The notes under the pieces are model-generated. The model was not told where the DNA came from and ran no database searches. It saw nothing but the letters and a program-made list of their open reading frames with translations. A stretch of 37,767 bases of DNA from NCBI GenBank assembly GCA_022709405.1, contig JAKLIV010000016.1, forward strand, positions 1 through 37,767, in the 5' to 3' direction. A program made the translations under genes and the position numbers. This stretch comes from Spirochaetota bacterium. Lineage in GTDB: Bacteria > Spirochaetota > UBA4802 > UBA5550. This document shows, in pieces, positions 1 to 37,767 of this stretch (positions within the stretch are counted from its first letter, which is position 1; every line of letters begins with the position of its first letter).

Positions 1-864
1 GATCAGGGGCTTGTGGCGGTAACCGATCTCAAATCGGTGAAGTGGTCCATTGACTTCGATAAAAAAATTTCCGGTCCGCCCTATGAGGTTGACGGCTGCA
101 TATATATATCCTTCGCCGATGGGTCCCTCGCGCTGTACGATTACACCAGGGGATCCCTTGTATGGAACAAAAAACTCGATTCTCCTGTTCCCGGGAACAG
201 GGGAATGGTCCAGGGTTTGAAAGGCGTTTTTGCCCTTACCGAAAAGGGGACGCTCTACAGAATCGACCGGACCGGGAATGTCATCTGGAGGGTTTTTCAC
301 GGTACTCCGGCCAAAGTGCAGCCCGTTTTCCGCGGCAACACCGTGTTTATCGCACTGAAAAAAGGCTGGCTTCTCGGCATAAACGCAGATACCGGAGCGG
401 AAAAACGTAAAGTTTTTCTCGACGAGGAAATCAGCTCCATGAGCCTCAGCAACGATGCGGTATATATCTCGACGAGTTCGGGTAATGTCTATAACTACAA
501 TTACGGCAACGACGGCATTCAGTGGAGCACGTCATCCCGGGTCAAGGGGGCTTCGATCGTCAGGGTCGACGAAAAGGCGGTGTACGTCTTTTATCGTTCC
601 GGTCATATAATGAGGCTCAATCTTTCAGGGAGGCTGGTCTGGGAGAGGGATCTGGGCGGCGAATTATTCATCACCCCTGCCGAAGATGCGGCCCACCTGT
701 ATTTTTCGGGCAGCAACAACCTTTTCGTCGTATCGAAAGAAACCGGGGAGGTGCAGTGGTCCATAGTCGTGCCTTCGGTGCTTACCGGCACCGTCGCTCT
801 CTCAAAAGACAAGATGTTCATGGTATCTTCCTCCAAGGGGCTCATGATCCTGAATAAATTCTAA
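1..864 (+). CDS. PQQ-like beta-propeller repeat protein (5' end cut by window)
   Basis: The reading frame is open from base 1 (D-Q-G-L before the first GTG at 13) and that start continues a propeller blade, so the true start lies outside the window. About seven blades of roughly 40 residues recur, each with a G-x-L/V-hydrophobic strand followed by an acidic or polar turn and a Trp, for example GSLALYDYTRGSLVW, GTLYRIDRTGNVIW, GHIMRLNLSGRLVW and NNLFVVSKETGEVQW. This is the pattern of PQQ/BamB/quinoprotein-type propellers. No catalytic or cofactor residue can be assigned, so a scaffold or binding role is as likely as an enzymatic one. The signal peptide, if any, would be upstream. It ends 179 bp before a chemotaxis cluster and a hairpin terminator separates the two, so shared function is not implied. 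Confidence 0.8.
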   Translation, partial: DQGLVAVTDLKSVKWSIDFDKKISGPPYEVDGCIYISFADGSLALYDYTRGSLVWNKKLDSPVPGNRGMVQGLKGVFALTEKGTLYRIDRTGNVIWRVFHGTPAKVQPVFRGNTVFIALKKGWLLGINADTGAEKRKVFLDEEISSMSLSNDAVYISTSSGNVYNYNYGNDGIQWSTSSRVKGASIVRVDEKAVYVFYRSGHIMRLNLSGRLVWERDLGGELFITPAEDAAHLYFSGSNNLFVVSKETGEVQWSIVVPSVLTGTVALSKDKMFMVSSSKGLMILNKF

Positions 865-899
865 TAACGGCTACAATAAAAGTCGATACTGAAAATGAA

Positions 900-935
900 A
901 GCCATCCTGGATTAGGGGTGGCTTATTATTTCGTC
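900..935 (+). terminator. probable intrinsic terminator after the propeller gene
   Basis: An 8-bp stem (900-907 with 916-923, one G-T pair) closes an 8-base loop and is followed by a T-rich stretch, TATTATTTCG. The T-tract is interrupted, so efficiency is uncertain. It fits the gap between the propeller gene and cheW. Confidence 0.5.
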
Positions 936-952
936 TATGAATTAAAAAATGC

Positions 953-980
953 TTGAAAACTGCGGCTTTTCATTTATCCT
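953..980 (+). promoter_or_regulatory. possible sigma70-type promoter for the cheW-cheA-cheB unit
   Basis: TTGAAA at 953-958 is separated by 16 bp from TATCCT at 975-980, about 55 bp upstream of cheW. It is the best match in this gap but has a weak -10. Chemotaxis genes in other bacteria may use other sigma factors, so this is tentative. Confidence 0.35.
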
Positions 981-1043
981 TATTGTAAACGAGAAAAATG
1001 TCGTGAGATCAATTGCGTGTCACGGCTTTCGTACGGGTGAAAT

Positions 1044-1586
1044 ATGAACATCAATGAACTGCTGAGCAAACAGAGGGGCGATATCGGCAAGACGCTTGAA
1101 ACCGCAGCCGCAACCCCCGAAGAAGACGATTTTATCATTGAAGGGGATGTGCTCCAGATCGTCAGCTTTCTTCTCGACGACGTCGAGTACGGCGTCGACA
1201 TACTCGCCGTCCATGAAATCCTGAGATATCCGGACATCACGCGCCTTCCCAATACGCCTGAATTCATCAAGGGCGTCATCAACCTCAGGGGGAATGTCAT
1301 TCCCGTCGTGGACGTTCGCCTTCGTTTCGGTCTTTCTACGGCTGAAGTAACCGACCTTACCAGGATAATCGTCATCGAAAGCGAAGGGAAAGAAGTCGGC
1401 CTCCTTGTCGACAATGTATACCAGGTGGTGAGGCTCCCGGAAACCCATGTTGACCAGCCTTCAGAGCTGATCGAAGGCGTGTCGGAGGAATTCATAAAGG
1501 GTATCGGACGGCTCAAGGACCGTCTTATCGTCATCCTCAATCTCGGCAATATGCTGTTTTTAGAGAAGAAGGTTGAGGAGCAGTAA
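1044..1586 (+). CDS. cheW: CheW-family chemotaxis coupling protein
   Basis: A 180-residue protein with one CheW domain (about residues 34-175), preceded by a roughly 30-residue acidic leader. Typical CheW features are visible: the strand IVSFLLDDVEYGVDIL, the VHEILRYPDITRLP segment, the very conserved GVINLRGNVIPVVD turn, and a late GLLVDNVYQVVRLP segment. CheW couples methyl-accepting receptors to the kinase CheA at the inner membrane. It is the first gene of the cluster and cheA follows after 31 bp. A second, distinct cheW occurs at 21855-22355, so the two may serve different receptor sets. A GGGTGA element just upstream of the ATG is a weak ribosome site. Confidence 0.93.
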   Translation: MNINELLSKQRGDIGKTLETAAATPEEDDFIIEGDVLQIVSFLLDDVEYGVDILAVHEILRYPDITRLPNTPEFIKGVINLRGNVIPVVDVRLRFGLSTAEVTDLTRIIVIESEGKEVGLLVDNVYQVVRLPETHVDQPSELIEGVSEEFIKGIGRLKDRLIVILNLGNMLFLEKKVEEQ

Positions 1587-1617
1587 AGATCTTATCATAT
1601 TCAGGAGCGGGTAAAAT

Positions 1618-4600
1618 ATGGCATTCTCCCTGGGCGAATATCAAGATATATTTTTGGAAGAGGCTGATGAACAGCTCCAGGAGCTGAACCAGAACCTTCT
1701 TGAGCTGGAAAAGAATCCGGACAATATCGATATAATTAACAATATTTTCCGGGCAGCCCACTCACTGAAAAGTTCGGCCGCTTTCGTTGGACTCAACGAT
1801 TTAAGCGATCTCGCGCATAAGATGGAAAACCTGCTCCAGGGCATACGCGACAGAACCATGGCCGTGACTCCCGAGATCGTGGATGTCATTTTCAAGTGCT
1901 TCGACGAAATTAATTCGGTCATAGAAAGCGTCGCGGCCGGCGAAGAGCCGACCCAGGACCTCTCATGGATAATCGAAAGGATAAAGGCGGTCAGCGAAAA
2001 ATCCGGTTCCGGCGCTGCGCAGAAACAGCAGACCGAGGCCCCGGCCGAGGAGGACTCTTCGGCTGATATCCCGAAAACCGTGATCGGCCAGTCCGAAATT
2101 CAGGCCATTAAGCTGGGACTCGCCGAGGGAAAAAGCTGCAGCGAAATCACCGTTTTCATCGACAAGACCGCCCAGATGAAATGGGTGAAGGCCCAGCTGG
2201 TTCTTAGCAATCTTGCGCGCATCGGGACCATCGTATCCACGATACCCACCGCCCAGAACCTGACCGGCGACGAGATGAGCAATATATTCAAGGTGATAAT
2301 TCTTTCGCTTAAACCGGTTCAGGACATCAAAAACGCGTGCGATATCGACCTGATATACCGGATAGACATCAAGAACATCAGCTTCACGAAGAAGGACAAC
2401 AAATCGGTGCTGAAATTCAGCGGCGGTGAAACTTTTCTTGTAGGAGAGGAACTGAAGCCTGCAGAGGCCGCGCCGCCCAAGAAGGAGCAAAAGGCCGAGG
2501 CTCCCGCATTTTCCCCGTCTTATGCCGAACCGGACGAAGAATCCGACGATGACGACGAACGGGAACATGAGACCGCCCATGCGGGCAGGGCCGCAGAGCA
2601 TGATAAACGCAAAGTGCCTCCACTCAGGACGGTAAAGGTCAGCGTCGACAAACTTGACCAGCTTTTGAACAATGTCGGAGAGCTTGTCATAGCGAACTCG
2701 GGCTTTTACAAGCTCTACGAGGAGATACGCAAGCTCGGGGACGACAAATCCATAACGAACGAGTTCAAGAACCGGATGGAGCAGATGTCGAGGATCGCGA
2801 AGGACCTCCAGACCGGGATAATGAAAACCAGGATGGTGCCGATAGGCCAGGTATTTTCGCGCTTCAACCGGCTCGTGAGGGACCTCACTAAAGAGTTCGG
2901 GAAAAACATCGAGCTCCTCATCAAGGGCGAGGACACCGAGCTTGACAAGAAGGTCATCGACGCGATAGGCGAACCGCTTATGCACCTTATCCGCAATGCG
3001 GTCGACCATGGGATAGAGCCTCTCGAGGACCGTAAAAAGCTCGGTAAATCCGATATCGCCACGGTAAGCCTGAACGCATACCAGGGCGGCAACCAGATAT
3101 TCGTCGAAGTAAGCGACGACGGAAAGGGCCTCAACAGCGATATCATCAAGCGCAAGGCCATAGAAAAGGGTTTTATCACCCCGGAAATGCTCGCCAACAT
3201 GGACACGACGGACATTAACAACCTCATTTTTATCCCCGGTTTTTCTACGGCCACCAAAATTACCGATGTTTCGGGCCGCGGCGTGGGAATGAACGTGGTG
3301 AAAGAAATCGTGAACGAGCTGAACGGCAATGTGACGATTGAAACCGAGCCGGGCATGGGCACCCGCTTCGTGCTCGCGTTCCCGCTGACGCTGGCAATCA
3401 TCCCCGCGATCATGGTCAAGGTCAGAAACGAGATGTACGCGATACCGCTGTCCGATGTCATCGAGACGATCAAGATAGCCGAGTCCGACATAACGACGAT
3501 TGAAGGCCACGAGGTGATCAATCTGCGGGGCGAGATACTCTCGCTCCTGAGGCTCAACGAATTCGTAGGCGTGCCGAGCGCGCTGTTCAAGGAGCAGAAA
3601 ATGCCGGTTGTCGTCGTCGGTTTCGGCAACAGGAAAATCGGTCTCATCGTGGATTTTCTCGAAGGCAAGCAGGAGATCGTAATCAAGTCGCTCGAGCAGA
3701 ACTATATGACCGTCGACGGCCTCGCAGGAGCATCCATCCTCGGCGATGGAAGCATCTGCCTGATACTCGATATTTCTTCGATGATAAACAAGGTCATCAG
3801 CGACCAGGACAAACTGAAGCATTTCGACAAGGATTCCGTGTCGGTGCAGAAGGCTTCGGTCGAGACGATAACCCCGGAAGAGATGCAGACGGAACAACCG
3901 GCTAAACCCAAACCGTCATCCCTTGCTGAAAAACCCTCTGTCCCGGGATCGATTACGATTCTCACCGACGACACCGCAAAAACTCCGGCAGCCCCGGAAC
4001 CTCCGCCTTCAAAACCGCATCCCGCGTACGAGAAGGAGAAGGAGCGTGCGATTGAGTTCGAGGCGGGATCAATGACCGCAAGAAAGGAGGAATCGCTGTA
4101 TCAGAAAACCGCCCAGCCGGCGCCCGTAAAGCCGGCCACGCCAGAACCTTCGATCAAAGAGGAGAGCGCGGCAGGGGCGCCTCCGGCGTCATCTGCTCCA
4201 CCAAAGGATAAGGCCGCCCCGGCAGCGGAGAAACCGGCCGCAGCGCCCGTCGATGAATTCACTCCCGTCGAGGAGGAGTTCCCGGCCGGGACGAAAAGCG
4301 AGGACGAGATCAAACAGCAGGTCAGGGACACGTTAAGCGATTTTCGTCAGGAGCTGAAAGACAGAACCGACATCATCAAGACCGGATCTCCGGTAGACCA
4401 TATGCGCGAGGCCCTCGACCTGTCCAAGGAAGACATCAATGAGTTTCAGGTCATCGCGAACGTCGGCGCGACCAATTCGGCCGAATCCCTTTCAAAGATT
4501 CTGGGAAAGAGGATCGATCTTTCGATACCCGAGGTCACGGTCAAGCCCATCGAGGGCATACCCGATTTCCTTGGAGACATCAACAGCGTCTATATCGGGG

Positions 4601-5019
4601 TGATGCTTCCCATTCTCGGCGACGCCAGGGGCACTCTTCTGTTTATACTCAAAGAGGATGTGGGCTTCTCTCTGATAGACATGCTGTACGGAACCGGTAC
4701 GAGCCAGACCAGGGAAATGGACGAGGACGGTGAATCAGCGCTCAAGGAGATCACGAACATCATCGGCTCTTCGGTGATAAACGTTTTCGCCGAGAAATCC
4801 GGCCTGGTTATCAAGCCGAGCGTGCCGACCATCGTGCACGATTATATGCAGTCGGTCATAGATTCGATCCTCGTGATGCACAACATGACCAACGATTACG
4901 CGATCATCATGGACACCGCTTTCTATTTCGAGGATGACAACATAATCGGCAATCTGCTACTGCTTCCCGAGGCTGAATCGCTCAAAATTCTTGTTTCCCG
5001 TCTGAGGGCGCATGGCTGA
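1618..5019 (+). CDS. cheA: CheA histidine kinase with a C-terminal CheC-like phosphatase domain
   Basis: At 1133 residues this is far longer than the usual 650-750. Domains in order: HPt (1-105, phospho-acceptor His48 in AAHSLKSS), a P2-like CheY-binding domain (about 155-262), an acidic linker, the dimerisation helices (about 337-435), the GHKL ATPase (N-box HLIRNAVDHG around 456-465, DDGKG 500-504, GRGVGM 553-558, GMGTRF 579-584), and the CheW-like P5 domain (about 592-725). A Pro/Ala/Glu-rich linker (about 740-900) follows, and then about 200 residues resembling CheC (about 930-1130). CheC phosphatase sites follow [DS]xxxExxN: the second copy is intact (S1040, E1044, N1047), while the first is degenerate (N941, V945, N948). 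CheA phosphorylates CheY and CheB, and CheC removes phosphate from CheY, so kinase and phosphatase would sit in one chain. A GGAG lies 10 bp before the ATG. The stop overlaps cheB by 8 bp. Kinase identity is certain; CheC activity is inferred. Confidence 0.95.
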   Translation: MAFSLGEYQDIFLEEADEQLQELNQNLLELEKNPDNIDIINNIFRAAHSLKSSAAFVGLNDLSDLAHKMENLLQGIRDRTMAVTPEIVDVIFKCFDEINSVIESVAAGEEPTQDLSWIIERIKAVSEKSGSGAAQKQQTEAPAEEDSSADIPKTVIGQSEIQAIKLGLAEGKSCSEITVFIDKTAQMKWVKAQLVLSNLARIGTIVSTIPTAQNLTGDEMSNIFKVIILSLKPVQDIKNACDIDLIYRIDIKNISFTKKDNKSVLKFSGGETFLVGEELKPAEAAPPKKEQKAEAPAFSPSYAEPDEESDDDDEREHETAHAGRAAEHDKRKVPPLRTVKVSVDKLDQLLNNVGELVIANSGFYKLYEEIRKLGDDKSITNEFKNRMEQMSRIAKDLQTGIMKTRMVPIGQVFSRFNRLVRDLTKEFGKNIELLIKGEDTELDKKVIDAIGEPLMHLIRNAVDHGIEPLEDRKKLGKSDIATVSLNAYQGGNQIFVEVSDDGKGLNSDIIKRKAIEKGFITPEMLANMDTTDINNLIFIPGFSTATKITDVSGRGVGMNVVKEIVNELNGNVTIETEPGMGTRFVLAFPLTLAIIPAIMVKVRNEMYAIPLSDVIETIKIAESDITTIEGHEVINLRGEILSLLRLNEFVGVPSALFKEQKMPVVVVGFGNRKIGLIVDFLEGKQEIVIKSLEQNYMTVDGLAGASILGDGSICLILDISSMINKVISDQDKLKHFDKDSVSVQKASVETITPEEMQTEQPAKPKPSSLAEKPSVPGSITILTDDTAKTPAAPEPPPSKPHPAYEKEKERAIEFEAGSMTARKEESLYQKTAQPAPVKPATPEPSIKEESAAGAPPASSAPPKDKAAPAAEKPAAAPVDEFTPVEEEFPAGTKSEDEIKQQVRDTLSDFRQELKDRTDIIKTGSPVDHMREALDLSKEDINEFQVIANVGATNSAESLSKILGKRIDLSIPEVTVKPIEGIPDFLGDINSVYIGVMLPILGDARGTLLFILKEDVGFSLIDMLYGTGTSQTREMDEDGESALKEITNIIGSSVINVFAEKSGLVIKPSVPTIVHDYMQSVIDSILVMHNMTNDYAIIMDTAFYFEDDNIIGNLLLLPEAESLKILVSRLRAHG

Positions 5020-6085
5020 TAAAATCAAGGTACTGATCGTAGACGATTCGGCCCTTTTCAGGAAAGTGATCAGCGATATCCTCCAGACCGATCCGGCGAT
5101 CGAGATCGTCGGCACCGCAAACAACGGCAAATCCGCGGTCATCAAGGCGCAGCAGCTCAATCCCGATGTCATAACCATGGACATCGAAATGCCCATAATG
5201 GACGGTCTGGCCGCACTCAGGGAAATCATGACGGTCAAGCCCAGGCCGGTCATCATGATGAGCGTGCTGACACAGTACGGGGCCGAAGCCACGTTCAAGG
5301 CCCTGGACATGGGCGCCGTAGATTTTGTTCCGAAACCTTCATCCGTCCTGTCTCTTTCTGCGGAAGAGATCGGCGACCTGCTCATTTCGAAAGTGAAGAA
5401 CGTCGCCGGTTCGCACGTAAGGGTGGGCAAGGAAATCACGCAGGCCGGCGGCGCCGGAATCCAGCCTGCGAAGCAGGAAAAAACCGCCATAACGAAAAGG
5501 TATACCGCGGGGAGCATGAGCTCGAGAGTCGTTGGTATCGGCACCTCGACCGGGGGGCCTTCCGCGCTGCTCAGGGTTTTCCAGGATTTTCCTGAAAATT
5601 TTCCTGCCCCTGTCGTCGTGGTGCAGCATATGCCCGAGGGCTTTACCAGGGCTTTTTCTGAAAGGCTCAATCTGAATTCAACCCTTTCCGTAAAGGAGGC
5701 GGAGGACGGCGACAGGCTTCTGCCGGGACATGCCTTCATCGCGCCGGGCCATTCGCATATGACCGTCGAAGGAAGGGAAGGAAACAGGAAGATCAGGGTG
5801 TTCCAGAGCGAAAAAGTCTCGGGCCACCGGCCTTCGATCGACGTGCTGTTCAATTCCCTTGCCGAGAGTACGGGAAAAGAGTGCGTGAGCGTGATAATGA
5901 CCGGCATGGGCAAGGACGGCGCCGACGGAATGCTGAAAATCCGCCAGAAGGGGGGCTTTACCCTGGCCCAGGACGAAAAGACGTCGGTCGTTTTCGGCAT
6001 GAACAGGGTCGCCGTTAATATCGGCGCAGTACAGGAAATAGTGCCCCTTGAGGACATTACAAAAAAAATTGTTGAACATATTTAA
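5012..6085 (+). CDS. cheB: CheB receptor methylesterase/glutamine deamidase
   Basis: A 357-residue protein with the full CheB layout. The N-terminal receiver domain has Asp11/Asp12, phospho-acceptor Asp57, Ser84 and Lys108. A linker of about 45 residues follows, then the methylesterase domain with the catalytic triad Ser179 (GTSTGGP), His206 (VQHMPEG) and Asp302 (GKDGADG). It removes methyl groups from chemoreceptor glutamates and is activated by CheA-dependent phosphorylation, giving adaptation. The start lies inside the cheA stop region (8-bp overlap), so translation is probably coupled. No cheR or receptor gene is present in the window, so the methylating partner must be elsewhere. Confidence 0.96.
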   Translation: MADKIKVLIVDDSALFRKVISDILQTDPAIEIVGTANNGKSAVIKAQQLNPDVITMDIEMPIMDGLAALREIMTVKPRPVIMMSVLTQYGAEATFKALDMGAVDFVPKPSSVLSLSAEEIGDLLISKVKNVAGSHVRVGKEITQAGGAGIQPAKQEKTAITKRYTAGSMSSRVVGIGTSTGGPSALLRVFQDFPENFPAPVVVVQHMPEGFTRAFSERLNLNSTLSVKEAEDGDRLLPGHAFIAPGHSHMTVEGREGNRKIRVFQSEKVSGHRPSIDVLFNSLAESTGKECVSVIMTGMGKDGADGMLKIRQKGGFTLAQDEKTSVVFGMNRVAVNIGAVQEIVPLEDITKKIVEHI

Positions 6086-6162
6086 CGGGTTACTATAATG
6101 TAGAATCCGCGCAAGGTCATCGGCGCGGAGGCAATTTTTAAATAAATTAAGGGGATTATTTA

Positions 6163-6192
6163 TTGCTTTTTTCTTGTTGCATGTGATATAAT
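6163..6192 (+). promoter_or_regulatory. extended -10 sigma70-type promoter upstream of cheY
   Basis: TTGCTT at 6163-6168, an 18-bp spacer and a perfect TATAAT at 6187-6192. The -10 is preceded by TG plus one base, the extended -10 form. The predicted start is near 6199, leaving a leader of about 70 bases before cheY. It suggests cheY can be made independently of the cheA-cheB message. Confidence 0.65.
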
Positions 6193-6270
6193 TAATCCGA
6201 TTATAAGAGAAAGGTAGTTTATCCAACAATACAGGAATGAGAGTTCCGAAACTTAACTGGGAGATCGACA

Positions 6271-6630
6271 ATGGCGACCATTTTAATCGTTGATGACGCA
6301 AAATTCATGAGAACGCTGGTTAAAGACGCTCTTGTTCCCGCAGGGCATGAAATAGTCGGCGAAGCTGAAAATGGAAACGAGGCTGTTGAATTATATAAGA
6401 AGCTCAAGCCCGAACTTGTGACCATGGATATCACCATGAGGGAAAAGGACGGCATCGAGGCGGCAGAAGAGATTCTCACCATCGATCCTTCGGCGAAGAT
6501 AATAATGGTTACCGCTCTCGGCCAGGAGAATCTCCTGACCAAGGCCATAAAGCTGGGCGTCAAAGACTTTGTCGTGAAGCCCTTTCCTCCGGAGCGGCTG
6601 CAGAAAGCGGCCGAAAAGGCCCTCGGCTGA
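6271..6630 (+). CDS. cheY: CheY-type single-domain response regulator
   Basis: A 119-residue receiver domain with nothing attached. The acidic pocket is Asp8/Asp9, the phospho-acceptor Asp53 (TMDITM), the switch Thr81 (MVTALGQ) and Lys103 (VVKPF). This is the expected set for CheY, which diffuses from CheA to the flagellar motor. A good ribosome site, GGGAG, lies 8-9 bases before the ATG. It follows cheB after 185 bp, has its own promoter and is closed by a strong terminator. CheY is the likely substrate of the CheC-like domain of the neighbouring CheA. That link is inference. Confidence 0.93.
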   Translation: MATILIVDDAKFMRTLVKDALVPAGHEIVGEAENGNEAVELYKKLKPELVTMDITMREKDGIEAAEEILTIDPSAKIIMVTALGQENLLTKAIKLGVKDFVVKPFPPERLQKAAEKALG

Positions 6631-6651
6631 TCCATAAAGCCAACCGAACGA

Positions 6652-6692
6652 AGACCCCGATTTGCCGTTTTTTTGAAAGTCGGGGTTTTTTT
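6652..6692 (+). terminator. intrinsic terminator after cheY
   Basis: A seven-base-pair stem (ACCCCGA 6654-6660 with TCGGGGT 6680-6686), extended by A-T pairs at the base, is followed by an unbroken T7 run (6686-6692). It isolates the chemotaxis cluster from the scpA operon. Confidence 0.85.
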
Positions 6693-6783
6693 ATTGATTT
6701 TTTTCACGGCCGCCATTCTAAAGATCAGATGCCCCTTCAAACGCGGTGAGTTTCATTAAAATTTGCAGTAAAAACTGGTAGCG

Positions 6784-7545
6784 ATGATCGAAGAAAACAA
6801 CACCCTTGCCGGCCAGGAAAGCGACGACAGGTATATCATCCACATCGAAAATTTCGAAGGGCCGCTCGATCTTCTCTGGGACCTGATCAAAAAGGCGAAA
6901 ATCGACATTACCGAGGTTTCGCTCTCGAAAATTACCGAGCAGTATATCGCATACCTCAAGCTCATGGAAAGCATAAACGTGAAGATCGCCACGGAATTCA
7001 TCTGGATGGCGTCGGAACTGCTCCATTACAAGAGCAAGGCCCTGCTGCCGTCGGGAGACATCGACGACGAATACTTCGTGCCGCCCCTGCCTCCGGAGCT
7101 GATCGAAAAGCTCCTCGAGTACAAGAAATTCCAGAAAGCCTCGGGCCAGATGCGCGACCTTTATGACCAGCGGTCCGATATTTTCACCCGCCAGAACAAC
7201 CTGGAGGAGATGCTCGGGACCGACGAGTATATCGAGGTATCGCTTTTCGACCTGCTGAAGGCCTTCGCGGATGTCATGGAATCCCAGTCGGTAATCGAGC
7301 AGGAGGAAATAATATTTGACGAGATACTGGTGAGCGACAGAATTGAATACATCACCTCCCTTCTCAAGGAGAGGGAGTATGTGCTTTTTCATGAAATCTT
7401 TTCCAAACGGCCGTCGAGGGCGGAGATCGTGGCCTCGTTCCTGGCCGTCCTTGAGATGACAAAAACATCGATCGTCAAGGTCCTGCAGCACAGGGTCTTC
7501 GGCGATATACGCGTGCTCAGAAATTTTTCTCTCGAGCAGCTGTAA
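6784..7545 (+). CDS. scpA: ScpA, kleisin subunit of the SMC condensin complex
   Basis: A 253-residue kleisin of normal length. The N-terminal signature IENFEGPLDLLWDLIKKAKIDITEV and the EFIWMASELLHYKSKALLP helix are characteristic of ScpA, and the C-terminal winged-helix part (about 170-250) binds the SMC head. ScpA bridges SMC heads and recruits ScpB during chromosome compaction and segregation. It is the first gene of a long run (scpA, scpB, pheA, tyrA, cmk, rpsA). scpB follows after 10 bp, as expected for partners made together. Confidence 0.95.
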   Translation: MIEENNTLAGQESDDRYIIHIENFEGPLDLLWDLIKKAKIDITEVSLSKITEQYIAYLKLMESINVKIATEFIWMASELLHYKSKALLPSGDIDDEYFVPPLPPELIEKLLEYKKFQKASGQMRDLYDQRSDIFTRQNNLEEMLGTDEYIEVSLFDLLKAFADVMESQSVIEQEEIIFDEILVSDRIEYITSLLKEREYVLFHEIFSKRPSRAEIVASFLAVLEMTKTSIVKVLQHRVFGDIRVLRNFSLEQL

Positions 7546-7555
7546 CGGGTGATAC

Positions 7556-8230
7556 ATGGACGAAGAAAAAGAAATAATAGAGGAAGAGGATCTCGGCGAG
7601 GCGGAGGGTTCTCCTGATGCAGGGGATTCTTCAGACAATGCGGCGCAGGCTGCGGATTACGGCGCTCCCGAAGACCTGGCATCGGACGACGAATATGCCA
7701 GGGGCCTTTTCGAGGCGATAATCTTCCTAAGCAATGAGCCGATTCCGCTTTCCTTTTTCGTGAAGAATTTTTCGATCGATCCGGACCACGCGAAAATAAT
7801 CCTCGATTCCCTGATCGACGAGTACGAGGAGCGCGACGGAGGGATCAGGCTGGCCGAAATATCGAACGGGTTCCAGTTCGTGACCGGGGCCAGGTACGCG
7901 GACCATATCAGGCGCGCCATGGGCCTCAGAAAAAAGGAGACCCTTACCAAGGGGATGCTGGAGACGTTGTCGATCATCGCGTACAATCAGCCGATCGTGC
8001 TTGCCGACATCGACGAGTTCAGGGGAGTGTCATCGCGGATGATGGTGGCGAACCTGATGAAAAAGAACCTGGTCAAGCCGGTCGGCAGGAAGGAGCTTCC
8101 CGGACGGCCCCTGGCTTACGGGACCACCGAGGAGTTCCTCAGGTATTTCGGGCTGAACAAGCTTTCTGACCTGCCGAGGCTCTCTGAAATCAAGGAATTT
8201 TCCCTGGACAGCGAGGAGCAGGGCGGATGA
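7556..8230 (+). CDS. scpB: ScpB, winged-helix partner of ScpA
   Basis: A 224-residue protein. The first 45 residues or so form a very acidic, probably disordered extension that most ScpB proteins lack. The rest is the tandem winged-helix ScpB fold, with FEAIIFLSNEPIPLSFF, GGIRLAEISNGFQFVT and ETLSIIAYNQPI, plus the late GRPLAYGTTEEFLRYFGL segment that is diagnostic of the family. A ScpB dimer binds the middle of ScpA in the SMC complex. Its stop codon overlaps the pheA start (ATGA at 8227-8230), indicating translational coupling with an otherwise unrelated gene. Confidence 0.95.
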   Translation: MDEEKEIIEEEDLGEAEGSPDAGDSSDNAAQAADYGAPEDLASDDEYARGLFEAIIFLSNEPIPLSFFVKNFSIDPDHAKIILDSLIDEYEERDGGIRLAEISNGFQFVTGARYADHIRRAMGLRKKETLTKGMLETLSIIAYNQPIVLADIDEFRGVSSRMMVANLMKKNLVKPVGRKELPGRPLAYGTTEEFLRYFGLNKLSDLPRLSEIKEFSLDSEEQGG

Positions 8231-9267
8231 AAAACGGCGGCCTTGACATGAACCTTCTCGATGCGCTGTCACGCAGGGCGGAGGCGTTCATCGACTCGTT
8301 CAGGAGAGAGCAGGTTCCGCCGGGCGGGATCTTCGCCGCGATCAAGCGCGACATTCATGACTATATCGACGCCAATTACCGGGGCCCCATTCCCGGCGAG
8401 GTGGTCAAACAGGTATACAACGAAATACTGACAGCAGCCTTATCGGTCGTGCGGCCGCTCAAGGTCGTATACATGGGTCCCGAGGGCACCTACTCGAACC
8501 AGGCCACGATGGAATTTTTCGGCGCGACCGTCGAAAGCGTGCCCATGAGAACGATATCCGACGTGTTCCATGACGTTGAGGCCGGCAAGGCGGATTTCGG
8601 GGTCGTGCCGGTCGAGAACAGCAACGAGGGGGCGGTGACCTATACCCTCGACGAACTGATCGAGACCGACCTCCAGATCGTTGCCGAGAAATACACCCGA
8701 ATCTCGTGCAGCGTTCTTTCCAAAGACGGCTCCCTGGAATCAGTCGGCAAGCTGTACACCCACCCGCAACCGCTGGGCCAGTGTAAAGGATGGCTGCGAA
8801 AGAACCTGCCGAACGCCGAAATCTGCATCGTCGAATCAACTTCCCGCGCAGCGGAGATCGCGTCCGTGGAAAAAGGCGCGGCCGCGATTGGCTCGTCGGC
8901 GGCCGCCGGTATATACGGCCTCAATGTTCTCGCGGATCATGTCGAGGATTCGCGGCAGAACTATACCCGGTTTTTCATCATCGGCCGCGACAGGACAAAA
9001 CCGACAGGGAAGGACAAGACGTCCATCGTGTTCTCCATCAAGGACAGGCCGGGTGCCCTGTTCGATGTGCTTTCCCATTTTAAAAACACCGGCATAAACA
9101 TGACCAAGATCGAATCCAGGCCCGACAAGAAAAAGATGTGGGAGTATAATTTTTTCATTGACTTCATGGGCCACAGGGAAGATACGAAAGTCGGAGAGGT
9201 TCTCGTTAAAATCAAGAGCGACGCGATTTTTCTGAAAGTGCTTGGTTCTTATCCCGTGGCAAACTGA
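8227..9267 (+). CDS. pheA: PheA, prephenate dehydratase with a degenerate chorismate mutase domain
   Basis: A 346-residue protein with a short AroQ-like helical region (1-76), the prephenate dehydratase domain (79-255; MGPEGTYSNQA, VPVENSNEG, and the catalytic TRF at 247-249) and an ACT domain (about 265-345; GALF 276-279, ESRP 296-299) that senses phenylalanine. It makes phenylpyruvate from prephenate and is probably feedback-inhibited. The mutase region lacks the first half of helix 1, where the conserved Arg-x-x-Ile-Asp segment sits. The usual Asp-Pro-x-Arg-Glu block reads AAIKR, so mutase activity is doubtful. A start further upstream is impossible: an in-frame TGA lies at 8185-8187 with no start codon between. 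GGAG at 8215-8218 supports the ATG. Confidence 0.93.
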   Translation: MKNGGLDMNLLDALSRRAEAFIDSFRREQVPPGGIFAAIKRDIHDYIDANYRGPIPGEVVKQVYNEILTAALSVVRPLKVVYMGPEGTYSNQATMEFFGATVESVPMRTISDVFHDVEAGKADFGVVPVENSNEGAVTYTLDELIETDLQIVAEKYTRISCSVLSKDGSLESVGKLYTHPQPLGQCKGWLRKNLPNAEICIVESTSRAAEIASVEKGAAAIGSSAAAGIYGLNVLADHVEDSRQNYTRFFIIGRDRTKPTGKDKTSIVFSIKDRPGALFDVLSHFKNTGINMTKIESRPDKKKMWEYNFFIDFMGHREDTKVGEVLVKIKSDAIFLKVLGSYPVAN

Positions 9268-9343
9268 CGCCGGGTTTTTTTCGACGCATTCCCTGATCCG
9301 GAGGCTTTCCTCCTTGAATAACCTGGAAAACGGCTGATTGACA

Positions 9344-10216
9344 ATGTTTCATGACATCGCAGTTATCGGGCTCGGCCTGCTGGGCGGCTCACTGTGCAAA
9401 TGCGCGAGGAGAAACATCCCGGGGTCGAGAATGACGGCCTATGGACGGGACCTGTCGAAGCTCGCCCCGGCCCTCGACGACGGCGCGGTGGACGAAATCG
9501 GCCTCGTTGACCGCATGCAGCTTTCCGGCAAGGATCTTGTCGTGGTATGCACCCCGGTGATCAGGTCCGTTGAGATAATTCGCGCCGTGCTCCAGCGGCA
9601 CGACCTGGCCGGCGATGCGGTCGTGATCGATGTGGGCAGCGTCAAGCAGGGCGTCATCGACGGCGTGGCGGATCTTCAGAGGGCCGGCAGCTTTGTCGGG
9701 TGCCATCCGATGGCCGGATCGGAACAGACGGGATACTCGCACAGCGATGCTGACCTTTACCGGGACGCGTCGGTGATCATCACCCCTTCCCCGGCGAACG
9801 ATGAATCAGTAATACGGCGGGTCGATGAATTCTGGCGGAAACTCGGCGCAAAAACAAGCAGGGTCGACCCCGCCGATCACGATTTCCGGGTATCGCTCAC
9901 CAGCCATGTCCCGCATATCGCCGCCTGCCTTCTGGTAAGACTCCTGGCCTCGGGCGCGGCAGATGGGGAGATCGACCATATGCTGCCTTTCATCGGCAAC
10001 GGTTTCAGGGACATGACCCGCATCGCTTCCGGGTCGCCGGACATGTGGAGCGATATTGTCCTGATGAACAGGGAAAACATCGCAAGGGCGCTTGCCGGTT
10101 TCGCCGGGGAGTTCGATAAGTTCAGGCAGCGCTACCTCGATTCCGGGAACGCCTCGGCGGACCGGCTTGCCGAGTTTTTCTCGGGAGTAAAATCGCTTAA
10201 AAACGGAATTCAGTGA
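9344..10216 (+). CDS. tyrA: TyrA, prephenate (or arogenate) dehydrogenase
   Basis: A 290-residue protein. It begins with the NAD(P)-binding loop AVIGLGLLGGSL, then VVIDVGSVKQGV and GCHPMAGSEQTGY (the prephenate-binding histidine segment), and later SLTSHVPHIAA, the conserved SH-x-PH motif. It oxidatively decarboxylates prephenate toward tyrosine, complementing PheA just upstream. No ACT domain is attached, so regulation probably lies elsewhere. The ATG at 9344 starts the nucleotide-binding strand at the usual distance. A TTG at 9338 is an alternative, and neither has a well-placed ribosome site. A GGAGG/CCTCC hairpin sits at 9300-9313 in the pheA-tyrA gap. Confidence 0.92.
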   Translation: MFHDIAVIGLGLLGGSLCKCARRNIPGSRMTAYGRDLSKLAPALDDGAVDEIGLVDRMQLSGKDLVVVCTPVIRSVEIIRAVLQRHDLAGDAVVIDVGSVKQGVIDGVADLQRAGSFVGCHPMAGSEQTGYSHSDADLYRDASVIITPSPANDESVIRRVDEFWRKLGAKTSRVDPADHDFRVSLTSHVPHIAACLLVRLLASGAADGEIDHMLPFIGNGFRDMTRIASGSPDMWSDIVLMNRENIARALAGFAGEFDKFRQRYLDSGNASADRLAEFFSGVKSLKNGIQ

Positions 10217-10884
10217 TGAAAAGGGTCAAGATAGCCATTGACGGACCGGCCGGATCGGGGAAGAGCAGCGTCGCCAGGGAGGTCGCACTCGATATCGGAC
10301 TGCAATACATCGATTCCGGGGCGCTGTACCGCTCGGTAACCTGGTTCTTTCTTCAGAAGGGGCCCGTGGATGCGGGAACCGATTTCACCGCCGGGCTTTC
10401 GGAGTGCTCGATCAGGCAGGAGTTCCTGGCGGACGGCACGTGCAGGACCTTCGTGAACGGCGCCGATGTCTCCCGGTCCATTCGCAGCGAGGAGATTGCC
10501 AGGCACATCGGGGCGGTCTCGGACAGTGTGCCGGTCAGGAATTTCGTGAATTCCCTCCTCAGGGACTTTTCGCGCGAGCATTCGGTGATCATGGACGGCC
10601 GCGATATCGGAACCGTCGTTTTTCCGGACGCCGACCTCAAGATTTACCTTGACGCCTCGGTCGAGGTCAGGGCCTCGAGGAGGGTCAATGAATACAAAGA
10701 AATGGGAAAAAATGTTGACGAAAATCTAATCAAAAAACAGATTATACTTCGTGATGAGCAGGATAAAAGCAGGCCCTTCGGCGCTCTGGTTAAGGCCGAA
10801 GACGCGCTGTATCTCGACACGACCGGAATGAATAAAAAGGAAGTTGTTGGCAGGATTAAAGACCTGGTGAGCCGGGTTCTCTGA
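10216..10884 (+). CDS. cmk: Cytidylate kinase
   Basis: A 222-residue P-loop kinase. The ATP loop GPAGSGKSS is at residues 10-18, followed by IDSGALYRSVTW, the long CMP-specific insert, and IMDGRDIGTVVFPDADLKIY, which is the family signature. It phosphorylates CMP and dCMP to the diphosphates. Its ATG overlaps the last base of the tyrA stop (TGATG); a GTG three bases earlier is possible. Placement directly before rpsA is a widespread bacterial arrangement and supports both calls. Confidence 0.95.
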   Translation: MKRVKIAIDGPAGSGKSSVAREVALDIGLQYIDSGALYRSVTWFFLQKGPVDAGTDFTAGLSECSIRQEFLADGTCRTFVNGADVSRSIRSEEIARHIGAVSDSVPVRNFVNSLLRDFSREHSVIMDGRDIGTVVFPDADLKIYLDASVEVRASRRVNEYKEMGKNVDENLIKKQIILRDEQDKSRPFGALVKAEDALYLDTTGMNKKEVVGRIKDLVSRVL

Positions 10885-10885
10885 T

Positions 10886-10968
10886 GCCGGAAAACCGCAT
10901 GTCAGTTTCATGACCCTCCCAGTGAGGCCGGGTTTCAATCTTTTATCCGCATGTCAGTTTGCCGGAAA
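10886..10968 (+). repeat. 14-bp direct repeat pair with flanking 8-bp repeats upstream of rpsA
   Basis: CCGCATGTCAGTTT occurs at 10895-10908 and again, identical, at 10947-10960. An 8-bp GCCGGAAA lies just before the first copy (10886-10893) and directly after the second (10961-10968). The block fills most of the cmk-rpsA gap. It could be a regulatory binding site or a leftover duplication. The segment between the copies includes an imperfect C-rich/G-rich hairpin followed by TTTCAATCTTTT. Confidence 0.6.
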
Positions 10969-10998
10969 TTCTGTTAACAGTCAATGAGGGTTGTATTT

Positions 10999-12666
10999 AT
11001 GGACCAGATACCGCAGGAATTCAACGAAACCATAGACATGGAACATGTAGCCGATTCGGCTCTTGAAGATATAGCTGCAGGCCAGATCATAAGCGGTGAA
11101 ATCGTGACCATCGACTCCGATTTCGCCTATGTGAACGTCGGCACCAAGTCCGATGGCAGAATCCCCATCGAGGAATTCGAAACAAGGCCGTCTGTCGGCG
11201 ACGTGGTCAGCGTCATGCTGAAGCACAAAAAGATGAAAGACGGCATGTACCAGTTTTCCCACCGGGCCGCAGAGTTCGAGAAGGGCTGGCAGGATTTCAT
11301 CCAGTCGTACAGGCAAGGAAACGTCAAAGTCAGCGGAAGGGTCGTCAACTCGATCAACAAAGGCAAGCTCGTGGATTGCGGCGGCGTTTCAGCCTTCCTT
11401 CCTTTTTCGTTGACCGCCGACCTGAAGGGTAAAAGCAAGACTGAGGAATCATATACCTTCCTTGTCAAAAGCGTCGACGAGAAGAAAAAGACGATCGTCG
11501 TTTCGAGAAAGGACTTTCTTGATGAAGAAAACGCCGCCAAATGGGAATCCTTTGCCTCAAAATACAATGTCGGCGACAGGATTAAAGGCAAGGTTATAAA
11601 GTTCGTCGAATTCGGCGCTTTCATAGAAGTCGAGGGTATCGACGCCCTTCTTCACCGCAACGATATGACCTGGAAGAAGGTCTTCAAGCAGAGGAAGCTC
11701 CTCAAGCTCGGCGAAGAGGCCGAATTCATGATTCTCGATATCAACCGCCCCGAGGGCAAAATATCCCTGGGCCTGAAGCAGCTCACCGCGGACCCATGGT
11801 CGGTTGCCGCCGAAAAATACAGTGCGGGAGACATCGTGAAAGGAACCGTTGTGACCGTGACCACCTACGGCGCTTTTGTGGAGATCGAGGACGGCATCGA
11901 GGGATATCTCGGCGCGAGCGAGATTTCCTGGACAAAGAATTCGGTAAACGTAAAGGAATGCCTCGAAAAGGGACAGGAACTCGAGCTGAAGATACTCGAC
12001 ATCAACCCCGCCGAGAAGAAACTTTCGCTTGGGCTCAAGCAGACCCTCCCGAACCCATGGGACACGATCGATGAAAAGTATCCGGTCGGATCCGTCCACA
12101 GGAGAAAGGTCAAGAAGATCGTGAAATTCGGCTTATTCGTCGAGCTTGATGACGATATCGACGGGCTCGTACACATCTCGGACGTGAGCTGGAACGACGA
12201 TGCCAAGGATTTAGGCAGGCTTTTCAAGGCCGGGGACGAGGTCGAGTTCAAGATTCTCGACATCAAGAAAAACGAGATGAAGATATCATGCGGGATCAAG
12301 CAGCTCATCAAATCCCCCTGGGTCCTTATAAGCGAAAAATACCCGCCCAGAAAAAAGGTCGACGGCGTTATCTCGGGAATCACCCCGTTCGGTCTTTTCG
12401 TCAAGCTCGAGGATGATGTCGAGGGGCTTGTTCATATTTCAGAGGTTTCCCGCAGAAGGCTCGAGAACCTCGAGGAGCACTTCAAGATAGGAGAACCGAT
12501 CGGCGCCGTCGTAATCGGCGTCGACGTCGAGAAAAAGAGGCTTTCACTGAGCGTTAAGAATTACGAGATCGTTTCCGAAAAGGAAGAGCTTGACCGGATT
12601 ATGAAGCAGTCAAGCCCGACCAGGGCGACACTGGGCGATTTCGTCGATTTAAAGCTCGAGGAGTGA
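10999..12666 (+). CDS. rpsA: Ribosomal protein S1 (six S1 domains)
   Basis: A 555-residue protein with six consecutive S1 RNA-binding domains, the canonical full-length S1 architecture. Domains 3-6 are the clearest, each with a G-x-V-x-x-x-x-x-x-G-x-F/L-V strand pair and closing ISLGLKQ-like strands (for example KVIKFVEFGAFIEVEG, VVTVTTYGAFVEIEDG, KKIVKFGLFVELDDD, ISGITPFGLFVKLEDD). The two N-terminal domains are divergent, as expected for ribosome-binding domains. S1 brings mRNA to the 30S subunit. GAGGG at 10986-10990 lies 8 bases before the ATG at 10999, which is why this start is preferred to the ATG at 10984. A TPR membrane protein starts one base after the stop. Confidence 0.94.
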   Translation: MDQIPQEFNETIDMEHVADSALEDIAAGQIISGEIVTIDSDFAYVNVGTKSDGRIPIEEFETRPSVGDVVSVMLKHKKMKDGMYQFSHRAAEFEKGWQDFIQSYRQGNVKVSGRVVNSINKGKLVDCGGVSAFLPFSLTADLKGKSKTEESYTFLVKSVDEKKKTIVVSRKDFLDEENAAKWESFASKYNVGDRIKGKVIKFVEFGAFIEVEGIDALLHRNDMTWKKVFKQRKLLKLGEEAEFMILDINRPEGKISLGLKQLTADPWSVAAEKYSAGDIVKGTVVTVTTYGAFVEIEDGIEGYLGASEISWTKNSVNVKECLEKGQELELKILDINPAEKKLSLGLKQTLPNPWDTIDEKYPVGSVHRRKVKKIVKFGLFVELDDDIDGLVHISDVSWNDDAKDLGRLFKAGDEVEFKILDIKKNEMKISCGIKQLIKSPWVLISEKYPPRKKVDGVISGITPFGLFVKLEDDVEGLVHISEVSRRRLENLEEHFKIGEPIGAVVIGVDVEKKRLSLSVKNYEIVSEKEELDRIMKQSSPTRATLGDFVDLKLEE

Positions 12667-12667
12667 C

Positions 12668-13372
12668 ATGGCAGACAGAATTCAGATCAACAAGAACAAG
12701 ATCGTAATCGAAAGGAATATCGTCGAAAGATCCCTCATGCAGGCGAGGGATTTCGTCAAGGACAAAAGAAAGGTCTTTCTCGGCGCCCTGATCGGTTTTT
12801 TTGTCGTTTGTATCGCAGGAATAGGGGCGTATCTGTACATCGAATCTTCAATGAGCAAAATCCAGGTGCGTTTCGAGAAAGCGTTCGAGAAGTACCGCTC
12901 CGCGAAGGATTCGGGCGACAGGGAGGCGCTGGCTGCAGTGACCAGGGAATTTGACGATATAGCCTCGTCATCCGTTTTTGGTTTTTATCATGACATCAAT
13001 TACTACATGCTTGGGAACATATATTTTGACGAGGGCCAGTTCAAGAAAGCCAAGGAAAACCTTATCTCCTTCGCCGATAAGTCCTCCTCGGAGCTTTACG
13101 TGCAGCTCGCCATCGTAAAGGCCGGTATCGCTGCAGAGCAGGACGGCGATGTCGACGAAGCCCTGGGCATCTACAAGCGCTTTGAAAAAGATTTTCCAGA
13201 GAGCATAATATCCGAACAGGCTTTTTTTAATATGGGCGCGATCTACGAAAAGAAGAAGGACAGCTCGAGCGCCAGGGAATACTATAACAAGGTCATTTCC
13301 CTGTATCCGCAATCCCTTTTTGCCCGGAGGGCCAAAAAGAGACTGATGCTGATGCCGGTTTCTGTGATGTAG
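12668..13372 (+). CDS. Membrane-anchored TPR protein
   Basis: A 234-residue protein with a basic cytoplasmic head (1-35), one transmembrane helix (about 36-58) and about 170 residues of helix-turn-helix repeats with TPR character, for example YYMLGNIYFDEGQFKKAKENL, DEALGIYKRFEKDFP and FFNMGAIYEKKKDSSSAREYYNKVISLYP. The layout resembles YfgM- or YbgF-like envelope TPR proteins with an N-in orientation, so a periplasmic scaffold role is plausible. It starts one base after the rpsA stop and is probably translated by reinitiation. No specific partner can be named. Confidence 0.8.
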   Translation: MADRIQINKNKIVIERNIVERSLMQARDFVKDKRKVFLGALIGFFVVCIAGIGAYLYIESSMSKIQVRFEKAFEKYRSAKDSGDREALAAVTREFDDIASSSVFGFYHDINYYMLGNIYFDEGQFKKAKENLISFADKSSSELYVQLAIVKAGIAAEQDGDVDEALGIYKRFEKDFPESIISEQAFFNMGAIYEKKKDSSSAREYYNKVISLYPQSLFARRAKKRLMLMPVSVM

Positions 13373-13411
13373 CATGGTCCGCCAAAAAAAATGCTTTTTT
13401 TAATAAAAATG

Positions 13412-13439
13412 TTGACATACAATGTCACATGCAGAAAAT
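13412..13439 (+). promoter_or_regulatory. possible promoter for rpmF
   Basis: A perfect TTGACA at 13412-13417 is followed after 16 bp by GAAAAT (13434-13439), a four-of-six match to the -10. This gives a leader of about 38 bases before rpmF. The weak -10 lowers confidence. Confidence 0.45.
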
Positions 13440-13483
13440 CCATGATGTTTTTTTTCATATCTAATGAGTAATGGAGTTAAGCC

Positions 13484-13675
13484 GTGGCTGTACCAAAGAG
13501 ACGAAAATCAAAATCGAAAACAAGAATGCGCAGGTCCCATGACGCTATCGGCGTTCCGAACCTGAGACCGTGTCCCAAATGCGGCGCATATACGATGCCT
13601 CACCGGGTTTGTCCTGAATGCGGTTACTATAAGGGCGAACTGGTAGTCGAAAAAAAGGTAAAAATCAAAGAATAA
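13484..13675 (+). CDS. rpmF: Ribosomal protein L32
   Basis: A 63-residue protein starting [20 protein letters not shown], the universal bL32 beginning. It has four cysteines, Cys30, Cys33, Cys43 and Cys46, in a CxxC...CxxC zinc ribbon, so it is the zinc-binding form. It is part of the 50S subunit near the peptidyl-transferase exit region. The start codon is GTG with a GGAG eight bases upstream. The usual upstream partner yceD (DUF177) is absent; a TPR protein gene lies there instead. A strong terminator follows within 50 bp. Confidence 0.96.
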
Positions 13676-13705
13676 CCGCTTATGATCAGGCTATAGACAT
13701 CTGGA

Positions 13706-13732
13706 GGGTTGCGCAGGCGCAGCCCTTTTTTT
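13706..13732 (+). terminator. strong intrinsic terminator after rpmF
   Basis: A compact hairpin (13706-13725; GGGTTGCG pairs with CGCAGCCC around a short loop, one G-T pair) is followed directly by T7 (13726-13732). It is the clearest terminator in the window. Confidence 0.92.
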
Positions 13733-13759
13733 GCGCACTGGCTTGTGCTCTTTTATATC

Positions 13760-13788
13760 TTGACAACTGAATATCATCAAATGATAAT
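13760..13788 (+). promoter_or_regulatory. near-consensus sigma70 promoter for acpP
   Basis: TTGACA at 13760-13765, exactly 17 bp, then GATAAT at 13783-13788. The predicted start near 13795 leaves a leader of about 65 bases before acpP. Together with the terminator just upstream it marks a new transcription unit (acpP-rnc-Nudix-aroB-STAS). Confidence 0.8.
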
Positions 13789-13860
13789 GATTACTCGCGA
13801 CGGCGTTGAATTTTTGTTTCAGTCATGGCCGGGTAAACCACGGCGATGATGGGGGTTTTG

Positions 13861-14094
13861 ATGGACGGCGAATTTGAAAGGGTGAGAAAAATAATCTGCG
13901 AACAGCTCGATGTATCGGAATCCATGGTGACAGCTGACGCATCCATCATCGATGATCTGGGTGCAGGCTCGATCGATACAATCGAGCTCGTCATGGCTCT
14001 CGAAAGCGAATTCGGCATAGATATCCCCGAGGAAGATGCCGAGTCGCTGATAACGGTAGACGACGTTGTGAGATATATTCGATCAAAGATATAG
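13861..14094 (+). CDS. acpP: Acyl carrier protein
   Basis: A 77-residue, acidic four-helix protein of normal ACP length, with IIDDLGAGSIDTIELVMALE covering the phosphopantetheine serine and helix II. The carrier serine is present, but the motif usually written DSL reads GSI here: the Asp before the serine is Gly and the following Leu is Ile. The rest of helix II and the EDAESLITVDDVVRYI helix III-IV region are standard. It carries growing acyl chains in fatty acid synthesis and is modified by holo-ACP synthase. A run of G at 13850-13854 lies 6 bases before the ATG at 13861, so this start is preferred to the ATG at 13846. The position before rnc is usual, though no fab gene is adjacent. Confidence 0.9.
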   Translation: MDGEFERVRKIICEQLDVSESMVTADASIIDDLGAGSIDTIELVMALESEFGIDIPEEDAESLITVDDVVRYIRSKI

Positions 14095-14099
14095 CAAGC

Positions 14100-14861
14100 A
14101 TGGTATCCGACAGCACGAAATTATCGATCGAAGAAAGGAAAAGGACCAAGAGGCACAGAATCCGCCAGCTTGACAAATTAATGTCGTTTATCGGCGTCAA
14201 ATTCAAGAACAAATCCCTCCTGAGCAGGGCGCTGACCCATCGTTCATACGTAAACGAATCCGGATTCCAGACGCGGGACAACGAAAGGCTCGAATACCTC
14301 GGTGACTCGGTGCTCGCGCTGGTGGTCAACGAATACCTCTACAGCAGCTTCGAGGATTACAAAGAGGGAAATCTGGCAAAGATAAAGTCCGCCGTCGTAT
14401 CCGAGGCGACGCTCGCGAAGGCGGCATTGCGGATCGACCTTGGTCACTACATACTCATGGGCAAAGGGGAGGAGCAGTGCGGCGGAAGGGATCGCCCATC
14501 GATCCTCGCCAACACTCTCGAGGCGATCATCGGTTCGATCTACCTGGATTCGGGCCTGAAAGAGAGCAGAAAATTCATTTTAAATCTGCTGAAAAGGGAT
14601 ATCGAGAGGATCGACAGCCTCACCTACCTGAGGGATCCGAAAACGACGCTGCAGGAATATGTCCAGAAAAAATACAAGGAACGGCCCGTCTATGAAGTCG
14701 TAGAGGAAAGGGGCCCGGATCATAGCAAGGAGTTCATTGTAAGGCTCGTAATAAACGGGTCGGAGATACTCAGGGGCGAAGGCACGAGCAAACGGAAAGC
14801 CGAGATGGACGCCGCGATGGAAACCCTGAGGAAAATCGAAACAGGGGAGCTTTTAATTTGA
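14100..14861 (+). CDS. rnc: Ribonuclease III
   Basis: A 253-residue protein with the RNase III catalytic domain (about 25-175) and a double-stranded RNA-binding domain (about 180-250; DPKTTLQEYVQKK, GTSKRKAEMDAAMETL). The signature NERLEYLGDSVLALVVNEYL gives the metal-binding Glu65 and Asp69, and ILANTLEAIIG gives Glu141, with Asn138 at a position that is Asp in E. coli. It processes rRNA precursors and double-stranded RNA. It begins 5 bp after acpP, and its stop overlaps the Nudix gene start. Confidence 0.96.
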   Translation: MVSDSTKLSIEERKRTKRHRIRQLDKLMSFIGVKFKNKSLLSRALTHRSYVNESGFQTRDNERLEYLGDSVLALVVNEYLYSSFEDYKEGNLAKIKSAVVSEATLAKAALRIDLGHYILMGKGEEQCGGRDRPSILANTLEAIIGSIYLDSGLKESRKFILNLLKRDIERIDSLTYLRDPKTTLQEYVQKKYKERPVYEVVEERGPDHSKEFIVRLVINGSEILRGEGTSKRKAEMDAAMETLRKIETGELLI

Positions 14862-15310
14862 TGCCGCCTTCCAAAACCGTCAGGATACGCGTATGCGGGA
14901 TACTCGTCGAGAACGGCCGCCTGCTCCTGATTTCACATAAGAAGGATGGAGGTATTTACTGGCTTTTGCCCGGAGGGGGTGTAAACTACGGCGAATCGCT
15001 GGACCAGGCCCTTGTGCGGGAATTCATGGAGGAACTCAATATAGGCATCGCGATCGGACCGCTGGCCATGGTATGCGATTCCATCGATCCCGAGGGCGAG
15101 AGGCACGTGCTCAATATCTGTTTCAGGTGCACCTATGATTCGGGGGAATTTCGCATCGGCTCGGAGGAAAGGCTTCATGGATATTCCTTTTTCGACGCCG
15201 AAAGCCTCGGCGAACTGCCGATGTATCCCCCGCTGAATGGTCCACTGGTTTCGATATTGAATAATTCCAATAAAGAAATATATCTGGGTAGAATATGGCA
15301 GGACAAATAG
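14861..15310 (+). CDS. Nudix hydrolase
   Basis: A 149-residue single-domain Nudix protein. The box Gx5Ex7REUxEExGU is met by GGVNYGE, then seven residues, then REFMEELNI, with Asn replacing the last conserved Gly. Metal-binding glutamates are all present. Members hydrolyse nucleoside diphosphates linked to a variable group; the substrate cannot be read from sequence. The segment LISHKKDGGIYWLLPGGG resembles ADP-ribose or dNTP-type enzymes. The ATG at 14861 overlaps the rnc stop (TGATG), and a TTG at 14858 is an alternative. It overlaps aroB by 16 bp, so the three genes are coupled. Confidence 0.88.
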   Translation: MPPSKTVRIRVCGILVENGRLLLISHKKDGGIYWLLPGGGVNYGESLDQALVREFMEELNIGIAIGPLAMVCDSIDPEGERHVLNICFRCTYDSGEFRIGSEERLHGYSFFDAESLGELPMYPPLNGPLVSILNNSNKEIYLGRIWQDK

Positions 15311-16383
15311 ACAAAATATCGGTGAAGACCGGCAAAATTTCCCATGTGATCTATATCGGAAACCGGATACTCGATTCTCTATTTGAGAAGGACGAGATCA
15401 GGAACGCCGACAAGGTGGCGATTGTGGCAAGCTCGCGCGTTTTCGAGATTCATGAGCGGTATATACGCAGCGCCATTCAGCATATGAACGAGCCGGAAAT
15501 ATTCCTCATGGCCGACGGCGAAGAGAATAAGAATTACAGGTATGCCGAAATGTTTCTTGAGGATTTTCTGGCTAAAGGCCTCACGAGACAGTCGGTCGTC
15601 ATCGGGATTGGCGGCGGCGTCGTGGGGGATTTCGCCGGTTTCCTCGCCTCGATATATATGAGGGGCATCAGGGTGATACACGTGCCCACGACGCTTCTCG
15701 CGATGGTCGATTCCAGCATAGGGGGAAAGGTCGCGGTCAATCTTTCAGCCGGAAAAAACATCGTTGGCTCCTTCCATCAGCCTTCCATGGTGGTCACCGA
15801 TATATCCTTTCTGCACACCCTCGATGACGCCGAGTTCAAAAACGGCCTGGTCGAGGCGCTCAAGCACGGCCTGATCGGCGACAGGTCTTCGGTGCGGATT
15901 TTTGAAAGCAACGACACCGACTCGATACGGGACGACAAGGTCATCGCCCAGCTCATCACTCAGTCGGCTTCGTTCAAGGCCGCGGTCGTCGAGGCCGATG
16001 AGAAAGAAAGCGGAAGAAGGGCGATCCTAAACTACGGGCACACGATAGGCCACGCGATCGAGTCGCTTTCAGGTTACAAGGACATCACTCATGGCGAGGC
16101 GGTTGCTCTCGGGATGAAGGTCAAACTCGCTGTTTCGAAAAAGCTCGGGTGGCTCACCGACGACGATATAAAGCGTATAGGGGTCATTTTCAAGACATAT
16201 GATCTTGTAAGGAAGGACGTCTCATTCGCCCCTGATGAAATCATCGCACATATGCAGTACGATAAGAAGAACGCCGGCGGTAAATTCAACTTCGTGCTGT
16301 TGAAAGGCATCGGCAATCCCCTTTATAACCAGCAGATAGACGAAAAAGTGCTCTACGAAGTGCTCGAAGAGTCGTTCGGGTGA
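15295..16383 (+). CDS. aroB: 3-dehydroquinate synthase
   Basis: A 362-residue protein of the usual AroB length. NAD- and substrate-binding signatures are intact: GIGGGVVGDFAGFLASIYMRGI, VPTTLLAMVDSSIGGKVAVN, AGKNIVGSFHQP, and the zinc-ligand segment NYGHTIGHAIE with the later HGEAVALGM. It converts DAHP to 3-dehydroquinate, the second step of the shikimate pathway, feeding chorismate toward the PheA and TyrA encoded about 6 kb upstream. The GGxxGGK loop favours true AroB over 2-deoxy-scyllo-inosose or aminoDHQ synthases, though these relatives are similar. Confidence 0.93.
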   Translation: MAGQIDKISVKTGKISHVIYIGNRILDSLFEKDEIRNADKVAIVASSRVFEIHERYIRSAIQHMNEPEIFLMADGEENKNYRYAEMFLEDFLAKGLTRQSVVIGIGGGVVGDFAGFLASIYMRGIRVIHVPTTLLAMVDSSIGGKVAVNLSAGKNIVGSFHQPSMVVTDISFLHTLDDAEFKNGLVEALKHGLIGDRSSVRIFESNDTDSIRDDKVIAQLITQSASFKAAVVEADEKESGRRAILNYGHTIGHAIESLSGYKDITHGEAVALGMKVKLAVSKKLGWLTDDDIKRIGVIFKTYDLVRKDVSFAPDEIIAHMQYDKKNAGGKFNFVLLKGIGNPLYNQQIDEKVLYEVLEESFG

Positions 16384-16401
16384 CGGTCGCGGATAAGGGA
16401 A

Positions 16402-16743
16402 ATGCTTAACTACACCGTCAGAGAGAACAACGGCGTCAAGATCATAGATCTTTCGGGAACCCTGACGGCGCAGGACGAGGAAACGTTCAAATCCCTGGTG
16501 CAGCGCATCACCGAAAAGGAAAGCGTCATCATCAACCTTGAAAACATAACGCTCGTCAGCTCCTCGGGGCTGTCCTCGCTTGTCGATGTTTCGTTTTTCG
16601 CGAAAGAGCACGGGACCAGGGTCATTTACGTGTGGCCGAGCGACGATCTCATCCGCCTCGCCGAGGACATGGACGTGTACGCGTTCCTTCTTTTCGCCGG
16701 AAGCATAGAGGAAGGGCAGACCAAGATAAAGTATTTCACCTGA
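16402..16743 (+). CDS. STAS-domain anti-sigma factor antagonist-like protein
   Basis: A 113-residue single STAS domain. The segment ITLVSSSGLSSLVDV matches the SpoIIAA/RsbV phosphorylation loop (usual core D-S-S-G-L), with Ser54/Ser55 as candidate phospho-sites and Ser instead of the leading Asp. Such proteins bind GHKL-type anti-sigma kinases and release partners when dephosphorylated. No kinase or PP2C phosphatase partner is next to it. It starts 18 bp after aroB and is probably the last gene of that unit. It ends 20 bp from the convergent ABC ATPase. Confidence 0.85.
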   Translation: MLNYTVRENNGVKIIDLSGTLTAQDEETFKSLVQRITEKESVIINLENITLVSSSGLSSLVDVSFFAKEHGTRVIYVWPSDDLIRLAEDMDVYAFLLFAGSIEEGQTKIKYFT

Positions 16744-16763
16744 CACCCGGCAAACGGCAAAGC

Positions 16764-17537
16764 TCAGTTCTCGGGAAAAAAGTGCACCTCGGGCCTGCCG
16801 TTGAAGATGTTTTTCGACATGACCGCATCGACTCCGAAGTATCTCCTGACCGTTTCTGCCGTGATTATCGACGGCTTGCCCTCCTCGACAATCCTTCCCT
16901 GATAAATTACCGCGATCCTGTCGGACATCTGAGACGCGAAGTTGATGTCGCTGGTGCAGAAAAGTATGGCCGCATGAGCGCGCGCAGATATTTTCGCCAG
17001 GGTCCTGTGCAGGAGCCGGAGTGAATTCAGGTCAAGGAACCTGCCGGGCTCGTCCAGGACGATCGTGCGGGGCTCCCGTGTGAACGCGTGGGCAAGCAGG
17101 GTTAGAACAAGGTCGTTTTTACAGAGTTCGCCGATTTTTTCGCTGCTGGATCGTTCAATGCCCAGGTCGGCGATATAGGTTCCCGCAATTTCACGGTCCA
17201 CATCGGTAAGCGGCGAGAGAGGGCTCCTGCCGCAGACCCTGGACAGGACAACAAAATTCTCGAGGGTGTCCTCGATATTGAGCGGCGAGGCTCCGTTGAA
17301 AAACGAAACCGAGCGCTCCTTTTCCCTTTTGTTCATTTTTTTGATGTCGCGCCGGTCGAGCAGCACCGAGCCCCGGTAGCTTTTCAGACGTCCGGCCGCG
17401 GCAAGCAGAAGAGAGCTCTTTCCTGAGCCTGCAGGCCCGATGATTCCCACGATCTCGCCGTCCGCGCATGAGATGCTCGCGTCATCGAGCACCGTTTTTC
17501 CGCCGAAAGAAAGAGTTATGTTTGAAATTTCAACCAT
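16764..17537 (-). CDS. FecE/BtuD-like ABC ATPase with degenerate signature and switch motifs
   Basis: A 257-residue protein whose order of motifs, and especially its C-terminus (ETVRRYFGVDAVMSKN, then FNGRPEVHFFP), matches iron-siderophore/haem/cobalamin importer ATPases. Walker A is intact (GPAGSGKSS, 34-42), as is Walker B with the catalytic Glu (TIVLDEP, 158-164). However, the LSGGE signature reads LCKND (138-142), the H-loop histidine is Ser196 in CTSDIN, and the Q-loop Gln appears to be Asn81. An ABC dimer normally needs the signature to close on ATP, so classical transport is doubtful. The frame is uninterrupted. It lies 36 bp downstream of the permease gene in the same operon. Confidence 0.85.
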   Translation of the reverse strand: MVEISNITLSFGGKTVLDDASISCADGEIVGIIGPAGSGKSSLLLAAAGRLKSYRGSVLLDRRDIKKMNKREKERSVSFFNGASPLNIEDTLENFVVLSRVCGRSPLSPLTDVDREIAGTYIADLGIERSSSEKIGELCKNDLVLTLLAHAFTREPRTIVLDEPGRFLDLNSLRLLHRTLAKISARAHAAILFCTSDINFASQMSDRIAVIYQGRIVEEGKPSIITAETVRRYFGVDAVMSKNIFNGRPEVHFFPEN

Positions 17538-17573
17538 CAGGACGCCCGCCAGAAAAATGATTTTCCCCCGGAT

Positions 17574-18461
17574 TCATCGATAAATCCTCCCGCAGTTTCT
17601 TCGGTGAAAAGCGAAAAGCGCCTGGGTCGCAACCAGCGATACCGCGACAGCCCCGGCAGGGCAGAGATTCCGGCTTACTGAAGAGAGTATCAGCGCGAAA
17701 AGAACCGCCGCCGCCGTTGATTCGGCGAAGGCATACCGGCTTCTCGATGAAGCCATCAGGTAGTACGCAACGCCTCCGAAAACGCCGACAAGCGCGTATG
17801 AAATTGAAAGTGCGAGGGCCTTCCCGGCGATAAGAACGGCTTTTACTCCGGCATATTCGGCATACGGGGGACGGTAGTATTCGCGTCCGTGGGAATAAAG
17901 GACGAGTGTGTCCCGGGCCCGATATACGAACACCGCCGCGGCGGCAAGCAGCGCGACCATGGCGGCAGGGAAAAAAGTCCCGGTTTCGTGCAGCGCCCAT
18001 CCGGTCAGCCAGGTCGTGATGTCGGCCCGCGCCGCGCCTGCGCGCTGCAGATAAATCATGCCTGCCGCTATGGCTGCCATGACCGAAAGCAGCGCTCCCA
18101 TGACGGGAAACTCTCTCCGGTTTGATCCGGTTATGAATGAATTTGCCGTTTCGGCGGCAATGATCGCGGCAAGGGAGGCGGCCCAGACGAATAATCCGCC
18201 GAGACCGGCGCCGGCGCCTATCGCGTAAACGGCGATAAACGCCACGGCGGCGTTTCCGTTTTGAACGAAGTCGGAGTGCGAGTACGGATCGCAGAAATTG
18301 AGGAAAGAATAAATCCAGCCGAAACCCGCGCCGGTCAGCGCCAGCGCCAGAGTTGATACAGCCATTCCGAGGCGGATGGATGCGACGGCGCACACGATGA
18401 CGAGCGATATTCCCAGAAAAAGGTTTCTCGGATTGGCATTTTGTGCGGGTGTTTCGGTCAA
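17574..18461 (-). CDS. Divergent FecCD-like membrane permease
   Basis: A 295-residue, very hydrophobic protein with about eight or nine transmembrane helices. The N-terminal part (LALTGAGFGWIYSF, then NFCDPYSHSDF and GNAAVAF) lines up with the FecCD motif L-A-L-x-G-x-x-x-Q ... NPLAxP ... G-A, but most invariant residues are changed. WLTGWAL recalls the family's WLxGS, and the C-terminus (LICP-like NLCPAGAVAVSLVATQALFAF) recalls its P-x-G-x-x-T-x-x-x-G-x-P. It is slightly short for the family. The start is TTG at 18461, overlapping the upstream gene's stop as TTGA. No substrate-binding protein gene is adjacent. Assignment is by weak similarity plus the FecE-like gene next to it. Confidence 0.7.
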   Translation of the reverse strand: MTETPAQNANPRNLFLGISLVIVCAVASIRLGMAVSTLALALTGAGFGWIYSFLNFCDPYSHSDFVQNGNAAVAFIAVYAIGAGAGLGGLFVWAASLAAIIAAETANSFITGSNRREFPVMGALLSVMAAIAAGMIYLQRAGAARADITTWLTGWALHETGTFFPAAMVALLAAAAVFVYRARDTLVLYSHGREYYRPPYAEYAGVKAVLIAGKALALSISYALVGVFGGVAYYLMASSRSRYAFAESTAAAVLFALILSSVSRNLCPAGAVAVSLVATQALFAFHRRNCGRIYR

Positions 18462-20089
18462 TGCGGGTGCGAACCTCCATCGGGATGGTCCGGGGCGGAG
18501 TTCTCGGCCGGGGAGTGAACCGGCTCTTCGGGTCGGGCAGCCTCTTCGGATTGTTGCCGTGATTCGGCTTCTCTGGCCCTTTTCTCCTTCTCAATCTGGG
18601 CCTCGCGCTCCTTCTGGCGCCTTGTCTCTTCCTGGCGCCGCGCTTCCTCCTGCTGCCTGCGTTCCTGTTCTAAATTCGCGATTATGCGCGAGAGATGTGA
18701 ATCGGACCGGGCCTCCCTCGCGAATTCATCGTTCGACATCGCGCGCTCGATTATTTCGCGCGCCCTGTCGTCCCTGCCGCTTCTCGCGTAGGCCTTGCAC
18801 AGGACGGCCTGGTCCTTCGGCGCGAGAGAAATTTTTTCGAAGTGATCGATGGCCGCATCATACCTGCCGAGCTGGTAGCTCGAATGAGCGGCCATGAGAC
18901 GCAGATCATGTGTGATGGCGCCCGCTCTGGCCTGTCCGATGAAGTCGAGAGCCTTCTGATATTCCTTTTTTTCATAATATCCCGCGACGAGTATGGGGAT
19001 TATTCTCGCGTACCTGGCTTCATCGCCGTCCGCCTTCGCCAGGGAGTATACCCTGTCGAAATAGGAAAGGTAGCGCCAGTCTTTCCGGTTGTAGTAGATG
19101 CTGCCGATCTGGAAAAGGATAGCGGCGTTGTCCGGTTTCAGCGACTCCGCTTTCACCAGTATCTTCAGGGCCTCGTCGAATTTTTCCTGTTTTATCATGA
19201 CGGCCGCCTCGAGAAGCAGCGGATCGAGCGACGACGGCCTTATCTTGCGGGCCCTTTCGAGGTCGAGCTCGGCGTCGACAAGATCGCCGAGGTTGTAATT
19301 GCAGTTCGCCTTTTTTATGAGGATGTGGTATTCGGTGTCGTTGTCGTTGAGCCCGAACTCGTCGGCTTTCGAGTAATACTCGAGTGCGGAGGAATAGTAT
19401 TTTTTTTCGTAATAAATGTCTCCCATGATGAGCTGGACTTCAGAATAGAACGGTATGCGCTCCGCGATGTCGGAGAAATAACCGGATGCGTTGCCGATAT
19501 CGCCTTTTTTATAGTAGGCAAGGCCTATCTCGAATTTAGGCGCCAGAAACGAGCTGTCGCTCCTCAGCGCCTCCCTGAACAGTTCCTGCGCCCTTTCATG
19601 GTCTCCCCTCTCTTTCGCGTCCATTCCCTCTTTGTATTTTGCGATCGCTTCGTTGTCGTCGGTCCAGAGGTACTTGTTGATGATTCCTTCCATTTTCGTG
19701 CGGGCGCCTTCATCCCTCAGCGCATGCCACATTTCCTTGCAGGCGACCATGAGCGCTGCATAGTCCCCCCTCTGTTCGGTCAGGATGATCACGTTCCAGT
19801 AGGCGTTTCGCTTGTATTTTCTGGTGGTCGAGGGAACGGCGATCGCCTTTCTGAAATGGTCCTCGGCCGCCGGATAGTTTTCCTGCATTTTCTCGATTTC
19901 ACCGAGGAAATAATACGAATCCCCGTGGTCGCCTTTTTCGACCTGCTTGAGGAACATCTCCCTGGCCTTGTCGTATTTTTTGTATATGTAGTATTTTTTG
20001 CCTTCGTCGAAGTACCCGGCATTTGCGGCATAAGGCCCGATCAACGAGATAATGAGGAGAAATAAAAGGAATAAGGACGGTTTTTTCAT
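18458..20089 (-). CDS. Secreted TPR-repeat protein with charged C-terminal helix and His-containing tail
   Basis: A 543-residue protein. A signal peptide (1-24, cleavage after A-N-A) predicts export. From about 25 to 445 come eleven or so TPR-like helix pairs, for example DSYYFLGEIEKMQENYPAAEDHF, APKFEIGLAYYKKGDIGNAS and NAAILFQIGSIYYNRKDW. Residues about 455-520 are a highly charged Glu/Arg/Gln helix, probably a coiled coil, and the protein ends in a Pro/His/Asp tail (HPDGGSHPH). It probably acts as a periplasmic scaffold. It is the first gene of an operon with the degenerate permease/ATPase pair, occupying the place where a binding protein would be expected. A good promoter lies just upstream. 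Confidence 0.85.
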   Translation of the reverse strand: MKKPSLFLLFLLIISLIGPYAANAGYFDEGKKYYIYKKYDKAREMFLKQVEKGDHGDSYYFLGEIEKMQENYPAAEDHFRKAIAVPSTTRKYKRNAYWNVIILTEQRGDYAALMVACKEMWHALRDEGARTKMEGIINKYLWTDDNEAIAKYKEGMDAKERGDHERAQELFREALRSDSSFLAPKFEIGLAYYKKGDIGNASGYFSDIAERIPFYSEVQLIMGDIYYEKKYYSSALEYYSKADEFGLNDNDTEYHILIKKANCNYNLGDLVDAELDLERARKIRPSSLDPLLLEAAVMIKQEKFDEALKILVKAESLKPDNAAILFQIGSIYYNRKDWRYLSYFDRVYSLAKADGDEARYARIIPILVAGYYEKKEYQKALDFIGQARAGAITHDLRLMAAHSSYQLGRYDAAIDHFEKISLAPKDQAVLCKAYARSGRDDRAREIIERAMSNDEFAREARSDSHLSRIIANLEQERRQQEEARRQEETRRQKEREAQIEKEKRAREAESRQQSEEAARPEEPVHSPAENSAPDHPDGGSHPH

Positions 20090-20119
20090 TGTTTTAGCGC
20101 ACAGGTAAAAGATTAAGTA

Positions 20120-20148
20120 GTTACAGCCCCGTCGGCGCTTTTTGTCAA
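20120..20148 (-). promoter_or_regulatory. sigma70-type promoter for the TPR-permease-ATPase operon
   Basis: On the minus strand, TTGACA (20148-20143), 17 bp, then TGTAAC (20125-20120), with an AT-rich stretch upstream. The start is predicted near 20113, giving a leader of about 24 bases. It is back to back with the murJ promoter. Confidence 0.65.
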
Positions 20149-20169
20149 GATAATTTGGATTATTTATGT

Positions 20170-20198
20170 TTGACTCGCCGGTCTTCGTCGGCCATACT
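20170..20198 (+). promoter_or_regulatory. possible promoter for murJ
   Basis: TTGACT (20170-20175), 17 bp, CATACT (20193-20198). The predicted start near 20205 leaves only about 10 bases before the GTG, just enough for the GGAGGAG ribosome site at 20207-20213. Confidence 0.5.
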
Positions 20199-20215
20199 GT
20201 TGCGCCGGAGGAGCC

Positions 20216-21808
20216 GTGTCTTCAATAATGAAATCGACCCTTATCGTGGCGCTGTCGACCATGACGAGCAGGATTCTCGGATTCGTCAGGGAGGCTCTTT
20301 TTGCGGCTTTTTTCGGCGCCACGGGGATCACCGACGCCTTTTTCATCGCGTTCAGGATCCCGAACCTTTTCAGGAGACTGGTGACCGAAGGGGCTCTTTC
20401 GGTTTCTTTCATCCCTGTCTACACCGAAACAAGGATCAAGCGCGGAGAGGGCGAGGCCCTTGAACTCGCGCAGAAGACATTCACTCTCCTTTTATCGGCA
20501 ACCGCAGCCATCGTTCTCGCAGGAGTCGTTTTTTCCCCGGAAATCGCGGGGCTGATGGGCTGGGGGATCGACGATCCGTTTGTCCTTGGAACCGCGGCTC
20601 GCCTGAACCGGATGCTGTTCCCTTTTCTTCTCTCCGCGGTGTTTGTCGCATTCTCGATGGGGGTGCTCAATTCGCACGGATTTTTTTTCGCGCCGTCGTT
20701 CGCGACGGTGCTGCTCAACGCGGGCATCATCTCAGGCATACTCGTCTCGGTGAGTTTCATGGCCGAACCGATCTACGGCGTGGCCGCAGGGCTGCTCGGC
20801 GGGGCGGTGCTCCAGTGCCTGATCCAGGTCCCCTATCTCGCGAAGTCGGGCTTCAGAATGAAGTTCTCCCCCGACACCGCCCACCCGGGGGTGAGAAAGA
20901 TATTTTCGCTGGCGCTTCCCTCCCTCCTGGGAATCGCGGTCTACCAGGTGAACATTCTCGTCAGCACCGTCATGGCTTCCAGGCTCACCCGGGGCAGCAT
21001 ATCTTACCTGTATTACTCCGACAGGCTCACGGAGCTGGTGCTCGGGGTGTTCATAATGTCGATCGGAAATGTAATCCTTCCCGAGATGTCGAGGCTGTCC
21101 GCATCGAGCGAGATCGGCAGGATCAGGTCGCTGTATGCTTCGTCGATACGCGCCTCCCTGTTCCTTGCGGTTCCCGCCATGGCCGCCCTGGCGGCGGTCG
21201 GATACCCGGTGATTTCGGTTCTGTTCATGAGGGGGAGCTTCGGTCCGGAAGATGCGCGAATGACATACCGCGCACTGGTTTTTTCGTGCCTGGGACTCGC
21301 GCCGATAGCGGTGCTCAGGATCGCCGCCCCAACTTTCTATTCGCTCAGCGACACGCGCAGTCCCGCCATCGCGGCCGCCGTCTCCTTTATCGTGAATATT
21401 GCGGCCGGCTGGCTTCTTATGGGGTCCTCGCTGAAACACGGCGGTCTTGCCCTCGCCAACTCGATTTCCGTAACGGTTCAGATGGTCCTTCTTCAGCTGT
21501 GGCTCAGGAAAAAAATCGGCGCGATCGGGGCCAGGGATATTCTTCTCCCCCTTGCGAAGTATGCCGCGGCGGCGGCGCTCATGGCGTGCTCGACAGCGCT
21601 GATCGCGTCGTTTTTCGACTGGACCTCGGGCTCTTTCGGTTCAAGGGCGCTGGGGCTTTTCCTGATCGTTTCGGCGGGAATGCTCGTGTATTTTCTGGCC
21701 TGTCTGGCCATGGGAACAGGGGAGGTGGATTATCTGCTCGGAAAACTGAAAAAAAAATGGAGGATTGACCGGGGCGGGGACTTGACCGGGCGTGGGAAAC
21801 GGCTATAA
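20216..21808 (+). CDS. murJ: MurJ (MviN) lipid II flippase
   Basis: A 530-residue polytopic protein with about fourteen transmembrane helices, of the MOP superfamily. The family signature is at the N-terminus: TMTSRILGFVREALFAAFFGATGITDAFF, then FRIPNLFRRLVTEGALSVSFIPVY, which includes the central-cavity arginines. It moves lipid II across the inner membrane for peptidoglycan synthesis. The start codon is GTG with GGAGGAG immediately upstream; an ATG four codons later is possible. It is divergent from the TPR operon and followed after 46 bp by a cheW gene on the same strand, which is functionally unrelated but probably cotranscribed. Confidence 0.95.
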   Translation: MSSIMKSTLIVALSTMTSRILGFVREALFAAFFGATGITDAFFIAFRIPNLFRRLVTEGALSVSFIPVYTETRIKRGEGEALELAQKTFTLLLSATAAIVLAGVVFSPEIAGLMGWGIDDPFVLGTAARLNRMLFPFLLSAVFVAFSMGVLNSHGFFFAPSFATVLLNAGIISGILVSVSFMAEPIYGVAAGLLGGAVLQCLIQVPYLAKSGFRMKFSPDTAHPGVRKIFSLALPSLLGIAVYQVNILVSTVMASRLTRGSISYLYYSDRLTELVLGVFIMSIGNVILPEMSRLSASSEIGRIRSLYASSIRASLFLAVPAMAALAAVGYPVISVLFMRGSFGPEDARMTYRALVFSCLGLAPIAVLRIAAPTFYSLSDTRSPAIAAAVSFIVNIAAGWLLMGSSLKHGGLALANSISVTVQMVLLQLWLRKKIGAIGARDILLPLAKYAAAAALMACSTALIASFFDWTSGSFGSRALGLFLIVSAGMLVYFLACLAMGTGEVDYLLGKLKKKWRIDRGGDLTGRGKRL

Positions 21809-21854
21809 TGGAGCATGAGCAGCGAAACCGCTTCAAAATGCGTCGAGGATTAGC

Positions 21855-22355
21855 ATGAAAAATGAAAAAATCGTTCCGCAGACGCAGCTTGATGAGCAGT
21901 CCGCCGAAGAAACCGAACAGTTCGTGACCTTCATGATCGGTAACGAACGGTACGGAGTGGATATCCTCAAGGTGCGCGACATCATCGATATGGTCGAAAT
22001 CACCCAGGTGCCGCGCAGCCCGGCCTGCCTGAAAGGAGTCATCAATCTCAGGGGCAAGATCGTTCCCGTCGTCGATCTTCGCCTGAAGTTCCGCATGCCC
22101 GAGATTCCCTATACCGGCGTAACCGTGATCATCGTGGTGGAGGTGAGATCGAAATTGATCGGGATGATCGTCGATTCGGTCTCGGATGTCGTCGATGTGG
22201 CGGTTTCAACAATCGATCACGGCAGCTACTTCAGAACCGGCATACGCGACGAATTCGTGAGCGGTGTCGGCAAGCACGACGAAGGCCTGATCATCATACT
22301 TGATGTCGAAAAGATACTGCAACCGGAAGACCGGTGCTCCCAGGAAAAGAGCTGA
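21855..22355 (+). CDS. cheW: Second CheW-family coupling protein
   Basis: A 166-residue single CheW domain with a short Glu/Gln-rich leader. Visible features are QFVTFMIGNERYGVDILKVRDII, VEITQVPRSPACLKGVINLRG, KIVPVVDLRLKF, and a late LIGMIVDSVSDVVDV. It is clearly a paralogue of the product of 1044-1586 but not a recent duplicate, since the sequences differ along most of the length. It may couple different receptors to the same CheA. It lies downstream of murJ on the same strand and ends 16 bp from the convergent HAD gene. Confidence 0.93.
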   Translation: MKNEKIVPQTQLDEQSAEETEQFVTFMIGNERYGVDILKVRDIIDMVEITQVPRSPACLKGVINLRGKIVPVVDLRLKFRMPEIPYTGVTVIIVVEVRSKLIGMIVDSVSDVVDVAVSTIDHGSYFRTGIRDEFVSGVGKHDEGLIIILDVEKILQPEDRCSQEKS

Positions 22356-22371
22356 AACCCCCATCATCCGG

Positions 22372-23070
22372 TCAGCGTATGCCCGCTCCATTCAGAACCG
22401 CGTCCATGACCCTGTCGATGTCGGAAAGATCGTCAAAAAAATGGTCCGGGTTTTCCGAGATAAGCGATTCCCTCGGCGTCCATCCCGTGCCTACCGATAT
22501 CGAAACCGCGCCCGAGGCCCTGGCGCATGTGATGTCGTGCACGGTGTCCCCGATGATGACCATGTCCTCGAATGGAATGTCGAGATCGAATCGTTCGAGC
22601 AGTATCTTTTTTGCGACCGGCGGCAGCCCGTTCCTGTGCTGCGCGTCGTCCCCGTAGGCGCCGAATTTGAAATATCTGTCCAGGCCGAATCTTTGCAGCT
22701 TGATGTGCGCGCTCTCGGTGAAGTTACCGGTGAGGAGCCCGGTTATCGCGCCGGGGCATCCGCTGAGCCTCTCCAGCAGCGGCTGGATTCCCGGGAGCAC
22801 CACCGAGTCATGGGTGTACATGTATTTACCCAGATAATGAAAATACCTCTGCTTGAGCTTTTCTACCGTGTCCCTGTCGGCCTCGCTGCCGAATCCCCAT
22901 ATTCCGAGCGACTCCCTGAGGATGACCGGGTCGGTCTTCCCCTGGAAGTCGACCCTTTTCATTTCGCCGATGGTCCCCAGCGTGTCGAGGGCCGCGTCGA
23001 TGAGCGCGTTCTTTCCTGCGCCATGGCAGTTGAGTATGGTTCCGTCGATATCGAACAGTACAGCTTTGAT
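22372..23070 (-). CDS. HAD-superfamily phosphatase (phosphoglycolate phosphatase-like), probable ATC start
   Basis: A 232-residue HAD hydrolase. Motif I is KAVLFDIDGTIL with the nucleophile and acid Asp7 and Asp9, motif II is the Thr in GLLTGNF, and motif IV is VIIGDTVHDITCA. The cap is helical (subclass I), as in Gph or PpaX. The start is unusual: a perfect AAAGGAGG at about 23077-23084 is followed after 6 bases by ATC (23070-23068), giving MKAVLFDIDGT. No ATG, GTG or TTG occurs in frame between there and 23163. If 23163 (ATG) is used instead, the protein gains 31 residues that are Arg/Ser-rich and overlap the end of the diguanylate cyclase gene. CTG at 23076 abuts the ribosome site. Confidence 0.85.
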   Translation of the reverse strand: MKAVLFDIDGTILNCHGAGKNALIDAALDTLGTIGEMKRVDFQGKTDPVILRESLGIWGFGSEADRDTVEKLKQRYFHYLGKYMYTHDSVVLPGIQPLLERLSGCPGAITGLLTGNFTESAHIKLQRFGLDRYFKFGAYGDDAQHRNGLPPVAKKILLERFDLDIPFEDMVIIGDTVHDITCARASGAVSISVGTGWTPRESLISENPDHFFDDLSDIDRVMDAVLNGAGIR

Positions 23071-23083
23071 ATGCAGCCTCCTT

Positions 23084-24178
23084 TCATCCGGTCTCGACCC
23101 GGTTTCTTCCCCCGTTTTTTGCGCGGTAGAGCGCCTGGTCCGCCCGCTTGATGAGCGCCTCACCGTCGTTATCGCGCCCCTGCTGCATTACCGCCACCCC
23201 GAAACTCATCGTGACCCCGATATACCCTTCGCAGGTCTGAATCGGCGTGTCATTCAGCATTGACCGGATTCGTTCGGCGACCCTGATCGCAGCATTCATC
23301 TGACAACCCGGAAGGACCATGATGAATTCCTCTCCGCCGAAGCGCCCCAGGGCGTCCCCCTCGCGAAGAGACTCGCCAAGCATCCTGGTCACCCCCTTGA
23401 GCACGTCGTCCCCGGCAAGATGCCCGTAAGTGTCGTTGATGCGTTTGAAATGGTCGATGTCTCCCATGATGGCTGCGACATGATTGTTCTGCGACCTGGC
23501 GATGCTCGATACGAGCACCTTGACGATAGCGTTTCGGTTCAGGACTCCAGTCAGCAGGTCGTGCTCGGCCTGGTATCTCAGCTTCTGTTCGGATACGTCC
23601 ACGATATAGGTGAAATAATACAGGCCGTAGCCGAGCGCCAGGCTGTTGGCAAGGATGTTGCCGGAATTCCAGAATACGAGCTGCTCTGGGGTCAGCTCGG
23701 TTATCGGCGGATGATAGAGCCCGTAGCAGGTCAGGCCGATGGCGGCCGCGGTCAGGAGCGCGGCGAATGATATTTTACTCGTAATCTTCCAGGGAGTGAA
23801 AAAGACCAGGCCCAGAAGCGTCAGAAAGAACATGGGCAGCGACGAGGTCACTCCGAAAATGACGATGCCCAGGATCGTATGCGCGCCGATGGTGCAGATA
23901 AAGAGCAGTATCGAAGCGTTCACCAGCCCGTTTCTGATCATTATAAAGCAGAGCGCGTCGGAGATTGCGCATGCAATGCCGCTCCGAAACGGGGTCCTGT
24001 TGTCAAGCATGGTATAAATCGGGAAAAGGAAAATCAGGTGGCCCATAAAAGCGAAGATGTACATGTAGCTGAGAAAAAGATAATAACGATAAAATTCCTT
24101 TTGTAACGACTTCGGCGTTTTCTGAAGCCATTCTTTCAGTTTGAAATTACCCGATGTATTGACGATGGCGGACATCAT
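23084..24178 (-). CDS. Membrane-bound diguanylate cyclase (GGDEF)
   Basis: A 364-residue protein. Residues about 30-195 form six transmembrane helices with no recognisable sensor family, followed by a short helix (VDVSEQKLRYQAEHD) leading into the GGDEF domain (about 205-362). The active-site loop is GGEEF at 281-285, and the inhibitory I-site RxxD is REGD at 272-275, so the enzyme should make c-di-GMP and be limited by its product. DLLTGVLNRNAI is the typical domain start. The HAD gene follows immediately, with its ribosome site right after this stop. No EAL or PilZ gene is nearby. Confidence 0.94.
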   Translation of the reverse strand: MMSAIVNTSGNFKLKEWLQKTPKSLQKEFYRYYLFLSYMYIFAFMGHLIFLFPIYTMLDNRTPFRSGIACAISDALCFIMIRNGLVNASILLFICTIGAHTILGIVIFGVTSSLPMFFLTLLGLVFFTPWKITSKISFAALLTAAAIGLTCYGLYHPPITELTPEQLVFWNSGNILANSLALGYGLYYFTYIVDVSEQKLRYQAEHDLLTGVLNRNAIVKVLVSSIARSQNNHVAAIMGDIDHFKRINDTYGHLAGDDVLKGVTRMLGESLREGDALGRFGGEEFIMVLPGCQMNAAIRVAERIRSMLNDTPIQTCEGYIGVTMSFGVAVMQQGRDNDGEALIKRADQALYRAKNGGRNRVETG

Positions 24179-24370
24179 TTTCAGAGTCGATCCCCCGTTA
24201 CAGGCGATTGTCGCTGGCCGATGCCTTTCCCGGCCCGGCCAAACGGTAATACCTTATTGACTGCCGCGATTTATGTAAACACTTTTCTGTGACAGGGGCG
24301 GAAATGATGGTCATGAGGCGCTGAAATATTACCGGTTCAGAATCTATCGCTAAAGATTTTCAAGGCAACA

Positions 24371-24379
24371 TGTGATAAT
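24371..24379 (+). promoter_or_regulatory. possible extended -10 promoter upstream of the GH18 gene
   Basis: TGTGATAAT at 24371-24379 has the TG-N-GATAAT form of an extended -10; no good -35 is seen. The 230-bp gap between the divergent diguanylate cyclase and GH18 genes otherwise holds nothing I recognise. Confidence 0.35.
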
Positions 24380-24409
24380 AGTAACAGATAATTTTCATGG
24401 AGCCGCGTG

Positions 24410-25414
24410 ATGAAATCCACCTTGATTCTTTCAGTGTGCATTATATGTTCTGTGCTGACGCCCGCGGGAGCATTCGCGGATTATCCCGATGAAGCCGGCG
24501 GTAAACCGTTCACATTCAACGAAGTGTGGGGATATCTGATAAGGGGAAGCGAGGGCAGGCTGACCGGAGAAGAGCCGATTACCGATGTGTGCTGGTTCAG
24601 CATGGGCGTCAATCACCGGGGCGGGCTTTCCGCGCCTGCGGCGCCCCCGTCGATAAAAAACAGCAGGGGCGGCAAGATGCGCGTGCACCTCGTGATCAGC
24701 GATCTTTCCAGCAAGGCCCTCATGCATTTCTGCCTCAACCCTTCCTATGGGGTCCGCGACAGGCTGGTCGGCGAAATCGTCGCCGCGTCCAGCGGATACC
24801 AGGGCGTGCAGATCGACTTCGAAGCGATCGCCGGCGGCGATGCGGCCGCGTTCATCGGGTTCCTTAAGGAGCTGAAAAGGAGGCTGCCGGGGGGCATGAT
24901 CCTGAGTGTGGCGGTCCCGGCCCGCAGAAAAAACGTGGAGGACGCCTATTCCTACGGCGACATATCATCGGTCGCCGACAGGGTCGTGGTCATGGCGTAC
25001 GACCAGCACTGGAGCGGGAGCGCGCCAGGGCCGGTGGCCTCGCTGTCGTGGTGCAGGGACGTGCTGGCCTATGCGCTGAAAATCGTTCCCGCTGCCAAGC
25101 TGATCATGGGGCTTCCTCTTTATGGCAGGTCCTGGCAGGACCGCAATTACAGCAGGGCGCTTTTGCCGGGCCATGTCGACGAGATAATCAAAAATGAGAA
25201 GGCGGCGCCTGAATACTCGATAGACAGGGGCCCGAGCCTGAGCTATGAAAAGACGGTGCAGGTCAAGATCTATTATGAGGATTTCCGCTCGATTAATGAA
25301 AAACTGGCGCTCTATGCCGGATCGGTCCGATCGATCTCTTTCTGGCGGCTCGGCATGGAAAAGAACGGCCTGTGGAAGAATGTTTTAGTTCAGTCCTCCG
25401 ATTTGCATCACTGA
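24410..25414 (+). CDS. Secreted glycoside hydrolase family 18 protein
   Basis: A 334-residue protein with a clear signal peptide (1-23, ending A-F-A). The rest is a GH18 barrel of the YaaH/SleL/YdhD type: VVMAYDQHWSGSAPGPVASL and KLIMGLPLYGRSWQ are characteristic. The catalytic strand reads QGVQIDFE, so the proton donor Glu138 and the assisting Asp136 are present, while the two earlier Asp positions of DGxDxDxE are Gln. Relatives cut N-acetylglucosamine linkages in peptidoglycan or chitin; a cell-wall role is more likely here. No LysM domain is attached. GGAG 7 bases upstream supports the ATG at 24410 over the GTG at 24407. Confidence 0.87.
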   Translation: MKSTLILSVCIICSVLTPAGAFADYPDEAGGKPFTFNEVWGYLIRGSEGRLTGEEPITDVCWFSMGVNHRGGLSAPAAPPSIKNSRGGKMRVHLVISDLSSKALMHFCLNPSYGVRDRLVGEIVAASSGYQGVQIDFEAIAGGDAAAFIGFLKELKRRLPGGMILSVAVPARRKNVEDAYSYGDISSVADRVVVMAYDQHWSGSAPGPVASLSWCRDVLAYALKIVPAAKLIMGLPLYGRSWQDRNYSRALLPGHVDEIIKNEKAAPEYSIDRGPSLSYEKTVQVKIYYEDFRSINEKLALYAGSVRSISFWRLGMEKNGLWKNVLVQSSDLHH

Positions 25415-25419
25415 TACAG

Positions 25420-25441
25420 GGCGTGGATTATTTAATCCGCC
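25420..25441 (+). terminator. possible weak terminator hairpin after the GH18 gene
   Basis: GGATTA and TAATCC form an inverted repeat (25425-25438) flanked by GGC/GCC, followed by TGATTTT. The loop is tiny and the T-tract is short, so this is uncertain. Confidence 0.3.
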
Positions 25442-25456
25442 TGATTTTAAAAATAA

Positions 25457-25485
25457 TTGACTGTCGGCTTGATTGCTCCCATAGT
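25457..25485 (+). promoter_or_regulatory. possible sigma70-type promoter for the PfkB kinase
   Basis: TTGACT (25457-25462), 17 bp, CATAGT (25480-25485). The predicted start near 25492 leaves a leader of about 88 bases. Confidence 0.5.
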
Positions 25486-25580
25486 GTCTGATTCTTTAAT
25501 AAGCACCGGCGTAGTCCGGTTCAGGCCTGCGGAAAAACCGCTTGCCCCGCGCGGCCCGTCTGTCGGGCAAGGAGCGAACG

Positions 25581-26576
25581 ATGTACGATTTGAAAAAAGA
25601 CGCCCTCTATGACATCACCGGCATAGGATCGGCCCTGCTGGATTTCACGATCGAGGTCGATGACGCCATGCTCCGCAGGCTCGGGCTCGAAAAGGGCGGC
25701 ATGCAGCTCATCGATGAGACCAGGAGCAGGGAAATACTGAACGATCTCAGGGATTATCCCATGGAGGTGTCGCCCGGCGGGAGTGCGGCCAATACCGTGG
25801 CCGGAGTCTCAAATTTCGGGGGCCGGGGCCTTTTTATCGGCAAGGTCGGCAGGGACTCCCACGGCGAGCGGTATATTCTCGACACCGAGAAGTCCGGGGT
25901 CAGGGCGCGGCTCGGCCAGAACGATCACATGACGGGCCATGCGATCACCTTCATCACCCCCGACGGGGAGAGGACCTTCGCCACCCACCTCGGCGCGGCC
26001 CAGAAGCTTTCCAGGGACGATATTCCGGCCGATGATATCCGCAATTCGAGGATCATACACATCGAGGGATATCTCTTCGAACCGTCGGGCCTCCGGGATG
26101 TGTGCATGTATGCGATTGAGATAGCGAAATCGGCGGGCGTCAAGGTTTCCATCGACCTGTCGGACCCGGGGCTGATCACGAGGATCCACGGTGTTTTCTC
26201 CGAAGTGGTGAAGAAATACGCCGATATCGTTTTCGTCAATGAAGACGAGGCCAGGTCTTTTACCGGCAAGGAACAGGAGAAGGCACTGGATCATATCCAT
26301 GAAATGTGCGGGTTCGCCGTGGTCAAGCTTGGCCAGAGGGGAAGCCTGGTCAAATCACGGGGCGTGTCGCATGTGATTCCGGTGTACAGGGCCGATGTGG
26401 TCAACACCAACGGCGCCGGAGACATGTATGCGGGAGGGCTCCTGTACGGGCTTTCACTCGGGTTGTCTCCGGAACAGTCGGGCAGGCTCGCGAGCTACGC
26501 TTCCTCGCTGGTCATTTCACAGGTCGCCGCGAGGATTAAAGGAAAGATCGATATCTCTTCAGCCGGTCTCGCCTGA
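25581..26576 (+). CDS. PfkB-family carbohydrate/nucleoside kinase (adenosine kinase-like)
   Basis: A 331-residue ribokinase-fold enzyme. The N-terminal substrate signature is SPGGSAANTVAGVSNFGG, followed by FIGKVGRDSHGERY, and the C-terminal PfkB signature VNTNGAGDMYAGG includes the catalytic Asp and the anion hole. Members phosphorylate sugars or adenosine with ATP. The GGSAANT form with an early TGIGSALLDF is often annotated as adenosine kinase-like, but the substrate cannot be fixed here. GGAG lies 6 bases before the ATG at 25581, which is preferred to an upstream TTG at 25542. It converges on a minus-strand gene with one base between stops. Confidence 0.88.
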   Translation: MYDLKKDALYDITGIGSALLDFTIEVDDAMLRRLGLEKGGMQLIDETRSREILNDLRDYPMEVSPGGSAANTVAGVSNFGGRGLFIGKVGRDSHGERYILDTEKSGVRARLGQNDHMTGHAITFITPDGERTFATHLGAAQKLSRDDIPADDIRNSRIIHIEGYLFEPSGLRDVCMYAIEIAKSAGVKVSIDLSDPGLITRIHGVFSEVVKKYADIVFVNEDEARSFTGKEQEKALDHIHEMCGFAVVKLGQRGSLVKSRGVSHVIPVYRADVVNTNGAGDMYAGGLLYGLSLGLSPEQSGRLASYASSLVISQVAARIKGKIDISSAGLA

Positions 26577-26577
26577 C

Positions 26578-26958
26578 TCAGGGATTTCCCCTTTTCAGGA
26601 ATCTGAAATAGGCGAGACCGAGGGTCACCGCCAGCCAGAAAATCACCGCCATCCAGCCGGTGACGTTGGGGTCCCCCTGCATCTGCCCGAAAACGGTTGC
26701 GCCGAGTCCCATGACGTTGCAGACAAAAAGCCCGTCGATCACGCCCTTGAACGATTCGGTTATCTGCTGCCTGCTTACGCTGTAGGATATCATTCCTATG
26801 CCGAGGAATGCTGCGCCGCTCCATCTCCCGAACATCGCCCCGGCAAGGTTGAGTTCGAGCCCGTAAAGGGGAAAGAATTTGGGAACCATCAGGATGAGGC
26901 ACACCCCGATGATGATGAAAAGAATACCCTGGATTTTCAGGAAAAGCTTCATGTTCAT
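26578..26958 (-). CDS. Small four-helix membrane protein of unknown function
   Basis: A 126-residue protein with four hydrophobic segments (about 4-22, 37-58, 70-90 and 100-120 of the MNMK form) separated by short polar turns, and a basic C-terminus (FLKRGNP). I do not recognise the family; the size and layout resemble generic DUF4345-like or DoxX-like small membrane proteins. GGAGG lies 4 bases before the ATG at 26958, with a second ATG 6 bases later. It is the last gene of the minus-strand series with glyQ and the DHH phosphoesterase. Confidence 0.7.
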   Translation of the reverse strand: MNMKLFLKIQGILFIIIGVCLILMVPKFFPLYGLELNLAGAMFGRWSGAAFLGIGMISYSVSRQQITESFKGVIDGLFVCNVMGLGATVFGQMQGDPNVTGWMAVIFWLAVTLGLAYFRFLKRGNP

Positions 26959-26993
26959 GATTCCTCCGGTTGCCGATCGCACGCAATAATTGT

Positions 26994-27980
26994 CTATTTG
27001 AAAAAGCGTCCCATGGACTCAATCGCCTTGACGTATGTTTCCTCGAAAGAGAGCTTCGATTTGTAACCCGCGGCGTTTTTGTGGCCGCCTCCGCCCATTT
27101 CCATCGCGAGCCTGGCGACGTCAATGTCGCCCTTCGTCCTCATGCTGACCTTCACCGGGCCGACGATGTCCTGCTTGATGAGAATGCTCGCGATCACTCC
27201 CTTGACGGTGAGCGGAACGTTTATGACCGGCTCTCCCTCGGTGAAAGAGGCCCCGGTTCTCCTCAGCATGTCCGGGGTCAGCTTCATGGCTATCATTTTG
27301 CCGTTCTGGAGCACTTCCATCGTCGCGAGTATGTGGCTCCTCAAAGAGAAGCTCGAAAGCGAGTTGCTCTCGTAGAGGTGCTCGTAAATCTTGAACGGGT
27401 CGGCTCCGAGCTCCATGCAGCGGGCAGCGATGCGGTAGGTGAGCGGGGTCGTCTTCGGGTACCTGAACGAGCCCGTGTCGAAAAGCATCCCGGTGTATAT
27501 GGCCTGCGCCGATTTGAAGGTCAGGTCTTTGCCGTAATACGACATGATTTCGTATACGATCTCGCTCGCGGACGATGCCTCGACCCTGATGAAATTGGTG
27601 TCGAACTTGTCGGAGTCTCCGGCGTCGTGGTGGTCAATTATGAAAATGTCGCGCACTCTGTTTTTGAGTATGTGGTATGCGGAGCCTATGTTGTCGTAGT
27701 CGTTCGTGTCGAGTACGATCTGGGCATATTCGTCGATATCGGGGGGAACTTCTTCCTCGCTGTCGAGTATATTGATTTCCTTTTCGATGTCGAGAAATTC
27801 AAGAGTGTCGGGCAGCGGGTCAGAGTTCAGGATGATGCTTTTTTTGCCCAGGAAATTCAGAAGCTCGTTGAATGCGAGTTCCGCACCGATTCCGTCGGCG
27901 TCAGGGCTTTCGTGCGTTGAAATGATAAACTTGTCGTACTTGGCAAGGTACTGGTCGAGATTTTTAAATCCTGAATGCAA
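26994..27980 (-). CDS. DHH/DHHA1 phosphoesterase, NrnA-like (oligoribonuclease/pAp phosphatase)
   Basis: A 328-residue protein. The DHH domain has HESPDADGIGAE (metal ligands His23, Asp27 and Asp29), Asp91 in DTND, and the DHH motif at 116-118. The DHHA1 domain ends with MGGGGHKNAAGY, which binds the substrate. NrnA enzymes degrade short RNA, including pGpG from c-di-GMP breakdown, and pAp. The start is TTG, because an in-frame TAA lies two codons upstream and no ATG occurs nearby; GAGG is 8 bases before it. It follows glyQ after 15 bp. Confidence 0.9.
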   Translation of the reverse strand: MHSGFKNLDQYLAKYDKFIISTHESPDADGIGAELAFNELLNFLGKKSIILNSDPLPDTLEFLDIEKEINILDSEEEVPPDIDEYAQIVLDTNDYDNIGSAYHILKNRVRDIFIIDHHDAGDSDKFDTNFIRVEASSASEIVYEIMSYYGKDLTFKSAQAIYTGMLFDTGSFRYPKTTPLTYRIAARCMELGADPFKIYEHLYESNSLSSFSLRSHILATMEVLQNGKMIAMKLTPDMLRRTGASFTEGEPVINVPLTVKGVIASILIKQDIVGPVKVSMRTKGDIDVARLAMEMGGGGHKNAAGYKSKLSFEETYVKAIESMGRFFK

Positions 27981-27995
27981 TTTTTACGCCTCTTT

Positions 27996-28874
27996 TCATC
28001 TTTTCAGCAGAGGGAATCCCATCTCTTCACGGATTTTCACGTATTGTTCGGCGCAGCGTCGGGCCATGTTTCTCACCCGCGCTATGTATCCGACCCGTTC
28101 GGTGACTGAAATCGCACCACGGGCGTCGAGCATGTTGAAAACATGGGAGCATTTGAGCACGTAATCATACGCCGGCAGGACGACGGTAATGCCGGTATTG
28201 TCCAGTACTGCCAGGCATTCTTTTTCATACAGGTCAAACAGCTTGAAATGGAGATCCACGTCCGCCATATTGAAATTGTAATGCGAAAATTCGAACTCGC
28301 TCCTGTGATGAACATTCCTGTATGTTATCTCATCGTTCCACTTTATGTCAAATACATTATTGGTGCCCTGTATGTACATGCAAATCCGCTCAAGTCCGTA
28401 GGTCAGCTCCACGCTTATCGGCGAGAGGTTGATGCTCCCGCATTGCTGGAAGTAGGTGAACTGGGTGATTTCCATGCCGTCAAGCCAGACCTCCCATCCG
28501 AGGCCGGCGGCTCCGAGGGTCGGAGATTCCCAGTCGTCCTCGACGAACCTGACATCGTGGTCTTCAAGTCTGATTCCCAGGTAGCGGAGAGAATCGAGGT
28601 AGAGGTCCTGTACGTCGACCGGGGAGGGTTTGAGTATCACCTGGTACTGGTAATAGTGCTGGAGCCTGTTGGGGTTCTCGCCGTAACGGCCGTCGGTCGG
28701 CCTGCGGGACGGCTCGACATAGGCCACCTTCCAAGGTTCGGGGCCCAGCACCTTGAGGAACGTGGCTGGATTGAAAGTTCCGGCTCCGACTTCGAGATCG
28801 TATCCCTGTATGATGAGGCAGCCCTTGCGGGCCCAGTATTCGTTTAATTTTGCTATCAGATCCTGAAAATTCAT
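27996..28874 (-). CDS. glyQ: Glycyl-tRNA synthetase alpha subunit
   Basis: A 292-residue GlyQ of normal length. The class II motif region is well conserved: [42 protein letters not shown], and the [11 protein letters not shown] and [10 protein letters not shown] segments. It holds the aminoacylation site of the bacterial alpha2beta2 enzyme and needs the beta subunit GlyS for tRNA recognition. glyS is normally directly downstream or fused, but here an NrnA-like gene follows and no glyS is in the window. AAAAAGGT before the ATG supports the start. Confidence 0.95.
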
Positions 28875-28999
28875 AAATGCTACCTTTTTAAATTCAGATT
28901 GGGGACGCGGCGCCCCGGATTATCAGCCTGACACCGGGATAAAAAGGCTGTATCATAGTTCGGCCCCATTGCATGAGCGTCATTCCGGAATCGGCACAT

Positions 29000-29030
29000 A
29001 ATATACATTTGCCGGGACGGCTTTCGTCAA
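29000..29030 (-). promoter_or_regulatory. possible promoter for glyQ-nrnA
   Basis: On the minus strand, TTGACG (29030-29025), a long 19-bp spacer, and TATATT (29005-29000). The transcript would have a leader of about 118 bases before glyQ. I looked for a T-box in that leader and did not find its conserved core. Confidence 0.4.
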
Positions 29031-29058
29031 GTAATTTATTGCGGGGTAGACTGGGGCG

Positions 29059-30588
29059 CTATTTGGCGGTTTCCTCGCCGTGAACGAGGTTGAGCTGGTT
29101 GATGTACGTCTCCTTCAGCGAAGAATGGAGCTCGGCGAAAACGTTCCTGTCGGTCAGATCGAAGAATTCCAGGACGTCTTCATCCACGATATCGAAGCGG
29201 GATTTCCTGTTTTCGATTTCGACGAAAACGTCCGCGAGATAGACCGTGTTCACGAGGTTTTTCACCTCGGGCGGGGACATGTGGGGGCGGTTATGGTATT
29301 CGATGGCCTGGATCAGGGAATCGTTGAAGTGCCATTTCTTGCAGATCATACCGCCAAGCGAGCTGTGGCTTATGCCGAGGCTGATTTCCTCAAGCAGCGT
29401 GGGGTCTTCGATGGCCTTGTTGCCGGCGATTTCCTTGAGCTTTTTAAGCTGCTCCGGGTTGATCGACAGCAACACGATCTTGCCGATGTCTGCGAGCAGT
29501 CCGGCAAGATATGCGAATTCGCCGATTCTCGCTTTTTTGACCTGCGATGCGATTCTCTGGGAATAGTAGGCCCGTTTATACGAGTCTTTCCAGATGGATT
29601 CGAACTTCTTGTAGCGCGAATCGATGACCTTGTGCACGCCTGTGGCGACCAGCAGGGTGTTGATGCCCCTGATGCCGATGATTTTCACCGCCTCGTCGAT
29701 CGAGTCGACTTTTTTTATCGTGATGTATCCGGCCGAATTGGCGAGCTTCAGAATCGAGGTCGTTAGTCCGGGGTCCCTCGATATCGAATCCGCTATTTCC
29801 CTTATGGTGGCCTCGGGGTTGTTGCAGTGCCGCTGGATTTCCTTGATATTCTCGGGGAAGGCGGGGATCGCCTCGATTTCCTTGAGTATCTCCTGGGTGA
29901 TGTTGTGCTTCACCTCTCCCTTGCTCATGTCCTTGGGGATGGATACGGTCGCAATGGTGAGGTCCCCCTTCCGGTATATTCTGAACGACTCTGCCGGCAG
30001 GCCGGAGTTCTTGAACAGCATCATGGCCATGATCAGCCCGAGACCCGCGCCTTCGGATTCGTCCAGCACATCGTCGAACGCGTCCGAAATGTCGACGTAT
30101 TTGTAGGCCTTTTTTATCCGCGAGTTGATTTTCATGATTTCGGAATCGAGTATCGGGATGTTGTTTATGACGTTTATGTGTATGTGGTTTTCAGTGTTCT
30201 TGAAGGAGATCCTGACCACGAGGTTGGATTCCTCGAGCTTGTTGAATATCTCGTCGTCGCCCGATTGATAGATGTCTTCCTTGAAGGTCTCCATTCCGGT
30301 CCGGTAGTCTTCGGTCTTGTTGATGTCGAGCCCCTTCAGTTTAAAATAGAGCCTTTTGATGTTGGCCTTGATCGAGTTGTTGATGAGCTCTTTGAGGACC
30401 GTTATGACGGTGTCTTTAATGTACAGAATGTCGAATTTCTCAAGGTAGCGGTGGACTATCTTGACGATCTGGGCCTCGACATCCATGTCGATGAGGTGGA
30501 ACTGTATGTAGAAGTCCTTTCCTTCGGTTATCGCGGTCTTAAAATCCGGCGGGGTTATCGTGTACTTTTTTTCTTCACCGTTTCCCAA
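29059..30588 (-). CDS. HATPase-like/HDOD two-domain regulatory protein
   Basis: A 509-residue cytoplasmic protein. Residues about 20-220 resemble a GHKL ATPase: the N-box KELINNSIKAN (Glu67, Asn70, Asn71) and the G2 loop GAGLGL (180-185) are present, but the usual Asp of the G1 box appears to be Asn (VINNIPI). No phospho-acceptor His domain precedes it. Residues about 230-430 are an HDOD domain (SILKLANSAGY, LLADIGKIVLLS, WHFNDSLIQAIEYHN), a non-catalytic HD relative used in signalling. The order ATPase-HDOD is unusual. The start is TTG with AGGAGA 6 bases upstream. Function is unknown; a phosphorylation- or nucleotide-dependent switch is inferred. Confidence 0.82.
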   Translation of the reverse strand: MGNGEEKKYTITPPDFKTAITEGKDFYIQFHLIDMDVEAQIVKIVHRYLEKFDILYIKDTVITVLKELINNSIKANIKRLYFKLKGLDINKTEDYRTGMETFKEDIYQSGDDEIFNKLEESNLVVRISFKNTENHIHINVINNIPILDSEIMKINSRIKKAYKYVDISDAFDDVLDESEGAGLGLIMAMMLFKNSGLPAESFRIYRKGDLTIATVSIPKDMSKGEVKHNITQEILKEIEAIPAFPENIKEIQRHCNNPEATIREIADSISRDPGLTTSILKLANSAGYITIKKVDSIDEAVKIIGIRGINTLLVATGVHKVIDSRYKKFESIWKDSYKRAYYSQRIASQVKKARIGEFAYLAGLLADIGKIVLLSINPEQLKKLKEIAGNKAIEDPTLLEEISLGISHSSLGGMICKKWHFNDSLIQAIEYHNRPHMSPPEVKNLVNTVYLADVFVEIENRKSRFDIVDEDVLEFFDLTDRNVFAELHSSLKETYINQLNLVHGEETAK

Positions 30589-30652
30589 TTTCAGTCTCCT
30601 TGCATGTGTCTGCCCGCCCGCGGGCCGGTTGTTTTCCGGATTTCAGTTTACG

Positions 30653-30690
30653 AAAGGCATTCTCACTATCATTATCGGGATGATGCCTTT
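30653..30690. other. long-range inverted repeat between two minus-strand genes
   Basis: AAAGGCAT (30653-30660) pairs with ATGCCTTT (30683-30690) across a 22-base loop that itself contains a smaller ATCAT/ATGAT repeat. It lies just after the outer-membrane protein gene. There is no T-run on either strand long enough to call a terminator. Confidence 0.35.
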
Positions 30691-30696
30691 TCTAAA

Positions 30697-33600
30697 TTAT
30701 ACTGATTCTTTGTTCCAGCGTTTTTTCTCGAAATCCTGCGCCGGATTTTTCCCCTGGCGCCGCGGTCTGGACCCCTGCGGATACAGGGACCCCTCGAGAA
30801 ACGAGCTCACCGCGAAGTAGACCTGGTGCCCTCCAGGCGCGGTGAACCCGTACGCGTATCCGATGCGCCCGGTCACGTCGACATTGTATCCCAGGGTTAT
30901 TTTCAGATTCAATTCGGCCCCTGCGCTGTAGCCGATATCCTCAGCCCTGAGGGGGCCGTCAAAGGCGCTGCCGCAGTCGAAAAAGACGTTCATCCAGAGG
31001 TCCCTGAACATGACCGGCACCGTGCGGAACGCCGCGTCCTTCTGTACGAGCGGCAGCCGTATTTCAGCCGTTGCCGCCAGGAGGCGGTTTCCCCTGATTT
31101 CCCCGGCCGGAAACCCCCGTATGCCGAGCTCGTCGTCTCCGGCGGCCGGGGTGCCGACGTATCCGCTTTCGAACCTGCCCAGAGAGTAGGGCCGCTCGTC
31201 GCCGTTTTCCAGGCAAATCCCGCCCCTTAAGCGCAGCAGGATCACGCTGCTTCGGTAAAATCCGGGAAGGTATTCGCTGTAATCCGCCCTGATCTTGTAA
31301 AAGTCCTCGTCTGAGCCGAAATACCGGTGGTAAACGTCGGCCGTTACCGCAAGGTCCCGACCGTGCTCCCTGCTTATCGAGTAGGGATACACGTATGCGT
31401 TGTTGATCGTATAGCCGAACTGCATCCTTCCGAGGAGCCTTTCGTCGCTGATCGTGTCCCGTCCGGGTCGATAACGGTCCCTGAATTCCTTTTCCAGGTA
31501 ATAGCCGCACTGGAGATACTGCTGGACCCGGTAGGTGATGAAGGGATACACGTTTGTCAGGTATCCCCCGCGATGGAGTTTTCTCTCAAGGAAGTAATCA
31601 TGCCGTGACTCCCAGGGGAAATTGTCTTTCCACAGGAAAATCGCGTCGTCATAGTACCCGACGGTGATGTCGGGATACAGGCCCGAATAGGTATAGCTCG
31701 CCTGGATGCCGAGGCGCACCTGGATGAGATAGAGGTTCAGGGCGAGGTAATACGAGTGCCTGTTCAGGGTATCGTTTCCCTGGACCCACACCCCGGTGAT
31801 GAAATCGTACGCTCCGGGATAGAATTCCCGGGTTTCGAGCACCGGTATATAGAAGGCCGGAAGCACCGAGTTCCATGCGCAGTACGGCCGCGATCCGTCA
31901 ACCTCGCCGCCGTTGTCGCCCTGTTCTGCGGCTTCGAAAAAACTCATGTCAAGCACTTCGGGCTCGGCGGTTTCCACGTCGAAAGTGGTTTTAGGATAAT
32001 CGATCAGGCCGATCCTGAATCCGTTCGGCTGGTACGAGGCGACCGCGATTTTCGTCCCGTCGGGGGATATGTCCGGGCTGAAAAGCCCGCCGGTCACGCT
32101 GGTGATCCTGCTGATCCTGTGCGTGGCAAGATCGTATTCATGCAGATTGTAGATTCCGCTTCTGTCAGACGCGAACAGCAGTTTTTTCCCGTCAGGGAGC
32201 CATGCGGGAGAGGTGTCGGCGCCAGGGTCATCGGTGATCCTGATCATCGCTTGTGTTTTCAGGTCGATGATCGCAATATCGGCATGCCCGCCGCCGTCTT
32301 TCAGGGTAAAGGCCGCGCGTACGCCGTCCGGAGAGACCCGCACGCCCGAGATCTGTACCGGGGAGCGGCTTATTATTTCGCGCGGATTCCTGAAATCCGG
32401 GTCGGAGATGACCAGTGAATACCGGTCCCTGTCGAAGGTGATGTAGATGAGGCCGTGTTTGAAGGCTTCGATATGCCTTGCCCGGAGCCGTGAAGTCGCC
32501 TGCCGGTAATGCCTGCCGTAGATGAATCCCTCGGTGTAAAGGGAAAAATTCCTGTAGTATTCGTCGTCTGCGAGATACAGGTCGCCGCTGTCGGCGGCCG
32601 AGAGGCTGCTCGGCGCGTTGACCCTGCAAAGCCTCGCCGCCGATTTTTTCGCGAGGTCATGGGCGTAGAGGTGCCCGCCCTTTCTGTCGGAGGATGACAC
32701 GTAGTAGACGGTCTTGCCGTCCCTGCTGAAGCGTGGAAATCTGGACGACGATCCGGCATCCGAAATATGGTCTATGGCTGTAAGCCCCCTGCTTTCAATC
32801 GCCGATGCCTGTTCCCTGTACCGCGAAACGGTTTTTTCCCGCCAGTCATTCCACAGCATGAAGAACGGTTTGCCGTAAACGTCCATGGCGTCCTTGTTGA
32901 ACAGGCCGGGAATCGGGTATATGTTGTCCGAGAAGGGTACGAGATTGTCGGCGTTTTCGTGCATGTAGCGGGCGAATGAGCCCTGGCCGTAGGCGTCTTC
33001 GAGGTATTGGATGAAAAGCCCGCCGTACAGGTAGGGGACCTTTCCCCTGGGCCATTCCCGCGTGAAGTGCGACGCCTTGCCGATGCTCTTGAATGAGCCG
33101 GCAAGCGCATCTGTCCTCATGATCATGTCGGTGTACGCGCTGTTGTTTCTGCCGAAGGGCTTTTTGCGGGATTCGTGAAAAACGGCGTTTCCTTCGATGA
33201 TCCATACAGGCTGAAACAGGTTGGGGTAGAACAGCGGGTTTCTGCCCAGCACCCGCCGTCCCGCCTGCGGCAGGCCGTGCACCGTGTCGAGGTTGAGAAT
33301 ATGGGTGTACTCGTGGGTGAAAACGGATTCAAGCCAGTCGTCATAGTTGCCCAGGGTCGAGTCCGGTTCTGGCCGGGAAATGTAGATTTCGATCCGGTTG
33401 AACGGGTAGGGGGTCGCGGAGCCGTTGGCCAGGTCGGTGTTGTCGGTCAGTACTAGGTCGGTGCGCAGGGCAGTGGTCCAGCCGATTTTCGCCGAGAGCT
33501 CCAGGTGCGCCTTTTCGGCTATTACGGCCATGCGCCGGGCCGCATGTTCCAGTCCCTGATGGTAATGTATCCGGAAATGTTCTGTCTTGAGGGACCGCCA

Positions 33601-33702
33601 TTTAAGGCATGGATCATAGGTCCCCGCAGAATGAGCCTGCGGATGGATGAGCCAGATGAATGTGGCGAAGGCCAGGAAGCATTTTACTCTGTATGGACTC
33701 AT
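30697..33702 (-). CDS. Outer-membrane protein: gluzincin protease domain, PD40 propeller and Omp85-like barrel
   Basis: A 1001-residue protein. A signal peptide covers 1-26. Residues about 35-310 form a peptidase MA-like domain with a full gluzincin zinc site: HEYTH (130-134) and the third ligand Glu170 in WIIEGNAVFHE. Residues about 315-600 contain PD40/TolB-type blades (FPRFSRDGKTVYY, RVSPDGVRAAF, SPAWLPDGKKLLFASDRSG, DISPDGTKIAVAS). From about 630 onward alternating aromatic strands form a beta-barrel, with GIRGFPAGEIRGN and the later NVFFDCGSAF matching the Omp85/BamA RGF loop and final strands. No POTRA domains are seen. A basic 30-residue tail follows the barrel. It may be a surface or periplasmic protease tethered to the outer membrane. 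The ATG at 33702 starts the signal peptide; a TTG at 33741 is unlikely. Confidence 0.85.
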   Translation of the reverse strand: MSPYRVKCFLAFATFIWLIHPQAHSAGTYDPCLKWRSLKTEHFRIHYHQGLEHAARRMAVIAEKAHLELSAKIGWTTALRTDLVLTDNTDLANGSATPYPFNRIEIYISRPEPDSTLGNYDDWLESVFTHEYTHILNLDTVHGLPQAGRRVLGRNPLFYPNLFQPVWIIEGNAVFHESRKKPFGRNNSAYTDMIMRTDALAGSFKSIGKASHFTREWPRGKVPYLYGGLFIQYLEDAYGQGSFARYMHENADNLVPFSDNIYPIPGLFNKDAMDVYGKPFFMLWNDWREKTVSRYREQASAIESRGLTAIDHISDAGSSSRFPRFSRDGKTVYYVSSSDRKGGHLYAHDLAKKSAARLCRVNAPSSLSAADSGDLYLADDEYYRNFSLYTEGFIYGRHYRQATSRLRARHIEAFKHGLIYITFDRDRYSLVISDPDFRNPREIISRSPVQISGVRVSPDGVRAAFTLKDGGGHADIAIIDLKTQAMIRITDDPGADTSPAWLPDGKKLLFASDRSGIYNLHEYDLATHRISRITSVTGGLFSPDISPDGTKIAVASYQPNGFRIGLIDYPKTTFDVETAEPEVLDMSFFEAAEQGDNGGEVDGSRPYCAWNSVLPAFYIPVLETREFYPGAYDFITGVWVQGNDTLNRHSYYLALNLYLIQVRLGIQASYTYSGLYPDITVGYYDDAIFLWKDNFPWESRHDYFLERKLHRGGYLTNVYPFITYRVQQYLQCGYYLEKEFRDRYRPGRDTISDERLLGRMQFGYTINNAYVYPYSISREHGRDLAVTADVYHRYFGSDEDFYKIRADYSEYLPGFYRSSVILLRLRGGICLENGDERPYSLGRFESGYVGTPAAGDDELGIRGFPAGEIRGNRLLAATAEIRLPLVQKDAAFRTVPVMFRDLWMNVFFDCGSAFDGPLRAEDIGYSAGAELNLKITLGYNVDVTGRIGYAYGFTAPGGHQVYFAVSSFLEGSLYPQGSRPRRQGKNPAQDFEKKRWNKESV

Positions 33703-33825
33703 GGTAGATGTTTTCTCATGCTGTCTGCTCTCAGGCAACAATTTTTACTGGAGTGGAGCGGTATTATAATGAAAATGCAGGCGCAGGACGCTATGCAGGG
33801 GTCCTGTCTGCAGTTTTTTTTCAAG

Positions 33826-33861
33826 TTGACAATAGTTTTGAATTGAATTATTGCGTATAAT
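33826..33861 (+). promoter_or_regulatory. possible promoter for the response regulator pair
   Basis: A perfect TATAAT at 33856-33861 lies in a very AT-rich segment. The nearest TTGACA (33826-33831) is 24 bp away, too far for a standard pair, so an activator or a weak -35 (TAGTTT, spacer 17) would be needed. The 276-bp gap between the divergent genes holds nothing else I can assign. Confidence 0.4.
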
Positions 33862-33978
33862 GTTATATAAATGATACTGTTAATCGCCATTTTTCAGGTT
33901 ATTTCAGTGAACCAGAACGAATGGGCTGAATAATAAGCGAAAAATGACTATTATGCAATGCTCGTCAGAGGAATATTC

Positions 33979-34425
33979 ATGAAAACGCCGGACTCATTTC
34001 CAAGCATCAATACCAAGAGACCCGACGGCCTGCGACCCAATGGCCGCCCTTACCGTTTAATGATCGTCGAGGACAAGGAGTTTCAGAGAAAGCAGATCGT
34101 CCAGATTCTTGAATCCGAGGGATATGAAATCGTCGCTACCGCATCGAACGGCCAGGAGGCCCTGAACAAGTTCGACAAGCTTGAAAATCCCCTGGATCTT
34201 CTGACGACCACCCTGGACATGCCGATTCTCGACGGCTATGCTCTCATGTACGAACTGAATCAGAAACCGAACAAGCCTGTAATCGTTTTCATAAGCGAAG
34301 AAACGACCAAGGGGGTCATGCAGGATCTCATTTCCATGGGCATAGGCGACTATATCCTTAAACCGATAAATAGAAGGGTGCTTCTGGAGCGCATCAAAGC
34401 GGTTGTGACAAAAAAGGTAAAATAG
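33979..34425 (+). CDS. Single-domain response regulator (CheY-like)
   Basis: A 148-residue protein: a basic, Pro-rich 25-residue leader and one receiver domain. Residues Glu31/Asp32, the phospho-acceptor Asp80 (TTTLDMPILDG), Ser106 and Lys128 (YILKPI) form a complete phosphorylation site. No output domain is attached, so it must act by protein contact. GAGGA lies 6 bases before the ATG at 33979, preferred to the ATG at 33958. The downstream gene starts 7 bp after the stop, suggesting that its product is the partner. No histidine kinase is in this operon; a hybrid kinase lies 2 kb away on the other strand. Confidence 0.88.
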   Translation: MKTPDSFPSINTKRPDGLRPNGRPYRLMIVEDKEFQRKQIVQILESEGYEIVATASNGQEALNKFDKLENPLDLLTTTLDMPILDGYALMYELNQKPNKPVIVFISEETTKGVMQDLISMGIGDYILKPINRRVLLERIKAVVTKKVK

Positions 34426-34432
34426 GGTAATT

Positions 34433-35503
34433 ATGGCTGAAAATCTCGAATCGGCGGTAAGTTCGCTTTCAGAACAGACGAAACGGCTCGATATCGCGGC
34501 ATATTACACCCATGGAGACATGGATAAGGCCAAAAAAATGATATCGGGCGGATACAAGGACATTTACGCGATAAAAATAACGTTTTCATCTTCAATATAC
34601 GGCGCTGCCCTGGTTTTTTATAATCCCACCTATGCCATAATGTATCCTCCCTATCTGATCGTGACGCCGTCTTTTTCGGTCGATGACATGAAAACGACCG
34701 TGAGCTGGCGCCAGTTCGAGCAGGAGATAACCGAGAATCTCAACAAGAAGGAACATGACGACGTGCTTGTCGCACATATGAAGGACGAGCTTGCCATGGG
34801 ACTCAACCTCGAGTTCGGGGTCGAGTTGAAGCGGCTCATCGAAATGAACGATGAAATTGCGATTAACCGCCATTTCATGAAAGTCGTCCAGAACCGCCTC
34901 GGTTTTCAGAAGCTGAACATAAGCGTCGATTTCGAGCCGACATCCTCCCTCGAGATGGAACTCGATTCGAAGAGCAGCAAGAAACTCGATCCCCGCGAGC
35001 TCGGTAAAAAGGATGAAAAACCAGCGGAAGGAGAATCGGGGGGAGAGGAGGAAGACGACGCCCTTGCCGGCAAGGAGATCAAGCTGATACTCCAGGGAAG
35101 CCTGATACTATCCCCGATAAAAGGGAAGGAGATCAGGGATCTTGCGGTCGGCGACAGGATCATGATCAGCATCATCGACCCGAATCCCAAGAGCAGGGAC
35201 CTCGCCAAGGCATTCAAGGCGTATGACGAGGAACAGCAGCGCATCAAGCCGATCCCGGGCAGGATCGTTTCATTCAGGCATCTCGCCAGCGGCGGCTACA
35301 AGATATTCGCGATCGTCGCAAAAGGGATTTACATCAGGATAAACGAGGAAGAGGACAACATCAAGGTGGCCCTTGACCAGGGCGCCAATCCAACGGGCGG
35401 CAAGGTCGAAAGCTCTCCTTCAGCCATGATGCCTCTCATTATCACACTGATGGTCATTCTGCTGCTGCTGATCGGCCTTATCGTGTATTTCGTCACGTCT
35501 TAG
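34433..35503 (+). CDS. Unrecognised tail-anchored membrane protein
   Basis: A 356-residue protein with no family I recognise. Residues 1-185 are a mixed alpha/beta region without a signal peptide. About 190-220 is a Lys/Glu/Asp linker. About 222-325 is a beta-rich domain ([49 protein letters not shown]). Residues 332-354 are a single hydrophobic helix followed by T-S, so it is a tail-anchored, cytosol-facing protein. It is cotranscribed with a stand-alone receiver and could be its output partner. That is inference from spacing. Its last 11 bp overlap the convergent hisF. Confidence 0.8.
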
Positions 35504-36263
35504 CAACAGGGCGCATGGGGATTCCCCTTTCCCCCAGGCTCTTTTTGACTTCTTCTATAGATATTTCCCTGAAGTGAAAAATCGAGGCCGCGAGGACCGC
35601 GTCCGCCCTGCCTTCGGTGAATCCTTCATACATGTGCTCGATGGTCCCGACTCCCCCGGATGCGATGACGGGAATCGATACCGATTCGGCGATCGCCCTG
35701 GTCAGCGGGATGTCGTAGCCGGCCCTTGTGCCGTCCCTGTCCATGCTTGTCAGCAGGATCTCTCCGGCGCCTCTTTTTTCGGCTTCGACCGCCCATTCGA
35801 CCGCGTCTATCCCGGTCGGGGTCCTGCCTCCGTGCAGGTATACCGTCCAGCCTCCGCGATCGTCGCTTTTCGCGTCAATGGCGACGAGGATGCACTGCGA
35901 TCCGAATTTCAGCGCCGATTCGGTGATGATGGAAGGATTCTGGACCGCGGCAGTGTTGATCGAGACCTTGTCGGCCCCGTTTCCCAGGATCAGCCTGACG
36001 TCCTCGACCGACCTGATTCCCCCGCCGACCGTGAAAGGAATGTGGACCGTCTCGGCCACTCCCTTGACCATTTCGAGGATGATGTTTCTTCTGTCGGAAG
36101 AAGCGGTTATGTCGAGGAAAACGAGCTCATCCGCGCCCTCATGATCATAGAAACGGCCGTTTTCGACCGGGTCCCCGGCGTCCTTGAAATTGATGAAATT
36201 GACGCCCTTGACGACGCGCCCGTCTTTTACGTCGAGGCATGGGATGATTCTTTTAGCGAGCAT
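35493..36263 (-). CDS. hisF: Imidazole glycerol phosphate synthase, cyclase subunit
   Basis: A 256-residue (beta-alpha)8 barrel. The first strand [21 protein letters not shown] contains the catalytic Asp11, and [13 protein letters not shown] contains the second catalytic Asp130. Phosphate-binding loops [10 protein letters not shown] and [11 protein letters not shown] are intact. With HisH it forms the imidazole ring of histidine and releases AICAR. The usual hisH and hisA neighbours are absent, so the his genes are scattered in this genome. It is convergent with the tail-anchored protein gene (11-bp tail overlap). Confidence 0.96.
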
Positions 36264-36355
36264 GGCGTTTCATCGCAGAAGGGAACTTTTTTGGCAAGAA
36301 TATTTTCTTCTGTGATTGCGCCTGCGCGGCCAGGCCGGCGTAAACCGGCATCAGC

Positions 36356-37767
36356 CTATAATTTGCTCAGCACTTCGGCCAGCTCGTCAAACCGGAAAGG
36401 CTTCACCACGACGCCGCTGAAGCCGTATTCCCTGTAGTTCGCCATGACCGGATCGTTCGAATAGCCGCTCGATACCACGGCTTTTACCGACGGGTCGATC
36501 TTCCTGATCGCCTCGATGGCCCTTTTGCCTCCCATCCCTCCGGGAATGGTGAGGTCCATGATCACGATGTCGAACGGCTCCCGGGCCTGCGTCGCCGCGC
36601 CGTAAAGAAGCACGGCCTCTTCGCCGGTTTTCGCCCTTGTCACGGTATAGCCGAGTTTGGTGAGCATTTTTTCGGTTACATCCAGGACGATCTCCTCGTC
36701 ATCCATGAGAAGGAGCCTGCCGCCCCTGACCTCGGCCACGGGCGCGGGGCTCTGTACGTCGAAGCATACTTTTTCGGAAGCGGGAAGAAACACGGCGATA
36801 TCGGTGCCCTTGCCCTGTTCGGATTTCACGGTTATGTGGCCTTCGTGCTTTTTCACGATCGAATAGGTAATGGCCAGGCCGAGGCCGCTTCCCAGAGGTT
36901 TCGTGGTGAAATACGGGTCGAATATGTTCTGGATGTTCTCTTGTGGTATTCCGATTCCCTGGTCTGAAATGGTGATTTTGACGTAGTTCCCCTTCCGGAG
37001 GTTGACGACATCTCCCTCGTTCAGTTCTATGTTCTCTGCGGAGATGGCGATCACGCCGCCCTCGGGCATGGCCTGGCGGGCGTTCAGGATCAGGTTATGC
37101 ACGACCTGGCTTATCTGGATTTCGTCAATTTCGACGTTGCACAGGTCGGCGGGCAGATGAAATTCGGGCTTTGCGTTTGACCCGCTGAGCACGAAATTCG
37201 CGGTGTCGGTCAGCAGTGAATGGAGGGATGTGAGCTTCTTGACGGGCAGCCCGCCGCGCGAGAAAGTGAGAAGCTGGGTGGTGAGCTCGCGGGCCCTCAG
37301 CGAGACCTTCTCGGCGTCCTCCAGTATCTGGGCGACGGATTCGTTTTCGGACGCCGTCATGCGCGCCAGGGAAATGTTTCCAATGATGGCCGTGAGAAGG
37401 TTGTTGAAATCGTGCGCGATGCCTCCGGCGAAGACCCCCAGCGATTCTATTTTTTTCGCCTTGAGGATGTCGGCCTCCATCTTGAGCTTGTCGGTGGTGT
37501 CCCTGACCACGAAGACCGCGCCGTAATTGTGCCCGTCCTTGTCTTTTATAGGGGCGCCGGCGGCCTCGATGTTCTTCCTTCCGTTTTGCCTGTCGATCAG
37601 CACTATGTCATGAGCGAACTCGATCATGGTCCCGCTCTTGATTATTTCATGCACCGGGTTCGAGACGAGCCTGCCGCTTTTTTCTTCGATTATGCGGAGC
37701 ACCTGGTCGATGCTTTTAGCGGATGCATCGACCTGCCTCCATCCGGTTATCGCTTCGGCCGCGCTGT
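36356..37767 (-). CDS. Hybrid PAS-histidine kinase-receiver protein (N-terminus cut by window)
   Basis: The frame stays open to base 37767, so the listed GTG at 37702 is internal and the N-terminus is missing. The visible part begins in a PAS domain (EAITGWRQVDA, APIKDKDGHNYGAVFVVRD). It is followed by a HisKA domain with the phospho-acceptor His in GGIAHDFNNLL, a complete HATPase (N-box QVVHNLILNARQAM, DQGIGI, GSGLGLAIT, GKGTDIAVFLP), and a C-terminal receiver (LLMDDEE, Asp in IVIMDLTIPGG, Lys in VVVKPF). The kinase subtype with AHDFNNLL is common in soluble hybrid sensors. The attached receiver may feed a phosphorelay; the signal and output are not in the window. Confidence 0.92.
   Translation of the reverse strand, partial: SAAEAITGWRQVDASAKSIDQVLRIIEEKSGRLVSNPVHEIIKSGTMIEFAHDIVLIDRQNGRKNIEAAGAPIKDKDGHNYGAVFVVRDTTDKLKMEADILKAKKIESLGVFAGGIAHDFNNLLTAIIGNISLARMTASENESVAQILEDAEKVSLRARELTTQLLTFSRGGLPVKKLTSLHSLLTDTANFVLSGSNAKPEFHLPADLCNVEIDEIQISQVVHNLILNARQAMPEGGVIAISAENIELNEGDVVNLRKGNYVKITISDQGIGIPQENIQNIFDPYFTTKPLGSGLGLAITYSIVKKHEGHITVKSEQGKGTDIAVFLPASEKVCFDVQSPAPVAEVRGGRLLLMDDEEIVLDVTEKMLTKLGYTVTRAKTGEEAVLLYGAATQAREPFDIVIMDLTIPGGMGGKRAIEAIRKIDPSVKAVVSSGYSNDPVMANYREYGFSGVVVKPFRFDELAEVLSKL

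Follow-up and report, generated by a model that had tools for sequence, protein, structure and literature searches.

The CheC-type domain normally occurs as a separate enzyme, which switches the chemotaxis signal off. In Bacillus subtilis, residue D149 of CheC is required for the binding of CheD, and this binding counts more in chemotaxis than the phosphatase activity of CheC; the free protein shows 6% of the activity of FliY (PMC3513319). A survey of CheA proteins published in 2023 in Microbiol Spectr included fusions of CheC or CheX to F1 CheAs of Leptospirae, for which a dual kinase/phosphatase function was proposed (PMC10782961). It was based on RefSeq genomes (GTDB r95/MiST) and dealt with the fusions in a single paragraph that analysed neither active sites nor trees. 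A full-text literature search for 'CheA-CheC' returned this work only, as paper and preprint.

The gene described here is located in a window of 37,767 nucleotides (the whole stretch of DNA that was analysed) from a Spirochaetota genome. A single unbroken open reading frame encodes a CheA-CheC fusion protein of 1133 amino acids, whose domains and neighbouring genes are listed in Table 1.

Table 1. Position of the cheA/C gene, its domains and key residues, and adjacent chemotaxis genes in the window.
Feature	Residues	Position	Strand	Basis
cheW, upstream of cheA/C		1044..1586	+	Pfam CheW 4.7e-37; synteny
cheA/C gene, CheA-CheC fusion		1618..5019	+	Single ORF; Pfam domains; orthologues across the order
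P1 Hpt domain	8-98	1639..1911	+	Pfam Hpt 1.6e-19
P2 response-regulator-binding domain	176-252	2143..2373	+	Pfam P2 4.3e-12
P3 dimerisation domain	337-404	2626..2829	+	Pfam H-kinase_dim 6.1e-18
P4 ATPase domain (N/G1/F/G2 boxes)	453-591	2974..3390	+	Pfam HATPase_c 2.8e-17
P5 CheW-like domain	598-725	3409..3792	+	Pfam CheW 5.1e-29
Disordered Pro/Ala-rich linker	735-893	3820..4296	+	pLDDT < 50, full-length model
Conserved helix, linker-CheC junction	895-921	4300..4380	+	Helical in both models (full-length; 893-1133)
CheC-type domain	~935-1132	4420..5013	+	PF04509, NF041093 alignment, PDB phmmer, Foldseek
Site 1, degenerate (Glu lost, Asn kept)	N941-x3-V945-x2-N948	4438..4461	+	
Site 2, intact	S1040-x3-E1044-x2-N1047	4735..4758	+	D/S-x3-E-x2-N
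Match to CheD-docking Asp (B. subtilis CheC D149)	D1075	4840..4842	+	Alignment
cheB, 8-nt overlap with cheA/C stop		5012..6085	+	Pfam Response_reg + CheB_methylest; synteny
cheY, presumed kinase/phosphatase substrate		6271..6630	+	Pfam Response_reg

Architecture of the fusion protein

The Hpt, H-kinase_dim, HATPase_c and CheW domains score above their Pfam cut-offs. Among 25 orthologues the candidate phospho-acceptor histidine of P1 (H48, in the motif AAHSLKS) is invariant, and the P4 motifs N460, DDGxGL, GFST and GRGVG are invariant or almost so, which identifies the N-terminal part as a CheA histidine kinase. The following linker contains 16% Pro and 16% Ala (residues 729-892), and its length ranges from 97 to 251 amino acids across the order. 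At its junction with the CheC-type domain there is a helix in which L906, F909 and L913 are invariant and V902 and E912 nearly so (25 orthologues); this element may serve docking or pairing. In the full-length AlphaFold model (25 sequences) P5 was modelled poorly, with pLDDT of 30-50, and therefore no inter-domain geometry was taken from it.

The Pfam CheC profile PF04509 scored 37.3 bits over residues 1039-1073, above its cut-off of 22, which places the domain in the CheC family. The CheX profile PF13690 gave 24.4 bits, under its cut-off of 27; this score and a fold match weaker than that to CheC rule out a CheX identity. The NCBIfam model CheC_Thtogales (NF041093) aligned over residues 935-1129 (E 1.8e-34), although the score of 119.5 bits is below the cut-off of 250 of this narrow equivalog model, so that the domain is not an orthologue of the Thermotogales CheC. 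The best sequence match in the PDB, obtained with phmmer, was CheC of Thermotoga maritima (1xkr, E 2.8e-19). An AlphaFold2 model of residues 893-1133, with a mean pLDDT of 86.5, placed T. maritima CheC on top in Foldseek (1xkr, E 7.9e-20 and TM-score 0.86 by target; 2f9z_A, E 2.8e-18 and TM-score 0.90 by target), followed by FliY, an archaeal CheC-like protein and CheX. The predicted structure thus has the CheC fold of two pseudo-symmetric repeats, with 1xkr and 2f9z as its best counterparts.

The initial annotation had described a standard P1-P5 CheA, a Pro/Ala linker and a C-terminal CheC-type domain. The kinase core is borne out by Pfam matches for all five domains and by its conserved motifs, and the linker by its composition and predicted disorder. 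As to the C-terminal domain, the profile comparison set in advance as its check gave CheC, in agreement with the sequence search and the predicted fold. Only its boundary has to be moved, since the start proposed at position 4340 falls within the helix 895-921 and the CheC fold itself begins at about residue 935.

Spread and origin of the fusion

Of 45 genomes belonging to this family or order, 43 carry the fusion gene; the two in which it was not found, G007 and G008, are 72% and 85% complete. All named matches are uncultured Spirochaetota assemblies, for example RBG_13_51_14 and UBA5550. The domain is 59-73% identical among many independent assemblies of the family or order, and the fusion is therefore not a product of chance or of assembly error. 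In a sample of the phylum, 100 of 393 Spirochaetota genomes matched the domain profile: about 89 carry the fusion, counted by open-frame length with a few genes truncated at a contig end or by a frameshift, while the other 11 have a free CheC-type protein only. The CheA core and the CheC domain were confirmed within one open reading frame in 68 non-redundant sequences. Among plasmids, searched with tblastn, no named relative with the fusion was found.

In a tree of the P3-P5 region, 67 of the 68 fused CheAs formed one clade against 26 unfused CheAs (SH-aLRT 98-99), and a tree with all 68 in one clade was not rejected (p-AU 0.66). In the tree of the CheC domains one branch separated fused from free domains (SH-aLRT 92). 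Both trees are to be read with several long branches, short searches and free CheCs drawn mainly from other phyla. The simplest reading of these sequence data, which is not a proof, would be one ancient fusion followed by vertical descent, and the single fused clade with its apparently vertical spread points to a function that was maintained for a long time. The fusion would then be, beyond Leptospirae, an old and maintained trait in a large part of the Spirochaetota.

Some individual sequences deviate from the common pattern. The CheC-fused CheA L137 (genome G144, 713-3382 (+)) lies on a long branch among unfused spirochaetal CheAs and may represent an independent second fusion. In L034/L069 (UBA5368) a CheA reading frame is followed by two overlapping CheC fragments, which may reflect sequencing error or decay of the domain. 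The fused CheAs L130 and L144 of family f41 have about 1350 amino acids, with a linker of several hundred residues before a CheC/CheX-like end.

Phosphatase sites

The two sites had been assigned beforehand as S1040/E1044/N1047, intact, and N941/V945/N948, degenerate. The residue numbers proved exact when mapped on the window, and alignment extended the asymmetry to the whole order: position 945 is V, L or I and position 948 is N in 39 of 39 members. The pair of Glu/Asn catalytic sites typical of CheC is accordingly absent, V945 taking the place of the site-1 glutamate. The stand-alone CheCs aligned here have Glu at both sites, and the site-1 Glu is present in all 15 that have a residue at that column.

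Site 2 provides one complete D/S-x3-E-x2-N motif. None of the 70 fused domains differs at its residues E1044 and N1047, and in the well-covered columns of this alignment P1070 alone is equally conserved. This constraint concerns site 2 specifically, since the site-1 Glu has gone in the order. The invariance of E1044 and N1047 together with this loss indicates that selection retained exactly one phosphatase site.

Gene neighbourhood and other chemotaxis proteins

The cluster cheW-cheA/C-cheB-cheY-scpA-scpB is conserved in the order, and the part from cheW to scpA also in the groups f11 and f34. Among the proteins encoded there, CheY shows the strongest conservation (87-94% identity in the order, 76-82% in f11/f34). 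Elsewhere in the window there are a second cheW (21855-22355), distant from the cheA/C cluster, a gene for a DUF4899 protein (34433-35503) directly after a lone response regulator (33958-34425), and, on the minus strand, a gene for a protein of 1014 amino acids that contains PD40 beta-propeller repeats and ends in a weakly Omp85-like C-terminus (30697-33741).

The genome also encodes CheR, three CheA-type dimerisation domains, two stand-alone CheX proteins with the ExxN motif (G000:C247 and C172), FliM, and a FliM/N-family protein of FliN/FliY size, probably FliY, which in relatives shows weak similarity to CheC. No match to CheZ was found in this genome or in 58 of 59 relatives, and the remaining relative gave a match below the cut-off, which rules out CheZ as the main phosphatase. 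The two CheX proteins and the probable FliY likewise rule out that the fused domain is the sole CheY-P phosphatase of the cell; because of them it need not be the main one either. With these proteins, three layers of CheY-P removal would be possible, presumably at the array, in the cytoplasm and at the motor.

Proposed function and alternatives

On the basis of these comparisons the protein is probably a flagellar-type CheA with a C-terminally tethered CheC-family CheY-P phosphatase, placed at the receptor array. This reading is supported by the complete kinase core, the CheC fold, the constrained site 2, the long disordered linker and the conserved gene cluster, and from it we infer both the CheY-P phosphatase activity and the array localisation of the fused domain. 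The lack of CheZ in 58 of 59 relatives, the strong conservation of the neighbouring CheY, the single fused clade and the dual function proposed independently for Leptospirae (PMC10782961) also favour it; the other candidate phosphatases of the genome and the low activity of free B. subtilis CheC, with its more important CheD binding (PMC3513319), speak against it. CheY would dock on P2, be phosphorylated by P1 and be released as CheY-P. The tether would keep the CheC site near the array at high local concentration, where N1047 would be inserted and E1044 would touch the response-regulator lysine, so that CheY-P would be hydrolysed near its source. Each kinase dimer would in this way set both the production and the removal of CheY-P, and the consequence would be a shorter signal life and a constant kinase:phosphatase ratio.

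The alternative that survives best is that the fused domain is chiefly a dock for CheD: bound CheY-P would raise its affinity for CheD, CheD would leave the receptors and kinase activity would fall, catalysis being secondary. The same scheme was proposed for free CheC of B. subtilis. In bacillar CheCs the docking Asp stands 31 residues past the site-2 Glu, and D1075, the equivalent of this Asp, has the same spacing from E1044; it is present in 38 of 38 members of the order and is retained in the f9, f27 and f28 fusions. Genes for CheD occur in 57 of 59 relatives, and at least two of the four CheD matches in the window's genome have the MF pair of CheC-binding CheDs (PMC3513319). Moreover, genome G047 has two cheA/C genes (L024, L025), with cheD and a cheX-type gene immediately downstream of each. 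The MF pair was rejected as a marker of CheC docking, since the CheD of G049 also has it although the fused domain of that lineage is without the Asp. In the f11 and f34 fusions the position equivalent to D1075 is mostly Gly, and yet the ExxN motif is present in 70 of 70 domains; CheD docking is therefore possible in the order but is not the common reason for the fusion. As the principal function of the domain it is, in our opinion, unlikely; a CheD-docking role in adaptation is nevertheless a live rival of, or complement to, the tethered phosphatase, because D1075 is conserved in this order and there is the precedent of B. subtilis CheC.

Since D1075 is kept in this order, the tethered phosphatase might here capture CheD as well, in a CheY-P-dependent manner, and so provide an adaptation feedback. 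It is conceivable, if rather doubtful, that one polypeptide combines the P1-P5 kinase, a CheY-P sensor and eraser (site 2) and a dock for CheD that is gated by CheY-P; in this order the excitation and termination of the signal and the feedback for adaptation would then be covalently joined at the array, the other fused clades having retained the eraser only. Among the fused CheAs evolution has set two functions of CheC apart, with the phosphatase site kept everywhere and the CheD dock in some clades only.

A second alternative, which we consider quite improbable, is a catalytically weak platform that binds CheY-P, or a phosphate buffer, holding CheY at the array. Site 1 without its Glu but with its Asn would suit such a role, P2 is an existing investment of the same protein in the capture of CheY, and the genome has other candidate phosphatases; mere binding, however, would not require that E1044 and N1047 be invariant across 70 diverged domains. 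Lastly, the assembly is a draft of 301 contigs and the CheC part of the relative L034/L069 is broken over frames, but an artefact of gene calling, assembly or frameshift, or a domain made separately from an internal start, can hardly be credited, as the same continuous frame occurs in dozens of independent assemblies from many families, which rules out the assembly and frameshift readings, and M929, the sole Met at the start of the domain, is Ile in several orthologues.

The site at which CheY-P is destroyed (array, cytoplasm or motor) influences the reach and the speed of the chemotaxis signal, and spirochaetes are long cells. Here kinase and probable phosphatase are fused by nature, and the only active site of the latter does not vary; a point mutation there should abolish termination at the source and leave the kinase untouched.

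Comparison with known systems

Precedents exist for the removal of CheY-P by or at the kinase, both with other phosphatase modules. CheA3 of Rhodobacter sphaeroides is reportedly a bifunctional kinase-phosphatase, as Porter et al. are said to have found in 2008, and in Escherichia coli the CheA-short/CheZ pair recruits a phosphatase to the kinase non-covalently. CheX and FliY belong, like the fused domain, to the CheC/CheX/FliY phosphatase superfamily with its ExxN sites; CheX differs in its sub-cut-off Pfam score on the fused domain and its poorer fold match, and FliY in its FliM/N C-terminal domain and its location at the motor, whereas the fused domain is located on the kinase. The stand-alone CheCs of T. 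maritima (1xkr/2f9z) and B. subtilis share with it the fold (TM-score 0.86-0.90 by target), the two repeats, site 2 and the CheD-docking Asp; they are, however, free proteins, and the stand-alone CheCs aligned here have Glu at both sites, while the present protein has a dead site 1 and its CheC domain is attached to the kinase covalently.

The closest counterparts, likened here by their described architecture, are the fusions of Leptospirae (PMC10782961), in which, again within the Spirochaetota, a full CheA ends in a CheC/CheX-family domain, and for which the same hypothesis was put forward; the present gene differs in coming from an order known from metagenomes only. The CheA-CheC architecture itself is thus already published for Leptospirae (PMC10782961). 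How widespread it is, a question left by the initial annotation, is answered in part by that survey and extended by the present one, and what is new here is the spread of the fusion, its single clade, the asymmetry of sites 1 and 2, and the pattern of the CheD dock among the fused clades.

Follow-up and report, generated by a model that had tools for sequence, protein, structure and literature searches.

What does a CheC-type phosphatase domain do at the end of a chemotaxis kinase? The question is raised by cheA::cheC, a gene of a Spirochaetota bacterium (assembly GCA_022709405.1) that lies in the stretch of 37,767 nucleotides analysed here, contig JAKLIV010000016.1, referred to below as the window. 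The features of the locus are as follows.

1044–1586, + strand: cheW, coupling protein, 5′ of cheA (Pfam CheW, 4.7e-37)
1618–5019, + strand: cheA::cheC, 1133 residues, P1-P2-P3-P4-P5 CheA with a C-terminal CheC domain
1639–1911, + strand: P1/Hpt domain, residues 8–98, phospho-accepting H48 (Pfam Hpt)
2143–2373, + strand: P2 domain for CheY/CheB docking, residues 176–252 (Pfam)
2626–3792, + strand: P3 dimerisation, P4 ATPase and P5 CheW-like domains, residues 337–725 (Pfam)
3802–4395, + strand: Pro/Ala/Glu/Lys-rich linker, residues 729–926 (composition, model, invariant columns)
4396–5016, + strand: CheC domain, residues 927–1133, two α/β repeats (profiles, PDB sequence match, predicted fold)
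4438–4461, + strand: first phosphatase site, degenerate (N941, V945, N948)
4735–4758, + strand: second phosphatase site, intact, S1040-x3-E1044-x2-N1047 (E/N invariance; equivalent to Bacillus CheC E118/N121)
4840–4842, + strand: D1075, equivalent of Bacillus CheC D149, predicted CheD-binding residue (alignment, numbering)
5012–6085, + strand: cheB, methylesterase with receiver domain (Pfam CheB_methylest, 1.8e-67)
6271–6630, + strand: cheY, presumed substrate of both kinase and phosphatase (Pfam Response_reg, 8.5e-28)

The genes in the window run cheW-cheA::cheC-cheB-cheY, followed by scpA and scpB, and the start of cheB overlaps the end of cheA by 8 bases. Throughout the order to which the bacterium belongs, and in the families coded f11 and f34, the arrangement cheW-cheA::cheC-cheB-cheY is conserved as an operon; cheW is the conserved 5′ neighbour of cheA across the order. 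The CheY encoded in these operons is 87–95% identical within the order and 76–82% identical in f11 and f34, compared with only about 52–66% for CheA, and appears to be under unusual constraint.

Domain structure of the fusion protein

Pfam places the five domains of CheA in their canonical order, with Hpt at residues 8–98, P2 at 176–252, H-kinase_dim at 337–404, HATPase_c at 453–591 and CheW at 598–725. This is the full complement of a five-domain CheA, and H48 in P1 is intact. The ATP-binding boxes of P4 are also intact, comprising the N-box LIRNAVDHG at residue 457, the G1 box DDGKG at 500, the F-box GFSTA at 541 and the G2 box GRGVGM at 553. As judged from these domains and motifs, the P1–P5 kinase portion of the fusion is complete.

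The C-terminal domain is matched by the Pfam CheC profile (PF04509) at residues 1039–1073 (E 2.7e-9, in two stretches), with 37.3 bits set against a cut-off of 22. The CheX profile (PF13690) aligns at residues 994–1075, scoring 24.4 bits against a cut-off of 27 with the whole protein and 28.9 bits in the whole-genome scan. The NCBIfam model of stand-alone Thermotogales CheC, CheC_Thtogales (NF041093), covers residues 935–1129 with an E-value of 1.8e-34; the score of 123 bits falls short of the equivalog cut-off of 250. The nearest sequence in the PDB is that of Thermotoga maritima CheC, 1xkr (E 3e-19). An AlphaFold2 model of residues 908–1133, which rests on a fairly shallow alignment of 27 sequences, has the duplicated helix–strand pattern of CheC (pLDDT 79, pTM 0.74). 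Foldseek ranks T. maritima CheC first among structures similar to this model, followed by FliY, haloarchaeal CheC, FliM and CheX, and alignment of the model with 1xkr by VIA-align gives a Z of 22.8 and an rmsd of 2.6 for 200 residues. We conclude from the profiles and the predicted fold that residues from about 927 to 1133 are a two-repeat CheC homologue. Identification of the domain as CheX was considered and dropped, since the best scores go to two-repeat profiles and folds of CheC. A relic of FliM or FliY would have the fold in common, but no FliN/SpoA domain follows CheC and the E-x2-N motif is strictly kept.

A sequence-only reading of this DNA had placed a CheC-type domain behind a standard P1–P5 CheA, and the Pfam, NCBIfam, PDB and fold comparisons bear this out. 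In the HMM search which that reading had proposed for the C-terminal domain, the CheC profile was matched above the Pfam cut-off, rather than CheC and CheX both failing to match. The start assigned to the region, base 4340, lies one position inside codon 908, and CheC proper begins at about residue 927, near base 4396. The Pro/Ala linker noted there is present as residues 729–926, and its 198 residues include 24 Glu and 22 Lys as well as 28 Pro and 26 Ala.

The model of the full-length protein is weak (pLDDT 58, pTM 0.35), and it is informative only on two parts of the linker. Residues 737–893 are unstructured, with pLDDT under 50, and a helix at about residues 895–921 precedes the CheC domain. 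This helix (window positions 4297–4380, residues about 894–921) is amphipathic-looking and is conserved within a linker that is otherwise variable, V902, L906, F909 and L913 being invariant in the order. It may serve in docking or dimerisation.

Phosphatase sites

The sequence-only reading had described one intact site, S1040-x3-E1044-x2-N1047, and a degenerate first site at N941, V945 and N948, and both the residues and their numbering are exact. S1040, E1044 and N1047 conform to the (D/S)-x3-E-x2-N pattern of the CheC family, and in the alignment E1044 and N1047 coincide with E118 and N121 of the stand-alone, two-site Bacillus CheC. The two-site pattern of the Thermotoga and Bacillus proteins, in which both sites are intact, is not preserved, V945 standing where Bacillus CheC has its first-site glutamate, E17.

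Among 22 aligned fused domains, which are 18–73% identical to that of the window, the sole invariant columns are E1044, N1047 and P1070. The catalytic Glu and Asn are lost in no complete domain among all the fused domains retrieved, and a first site with both Glu and Asn is absent from every one of these retrieved domains. The decay of the first site takes several forms (V-N, L-N, S-N, E-T and E-R), the Glu being lost and the Asn kept, or the Glu kept and the Asn changed to Thr or Arg. Strict retention of one site together with varied decay of the other would be expected if selection acted on a single catalytic site, and it suggests that one site has been under strong selection and the other free to go.

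Distribution and origin of the fusion

Matches to the CheC profile in frames of at least 860 residues were found in 90 of the 296 Spirochaetota genomes sampled, in 18 coded families. CheA P3 matches lie on the same contigs and in frames of the same length as the CheC matches, among the matches listed. The fusion is present in nearly all of the order-mates sampled, for the most part in frames of 1020–1190 residues. In the distant cases Pfam confirmed P1–P5 in the same polypeptide, with CheC below its cut-off or missed in several. CheA proteins without CheC occur in f8, f15, f21 and f33, and the two further CheAs encoded by the genome from which the window comes are also of this kind. Those relatives that bear names are unclassified Spirochaetes metagenome-assembled genomes (MAGs). 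No relative was found in the viral contigs searched, and plasmids yielded only stand-alone CheC/CheX-like matches of at most 27% identity. On the strength of the profile matches, the fused architecture is phylum-wide in spirochaetes, and part of it was published in 2023.

The window comes from a draft assembly of 301 contigs, in which a separate cheC could have been joined to cheA by an error of sequencing or assembly. However, the frame runs on unbroken in independently assembled genomes of many genera and families, some of them with a single-digit contig number. Its recurrence in independent genomes already refutes such an artefact, and we consider the probability of one negligible. Together with the two-repeat fold, the presence of the fused frame throughout the order and in other families also sets the CheC match well apart from chance.

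Fifty-three loci in which a single open frame was confirmed to contain both the P4–P5 region and CheC were used for a tree. In the kinase tree, one change divides fused from unfused CheAs, at a branch with a support of 73. This is consistent with a single origin of the fusion and falls short of proving it because the support is modest and some rows are long.

Function of the fused domain

Taking the sequences, the models and the analogy with characterised systems together, we consider that the protein is probably a chemotaxis kinase bound to the array and equipped with a CheY-P phosphatase of its own. Domains P1–P5 would phosphorylate CheY, and CheB, like any CheA. The CheC domain would swing on its disordered tether of some 170 residues beside the P1 and P2 domains that load CheY, and E1044 and N1047 of the single surviving site would reach into the acceptor pocket of CheY and hydrolyse CheY-P. 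Kinase and phosphatase would thereby be present at 1:1 at the receptor array. We infer that the CheC domain is active, that it does its work at the array and that it uses the CheY of the operon as substrate.

There are precedents for the pairing of kinase and phosphatase at the array. Binding of CheZ to CheA in Escherichia coli places a phosphatase at the array, and this alters the response (PMC2673030). CheA3 of Rhodobacter sphaeroides is bifunctional, a CheA protein that dephosphorylates CheY6-P (PMC2924250), and the same dual role of kinase and phosphatase has been proposed for CheA–CheC/CheX fusions of Leptospirae (PMC10782961). On the side of caution, Bacillus subtilis CheC is a weak phosphatase, with about 6% of the activity of FliY, and its CheD binding matters more than its phosphatase activity (PMC3513319). 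The survival of one CheC site out of two also counts against the phosphatase reading. Moreover, the genome of the window has a separate gene for a CheX in which E-x2-N is present, so that the fused CheC need not be the main phosphatase.

In a different account, the fused domain is mainly a dock for CheD. CheY-P bound at the CheC site would raise the affinity for CheD, CheD would leave the receptors, and the result would be a kinase-tethered feedback on receptor adaptation, as with CheC, CheD and CheYp in B. subtilis, with phosphatase activity secondary. Bacillus CheC D149, a residue required for CheD binding and chemotaxis (PMC3513319), has D1075 as its exact counterpart in the alignment, and D1075 does not vary within the order. 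A profile search of the window's genome found no stand-alone CheC. Four CheDs are encoded there, two of them with the M101-F102 signature that is linked to CheC binding, and a CheD with this signature is present in all 14 of the 14 order-mates tested. The aspartate is nevertheless lost in f11 and f34, where its position is taken by Gly, Val, Thr and other residues, whereas the catalytic Glu and Asn are never lost; CheDs with the signature occur in f11 and f34 too, despite the loss of the aspartate. For this reason the signature was no longer used as a marker that distinguishes CheC binders: it is found in almost all fused genomes, with or without D1075, and since it is equally common where D1075 is absent it decides nothing. 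Because the Glu and Asn are universal and the Asp is not, we rank phosphatase activity first and CheD docking second, the latter being possible and somewhat doubtful. A further account makes the domain a catalytically idle platform for binding CheY or CheY-P, either as a second, P2-like dock or as a relic resembling FliM or FliY. The decay of one of the two CheC sites, the fold shared with FliM and the existence of a separate CheX in the genome all fit such a platform, but binding alone would hardly account for the strict conservation of precisely the Glu and Asn of the second site, and we regard an idle domain as improbable.

The two roles might also coexist. In this uncultured order the fused domain could act both as a phosphatase and as a CheC/CheD/CheY-P switch for adaptation that is tethered to the kinase, the tail of the kinase reading its own CheY-P and drawing CheD from neighbouring receptors. 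We think this rather unlikely; if true, it would amount to a covalent feedback loop within one array protein, in genomes without a separate CheC.

In all, the window's genome (G000) has three cheA and four cheD genes. Contig C277 encodes an unfused CheA, and the two cheDs in its vicinity are without the M-F signature; the two CheDs that have it are encoded on contigs C153 and C243.

Returning to the kinase with a built-in phosphatase, production and removal of the signal would, if the domain is active, be locked at 1:1 in one array protein. The fusion would then be a natural, covalent counterpart of the co-localisation of CheA and CheZ that reshapes the dose–response of E. coli. The fusion is predicted to have a sharply defined function, and with known catalytic residues, a widespread architecture and a separable tail it makes the placement of a phosphatase at the array directly testable.

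Relation to known systems

The novelty that the sequence-only reading implied for a kinase–phosphatase fusion does not hold, since fusions of this kind were reported in 2023. For the spirochaete class Leptospirae, Berry, Andrianova and Zhulin described CheAs of the F1 class to which CheC/CheX is fused (PMC10782961), and the protein of the window, with CheC in the same polypeptide as the CheA core domains, belongs with their fusions; both are a spirochaete CheA with CheC/CheX. Their survey drew on RefSeq genomes in MiST and named only Leptospirae (PMC10782961), whereas ours takes in 18 coded family groups, some of which may belong to Leptospirae, and includes an uncultured MAG lineage and families with Pfam scores under the cut-off. 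Given its genome set, the earlier survey probably left out the lineage of the window. What is new here is the breadth of the architecture, the retention of one and the same site, the probable origin of the fusion in a single event, the conservation of the operon and the possible connection to CheD.

The fused domain resembles T. maritima and Bacillus CheC in its fold, its two-repeat layout, its second site (E118/N121) and the D149 position. Those proteins are stand-alone and have both sites intact, whereas the fused domain is tethered to CheA and retains an intact site in the second position only. CheX and FliY belong to the same phosphatase superfamily and share the E-x2-N motif; CheX, however, is a shorter, separate protein, and FliY has a FliN-type C-terminal domain and is located at the motor. 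R. sphaeroides CheA3 differs in that it forms a split kinase together with CheA4 and is not a P1–P5 kinase with CheC; it is not known to have a CheC domain. E. coli CheZ also places a phosphatase beside the kinase at the receptor cluster, but its association with CheA is non-covalent and partial, involving 10–20% of CheZ, and its fold is unrelated (PMC2673030).

Variants of the fused locus

At L095 (DHPI01000018.1) and G042:C34 the CheA–CheC frame is broken within the CheC domain (frames of 861, 310 and 193 residues); the break could be a genuine frameshift or an error of sequencing. Four loci with divergent fused CheAs (L038, L039, L040 and L048) contain a separate short CheX-like frame of 161–203 residues, so a fused phosphatase can have a free one beside it. 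The fused CheA of locus L034 (G197), of 1203 residues, has two P2 domains; the CheA of L050 (G116), of 1202 residues, is similar in length. Duplication of P2 has been reported for CheAs of Borreliales.

Follow-up and report, generated by a model that had tools for sequence, protein, structure and literature searches.

An order-wide degenerate ABC ATPase with a FecCD-derived membrane protein and an exported TPR protein in Spirochaetota: a candidate ATP-binding module at the cell envelope

The window, that is, the whole 37,767-nucleotide stretch of DNA analysed here, contains three intact minus-strand genes encoding an exported TPR protein, a FecCD-derived membrane protein and an ABC ATPase with altered catalytic motifs. 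The question raised by this locus is whether it is an importer operon in decay, a transporter that still works in an unusual manner, or a former transporter put to another use, as the first-pass annotation had assumed by regarding it as a repurposed transporter operon.

Gene organisation and the TPR protein

The features of the locus are as follows.

16402–16743, plus strand: gene of a STAS-domain protein, convergent with the ATPase gene (Pfam STAS, neighbour tally)
16764–17537, minus strand: ABC ATPase gene, 257 aa (ORF, Pfam and NCBIfam)
16773–16817, minus strand: C-terminal tail of the ATPase, SKNIFNGRPEVHFFP, residues 241–255, conserved in the family
17574–18461, minus strand: permease-like gene, 295 aa, TTG start (ORF)
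17856–17915, minus strand: permease residues 183–202, coupling-helix region (profile alignment, conservation)
18249–18293, minus strand: permease residues 57–71, TM2–TM3 loop, family consensus DYxxSGEAA (column entropy)
18458–20089, minus strand: gene of the exported TPR protein, 543 aa (ORF, Pfam TPR families)
20090–20215, no strand assigned: intergenic region between the TPR gene and the divergent murJ, with TTGACA-17-TGTAAC on the minus strand (read from the sequence)

The coordinates and the long, intact frames of all three genes proved to be correct, and so did their proposed coupling: the TTG start of the permease gene overlaps the stop codon of the TPR gene in the TTGA at 18458–18461, and 36 nt lie between the permease and ATPase genes. 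The promoter had been rated as good. Ahead of the TPR gene there is indeed a flawless TTGACA, but the TGTAAC read 17 nt further on is weak (4/6), and no minus-strand site in this region was among those listed by the consensus promoter scan. No binding-protein gene was detected by Pfam among the three genes or their flanks at the locus (aroB, the STAS gene, murJ and cheW). No paper describing the operon was found in a literature search by title, which left most subscription papers outside its reach.

The TPR protein matched Pfam TPR families and carries a signal peptide (MKK...AANA/G). Its AlphaFold2 model (pLDDT 91.2) consists of a TPR superhelix reaching to about residue 462 and a single long helix at 464–516, beyond which the C-terminus is a disordered, variable tail; its description as an exported TPR/coiled-coil protein agrees with the signal peptide and the long helical tail. 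That it replaces the usual binding protein found no support, the protein being a large TPR superhelix for which the fold search retrieved generic TPR proteins alone. The His-containing tail noted earlier is literally present, but in the relatives, which also have signal peptides, the tails differ in both sequence and His content, and a functional His tail was rejected. The alignment of the TPR proteins excluded L098, L107 and L114 (partial or broken), L114 was also left out of the TPR tree, and L042 was omitted from all three protein alignments since its contig ends inside the TPR gene.

Distribution and maintenance in the order

Among 392 genomes of the phylum, the TPR protein was present in all 46 sampled genomes of the order and in none of the 346 genomes from the rest of Spirochaetota. 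The degenerate ATPase was found in 44/46 genomes of the order with 228–365 bits, the best score outside the order being 199 bits, and in the other two genomes the contig ends within the gene or before reaching it. The change of the ABC motifs is a property of the whole order and not of the window genome alone, and conservation on this scale goes beyond chance. Among 42 relatives with contigs extending as far as the ATPase gene, a search for the same three-gene order found TPR–permease–ATPase in 29 and no permease in the other 13. In terms of assessable loci, the permease is absent from 13/44 and the ATPase is kept in every one. Placed on the TPR tree, presence and absence of the permease require at least 3–5 changes (5 counted, 3 of them forced by starred branches). 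No permease was found elsewhere in the 13 permease-less genomes, and its relocation was rejected; weak matches in G001 and in G024 fall on canonical FecCD genes. A strong canonical FecCD permease is missing from two permease-less genomes of about 95% completeness, and G005, G012 and G013 keep the ATPase without any strong FecCD match. Because the permease was lost several times and the ATPase and TPR genes were kept, the ATPase-like protein must do something for which this permease is not needed. The term "repurposed transporter operon" thus describes a degenerate FecCD/FecE pair that is indeed kept, but it is too narrow, as the ATPase and the TPR protein stay where the permease has gone. In the permease-less lineages these two proteins would be separated by the membrane, a point that counts against an envelope module. 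A flagellar link was also considered and was uninformative, with flagellin present in 59/59 genomes.

The earlier suggestion that the operon is maintained rather than decaying was followed by pairwise Nei–Gojobori estimates of dN/dS on relatives, none from the genus of the window species (14 pairs tried, some sharing species; the estimate saturates in the wider pairs). The values were 0.145–0.294 for the permease (11 pairs), 0.093–0.250 for the ATPase (13 pairs) and 0.055–0.201 for the TPR protein (13 pairs with finite values), overlapping the range of the flanking genes. Since dN/dS is well under 1 for each of the three genes, simple decay was rejected. Ordinary decay of a duplicated importer operon could draw on the fast evolution and repeated loss of the permease and on the broken TPR frames in two assemblies (G006 and G016), but the operon is universal in the order, its frames are intact in nearly all genomes, and Walker A is preserved in 42/42 ATPases. 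Canonical motifs in the relatives, which would have spoken for decay, were not encountered: at most one of the four hydrolysis features is carried. This explanation is refuted at the level of the order and could apply to single lineages; as an account of the locus we consider it extremely improbable.

Motif loss in the ATPase and the permease

The window ATPase scored 60.2 bits with Pfam ABC_tran (cut-off 25), and FecE/BtuD/HmuV gave the best NCBIfam scores among the listed families, with no equivalog cut-off reached; a PDB sequence search with the ATPase profile returned general ABC proteins. The protein has an intact Walker A (GPAGSGKS), LCKND in place of LSGGE, VLDEP with the catalytic Glu, and Ser196 for the switch His, in accordance with the first-pass annotation. 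An Asn had also been reported at the Q-loop; the Gln is indeed lost, but the residue aligned with the Gln of canonical FecE is Gly82, and Asn81 is its neighbour. Among 42 aligned ATPases (L082 was excluded for a contig end), the G and K of Walker A are present without exception. The GG of the LSGG signature occurs in 2/42, the catalytic Walker B Glu in 2/42 (one of them the window protein; Asp in 10/42), and the switch His in 8/42; the Q-loop Gln was found in 1/42 versus 17/17 canonical FecE comparators. Counted together, Q-loop Gln, LSGG, catalytic Glu and switch His are all missing from 29/42 proteins, one is kept in 13/42 and more than one in 0/42, whereas the canonical FecE proteins from the same genomes have all four in 17/17. 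As these comparators were chosen by Walker A and L[S/T]GG, their 17/17 for the signature follows by construction; Gln, Glu and His played no part in the choice.

The loss of the Q-loop Gln, LSGGE, the switch His and usually the catalytic Glu sets the ATPases of the order apart from FecE/BtuD/HmuV, with which they share Walker A, a D-loop region, a DLN segment and an xRP tail, SKNIFNGRPEVHFFP corresponding to the canonical FecE tail ENPITxRP. The profile scores, this tail and the fold of the permease argue for a FecE origin. The 42 degenerate ATPases form one clade (support 100/98) in a midpoint-rooted tree, where the root between FecE and the other paralogs is unsettled. Binding of ATP and lack of hydrolysis are both inferred from the motifs. 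Residual hydrolysis is possible, since the Walker B Glu is still present in the window ATPase and Asp stands at this position in 10/42; these residues, together with the His in 8/42, count against a hydrolysis-dead module.

For the permease-like protein, about 10 TM helices were predicted, and its model (pLDDT 88.6) has the fold of HmuU (Z 24.9 over 276 residues) and BtuC (Z 23.3 over 286), with 276–287 residues aligned in these comparisons; Foldseek returned 2nq2 at E 2.5e-5. The window protein has no Pfam or NCBIfam family match, a PDB sequence search with the permease profile gave nothing beyond 3 chance rows, and only 3 of 30 family members match PF01032 at E up to 1, while in the genome search the Pfam cut-off is exceeded by two permeases from the operons of relatives, G023 and G040. 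Aligned to 18 canonical FecCD permeases (20 fetched regions minus L217 and L218), the profile of the family, built without L094 (contig end), matched over 228 columns with E 2.7e-7 and probability 93. Eight of 27 alignable FecCD-invariant columns are kept, every one Gly (8/13 Gly), and 0/14 alignable non-Gly invariants are kept in at least half of the 30 members, the invariant Arg, Pro, Gln, Asn, His and Asp being gone. The earlier view of a FecCD outline stripped of most invariant residues is borne out. Thus the protein resembles the FecCD/BtuC/HmuU permeases (PF01032, type II importers) in fold, Gly skeleton and a coupling-region motif, but the window protein and most of its relatives miss the family model. 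Column entropy is lowest in two cytoplasmic loops and TM7. Residues 57–71 are among the best conserved stretches and, by the topology of a BtuC-like fold, would be cytoplasmic, and the consensus of the coupling-helix region, ELxLxSxGxxYxxxxG, aligns with the FecCD segment LDIISxGxxFAxxLG. Divergence of the permease is about 2.5 times that of the TPR protein, and the role of the permease may accordingly be loose. Where the permease has been lost, the drift of the ATPase, set against that of the TPR protein, is somewhat faster (median ratio 1.31 vs 1.03); both observations count against an envelope module.

Possible functions of the locus

We lean, by a little, towards a domesticated, non-transporting, ATP-binding ABC module at the cell envelope, as far as motifs and models allow. 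Its ancestor would be a FecCD/FecE-type (type II) importer pair, the ATPase of which may have become, in this order, an ATP-binding protein without a normal hydrolysis cycle by losing the sensing Gln, the sandwich-closing signature, the switch His and mostly the catalytic Glu while keeping Walker A. The membrane partner, with its BtuC/HmuU fold, would still offer the ATPase a conserved docking surface on the cytoplasmic side but have lost the FecCD residues outside the Gly skeleton, and the exported TPR protein would probably serve as a scaffold in the periplasm at this same place on the membrane; its periplasmic location, complex formation and any signalling or scaffolding role are inferred. 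In several lineages, the membrane protein may have become dispensable, the ATP-bound protein acting from the cytoplasm, by itself or with a different partner. FtsEX-type mechanotransmission proteins, in which an ABC pair acts on a periplasmic partner instead of carrying a substrate, offer a possible likeness, but their permease has a fold other than the FecCD type and FtsE is an active ATPase.

Could the pair still be an importer? A metal chelate or cofactor would then be taken up slowly or within a narrow range, powered by ATP binding or by slow, altered hydrolysis, and the TPR protein would take the place of a binding protein in delivering or gating this substrate. The BtuC/HmuU fold and coupling region, the operon order kept in 29/42 relatives and the catalytic Glu of the window ATPase would fit this, but we find it unlikely given the rarity of the signature GG (2/42), the Gln (1/42) and the His (8/42), the 0/14 non-Gly FecCD invariants, the lack of a binding-protein gene among the three genes and immediate flanks, and the ATPase staying in the 13/44 loci that lost the permease. 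Dead ABC sites are usually paired with a working one, and the degenerate ATPase might likewise pair with a canonical FecE-type ATPase from another locus, so that, as in the heterodimeric ABC exporters, one site works and the other is dead; the operon contains no second ATPase gene, and canonical FecE genes occur in many genomes of the order, the window genome having its own at G000:C108. ABCB11, TAP, Pdr5 and CFTR also show a lost catalytic Glu with changed H-loop and signature, a change of Glu to Asn, seen here in members such as L074, being shared with NBS1 of Pdr5, and the joint change of Glu and His is a frequent degenerate-site pattern (PMC7756269). However, such transporters keep one canonical site per pair, whereas here one ATPase gene bears all the defects, and the Walker A lysine is lost in NBS1 of Pdr5 (PMC7756269), unlike the intact Walker A found here. 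In a heterodimer, the degenerate ATPase would harm both sites, its own by lacking the Gln and mostly the Glu and the His, and that of its partner through the broken signature, and G005, G012 and G013 lack a strong FecCD match; we regard this pairing as very unlikely. A rather unlikely reading makes the ATPase-like protein a cytoplasmic ATP-responsive regulator working with the neighbouring STAS protein, the permease being a mere tether in the course of loss. The STAS gene adjoins the ATPase gene in 33/41 assessable relatives and in 13/13 permease-less loci, and most rows have Ser or Thr at the usual STAS phospho-site region. Binding of a STAS protein to an ABC ATPase is known from MlaFB, MlaF being part of the MlaFEDB lipid-trafficking complex (PMC7367683). 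Here, by contrast, the STAS gene is convergent, on the opposite strand, linkage is the sole sign of a partnership and adjacency was not found in 8/41 loci; moreover, the best-known targets of STAS proteins are anti-sigma factors (PMC7367683).

Returning to the envelope module, its bolder form is offered tentatively and with some doubt: an order-wide ABC "pseudo-ATPase" that outlived its transporter. Binding ATP without turning it over, it would signal or clamp a structure, and would take part in a core function of the envelope together with the exported TPR scaffold and perhaps the STAS regulator. What distinguishes the locus is a lone bacterial ATPase gene in which nearly all hydrolysis residues are lost and Walker A is kept without exception, in every sampled genome of the order with contigs reaching the gene. 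Since the permease has been lost repeatedly, what the nucleotide-binding protein does can be told apart from transport, and the locus becomes a natural experiment on how much an ABC domain can achieve when ATP binding is all it has. It also points, in a large lineage of uncultured spirochaetes, to a function of the envelope that is uncharacterised and apparently core.

Layout and distribution of the module

In the window, the three-gene module sits between aroB-STAS and murJ-cheW:

18458-20089, minus strand: TPR protein gene
17574-18461, minus strand: permease-like membrane protein gene
16764-17537, minus strand: ABC ATPase gene
15295-16743, plus strand: aroB-STAS flank
20216-22355, plus strand: murJ-cheW flank

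The TTGA overlap reported in the first-pass annotation was located at 18458-18461, where the TPR stop meets the permease start. A second MurJ-family gene was found in the 4.38-Mb assembly of the window genome (G000:C45:2423-3793), and several relatives also have one. The window also encodes a 1133-aa CheA (1618-5019, plus strand) of unusual arrangement: besides Hpt, P2, kinase and CheW domains, it shows a CheC-like match close to the C-terminus (residues 1039-1073).

At E 1e-30 the TPR profile matched 46 of the 392 phylum genomes, which are the 46 of the order, window genome included; the sampled relatives include no other species of its genus. The ATPase profile scored 228-365 bits in 44 of the 46, and the best match outside the order reached 199 bits, leaving a clear gap between the order and the rest of the phylum. 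In the remaining two genomes (G043, G045) the contig breaks off before or within the ATPase gene. Scanning of named-species genomes gave 39 loci, 37 of them at E 2e-60 or better (36 titled Spirochaetes, Spirochaetia, Spirochaetae or Spirochaetota MAGs and one uncultured bacterium), while the remaining two, from Bacteroidia and Thiotrichaceae, were weak (2e-5 and 1e-4, respectively).

Degeneration of the ATPase and permease

In the window ATPase, Walker A and the Walker B Glu are intact, LCKND replaces LSGGE and Ser196 stands in for the switch His, as first annotated, but the Q-loop Gln position is Gly82 rather than Asn. The observation as a whole was confirmed and proved stronger than first described. 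Among 42 aligned members, 29 keep none of the Q-loop Gln, signature GG, catalytic Glu and switch His, 13 keep one and none keeps two. The Gln occurs in 1/42 members versus 17/17 canonical FecE of the same genomes, the catalytic Glu position is occupied by N (24), D (10), S (4), E (2) or A (2), and the switch His position by N (18), H (8), S (7), G (6), T (2) or Q (1). All 42 carry the Walker A Gly and Lys, and the Walker B Asp is present in 39/42, being replaced by E, S and K in three permease-less loci with intact Walker A (L090, L091 and L093). The C-terminal tail, R/K-N-I-Y-N-G-x-P-E-x-H, aligns with the canonical ENPITxRP tail and is more conserved than the catalytic motifs. All 42 ATPases formed one side of a branch (support 100/98), the nearest paralog by profile score was FecE (127-180 versus 77-117 bits), and the top NCBIfam rows were F420-0, siderophore, corrinoid, heme and FecE ATPases, all below cut-off.

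The window permease had no family match in Pfam or NCBIfam. Its AlphaFold2 model, built from 30 sequences (pLDDT 88.6), matched HmuU (Z 24.9, 276 residues) and BtuC (Z 23.3, 286 residues), and also resembles other type II permeases; comparison of the family profile with that of 18 canonical FecCD gave E 2.7e-7 over 228 columns. The annotated FecCD outline with most invariants lost was thus borne out: of 32 FecCD-invariant columns, 27 were globally alignable and 8 were kept in at least half of the 30 members, all Gly, with 0/14 alignable non-Gly invariants retained. Entropy was lowest in TM7 and in two further segments, the TM2-TM3 cytoplasmic loop (residues 57-71; DYxxSGEAA) and the coupling segment (183-202), with sidedness deduced from the BtuC fold. 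The protein has thus preserved its fold and the surface predicted to contact the ATPase, whereas the FecCD functional residues are gone.

Gene order, permease loss and selection

Among 45 fetched relative loci, the ATPase followed the TPR gene in all 42 with a contig long enough (it stops short in L094, L112 and L042). The three-gene order raised by the first-pass annotation held throughout for the ATPase but only in part for the permease, which was present in 30 relatives (partial in L094), absent in 13 and not assessable in 2, or, window included, present in 31/44 and absent in 13/44 assessable loci. On the TPR tree the absences require five changes, of which starred branches force three. 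A search of the 13 permease-less genomes with the family profile turned up no relocated copy, and the permease-less G005 (95% complete; best E 2.5e-4), G012 (94%; 6.2e-6) and G013 (73%; none) gave no strong FecCD match. In permease-less loci the TPR-ATPase spacing is -46 to 122 nt, and in L114 the ATPase directly follows a broken TPR frame.

A STAS gene adjoins the ATPase gene in 33/41 assessable loci, including all 13 without a permease; aroB is found within 3.5 kb in 23/42 and murJ upstream in 26/42. L075 (genome G002) is the only locus with same-strand MurJ just upstream, and has no STAS or aroB match downstream. The TPR gene is split by an internal stop in L107 (G006) and lies in pieces in L114 (G016), both with intact ATPase, which may reflect assembly error or local decay. 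Two loci of one genus (L109:4617-5399, L110:4085-4855) encode permease-position proteins of 256-260 aa with almost no family motifs, which may be a further replacement; their ATPases form a long branch.

Pairwise Nei-Gojobori dN/dS (14 pairs) was 0.055-0.201 for TPR (13 finite values), 0.145-0.294 for the permease (11 pairs) and 0.093-0.250 for the ATPase (13 pairs), versus 0.014-0.180, 0.123-0.278 and 0.083-0.210 for the flanking STAS, aroB and murJ. These values indicate purifying selection on all three genes, in agreement with their annotation as maintained rather than decaying. The permease is least constrained, diverging about 2.5 times as much as the TPR protein. The median ATPase/TPR divergence ratio was 1.31 in permease-less (66 pairs) versus 1.03 in permease-bearing loci (351 pairs), which is what loss of one contact would predict.

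Possible function of the module

In the TPR protein model (pLDDT 91.2), a TPR superhelix extends to about residue 462 and is followed by a long helix (464-516) and then a disordered tail; the fold search returned generic TPR proteins; from the fold alone, we infer that it may be a scaffold. Signal-peptide-like N-termini are general among relatives with complete N-termini. The His-containing tail singled out initially is not a conserved feature, since tails vary in relatives and His is rare there.

Judged by the motif roles described in PMC7756269, an ATPase that retains Walker A but lacks the Gln, signature, Glu and His would be expected to bind ATP yet not to run the normal dimer-driven cycle of hydrolysis. 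It is unlikely to pair asymmetrically with a canonical ATPase, since the degenerate subunit would spoil both sites. Because the ATPase is retained where the permease is missing, driving that permease cannot be its sole role. The proposed repurposed transporter operon is partly supported, in its degenerate but maintained FecCD/FecE pair. By linkage alone, the STAS neighbour is a candidate ATPase partner, for which MlaFB, as presented in PMC7367683, offers an analogy. FecCD/FecE descent is recognisable, yet the functional features that define each family are missing, and we lean slightly towards a domesticated, non-transporting ABC module.
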